Assembly: GCA_026987255.1 (NCBI GenBank)
Contig: JALSNA010000304.1
Location: 1-10,129 of the forward strand
Reading direction: 5' to 3'
Source of the DNA: Hyphomicrobiales bacterium
GTDB taxonomy: Bacteria > Pseudomonadota > Alphaproteobacteria > Rhizobiales > Aestuariivirgaceae
Length of the DNA stretch: 10,129 nucleotides
Part shown: in pieces, positions 1-10,129 of the stretch
Layout: each line of letters begins with the position of its first letter
Position numbering within the stretch: the first letter of the stretch is position 1
Program-made: the position numbers and the translations under genes
Notes under the pieces: generated by a model
What the model saw: only the letters and a program-made list of their open reading frames with translations
Database searches by the model: none
Told to the model about the DNA's origin: nothing

Positions 1-344
1 TCAGGTTCCGGCTCCGGCTCCGGCTTCACTTCCGGTTCGGGGGCAATGTTCTGTTCTTGCTGCTCCTCGCGCAACAAGCGGGCGGCCTCGGCCATCTTGA
101 CCAGCGGCGGCGGCTCCATGGCCATCTGCGGTTCCGGTTCGCCTTCGATATCACCCTGGATCTTTTCCTCGATGACCGGTGTGACCTCCAGGTTCATACT
201 GATGGAAGCCACGTCGCTTTCGATCACTCCGGCATGGCGGGCGTTGTTTAGCAAGACAAGAAAGCCCCCATGCAAAATCAGCACGACAAGGAAAATCGAG
301 CTCTCGCGCAACAGCAGCAGCAGTTTTTGCCTCCATCCGGACAT
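1..344 (-). CDS. tonB: Energy-transducer TonB, N-terminal part (cut by window edge)
   Basis: TonB spans the periplasm and passes the energy of the ExbB/ExbD motor to outer-membrane receptors. The visible 114 residues show a short basic cytoplasmic start (MSGWRQK), one membrane helix at about residues 14-33 with a His at 25 (compare the functional His in the TonB transmembrane helix), then a periplasmic stretch. The last part becomes rich in Pro and Glu (PEPEVKPEPEPEP at residues 102-114), which is typical of the TonB spacer. The C-terminal receptor-binding domain lies beyond the window. The ATG at 344 is 10 nt after the stop of the preceding exbD gene, and the Shine-Dalgarno AAGGGG overlaps that stop codon (TAAGGGG). 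Position after exbB-exbD-exbD supports the call. The family call is firm; the C-terminal type is unseen. Confidence 0.82.
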   Translation of the reverse strand, partial: MSGWRQKLLLLLRESSIFLVVLILHGGFLVLLNNARHAGVIESDVASISMNLEVTPVIEEKIQGDIEGEPEPQMAMEPPPLVKMAEAARLLREEQQEQNIAPEPEVKPEPEPEP

Positions 345-354
345 TGAAAGCCCC

Positions 355-783
355 TTACTTGCGCCGCACGGCGATGAGTTGCACATGGGTGATTCCGGCA
401 TCGGACAGCCGTTTCAGCAAAGGCAGGACAGTGCCCGTCCTGGCCGCCCGGTCGGCCTTCAGGCGCACTTGCAGGTTTTGCGCGCCCATGTTCTTCAGGC
501 GCGTGACAACGGCATCCATGGCCAGCCGCTCATCTGCGAGCGCCATATCTCCGTCACGGCCAATGAGCACAACCGGCCCGTCATCGGCCAACGCAGAGCC
601 CGCGGGGGCTTCGGGCGGCTCCACGTCGAACAGCTCGGCGGCGCGGAATGTGCCAGCTATCATGAAGAAGGTAAGCAGCAGGAAAACGATGTTGATCATC
701 GGGATCAGGCGGTCGTTCTGATCCGGCTCGCGCTGGCCGGGCAGAAGATCGCCTGCACCAGCAGGGTCAAATGGATTGCTCAT
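355..783 (-). CDS. exbD: Second ExbD/TolR-type biopolymer transport protein (Asn variant)
   Basis: This 142-residue ExbD/TolR family protein is a stator-associated, single-helix component of the proton-driven motor that energises TonB. A short cytoplasmic N-terminus leads into one membrane helix (RLIPMINIVFLLLTFFMIAG, residues 25-44), then a periplasmic ExbD domain to the C-terminus. The position normally held by the proton-carrying Asp of the motif PLID is Asn31 here (PMIN). The neighbouring ExbD keeps the Asp. The ATG at 783 overlaps the preceding exbD stop by 4 nt (ATGA), indicating translational coupling. It probably works with the other ExbD in one complex, as in systems with paired ExbD proteins. 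Family assignment is strong; the role of the Asn form is inferred. Confidence 0.88.
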   Translation of the reverse strand: MSNPFDPAGAGDLLPGQREPDQNDRLIPMINIVFLLLTFFMIAGTFRAAELFDVEPPEAPAGSALADDGPVVLIGRDGDMALADERLAMDAVVTRLKNMGAQNLQVRLKADRAARTGTVLPLLKRLSDAGITHVQLIAVRRK

Positions 784-1325
784 TGCCTGATCTCCTGGCC
801 CGCCGGTGGCTCCAGGTGCGGCTCTTGCGTCCGTTCCCCGGCCTGACCGGTCTCATGCATGACGATCTGCACCCTGAAGCCGGGAAGCACCTTCAGGGCG
901 TTCATGACATCGATGAGCAGTTGCACCGACACGTCGTCATCCGGATCGACCATCAGCAGGGGCGCATCGTCCTTGTCCCCATGTCCCTGGTGATGGGCCA
1001 GCACGCCGGTGAAGCTCTCCAAGGTGCCGATTTCCTCATCATCCAGAAGAATAACGCCATCGGCATGAATGGTCAGGCGCAGTTTTTTGGTCCCTCTGGC
1101 AATGGCCGGCAAAGCGGGCGGTGGCGTCATGGCCTTCAGGGGTGTCTTGCGCACGCTGATGTCCACTGGCGTGAAGCGGTCGAACTGGGTGACGACCATG
1201 AAGAAGATCAGCAGGATGAAGGTGAAGTCGATCAGCGGCGCCATGGACAGCACGGAACGGCGGCGGCGGCCCTCCAGGGCAAAGGCCGCCGGCCGCCGCA
1301 TGGTTTTTGCGTCGCGATGCGCCAT
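780..1325 (-). CDS. exbD: ExbD/TolR-type biopolymer transport protein
   Basis: This 181-residue ExbD family protein works in the proton-motive-force motor with ExbB and TonB. It has a basic cytoplasmic segment (residues 1-27 with an RRRR run), then a membrane helix containing the canonical MAPLIDFTFILLIFFMVV (residues 28-45). Asp33 matches the essential membrane Asp of ExbD/TolR. A periplasmic domain follows, ending in a Pro/Glu/Gln-rich tail of about 24 residues that is longer than in the adjacent paralogue. The start at 1325 is 2 nt after the exbB stop at 1328-1330, and the G-rich Shine-Dalgarno (GGGGGTAGG) includes that stop codon. The 3' end overlaps the next exbD by 4 nt. Confidence 0.9.
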   Translation of the reverse strand: MAHRDAKTMRRPAAFALEGRRRRSVLSMAPLIDFTFILLIFFMVVTQFDRFTPVDISVRKTPLKAMTPPPALPAIARGTKKLRLTIHADGVILLDDEEIGTLESFTGVLAHHQGHGDKDDAPLLMVDPDDDVSVQLLIDVMNALKVLPGFRVQIVMHETGQAGERTQEPHLEPPAGQEIRQ

Positions 1326-1327
1326 GC

Positions 1328-1993
1328 CTACCCCCGCTCCAGGGCGTCGTCACGGCCGCCGTCATAGACCCGCGCGAGAAAGCGCGCCACCGTAACGGAG
1401 GCAAACTGGCGCAGCTTGTCCAGCTTGTTCTGCGCCATGTTGAAGGCGACGATGGCCGGAATGGCCACCACCAGCCCCATGGCGGTGGTCAGCAGAGCTT
1501 CCCAGATGCCGCCGGCCAGCACCGCCGGATCGGCCTTCGATCCGGATGTCTGCAATGCCTGGAAGGCCGAAATCATGCCCAGGATCGTGCCCAGAAGCCC
1601 CAGCAGGGGGGCAATCAGGCCGATCAGTTCCAAGAGGCGGTCATTGCGAGACAGGCGAATCATCTCGCGGCTGGCAATGGCGCGGATTTCCGCCTCCACA
1701 GCCTCACGCCCTTCTCCGGCCATGATGCGCTGTGCCCCGGCCCGCAGCATGCGCGCCACCGGATGGCGGGACGGTCCCAGGGCGGCAAGGGCTGCTTCCA
1801 CCCCCCCTTCGTCGAGAGCGGCAAGCGCCTCTTCTATGCGCCGCGTGCTGCCCAGGCGGGCAAAGAGGAAGATGAAGATCTTGCTGATGATCAAGGTCAG
1901 TGACAGAACTGACATGAGCGCCAGGATTGCGCCGGCCGGGCCGATGTAGTTGTAAATCTTGATGAGGGTATCGCTGTCCAGGCTTGTGTTCAT
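1328..1993 (-). CDS. exbB: ExbB/TolQ/MotA family proton-channel protein
   Basis: This 221-residue inner-membrane protein forms the pentameric channel around ExbD and converts proton flow into work on TonB. An N-terminal helix lies at about residues 17-45. A cytoplasmic loop follows (about 46-120, alpha-helical, charged). The two conserved C-terminal helices come next: LIAPLLGLLGTILGMISAF (about 126-144) and GIWEALLTTAMGLVVAIPAI (about 162-181). These carry the Gly-rich and TTAxG signatures of the MotA/TolQ/ExbB family. Length is close to typical ExbB. It lies 27 nt after the CcdA-like gene, with a weak AAAGG Shine-Dalgarno, and is followed directly by two exbD genes and tonB. This argues for ExbB rather than TolQ. 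Confidence 0.93.
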   Translation of the reverse strand: MNTSLDSDTLIKIYNYIGPAGAILALMSVLSLTLIISKIFIFLFARLGSTRRIEEALAALDEGGVEAALAALGPSRHPVARMLRAGAQRIMAGEGREAVEAEIRAIASREMIRLSRNDRLLELIGLIAPLLGLLGTILGMISAFQALQTSGSKADPAVLAGGIWEALLTTAMGLVVAIPAIVAFNMAQNKLDKLRQFASVTVARFLARVYDGGRDDALERG

Positions 1994-2020
1994 TGGTGCA
2001 TGCCTTTCTTGCCGTTCCTG

Positions 2021-2713
2021 TCAGGACAAAATGAGCCGCAGGCCGAAGAGAGCCAGAATCAGGCCGCTCAGCCTTTGCAGATGTGGCGCATGTCTGGGAA
2101 TCTCCTGGCGGATGCGGGTTGCCAGCCAGCCGGTGGCGCCACCGATGTAATAAAGCGGAGAGCCCGCCGCTCCGATGCCGAAGAGCAGTCCGTAGAGCGC
2201 CCCTTGCGCCGCCGATCCGCGGGTGGCTGCAAGCATGAGGACGGCGCTCAACGGCAGGCATGGCATCAGGGAGGTGGCCACGCCGAGCCCCAGCATGTGC
2301 AGCATGCCGCGCCCAGCCCTGCGCCGCCCATGGCTGCATGTTCCCTTGCGCGCAAAGGCCACCGCAGCGCCAATGGCCACGATGATGACCCCGGCCAGGG
2401 GCAGGACGATCCCTCCATCCAGCTGTTTCAGGAGCACTTCGCCAAAGCCGCCGGACAGAGCGCCCAGGGCGGCATAGGTCACCACCCGCGCGGTGATGAA
2501 CATGGCGGTGAGATGAAAGGCCGGCATGAAGCCGCCGCCCCGGCCGGACGCGCGCTGGGCATTGGCGAAGAGATAGGGCGCCAGCATGGGCAGACAGGAA
2601 AAGCTGCACAGTGTCAGGCCATAGAACAGCCCCATGGCCAGAATGCCGGCGTCATCGGAGCTGAACCAGCCGAGCATGGACAGCTGCTGTTCTATGGCTG
2701 GCAGGTTGCGCAT
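2021..2713 (-). CDS. CcdA/DsbD_2/TauE-SafE-like six-helix membrane protein
   Basis: This 230-residue polytopic protein has about six membrane helices, near residues 24-48, 64-90, 102-120, 140-165, 168-192 and 214-229. Helix 1 contains CSFSCLPMLAP (Cys36, Cys40) and helix 4 contains SLMPCLPL (Cys152). The paired Cys-Leu-Pro sites match the internal-repeat cysteines by which CcdA/DsbD-type proteins carry electrons across the membrane. Databases often name such proteins sulfite exporter TauE/SafE family, but the cysteines favour a thiol-redox role. The start at 2713 overlaps the 3' end of the activator gene by 22 nt, and a GGAGG sits about 10 nt upstream. A later Met (residue 13) lacks a ribosome site. 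Its placement between a reductase pair and exbB suggests it sends reducing equivalents to the periplasm, which is inferred. Confidence 0.8.
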   Translation of the reverse strand: MRNLPAIEQQLSMLGWFSSDDAGILAMGLFYGLTLCSFSCLPMLAPYLFANAQRASGRGGGFMPAFHLTAMFITARVVTYAALGALSGGFGEVLLKQLDGGIVLPLAGVIIVAIGAAVAFARKGTCSHGRRRAGRGMLHMLGLGVATSLMPCLPLSAVLMLAATRGSAAQGALYGLLFGIGAAGSPLYYIGGATGWLATRIRQEIPRHAPHLQRLSGLILALFGLRLILS

Positions 2714-3567
2714 GTCTTGAGGGCCTCCATGTCGCGTTTTGCCAGTCTTTTGGGCTCGACGATCCTTTCTCCGGTTTCATGTTCGTTGCGTGCTATGAGA
2801 GCAGCCCCTACCGCCGTTGTGACCTGGGGCACTGCCGGCGGCACGTAGAGCTCCACCGCCAGCTCGTCTTCAATGGCCTTGACCAGCCCCTTGTTGAGCG
2901 CCGGGCCACCATCGAAGAAGACCTCCTCGACGATCCCCACCCGCCGCGCCATCCGCGCCAGACGCTTGGCAATGGCGTAATGGGCCCCGGCGATGATCTC
3001 CGAATGCTTCTTGCCGCGCGCCAGCAGGGAAATGATTTCCGATTCGGCAAAGACCGTGCAGGTGGAATTGATGCGGATGGGCACATCGGCCTGCAGGGCG
3101 ACATCGCCGATATCGGTCAGGTTCAGTTCCAGGATGCGCGCCAGGGTCTCCAGGAAACGCCCGGTGCCTGCGGCGCACTTGTCATTCATGGAAAAATTCT
3201 TGGTGACGCCATTTTCATCCAGGGCAATGACCTTGCTGTCCTGCCCGCCGATATTGACCACGGTGCGCACCGACACTCCGGCCTTGCGTCCATACCAGAC
3301 AGCCCCCTTCACATTGGCGGTGATTTCCGAAATGGTGGATGTGGCGAAGCTGACCAGGCGGCGGCCATAACCGGTGGTGGTCACCCCTTTCAGATTGTCA
3401 CGGCCCAGACCGAGATCCGCCAGCAGTTCTTCCAGCAGGGCGGTGGATGTCTGCTCGATATGCACCCCGGTGGTGGTTACCTTGTGGCCGAGGATCTCGT
3501 CCCCGGAGACGATGGCCACCTTGGTGGTGGCCGATCCTATGTCGATGCCCGCGAAACAGGTTGTCAT
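2692..3567 (-). CDS. ATP-dependent [4Fe-4S] activator/reductase (BadF/BadG/BcrA/HgdC family)
   Basis: This 291-residue ASKHA-fold ATPase is of the kind that drives electrons to very low potential onto a partner Fe-S enzyme. Visible motifs are the phosphate-1 loop DIGSATTK (residues 9-16), phosphate-2 NIGGQDSK (105-112), CAAGTGRFLE (131-140), NSTCTVFAESE (167-177) and the adenosine-site DGGPALNKGL (219-228). Cys131 and Cys170 correspond to the two cysteines that, one pair per subunit, hold the dimer-bridging [4Fe-4S] cluster in HgdC-type activators. An extra CxxC (Cys286/Cys289) ends the protein. It begins 12 nt after the double-cubane-like gene, with Shine-Dalgarno AGGGGA overlapping that stop codon. 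Adjacency makes it the reductase for that protein, like the DCCP/DCCP-R pair. Family assignment is firm; the partner is inferred from position. Confidence 0.93.
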   Translation of the reverse strand: MTTCFAGIDIGSATTKVAIVSGDEILGHKVTTTGVHIEQTSTALLEELLADLGLGRDNLKGVTTTGYGRRLVSFATSTISEITANVKGAVWYGRKAGVSVRTVVNIGGQDSKVIALDENGVTKNFSMNDKCAAGTGRFLETLARILELNLTDIGDVALQADVPIRINSTCTVFAESEIISLLARGKKHSEIIAGAHYAIAKRLARMARRVGIVEEVFFDGGPALNKGLVKAIEDELAVELYVPPAVPQVTTAVGAALIARNEHETGERIVEPKRLAKRDMEALKTCATCQP

Positions 3568-3579
3568 GAATGCGTTCCC

Positions 3580-4899
3580 CTAATTGCGTCCCTTGAGGGT
3601 TTCCTGGAAGGCCTCGATGCGCGTGCGCAGTTGCTCCACGTCCTCGGGGCTGTAGTCGGTTTCGATCTTGAGCATGGGCACGCCCTTCTCCTGCAGCAGC
3701 TTCTCGATGATCTTCAGCTCGATATCGAAGGGATGGCAGCCCTTGAGAACATGATAGATCACGCCCTCCACCTGGTATTCATCTACCAGCCTGGCGATGC
3801 GGTCGCGCCGCTCGATGGTGTTGGAAAAGGTCGGGCAGGCGCAGGGCAGAACGTAACGCTCGGCAATGGCCATGAGCATGTCGCCCATGGTGCCTTCGTC
3901 CACGCTCACCATGTCGGAGAGATAGCGTTGTGACGTGCAAAACTCGTCACATACCAGGATGCCACCCAGATCCTCGATGACGAATGGCACCTTCCAGTTG
4001 GGGAACACCATCGGCGAACCGGTGAGCATGATGCGCGCCGCCCGCGGGGGTGCCACGTGGATGCCCTGCGCGATGCGCTCTTCCAGCTCGTCGTTGAGCG
4101 TTGCCAGAGCATCTGTCCAGTCATTCACTTCGTCGTAGAAATAAGCATTGAGAACCTCCAGGGCATCGCGGCCCAGAATGGGCGCCGGATTGTGCTTGCG
4201 CAGCTCCTGGAAGCGCACCACTTCCCGCTGTGCCCGCTGGATGCGGCGGATGGCGTCGCGCAGGGCCTTGCGGCGGATCTTGCGTCCGGTGATCTTCTCC
4301 ACACGCTTTTGAAAGCGCTTCACCTCTTCCAGCCAGTAGTCGCGCGCCTTTTCCGATTCCTTCACGCGCGGCACGTCGAGCATGTGCACATCGTCGAAAG
4401 GCTCCAGCATCTCGCCCATCTTCAGCTTCCAGTGACAGCTGGCCGGCAGGGCCACCATGTCACAGCGCTGGTAGAAGTCGAGAATGGGCATGGAGGCGAA
4501 ACCCATTTCGGATTTCACCATCGGACAGGCCACGTCGGGCAGGAAGTCCTCGCCGATTTCCGAAGTGTCGTGGGCCCCGGCGCACAGCCGCACCGGATAG
4601 CCCCCGGCGGCATAGACGATCTCCTCCGGGACGAAGACGCAATAGGTACCGATCACCTTCTGATCTTCCGCCGCCTTGATGACACCCTCGCCATTGTGCA
4701 TGAACTTGCGGAAGATGTCGTCGAAATAGGCCATGGCCTTCGGGCGTAGCTCGTCCTTTTCCACCTCCTCGAAGATCTCGCGCACAGTCATGGCCAGGTG
4801 CAAGCGCACCTTGTTGACAAGACGCTCCTGCCGCGAGAGTTTCCGGCCCCCCTCTGCGCCGGACGGATTCATGTGTTCCGGTGGCATCTCGTTCATCAT
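3580..4899 (-). CDS. Double-cubane-cluster-type protein (YjiM/HgdB-like, 2-hydroxyacyl-CoA dehydratase family)
   Basis: This 439-residue cytoplasmic protein is of the HgdB/FldC family (2-hydroxyacyl-CoA dehydratase component D). It has ten cysteines, including GTYCVFVPEEIVYAAGG (Cys87), RLC (106), DVACPMVKSEMGF (125), ASCHWKLKMGEML (155), CDEFC (317/321), CAC (353/355) and KGCHP (388). This arrangement resembles YjiM and the double-cubane-cluster protein DCCP, in which one polypeptide with an ATP-dependent activator reduces small molecules. True hydroxyacyl-CoA dehydratases need two different subunits and a CoA-ligase or transferase context, which is absent here. The ATG at 4899 overlaps the upstream stop (ATGA), with AGGAG 6 nt before it; a second Met codon follows at once. 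A Lys/Arg-rich helical insert spans about 180-235. The substrate is unknown. Confidence 0.85.
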   Translation of the reverse strand: MMNEMPPEHMNPSGAEGGRKLSRQERLVNKVRLHLAMTVREIFEEVEKDELRPKAMAYFDDIFRKFMHNGEGVIKAAEDQKVIGTYCVFVPEEIVYAAGGYPVRLCAGAHDTSEIGEDFLPDVACPMVKSEMGFASMPILDFYQRCDMVALPASCHWKLKMGEMLEPFDDVHMLDVPRVKESEKARDYWLEEVKRFQKRVEKITGRKIRRKALRDAIRRIQRAQREVVRFQELRKHNPAPILGRDALEVLNAYFYDEVNDWTDALATLNDELEERIAQGIHVAPPRAARIMLTGSPMVFPNWKVPFVIEDLGGILVCDEFCTSQRYLSDMVSVDEGTMGDMLMAIAERYVLPCACPTFSNTIERRDRIARLVDEYQVEGVIYHVLKGCHPFDIELKIIEKLLQEKGVPMLKIETDYSPEDVEQLRTRIEAFQETLKGRN

Positions 4900-5864
4900 T
4901 TCTTTCTCCTTTTCGTGGCAGCCGCTTTGCCGCCGGTGGCCGCTTCCTGGCGGGCCAGGAAGGCCTCGGCGTCGGCCTTCAGGAAGGAGAAGCCCGCGAA
5001 TTGCGCTTCAAGCGCCCGATTCTCCGGGCAGGCCTCGACACACCGCAGGCACAGGATGCAATCCTGCGTGACCAGATTCTTCAGGCCCTTCTCTTCCTCG
5101 ATCTCGCGGATCTCCATCGGGCAGGCGCGGTAGCAGTTGCCGCAGCGGGTGCACTTGCTGCCGTCCTTCTTCAGTGAGAACAGCCCCACCTTGTCGAACA
5201 GTGACAGGAAGGCGAGCATGGGGCAGTAGGAGCACAGGAAACGGCGCTTTACGAAGGAGGTGGTGAACATCAATCCCACCAGGACAATGGCCCCGCCGGT
5301 GAGCGCCATGGTGGGCAGGGAGAAGAAATTGATGGCGAACTGGGTGGTGTCGCCCCGGAACAGCGGCAGCAGGGGCCGCGCCGGGCACAGCTGGCAATAA
5401 GGCGCCGTCCAGTCACGCGAGATCAGCCCGTTGCCGATGCCCAACGGGATCAGCACCAGCAGCGCCAGCAGGATGTATTTCACAGACTTGTAGCGTTTCC
5501 TGGCCACCCAGGAAAAGCGCGACATGTCGATAGACAGCCAGGTGCGCAATCTTGTCAGCAGGTCCTGAAGGAGGCCGATGGGGCAGATCCACCCACACCA
5601 GGCCTTGTTGATCACAATGGCCCACAGGGCGGCAATCCCGAGCGCCTTGAGCAGGCGGATGCCCTGTTCGCCGAGGAACTCCGGCAGGGGCCGCGAAAGC
5701 ATGTGCTGAAAACCCACCAGGAAACAGCCGCCGCCATGATCGGGCACATAGGAGCATGCGAAAGTGGGCAGCCGGTTGCCCAGATCTATGGCGAACAATC
5801 CGCCATAGATGAGCACCACGAAAGAGATGAACTGGACAACCAGCCGGATGCGCTGAACATTCAT
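4896..5864 (-). CDS. NapH/NosR/RdxA-like membrane 4Fe-4S polyferredoxin
   Basis: This 322-residue inner-membrane electron carrier has helices near residues 8-26, 72-88, 129-147 and 184-204. Between them are cytoplasm-facing Cys pairs typical of the NapH/NosR/CcoG group: CGWICP (90-95), CQLCP (157-161) and CSYCP (211-215). A soluble C-terminal domain carries two classical clusters, CTRCGNCYRACP (238-249) and CILCLRCVEACP (269-280), each predicted to bind [4Fe-4S]. Two further cysteines (37, 47) lie in the first extramembrane loop. The tail is Lys/Arg-rich. The chosen ATG at 5864 is 1 nt after the upstream stop, with GGAAGAGGA ahead. A longer reading frame upstream only shadows the neighbouring gene. 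Coupling to the double-cubane gene by a 4-nt overlap suggests it supplies electrons there. Confidence 0.88.
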   Translation of the reverse strand: MNVQRIRLVVQFISFVVLIYGGLFAIDLGNRLPTFACSYVPDHGGGCFLVGFQHMLSRPLPEFLGEQGIRLLKALGIAALWAIVINKAWCGWICPIGLLQDLLTRLRTWLSIDMSRFSWVARKRYKSVKYILLALLVLIPLGIGNGLISRDWTAPYCQLCPARPLLPLFRGDTTQFAINFFSLPTMALTGGAIVLVGLMFTTSFVKRRFLCSYCPMLAFLSLFDKVGLFSLKKDGSKCTRCGNCYRACPMEIREIEEEKGLKNLVTQDCILCLRCVEACPENRALEAQFAGFSFLKADAEAFLARQEAATGGKAAATKRRKK

Positions 5865-5865
5865 G

Positions 5866-7041
5866 TCATGCGGTCCTCTTCCTGCGGCGGCGCGAGCGGC
5901 GGATGGCGATGGCCGCGCCGGCGGCGACAATGGTGAAGGAGCCGAGAATGAAGGCCGTGCTCTTGCTTTCCCACTCGCGCCGCGAGGGCCGCACGCGCAA
6001 CATGGCAGTGGCCACGTAGCGCACAGCTGTGCCGTTTTCGGCATGTGCCTTGCCCGGCGGCTCCATGTGGCTGGCAATAAGCAGATATTTTTCCGCCCGC
6101 CGGCGGCCGCGCCAGGTGGAAGGTGTGGGAGATTCCTTTATGAGGAAAAAGGCCGCCTCGCCCTTTTCGTCTGTCACCGCTGTCTTGCGCCAGTCCTTCT
6201 GGGTGATCATCACCAGGCAGGCGCCCTTCACCGGCTTGCCGCGCAGGGTCAGGCGGAAGCGCACCGTCTCGCCGGTGCGGGCGGAGAAACGGGCCCGGTC
6301 ATTCTCGTATAGACGGCGCAGGAAGAACTCCGGCTCGCCTTTCCAGTAGCCATTGCCCTCGATCATGGGGCGATCCTTCTTCGAGACTTCGTCGCCATGG
6401 CTGAACATGTCGTAGAAGGCGAAATACCTGCGCCGCAGGCCGTCCCCGGTCTCGCTGTCGAGAAAGGCAAAGATGCGATGCAATCCCCACATGCGGGCAT
6501 TGAACCGCATGATGCCGGGTTTTTTCGGATCGATGCGGTGGATGAGATTGTCCGGCGTCTCCAGCCAGATGGCGGCCCGCCCGAGCAAGGCATCCGCTTT
6601 GCCCTGCCGCCTGTTGCGGCGCATGGCCCGGCGCTCCAGGGATGGGTGCGCTCTCTTGTCCATGGCCTTGTGGCTCCTGGCGCCGCAGGTGGGGCATCCG
6701 CCACCGTTGCGAGGCGGGAAACCATCATGGCGAAGCCGCAATATGCGCATGCGGCGATTGACCACCAGCCGCGCGCCCTGTCCGCCAGCGGTGGAATGGG
6801 CATCATTGCCGGGAGTTCTTTGCATGCCCATGCCCATGCGTGAGAAGTCAAGCCAGTAGAAATCCCTGGCCACGGGACGGCACCGGCGCGGCCCCTTGTG
6901 GCGGACGGGCCGGGCCATGGGGCGGGACGCAATGTCCCGCCCGCCCGTCATGGCTCCGGCCCCATGAGTCTCTTGCACGGCCAGCACCGGATGAACACCG
7001 GCGCAAAGCGCGATGGCAAGTGTGAGGAAAATGCGTTTCAT
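5866..7041 (-). CDS. Exported, C-terminally anchored protein with DUF4198-like domain
   Basis: This 391-residue protein has a clear signal peptide (MKRIFLTLAIALCAGVHPVLA, cleaved after about residue 21). An Arg/Met-rich region of uncertain fold follows, with GGGCPTCG (Cys116/Cys119). A C-terminal beta-type domain at about 255-350 (GETVRFRLTLRGKPVKGACL, then a TDEKGEAAFFL strand) resembles DUF4198/NikM-like or transthyretin-like folds. It ends in one membrane helix (about 362-380) and a strongly basic tail. It should lie in the periplasm, anchored to the inner membrane by its C-terminus. I chose the ATG at 7041 because TAGGAG, which contains the receptor stop codon, sits just upstream and the signal peptide follows. 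An earlier in-frame ATG at 7122 would lie inside the receptor gene. No function is known to me; a ligand- or metal-handling role with the receptor is inferred. Confidence 0.72.
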   Translation of the reverse strand: MKRIFLTLAIALCAGVHPVLAVQETHGAGAMTGGRDIASRPMARPVRHKGPRRCRPVARDFYWLDFSRMGMGMQRTPGNDAHSTAGGQGARLVVNRRMRILRLRHDGFPPRNGGGCPTCGARSHKAMDKRAHPSLERRAMRRNRRQGKADALLGRAAIWLETPDNLIHRIDPKKPGIMRFNARMWGLHRIFAFLDSETGDGLRRRYFAFYDMFSHGDEVSKKDRPMIEGNGYWKGEPEFFLRRLYENDRARFSARTGETVRFRLTLRGKPVKGACLVMITQKDWRKTAVTDEKGEAAFFLIKESPTPSTWRGRRRAEKYLLIASHMEPPGKAHAENGTAVRYVATAMLRVRPSRREWESKSTAFILGSFTIVAAGAAIAIRRSRRRRKRTA

Positions 7042-7051
7042 GGCATTTCTC

Positions 7052-9103
7052 CTAGAAAGTGGCCGTGATGGTGATGCCGGCAGCCCATGAACGCGGCAAC
7101 CCGGGGCGATAGGAGCGTTCATACCGGTGGCGGCGGGAGTTGTAGCGGTAGCTGACCCTGTCGGCGTATTTCCTGTTGGTCAGATTGCGGATCTGACCCC
7201 AGAAAGTGACCATTCCGTTCCATTTGTAGCTGGCGCTGAGGTGGAACAGATCCGGCCGCTTGTAGGTGTCCGTATTGCGCTCGTCGGTAAAATATTTCGA
7301 CGTGTGATCCCACTCCAGCTCCAGTTTCGTGTCCTCCAGGGGCTTGAGGATGAAGCGGGCATTGAGATGATGTTTGGGCGCGGCATACATGTAGTTGCCG
7401 CTGACATCGACGCCGTTTCCATTGGTATAGGAGACATACTTGTCGATGGCATAGGTATAGGAGGCCTCCACACCGGCCCACTTCACCGGCCACAGGCCGG
7501 CTTGCGCCTCCAGCCCCTTCAGGCGCACCTTGCTGGCATTGCGGTACTGATAGACATCATCGCCGTTGCCGTCGGTATAGAGATATTCCCTGGCGATGAA
7601 ATCCTTGATCGTCGTATGGTGCCACGACAGATCGTAAACGATCCTGTCATCCAAAAGTCCGCCGCGCGCGCCAATCTCGAAGTTAACGGCCTGCTCCGGC
7701 TTGAGATCGGGATTGTCCAGATAGACGCTGCCCCGGCCATCCGAAGGCCACATGCGCGAAGGGCTGGGTGCGCTGAAGCCCTGGCTGTAGGAGAACCAGA
7801 GGCTGTTCTTGTCATTCCATTGCCAGGTCACGCCCGTATGTGGCGTGAACTTCGAAAAGCTCTTCTTGCCGTTGTTGGTGGCGTCCCTGAAGTCGGTATA
7901 GTCATACTTCGTGTACTCGTAGCGCCCTCCGGCGGTGAATTTCAGTCCCTCCAGCCATTGCGTTTCCTTGAAGGGCGAGAATTCATATTGCCCATAGGGA
8001 GATGCGATATATGCCAGGGCATCGGAGCGGCCAATTCGCTCACTGTCGGAATGGGACAGATCGGCACCGGTGATGAGCTTCGAATCCCAGAAATCGAAAT
8101 TGCGCGTATAGCGCGGCTTCAGATCGTGCCGGTCCGTGAGATTGTCGCCCCACCGGCCAGTGCTCTTTTCATGCACGTAGCCATAGGAGAGCTCGATCTT
8201 GCCGCCCATATCCAGCTGGTGTTTCGCCCTGGCGTCCAGATAGGTGGATTTCGTGGTGCTGGAATAGGGCCGGTTGGTCAGCCCCCACCAGGTGTTCCAC
8301 TGGTTTTCGGTGAGATTGCCGGGGCTTTCGTCATGATGTTTCGTGTGGGTGATGCCGAATTCGAAAGCGGTCCGGGCCGTGGGATCCCATGTGGCGCGGG
8401 CACTGGTGGTATCCTTTTTCTCCCCGCGCCAGGTGCTCCAGCCATCCAGCTCGTAATGGGAGGCATTGGCCTTGAAGCCGAGCTGCCCGATCTGCTCACC
8501 GAAAATGGTGGCGTCCTCGATGGTGAACCCGAAATCACCGCCAAATCTGTAACGGTTCCAGGAGCCGAAATCGGCAAAGGTGCGCAAGGTGGGCCGCTTG
8601 GGCGGTTTCCTGGTGATGATGTTGATCACGCCGCCGAAGGCATGGGACGGATAGAGCGCCGAGGCTGGCCCCTTGATGATCTCGATGCTGCCGATATCGA
8701 AATTGTTGGCGGTGTCAAAATTGAAGTTGCCCCGCCCCAAAGGCCGCGTGGCCATGCCGTTTTGCAGATTGACGGTATAATCACACCATCCGCAAGGCAC
8801 GCGCAGGTTGCGCACATTGGTCATGCCGGGCACGCGGGTCATGAGCTCGTAGCGGGTATTGGTGTAGTTGACCGTGTCCAGATTGAACCGCTCCGGGGTG
8901 ATGAGCGTCACATTGACCGGCGCCGTCAGCAAGGACTGGCCCCCCATGACGGTCACATCCGGGTTGACGAAATTTTTGGTGTTGAAGTTGGTCTTGACGA
9001 CGATTTCTTCCAAGGCCGTCTCGGCCAGCGCGCCGCTGGCGCACATCCCCAGGCTCAGCAGGCAAGCCGCCAGGCTGGTGGACGCAAGCAGAATCCGTTT
9101 CAT
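7052..9103 (-). CDS. TonB-dependent outer-membrane receptor
   Basis: This 683-residue receptor actively imports a ligand across the outer membrane. It has a signal peptide (MKRILLASTSLAACLLSLG.., cleaved near residue 27), then a TonB-box-like LEEIVVK (31-37). The plug domain is about 50-170, with IEIIKGPASALYPSHAFGGV (140-159) and INIITRKPP, typical of plug ends. A 22-strand barrel follows, with alternating aromatic strands and a terminal Phe (ITITATF), needed for outer-membrane assembly. A CGWC motif (104-107) inside the plug is unusual. The ATG at 9103 is preferred over the frame start at 9163 because the signal peptide begins there and a GGGGCGG ribosome site lies upstream. Ligand class cannot be read from sequence; siderophore, corrinoid or metal chelate are all possible. 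Confidence 0.95.
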   Translation of the reverse strand: MKRILLASTSLAACLLSLGMCASGALAETALEEIVVKTNFNTKNFVNPDVTVMGGQSLLTAPVNVTLITPERFNLDTVNYTNTRYELMTRVPGMTNVRNLRVPCGWCDYTVNLQNGMATRPLGRGNFNFDTANNFDIGSIEIIKGPASALYPSHAFGGVINIITRKPPKRPTLRTFADFGSWNRYRFGGDFGFTIEDATIFGEQIGQLGFKANASHYELDGWSTWRGEKKDTTSARATWDPTARTAFEFGITHTKHHDESPGNLTENQWNTWWGLTNRPYSSTTKSTYLDARAKHQLDMGGKIELSYGYVHEKSTGRWGDNLTDRHDLKPRYTRNFDFWDSKLITGADLSHSDSERIGRSDALAYIASPYGQYEFSPFKETQWLEGLKFTAGGRYEYTKYDYTDFRDATNNGKKSFSKFTPHTGVTWQWNDKNSLWFSYSQGFSAPSPSRMWPSDGRGSVYLDNPDLKPEQAVNFEIGARGGLLDDRIVYDLSWHHTTIKDFIAREYLYTDGNGDDVYQYRNASKVRLKGLEAQAGLWPVKWAGVEASYTYAIDKYVSYTNGNGVDVSGNYMYAAPKHHLNARFILKPLEDTKLELEWDHTSKYFTDERNTDTYKRPDLFHLSASYKWNGMVTFWGQIRNLTNRKYADRVSYRYNSRRHRYERSYRPGLPRSWAAGITITATF

Positions 9104-9325
9104 GAATCCGCCCCTTGTTTTCTCTGTTTGATGCCATGAGTGTTGCCGCAAGGCGCACTCCATGCGTCATCCGTCATCCACGGGATTCGATGCGAGAACG
9201 GAAAACGGACATGGAGTGATGAGGAGCCTGTTGCGGTCTTTTTCCTGCAAGCCGCCGCGCGGCAAAAATCCATCCGCTCAAATCAGGCAGGCGCAGGCAT
9301 GGAAAAAGAGCGCGATGGCTCCCTT
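9104..9325. other. 222-bp intergenic leader upstream of the receptor gene
   Basis: No credible coding frame is seen. The stretch holds the hairpin just after the DUF2946-like gene (9303-9326) and a small GC palindrome at 9251-9263. It also holds a perfect 9-bp inverted repeat with a 45-nt spacer (9156-9164 and 9210-9218) and the receptor ribosome site at about 9107-9114. I saw no convincing -35/-10 pair on the minus strand and no B12-box (GCCACTG) or other riboswitch core that I recognise. It is long compared with the other gaps in this operon, so it may hold post-transcriptional control of the receptor. Confidence 0.5.
9156..9218 (-). repeat. 9-bp perfect inverted repeat in receptor leader
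   Basis: CACTCCATG at 9156-9164 and CATGGAGTG at 9210-9218 are perfect reverse complements separated by 45 nt. In the minus-strand transcript they would form a stem closing a large loop about 50 nt before the receptor start codon. The loop contains a tandem CGTCATC repeat on the plus strand (9165-9178). A 9-bp match over this distance could occur by chance, so function is uncertain. Confidence 0.35.
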
Positions 9326-9326
9326 T
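9303..9326 (-). terminator. Candidate intrinsic terminator or attenuator after DUF2946-like gene
   Basis: Read on the minus strand, AAAGGGAGC pairs with GCTCTTTTT around a CATCGC loop: four GC-containing pairs, two G-U pairs, then three A-U pairs. The T-run sits at the 3' side, and the hairpin begins at the last base of the DUF2946-like stop codon. The stem is weak, so it may only reduce read-through into the receptor gene or protect the 3' end. Confidence 0.35.
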
Positions 9327-9718
9327 CAGTCAGCGCTGGGCGGTGCGCGTATGGGAGCGGGAACGAATACGGCCAGCGCCGGAGGCACATATCCGGCCTG
9401 TGGCGTGGTGGTCCAGCCCACGATGAACGAGGGGACCGGAGCCGGGACATCGATGCCCGGCAGGGATAGCTTCAGATTGTGCACCGAGCACACGGGACAA
9501 TCAGCCGGTTTCGTCTGCTTCACCGGAGATTCCTTGCCGGTGGTCAACTGGAGCACCTTGACGCCCCAGGCGGTGCAGATGACGAGGGAATCGAAGCCGC
9601 CCTCCCGGTCACGATCGACGGGAATGGCCTGCGCAGCGGGAATCAGCGCCTGAAAGATCAGCGCAAACAGCGCCAATCCCAAGGCCAGGTCCCTTATCCG
9701 CTCGCGAAAAAACCTCAT
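9326..9718 (-). CDS. Small exported DUF2946-like protein
   Basis: This 130-residue protein has an N-terminal signal or anchor segment (RERIRDLALGLALFALIFQALIPAAQA, shown by its hydrophobic core at about 11-31). The body has SLVICTAWGVKVL (Cys49) and DCPVCSVH (Cys74, Cys77, His80), and a Pro-rich tail. The ICTxxG plus CPVC pattern is that of DUF2946 proteins, a family of small secreted proteins often found near metal or TonB uptake genes. The CxxCxxH group looks like a metal- or thiol-active site, but no biochemical role is established to my knowledge. The ATG at 9718 follows a GGAGAGG ribosome site. An earlier ATG at 9769 gives a Cys-rich extension before the signal segment and is less likely. 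It is the first gene after the FNR-like site. Confidence 0.75.
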   Translation of the reverse strand: MRFFRERIRDLALGLALFALIFQALIPAAQAIPVDRDREGGFDSLVICTAWGVKVLQLTTGKESPVKQTKPADCPVCSVHNLKLSLPGIDVPAPVPSFIVGWTTTPQAGYVPPALAVFVPAPIRAPPSAD

Positions 9719-9835
9719 ATCCTCTCCGGCAGCGCAGGCACGGCAGGAAAACCCGCCACGAGCCCGCAATCCTTCCCCATCAACGCGCCCCTCACGACGG
9801 CCTTGTTGTTATTGCGCCATCACAATCCGCATATC

Positions 9836-9841
9836 ATCAAA
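9836..9841 (-). promoter_or_regulatory. Possible -10 element for FNR-activated promoter
   Basis: On the minus strand this hexamer reads TTTGAT, matching four of six bases of TATAAT. Its centre lies 32 bp downstream of the FNR-like site centre. That is the spacing expected when FNR binds at -41.5 (class II). Transcription would then start near 9829, leaving about 110 nt before the first gene. An overlapping alternative is TGATAT at 9831-9836. No good -35 is needed at such promoters. Confidence 0.35.
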
Positions 9842-9860
9842 CCACATCCTTCATCAAGAT

Positions 9861-9880
9861 TCATTGACAAAGATCAATGA
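9861..9880 (-). promoter_or_regulatory. FNR/FixK/Anr-type binding site
   Basis: The core at 9864-9877 reads TTGAC-AAAG-ATCAA. This fits the TTGA(C/T)-N4-(A/G)TCAA consensus of Crp/FNR-family oxygen-responsive regulators with both half-sites intact. The symmetry extends further: TCATTGA at 9861-9867 and TCAATGA at 9874-9880 form a perfect 7-bp inverted repeat around 6 bp. It lies about 146 bp upstream of the first gene's start codon and 42 bp upstream of a plausible transcription start. It fits anaerobic induction of an operon whose Fe-S reductase components are typically oxygen-sensitive. A Dnr/NnrR-type or Crp-type reader is also possible. Confidence 0.65.
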
Positions 9881-10051
9881 CGCCCCGCGCGGTGGCATTG
9901 GTGTCCAAGAACCGTTCTCAAAAGTGTTTTTCTCATGCGGCAGCCTCCCAGAGGTTCAGCTGGGATGAAACGGGAGGGGGGATGGCGGGAGATGGGGGGT
10001 TGTGGGTCTACGCCCTAGGGTCAGGACTCATAAAGAGGGATGGCAGATGCA

Positions 10052-10068
10052 GGATTTAGGCAAAATCC
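10052..10068. repeat. Small hairpin beside the long right-edge hairpin
   Basis: GGATTT at 10052-10057 and AAATCC at 10063-10068 form a 6-bp stem with a five-base AGGCA loop. Its 3' arm shares two bases with the start of the adjacent long hairpin, so the two could compete in RNA. No function is assigned. Confidence 0.4.
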
Positions 10069-10129
10069 CAGTGTCTTTTCGTCCGCAGGCAATACCCGAA
10101 GGTATTGGCAAGGGCGAAAAGGCTCTGGG
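10067..10129. repeat. Long imperfect hairpin at window end
   Basis: There are three nested stems: CCCAGTGT (10067-10074) with GCTCTGGG (10122-10129, one mismatch and one G-U), CTTTTCG (10075-10081) with CGAAAAG (10115-10121, perfect), and CAATACC (10090-10096) with GGTATTG (10101-10107, perfect). The middle stems are separated by an asymmetric internal loop (8 nt and 7 nt). The apical loop is CGAA on the plus strand and C(TTCG)G, a very stable tetraloop, on the minus strand. It could be a structured RNA, part of an upstream gene's terminator, or a mobile-element end. The window ends exactly at its base, so its extent is unknown. Confidence 0.6.

Follow-up and report, generated by a model that had tools for sequence, protein, structure and literature searches.

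Several described systems come close to the locus analysed here. In Bordetella pertussis, CruR, a copper-responsive DUF2946 leader ORF, heads a copper-repressed operon of a receptor and a PepSY reductase (CruR-BfrG-Bp2921), and CruR-headed operons are predicted copper operons (PMC9426467). The PepSY-like and NapH-like extracytosolic electron-transfer systems, as the main text of PMC8238504 presents them, depend on a transmembrane electron carrier, often with a secreted DUF4198 protein and sometimes with a TonB receptor. The double-cubane-cluster protein (DCCP) and its reductase are known as a soluble pair from solved structures (PDB 7yyl, 6eno). One part of a 2025 publication (PMC11971306) still calls the function of DCCP unknown, attributes reduction of acetylene, hydrazine or azide to the pair, and describes the double cubane of the DCCP relative BzdN as having turned from an active site to an electron-transfer/storage cofactor. 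The Hmu heme system of Bacteroidota has a TonB receptor, anaerobic metal release and, as its authors draw it, Fe(II) import by FeoB (PMC12583661).

The window (the whole stretch of DNA that was analysed, 10,129 nt, from an uncultured alphaproteobacterium) has elements of each. As in B. pertussis, a DUF2946 leader with CXXC and RAPP is followed by a long intergenic stretch, a TonB receptor and a membrane reductase, but in place of the PepSY_TM reductase there is an ATP-driven NapH/DCCP/HgdC set, together with ExbB, ExbD and TonB of its own. A transmembrane electron carrier accompanied by a DUF4198-fold protein and a receptor is shared with the systems of PMC8238504; in contrast to these, no FMN-binding domain is matched by Pfam in the operon, and an ATP-driven reductase is the proposed source of the electrons (the terms 'hydroxyglutaryl' and 'BadF' are absent from the main text of that paper). 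DCCP family, cysteines and HgdC-type partner agree with the 7yyl/6eno pair, whereas in the window DCCP has membrane proteins and a receptor as neighbours. With Hmu, the shared points are the TonB receptor, FeoB in the genome and, as proposed here, metal release under anaerobic conditions. Unlike Hmu, the operon has no dechelatase gene. In L021 and L043 (L numbers denote loci of our survey), the core has a CobN-like gene next to it. In the open-licence literature searched, the gene set is without a description. The features are, from the head of the operon:

9864..9877, no strand assigned: FNR/FixK-like palindrome TTGAY-N4-RTCAA (pattern match)
9326..9718, minus: DUF2946/CruR-like, predicted copper-responsive leader ORF, 130 aa (Pfam, motifs)
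9104..9325, minus: long intergenic interval from the leader ORF to the receptor (ORF positions)
7052..9163, minus: TonB-dependent receptor with a CGWC pair in the plug (Pfam barrel and plug, AlphaFold model)
5866..7041, minus: ACC, Zcp/DUF4198-fold protein, predicted to be exported and C-terminally membrane-anchored (sequence, model)
4896..5864, minus: NapH-like membrane polyferredoxin, 322 aa (Fer4_5/Fer4_10, cysteine conservation)
3580..4899, minus: double-cubane-cluster reductase (DCCP), 439 aa (NF040772, cysteine alignment)
2692..3567, minus: HgdC-type ATPase activator, 291 aa (TIGR00241, cysteine alignment)
2021..2713, minus: DsbD_2/CcdA-like membrane protein with four conserved cysteines (Pfam DsbD_2)
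1328..1993, minus: ExbB (MotA_ExbB, 113 bits)
780..1325, minus: first ExbD (63.6 bits)
355..783, minus: second ExbD (63.8 bits)
1..344, minus: probable TonB, cut by the contig end (N-terminal anchor, Pro/Glu-rich stretch, synteny with L014)

A sequence-only reading had described a single-strand run in which, from receptor to TonB, neighbouring genes overlap or are at most 27 bp apart. This run was found as stated, and its family assignments were borne out by profile searches for the receptor, DCCP, HgdC, DsbD_2, ExbB and both ExbD. Some of its coordinates required correction, as the likely starts are at 9103 (receptor, giving a 683 aa form), 7041 (ACC) and 5864 (NapH-like protein). The truncated TonB extends over about 114 codons to the contig end and has no family match; its probable identity rests on the N-terminal segment, the gene position and the full-length syntenic TonB of L014. 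The DUF2946 ORF lay inside the coordinates of the earlier reading but was not named, and what follows it is not a short gap but 162 bp to the first ATG of the receptor (9163), or 222 bp to its likely start. Both control elements had been overlooked, the CruR-type leader ORF, which is the clue to the substrate, and the FNR-like site. The low-oxygen setting proposed in that reading is supported by this conserved candidate site. A search of the window with Rfam at gathering thresholds returned zero matches.

The leader ORF scores 32.7 bits against the DUF2946 profile (cut-off 23.7). It has a CXXC motif (CPVC) and a RAPP motif three residues from the C-terminus, with 46 residues between the two. 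This spacing is also 46 in L013 and L014 and 47 in L015, compared to 45 in CruR of B. pertussis (PMC9426467). Profile, CXXC, C-terminal RAPP, spacing, first-gene position and long intergenic stretch, as read from the sequence, all correspond to CruR, and the prediction of a CruR-type copper sensor with copper-type control of the operon is well supported. TTGAY-N4-RTCAA, which we take to be of the type recognised by FNR-type regulators, matches once in the window, where 0.05 matches are expected. It occurs upstream of the DUF2946 ORF in all four loci observed to have a DUF2946 gene (window, L013, L014, L015). Apart from the window, this gene is present in only three of 29 Gram-negative loci, several of which are on cut contigs.

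By its sequence, the 3580-4899 protein is a double-cubane-cluster reductase with predicted cluster and ATP use. It scores 359 bits with HGD-D and 383.4 with the double_cubane profile NF040772 (cut-off 350), and C87, C106, C125, C155, C321, C355 and C388, which align with solved 7yyl (6eno was also compared), are invariant in the 42 rows of the DCCP alignment. A role as electron relay is plausible because the double cubane of BzdN is described as an electron-transfer/storage cofactor. HgdC reaches 257.2 with TIGR00241 (CoA_E_activ, cut-off 125.4), and the cysteines of its CAAGTG and CTVFAE motifs, presumably cluster ligands, align with 4eht. The NapH-like protein is matched by Fer4_5/Fer4_10 and has 16 conserved cysteines in the alignment, while its score with the NapH profile TIGR02163 (83.7) is under the cut-off of 213.05. 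In the DsbD_2 protein (Pfam DsbD_2, 61.5), C36, C126 and C152 are kept in 58 of 58 rows and C40 in 53.

We compared 80 DCCP loci and found NapH in 78, HgdC in 76 and DsbD_2 in 66. The NapH-DCCP-HgdC core, usually with DsbD_2, spans Proteobacteria to Clostridia. The Gram-negative tally covers 29 of these loci; the other 51 are from Bacillota/Actinomycetota (43) or from other lineages including Omnitrophota and Calescamantes (8). A receptor gene occurs in 19 of the 29, compared to 0.79 expected from the receptor density of the same genomes, an association beyond chance, although locus counts overstate independent cases since the members of L041/L042, of L029/L030 and of L032/L034/L039 are near neighbours in the tree. 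The view of the sequence-only reading that receptor and reductase form one system thus stands for Gram-negatives, where the reductase is not rarely but frequently found beside receptors. It does not extend to the family, as what is conserved there is the reductase core, which is receptor-free in all 43 Bacillota/Actinomycetota loci, and the receptor is therefore an add-on. A complete Lentisphaerota genome likewise has the core and zero PF00593 matches. The neighbourhood search seeded on DCCP, which that reading had suggested, recovered the receptor, but ExbB, ExbD and TonB were each found within 10 kb in only 7 of 29 loci. A class-wide DCCP search at E 1e-60 had a hit in one of 385 genomes, the own genome. 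The best match in a plasmid search was from Sulfurovum mangrovi (38.8% DCCP identity), with YjiM-like matches on enterobacterial plasmids being more distant. Two-component genes of L014 and L057 reached no family at cut-off, and two ORFs of L013 had no family match.

We assign a probability of about one half to the reading that this is a copper-repressed, low-oxygen operon for uptake of a metal complex, most likely of copper, in which the ATP-driven core frees the metal in the periplasm. Low oxygen, acting through the FNR-like site, and copper shortage, acting through the CruR-type leader, would together switch the operon on. Its ExbB/ExbD/TonB would energise the receptor, and the metal complex would enter the periplasm, where ACC may handle the metal beside the membrane reductase. 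HgdC would spend ATP to charge DCCP, from which electrons of low potential would enter the NapH-like protein at its ferredoxin end in the cytosol. We infer that the electrons cross the membrane outwards via this protein, so that the complex or its ligand would be reduced and the metal freed. The four-cysteine DsbD_2 protein may provide a second transmembrane path for redox equivalents or metal.

Where the reduction takes place was judged from importers and membrane partners. In the usual sense of the import-then-reduce scheme of the sequence-only reading, the imported compound would reach the cytoplasm and be reduced there by DCCP, or be used there to build a cofactor, with NapH as electron donor of HgdC. 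By eye, neither DCCP nor HgdC has an export signal, and among their solved relatives is, in the part of the literature consulted, a DCCP pair that reduces small molecules. However, no recognised inner-membrane importer family is found in the operon by Pfam (some transport by the DsbD_2 protein is conceivable), and FecCD permease has 0 matches in the own genome, a 98.8% complete draft with 13 of 14 controls positive, the gaps of which could hide one. Cytoplasmic import and reduction are therefore unlikely. They are also at odds with the ties of the core to the membrane proteins NapH and DsbD_2, which suggest reduction on the periplasmic side. A quinol-linked NapH would, moreover, be too weak an electron donor for HgdC in terms of redox potentials. 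Neither the operon nor the own draft genome (again with gaps that could hide one) has a PepSY_TM reductase. Among nine genomes with one or two receptor matches (own genome included), FecCD is absent in five, is located on the receptor contig but not in the cassette in three, and could not be judged in one; the own genome has one clear receptor, a second, weak match being FadL-like by eye.

The receptor matches the TonB receptor barrel with 161 bits, and also the plug. The nearest PDB structure to its AlphaFold model (pLDDT 84.8) is PqqU/YncD, followed by FhuA/FecA. TonB-hemin is the best subfamily (125.5, far under the cut-off of 316.85), and heme import was rejected on this score and because the operon has no CobN/HmuS-like gene. 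The OprC-type copper receptor TIGR01778 is absent among the 25 of 26 matched families listed. The CGWC pair occurs in 12 of 29 rows of the receptor alignment, which rules it out as a general metal site of receptors. That L014 and L015, both with DUF2946, have receptors lacking the pair was counted against the copper reading.

ACC is below the Pfam cut-off for DUF4198 (20.4, cut-off 34). According to its model, it is of the Zcp/DUF4198 fold, with Zcp bound to Cu, Zn and Co and a Ni-bound DUF4198 protein as best matches, and export signal and C-terminal anchor are predicted from sequence and model. In one comparison, ACC matched the extra N-terminal part that 22 long NapH-like proteins of L046-L092 carry (probability 97.2, E 3.9e-11). 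His/Met-rich stretches occur in two alphaproteobacterial ACCs, those of L014 and L016, the latter having 11 motifs compared to 0.78 in shuffles, with the motif picked post hoc. It is significant (p <=0.03) in 12 of 45 rows (L014, L016, L019, L020, L032, L034, L039, L042 and four database proteins), but as it was selected post hoc and has p 0.35 in the window, it was dismissed as an ACC trait.

Another metal, such as iron, nickel or cobalt (as siderophore, heme or corrinoid), might be released in the same way, CruR merely tuning the operon to copper. We regard this as rather unlikely. FeoB is encoded in 27 of 29 genomes and in the own genome, and the receptor model would fit through its resemblance to PqqU, FhuA and FecA. 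Neighbours elsewhere include CbiM in L022, CobN with DUF2162 in L021 (and, by clustering, L043) and an ECF sigma factor accompanied by a Metal_resist-type protein in L026 (and, by clustering, L027), and some loci have BtuB-like receptors, all under cut-offs; the CbiM, CobN/DUF2162 and ECF sigma/Metal_resist-type neighbours point to other metals and count against the copper reading. For this operon, the prediction that CruR-headed operons are copper operons (PMC9426467) is a counter-argument, joined by the His/Met-rich ACC stretches, with the reservations given. Copper is unlikely as substrate everywhere, since Clostridia hold the core without receptor or DUF2946. In view of redox potentials, ATP should be unnecessary for reducing copper(II); only a very stable complex would explain the low-potential driver of the copper reading.

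The own genome also encodes NosZ. Of 16 genomes that belong to two DCCP groups, 12 have NosZ, compared to 0 of 13 others (Fisher 6e-5, with groups drawn post hoc and kinship uncorrected). The core might accordingly provide electrons or copper for assembly or reactivation of nitrous oxide reductase, but we consider this very improbable: NosZ is on another contig than the core (C466 and C304, respectively), the core occurs in Clostridia, and in sulfate-reducer genomes that have no NosZ match, and of 8 own-genus genomes that lack DCCP, 4 also have NosZ (L013 appears to share its genome with own-genus G068, as the NosZ place is identical).

To our knowledge, double-cubane reductases are without a settled natural function. 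The conserved partner set, and the putative copper-sensor ORF at the head in four loci, make DCCP function testable. In a more general form, which we put forward only tentatively and consider somewhat doubtful, ACC-NapH-DCCP-HgdC-DsbD_2 would be an ATP-driven transmembrane electron pump that uses ATP in a nitrogenase-like manner to bring electrons below ferredoxin potential and passes them out via the polyferredoxin to extracytoplasmic metal complexes; transfer would have carried it through Bacteria and into some Archaea, and in Gram-negatives it would have become coupled to TonB receptors. The locus raises the question whether cells use ATP-driven low-potential chemistry to acquire metals in extracytoplasmic space. 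It could stand for a reductive way of uptake that dispenses with FecCD-type ABC permeases, and could link DCCP to the supply of trace metals for anaerobic respiration (NosZ).

The sequence-only reading had placed a TonB receptor, an exported accessory protein, a membrane polyferredoxin, a double-cubane-cluster reductase (DCCP) with its HgdC-type ATPase activator, a CcdA-like protein, ExbB, two ExbD and TonB in one gene run. This gene set and its order on a single strand are borne out, with every named gene on the minus strand of the window, which comes from a draft genome of 2.5 Mb (98.8% complete). Family scans confirm each gene, except that TonB, cut by the contig end, alone is without family confirmation. 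At 383.4, the DCCP clears the curated double-cubane cut-off of 350, and its cysteines line up with those of a solved DCCP; HgdC scores above its domain cut-off and is alignable with a solved activator. The membrane protein scored well under the NapH cut-off in the curated family scan and is best called a NapH-like polyferredoxin.

The main new clue is found at the head of the operon:

9326-9718, minus strand: DUF2946 ORF, Pfam cut-off passed, with CPVC and RAPP motifs

RAPP follows 46 residues after CPVC and 3 residues before the protein end. The equivalent CPVC/CXXC-RAPP spacing is 46 in L013 and L014 and 47 in L015 (L-numbers denote the loci compared). CruR, a member of the DUF2946 family, is described as a leader ORF which senses copper via CXXC and stalls at RAPP, 45 residues apart; with copper present, Rho shuts off a receptor-plus-PepSY operon (PMC9426467). 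For its relative CutF it is cautioned that the mode of action varies across the family (PMC9973294), and DUF2946 genes are also described adjoining zinc-regulated efflux genes (PMC4176598). Thus, copper is the likeliest signal for the DUF2946 ORF but other signals are possible.

Upstream of this ORF lies the sole match to TTGAYN4RTCAA within the window, with 0.05 expected. Sites of this kind are bound by FNR-type regulators. The motif matches in 10 of 101 loci: at the corresponding place in L013, L014 and L015, once each in L036, L043, L071 and L074 (at another or an unassigned position), and, within the source genome, in L093, which covers the window's region, and in L094/L100, both from a single further contig. 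Copper-type and oxygen-type control of the operon are both well supported as predictions from sequence.

Relatives were collected by scanning genome_contigs with the DCCP alignment A1 (42 sequences), keeping the best 80 of at least 531 confirmed stretches, and same-strand neighbours were found by iterated profiles. Among these best 80, NapH-like genes occur near DCCP in 78, HgdC in 76 and DsbD_2 in 66; some misses are contig ends, while the long locus L043 has no HgdC beside DCCP and L024 is without NapH. The exported accessory protein (ACC) is present in 27 of the 29 Gram-negative loci from this set. In a single hhalign comparison, ACC was matched by the N-terminal extension of 22 long NapH-like proteins (>560 aa; L046-L092) with a probability of 97.2 and E 3.9e-11, so that ACC and NapH are paired independently of receptors. 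Conservation of the NapH-like protein's 16 cysteines is at least 23 of 26 sequences for loci below L046 and at least 46 of 48 for the remaining loci; the four cysteines of the CcdA-like DsbD_2 protein are conserved in 58, 53, 58 and 58 of 58 rows.

Most Bacillota loci (L046 and others) carry a second, distant HGD-D paralogue directly upstream of the NapH-like gene; four sampled sequences form a separate long branch in the DCCP tree. A related companion protein is shared by 18 Bacillota loci (L050, L051, L054, L056, L057, L064, L066, L067, L071-L074, L076, L077, L081, L083, L089, L090). In the eight that were read, the N-terminus has a hydrophobic stretch and the C-terminus a CxxCxxxC...C motif, along with a low-complexity linker; the protein may provide a redox or metal site outside the cell that acts with the core. 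The one protein scanned had no Pfam match. Thermoplasmatota loci have WD40 and FG-GAP propeller genes upstream of the NapH-like, DCCP and HgdC genes (L065:713-3268 scanned; L082 and L088 by clustering).

A receptor accompanies the core in 19 of the 29 Gram-negative loci, against 0.79 predicted from receptor counts in the same genomes, and 18 of the 19 are on the same strand (L034: opposite strand). Three of the ten receptor-less loci are from genomes without a PF00593 (receptor barrel) match, and as one is a complete Lentisphaerota chromosome (L018), a receptor is not a necessary companion of the core. None of nine scanned receptors reached a family cut-off, their best-scoring families being variously siderophore-like, BtuB-like and heme-like. 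Within 10 kb, 7 of the 29 loci have ExbB, and the count is likewise 7 for ExbD and for TonB.

The source genome has one clear receptor; a second, weak PF00593 match (21.9 bits) reads, by eye, as a FadL-like protein. The genome has no FecCD match (13 of 14 controls positive), no PepSY_TM match (4 of 14 controls positive), and one match each to FeoB_C, found in 27 of 29 genomes, and the NosZ propeller. FecCD was compared in nine genomes with one or two receptor matches, counting the source genome as one receptor. It is absent from five (the source genome, G453, which is probably the own-genus genome G068, G455, G456 and G474). In G454, G459 and G473 a strong FecCD match shares, by coordinates, a contig with the receptor outside the cassette; G469 is uninformative on this point owing to its truncated cassette contig. 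From this pattern the cassette receptor seems independent of a FecCD permease, which favours metal release in the periplasm, a case weakened by the draft state of genomes.

The layout resembles that proposed for PepSY reductive metal uptake systems (receptor, DUF4198-fold protein and membrane reductase; PMC8238504, PMC9426467), but here the membrane reductase is the NapH-like protein joined to the ATP-driven DCCP/HgdC pair. We infer that DCCP hands electrons to the NapH-like protein at its ferredoxin end, from where they would pass outward. DCCPs are described as having unknown biological function, and in BzdN the double cubane is described as having become an electron-transfer or storage cofactor (PMC11971306). 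ATP might be required because the complex is very stable or because it is the ligand that is reduced, the options that we favour.

A possible link to copper in addition to the CruR-type ORF is NosZ (PF18764), which matches in 12 of 29 cassette-holding genomes (one, G467, weakly at 41 bits). All belong to two DCCP groups, L013-L017 and an 11-row group (L028-L030, L032, L034, L035, L037, L039-L042), with 12 of 16 genomes against 0 of 13 others (Fisher 6e-5, grouping post hoc and kinship uncorrected). However, NosZ is also found in 4 of the 8 own-genus genomes that lack this DCCP. In the source genome, ORFs next to cytochrome-like genes on contig C366 (L100:6193-7593) resemble, by eye, a NosL-type lipoprotein and an ABC permease; together with NosZ on C466 they point to a nos cluster that is split.

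The phyla are intermixed in the DCCP tree and a Sulfurovum mangrovi plasmid (L097, NZ_CP087125.1) carries a version of the cassette that includes an RND permease gene and two receptors, one of them split into two CDS in the annotation; both observations speak for spread by transfer. This plasmid cassette also has a second, larger 4Fe-4S protein. The cassette is rare among relatives of the source organism: of 11 own-genus genomes, counting that of the window, 3 have a close DCCP, and among 385 genomes drawn from the class the source genome alone matched at E 1e-60.

In L021 (13378-20711, scanned) and L043 (11078-16500, by clustering) the cassette has as neighbours a CobN-like gene with DUF2162 and a gene resembling ExbB, an arrangement that recalls the Hmu operon. 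Genes for an ECF sigma factor, a zf-HC2 anti-sigma-like protein and a Metal_resist-type protein (below its cut-off) lie directly upstream in L026 (5732-7429), and L027 (6278-7980) has the same gene clusters. Downstream in L022 (6861-10445) is a CbiM cobalt/nickel transporter gene with flavodoxin and ABC ATPase genes; L023 (6745-7386) has a gene of the CbiM cluster. MacA/MacB-type exporter genes, which would fit metallophore recycling, are downstream in L016 (scanned) and L017, L026 and L027 (by clustering).

The gene set is real and conserved, and apparently new to the literature; searches of open-licence papers found no description of it. The ATP-driven electron pump and the identity of the metal are hypotheses. 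As the neighbours at other loci range from CbiM or CobN/DUF2162 to a metal-sensing sigma set and MacA/MacB-type exporter genes, the metal that the core serves may differ from host to host.
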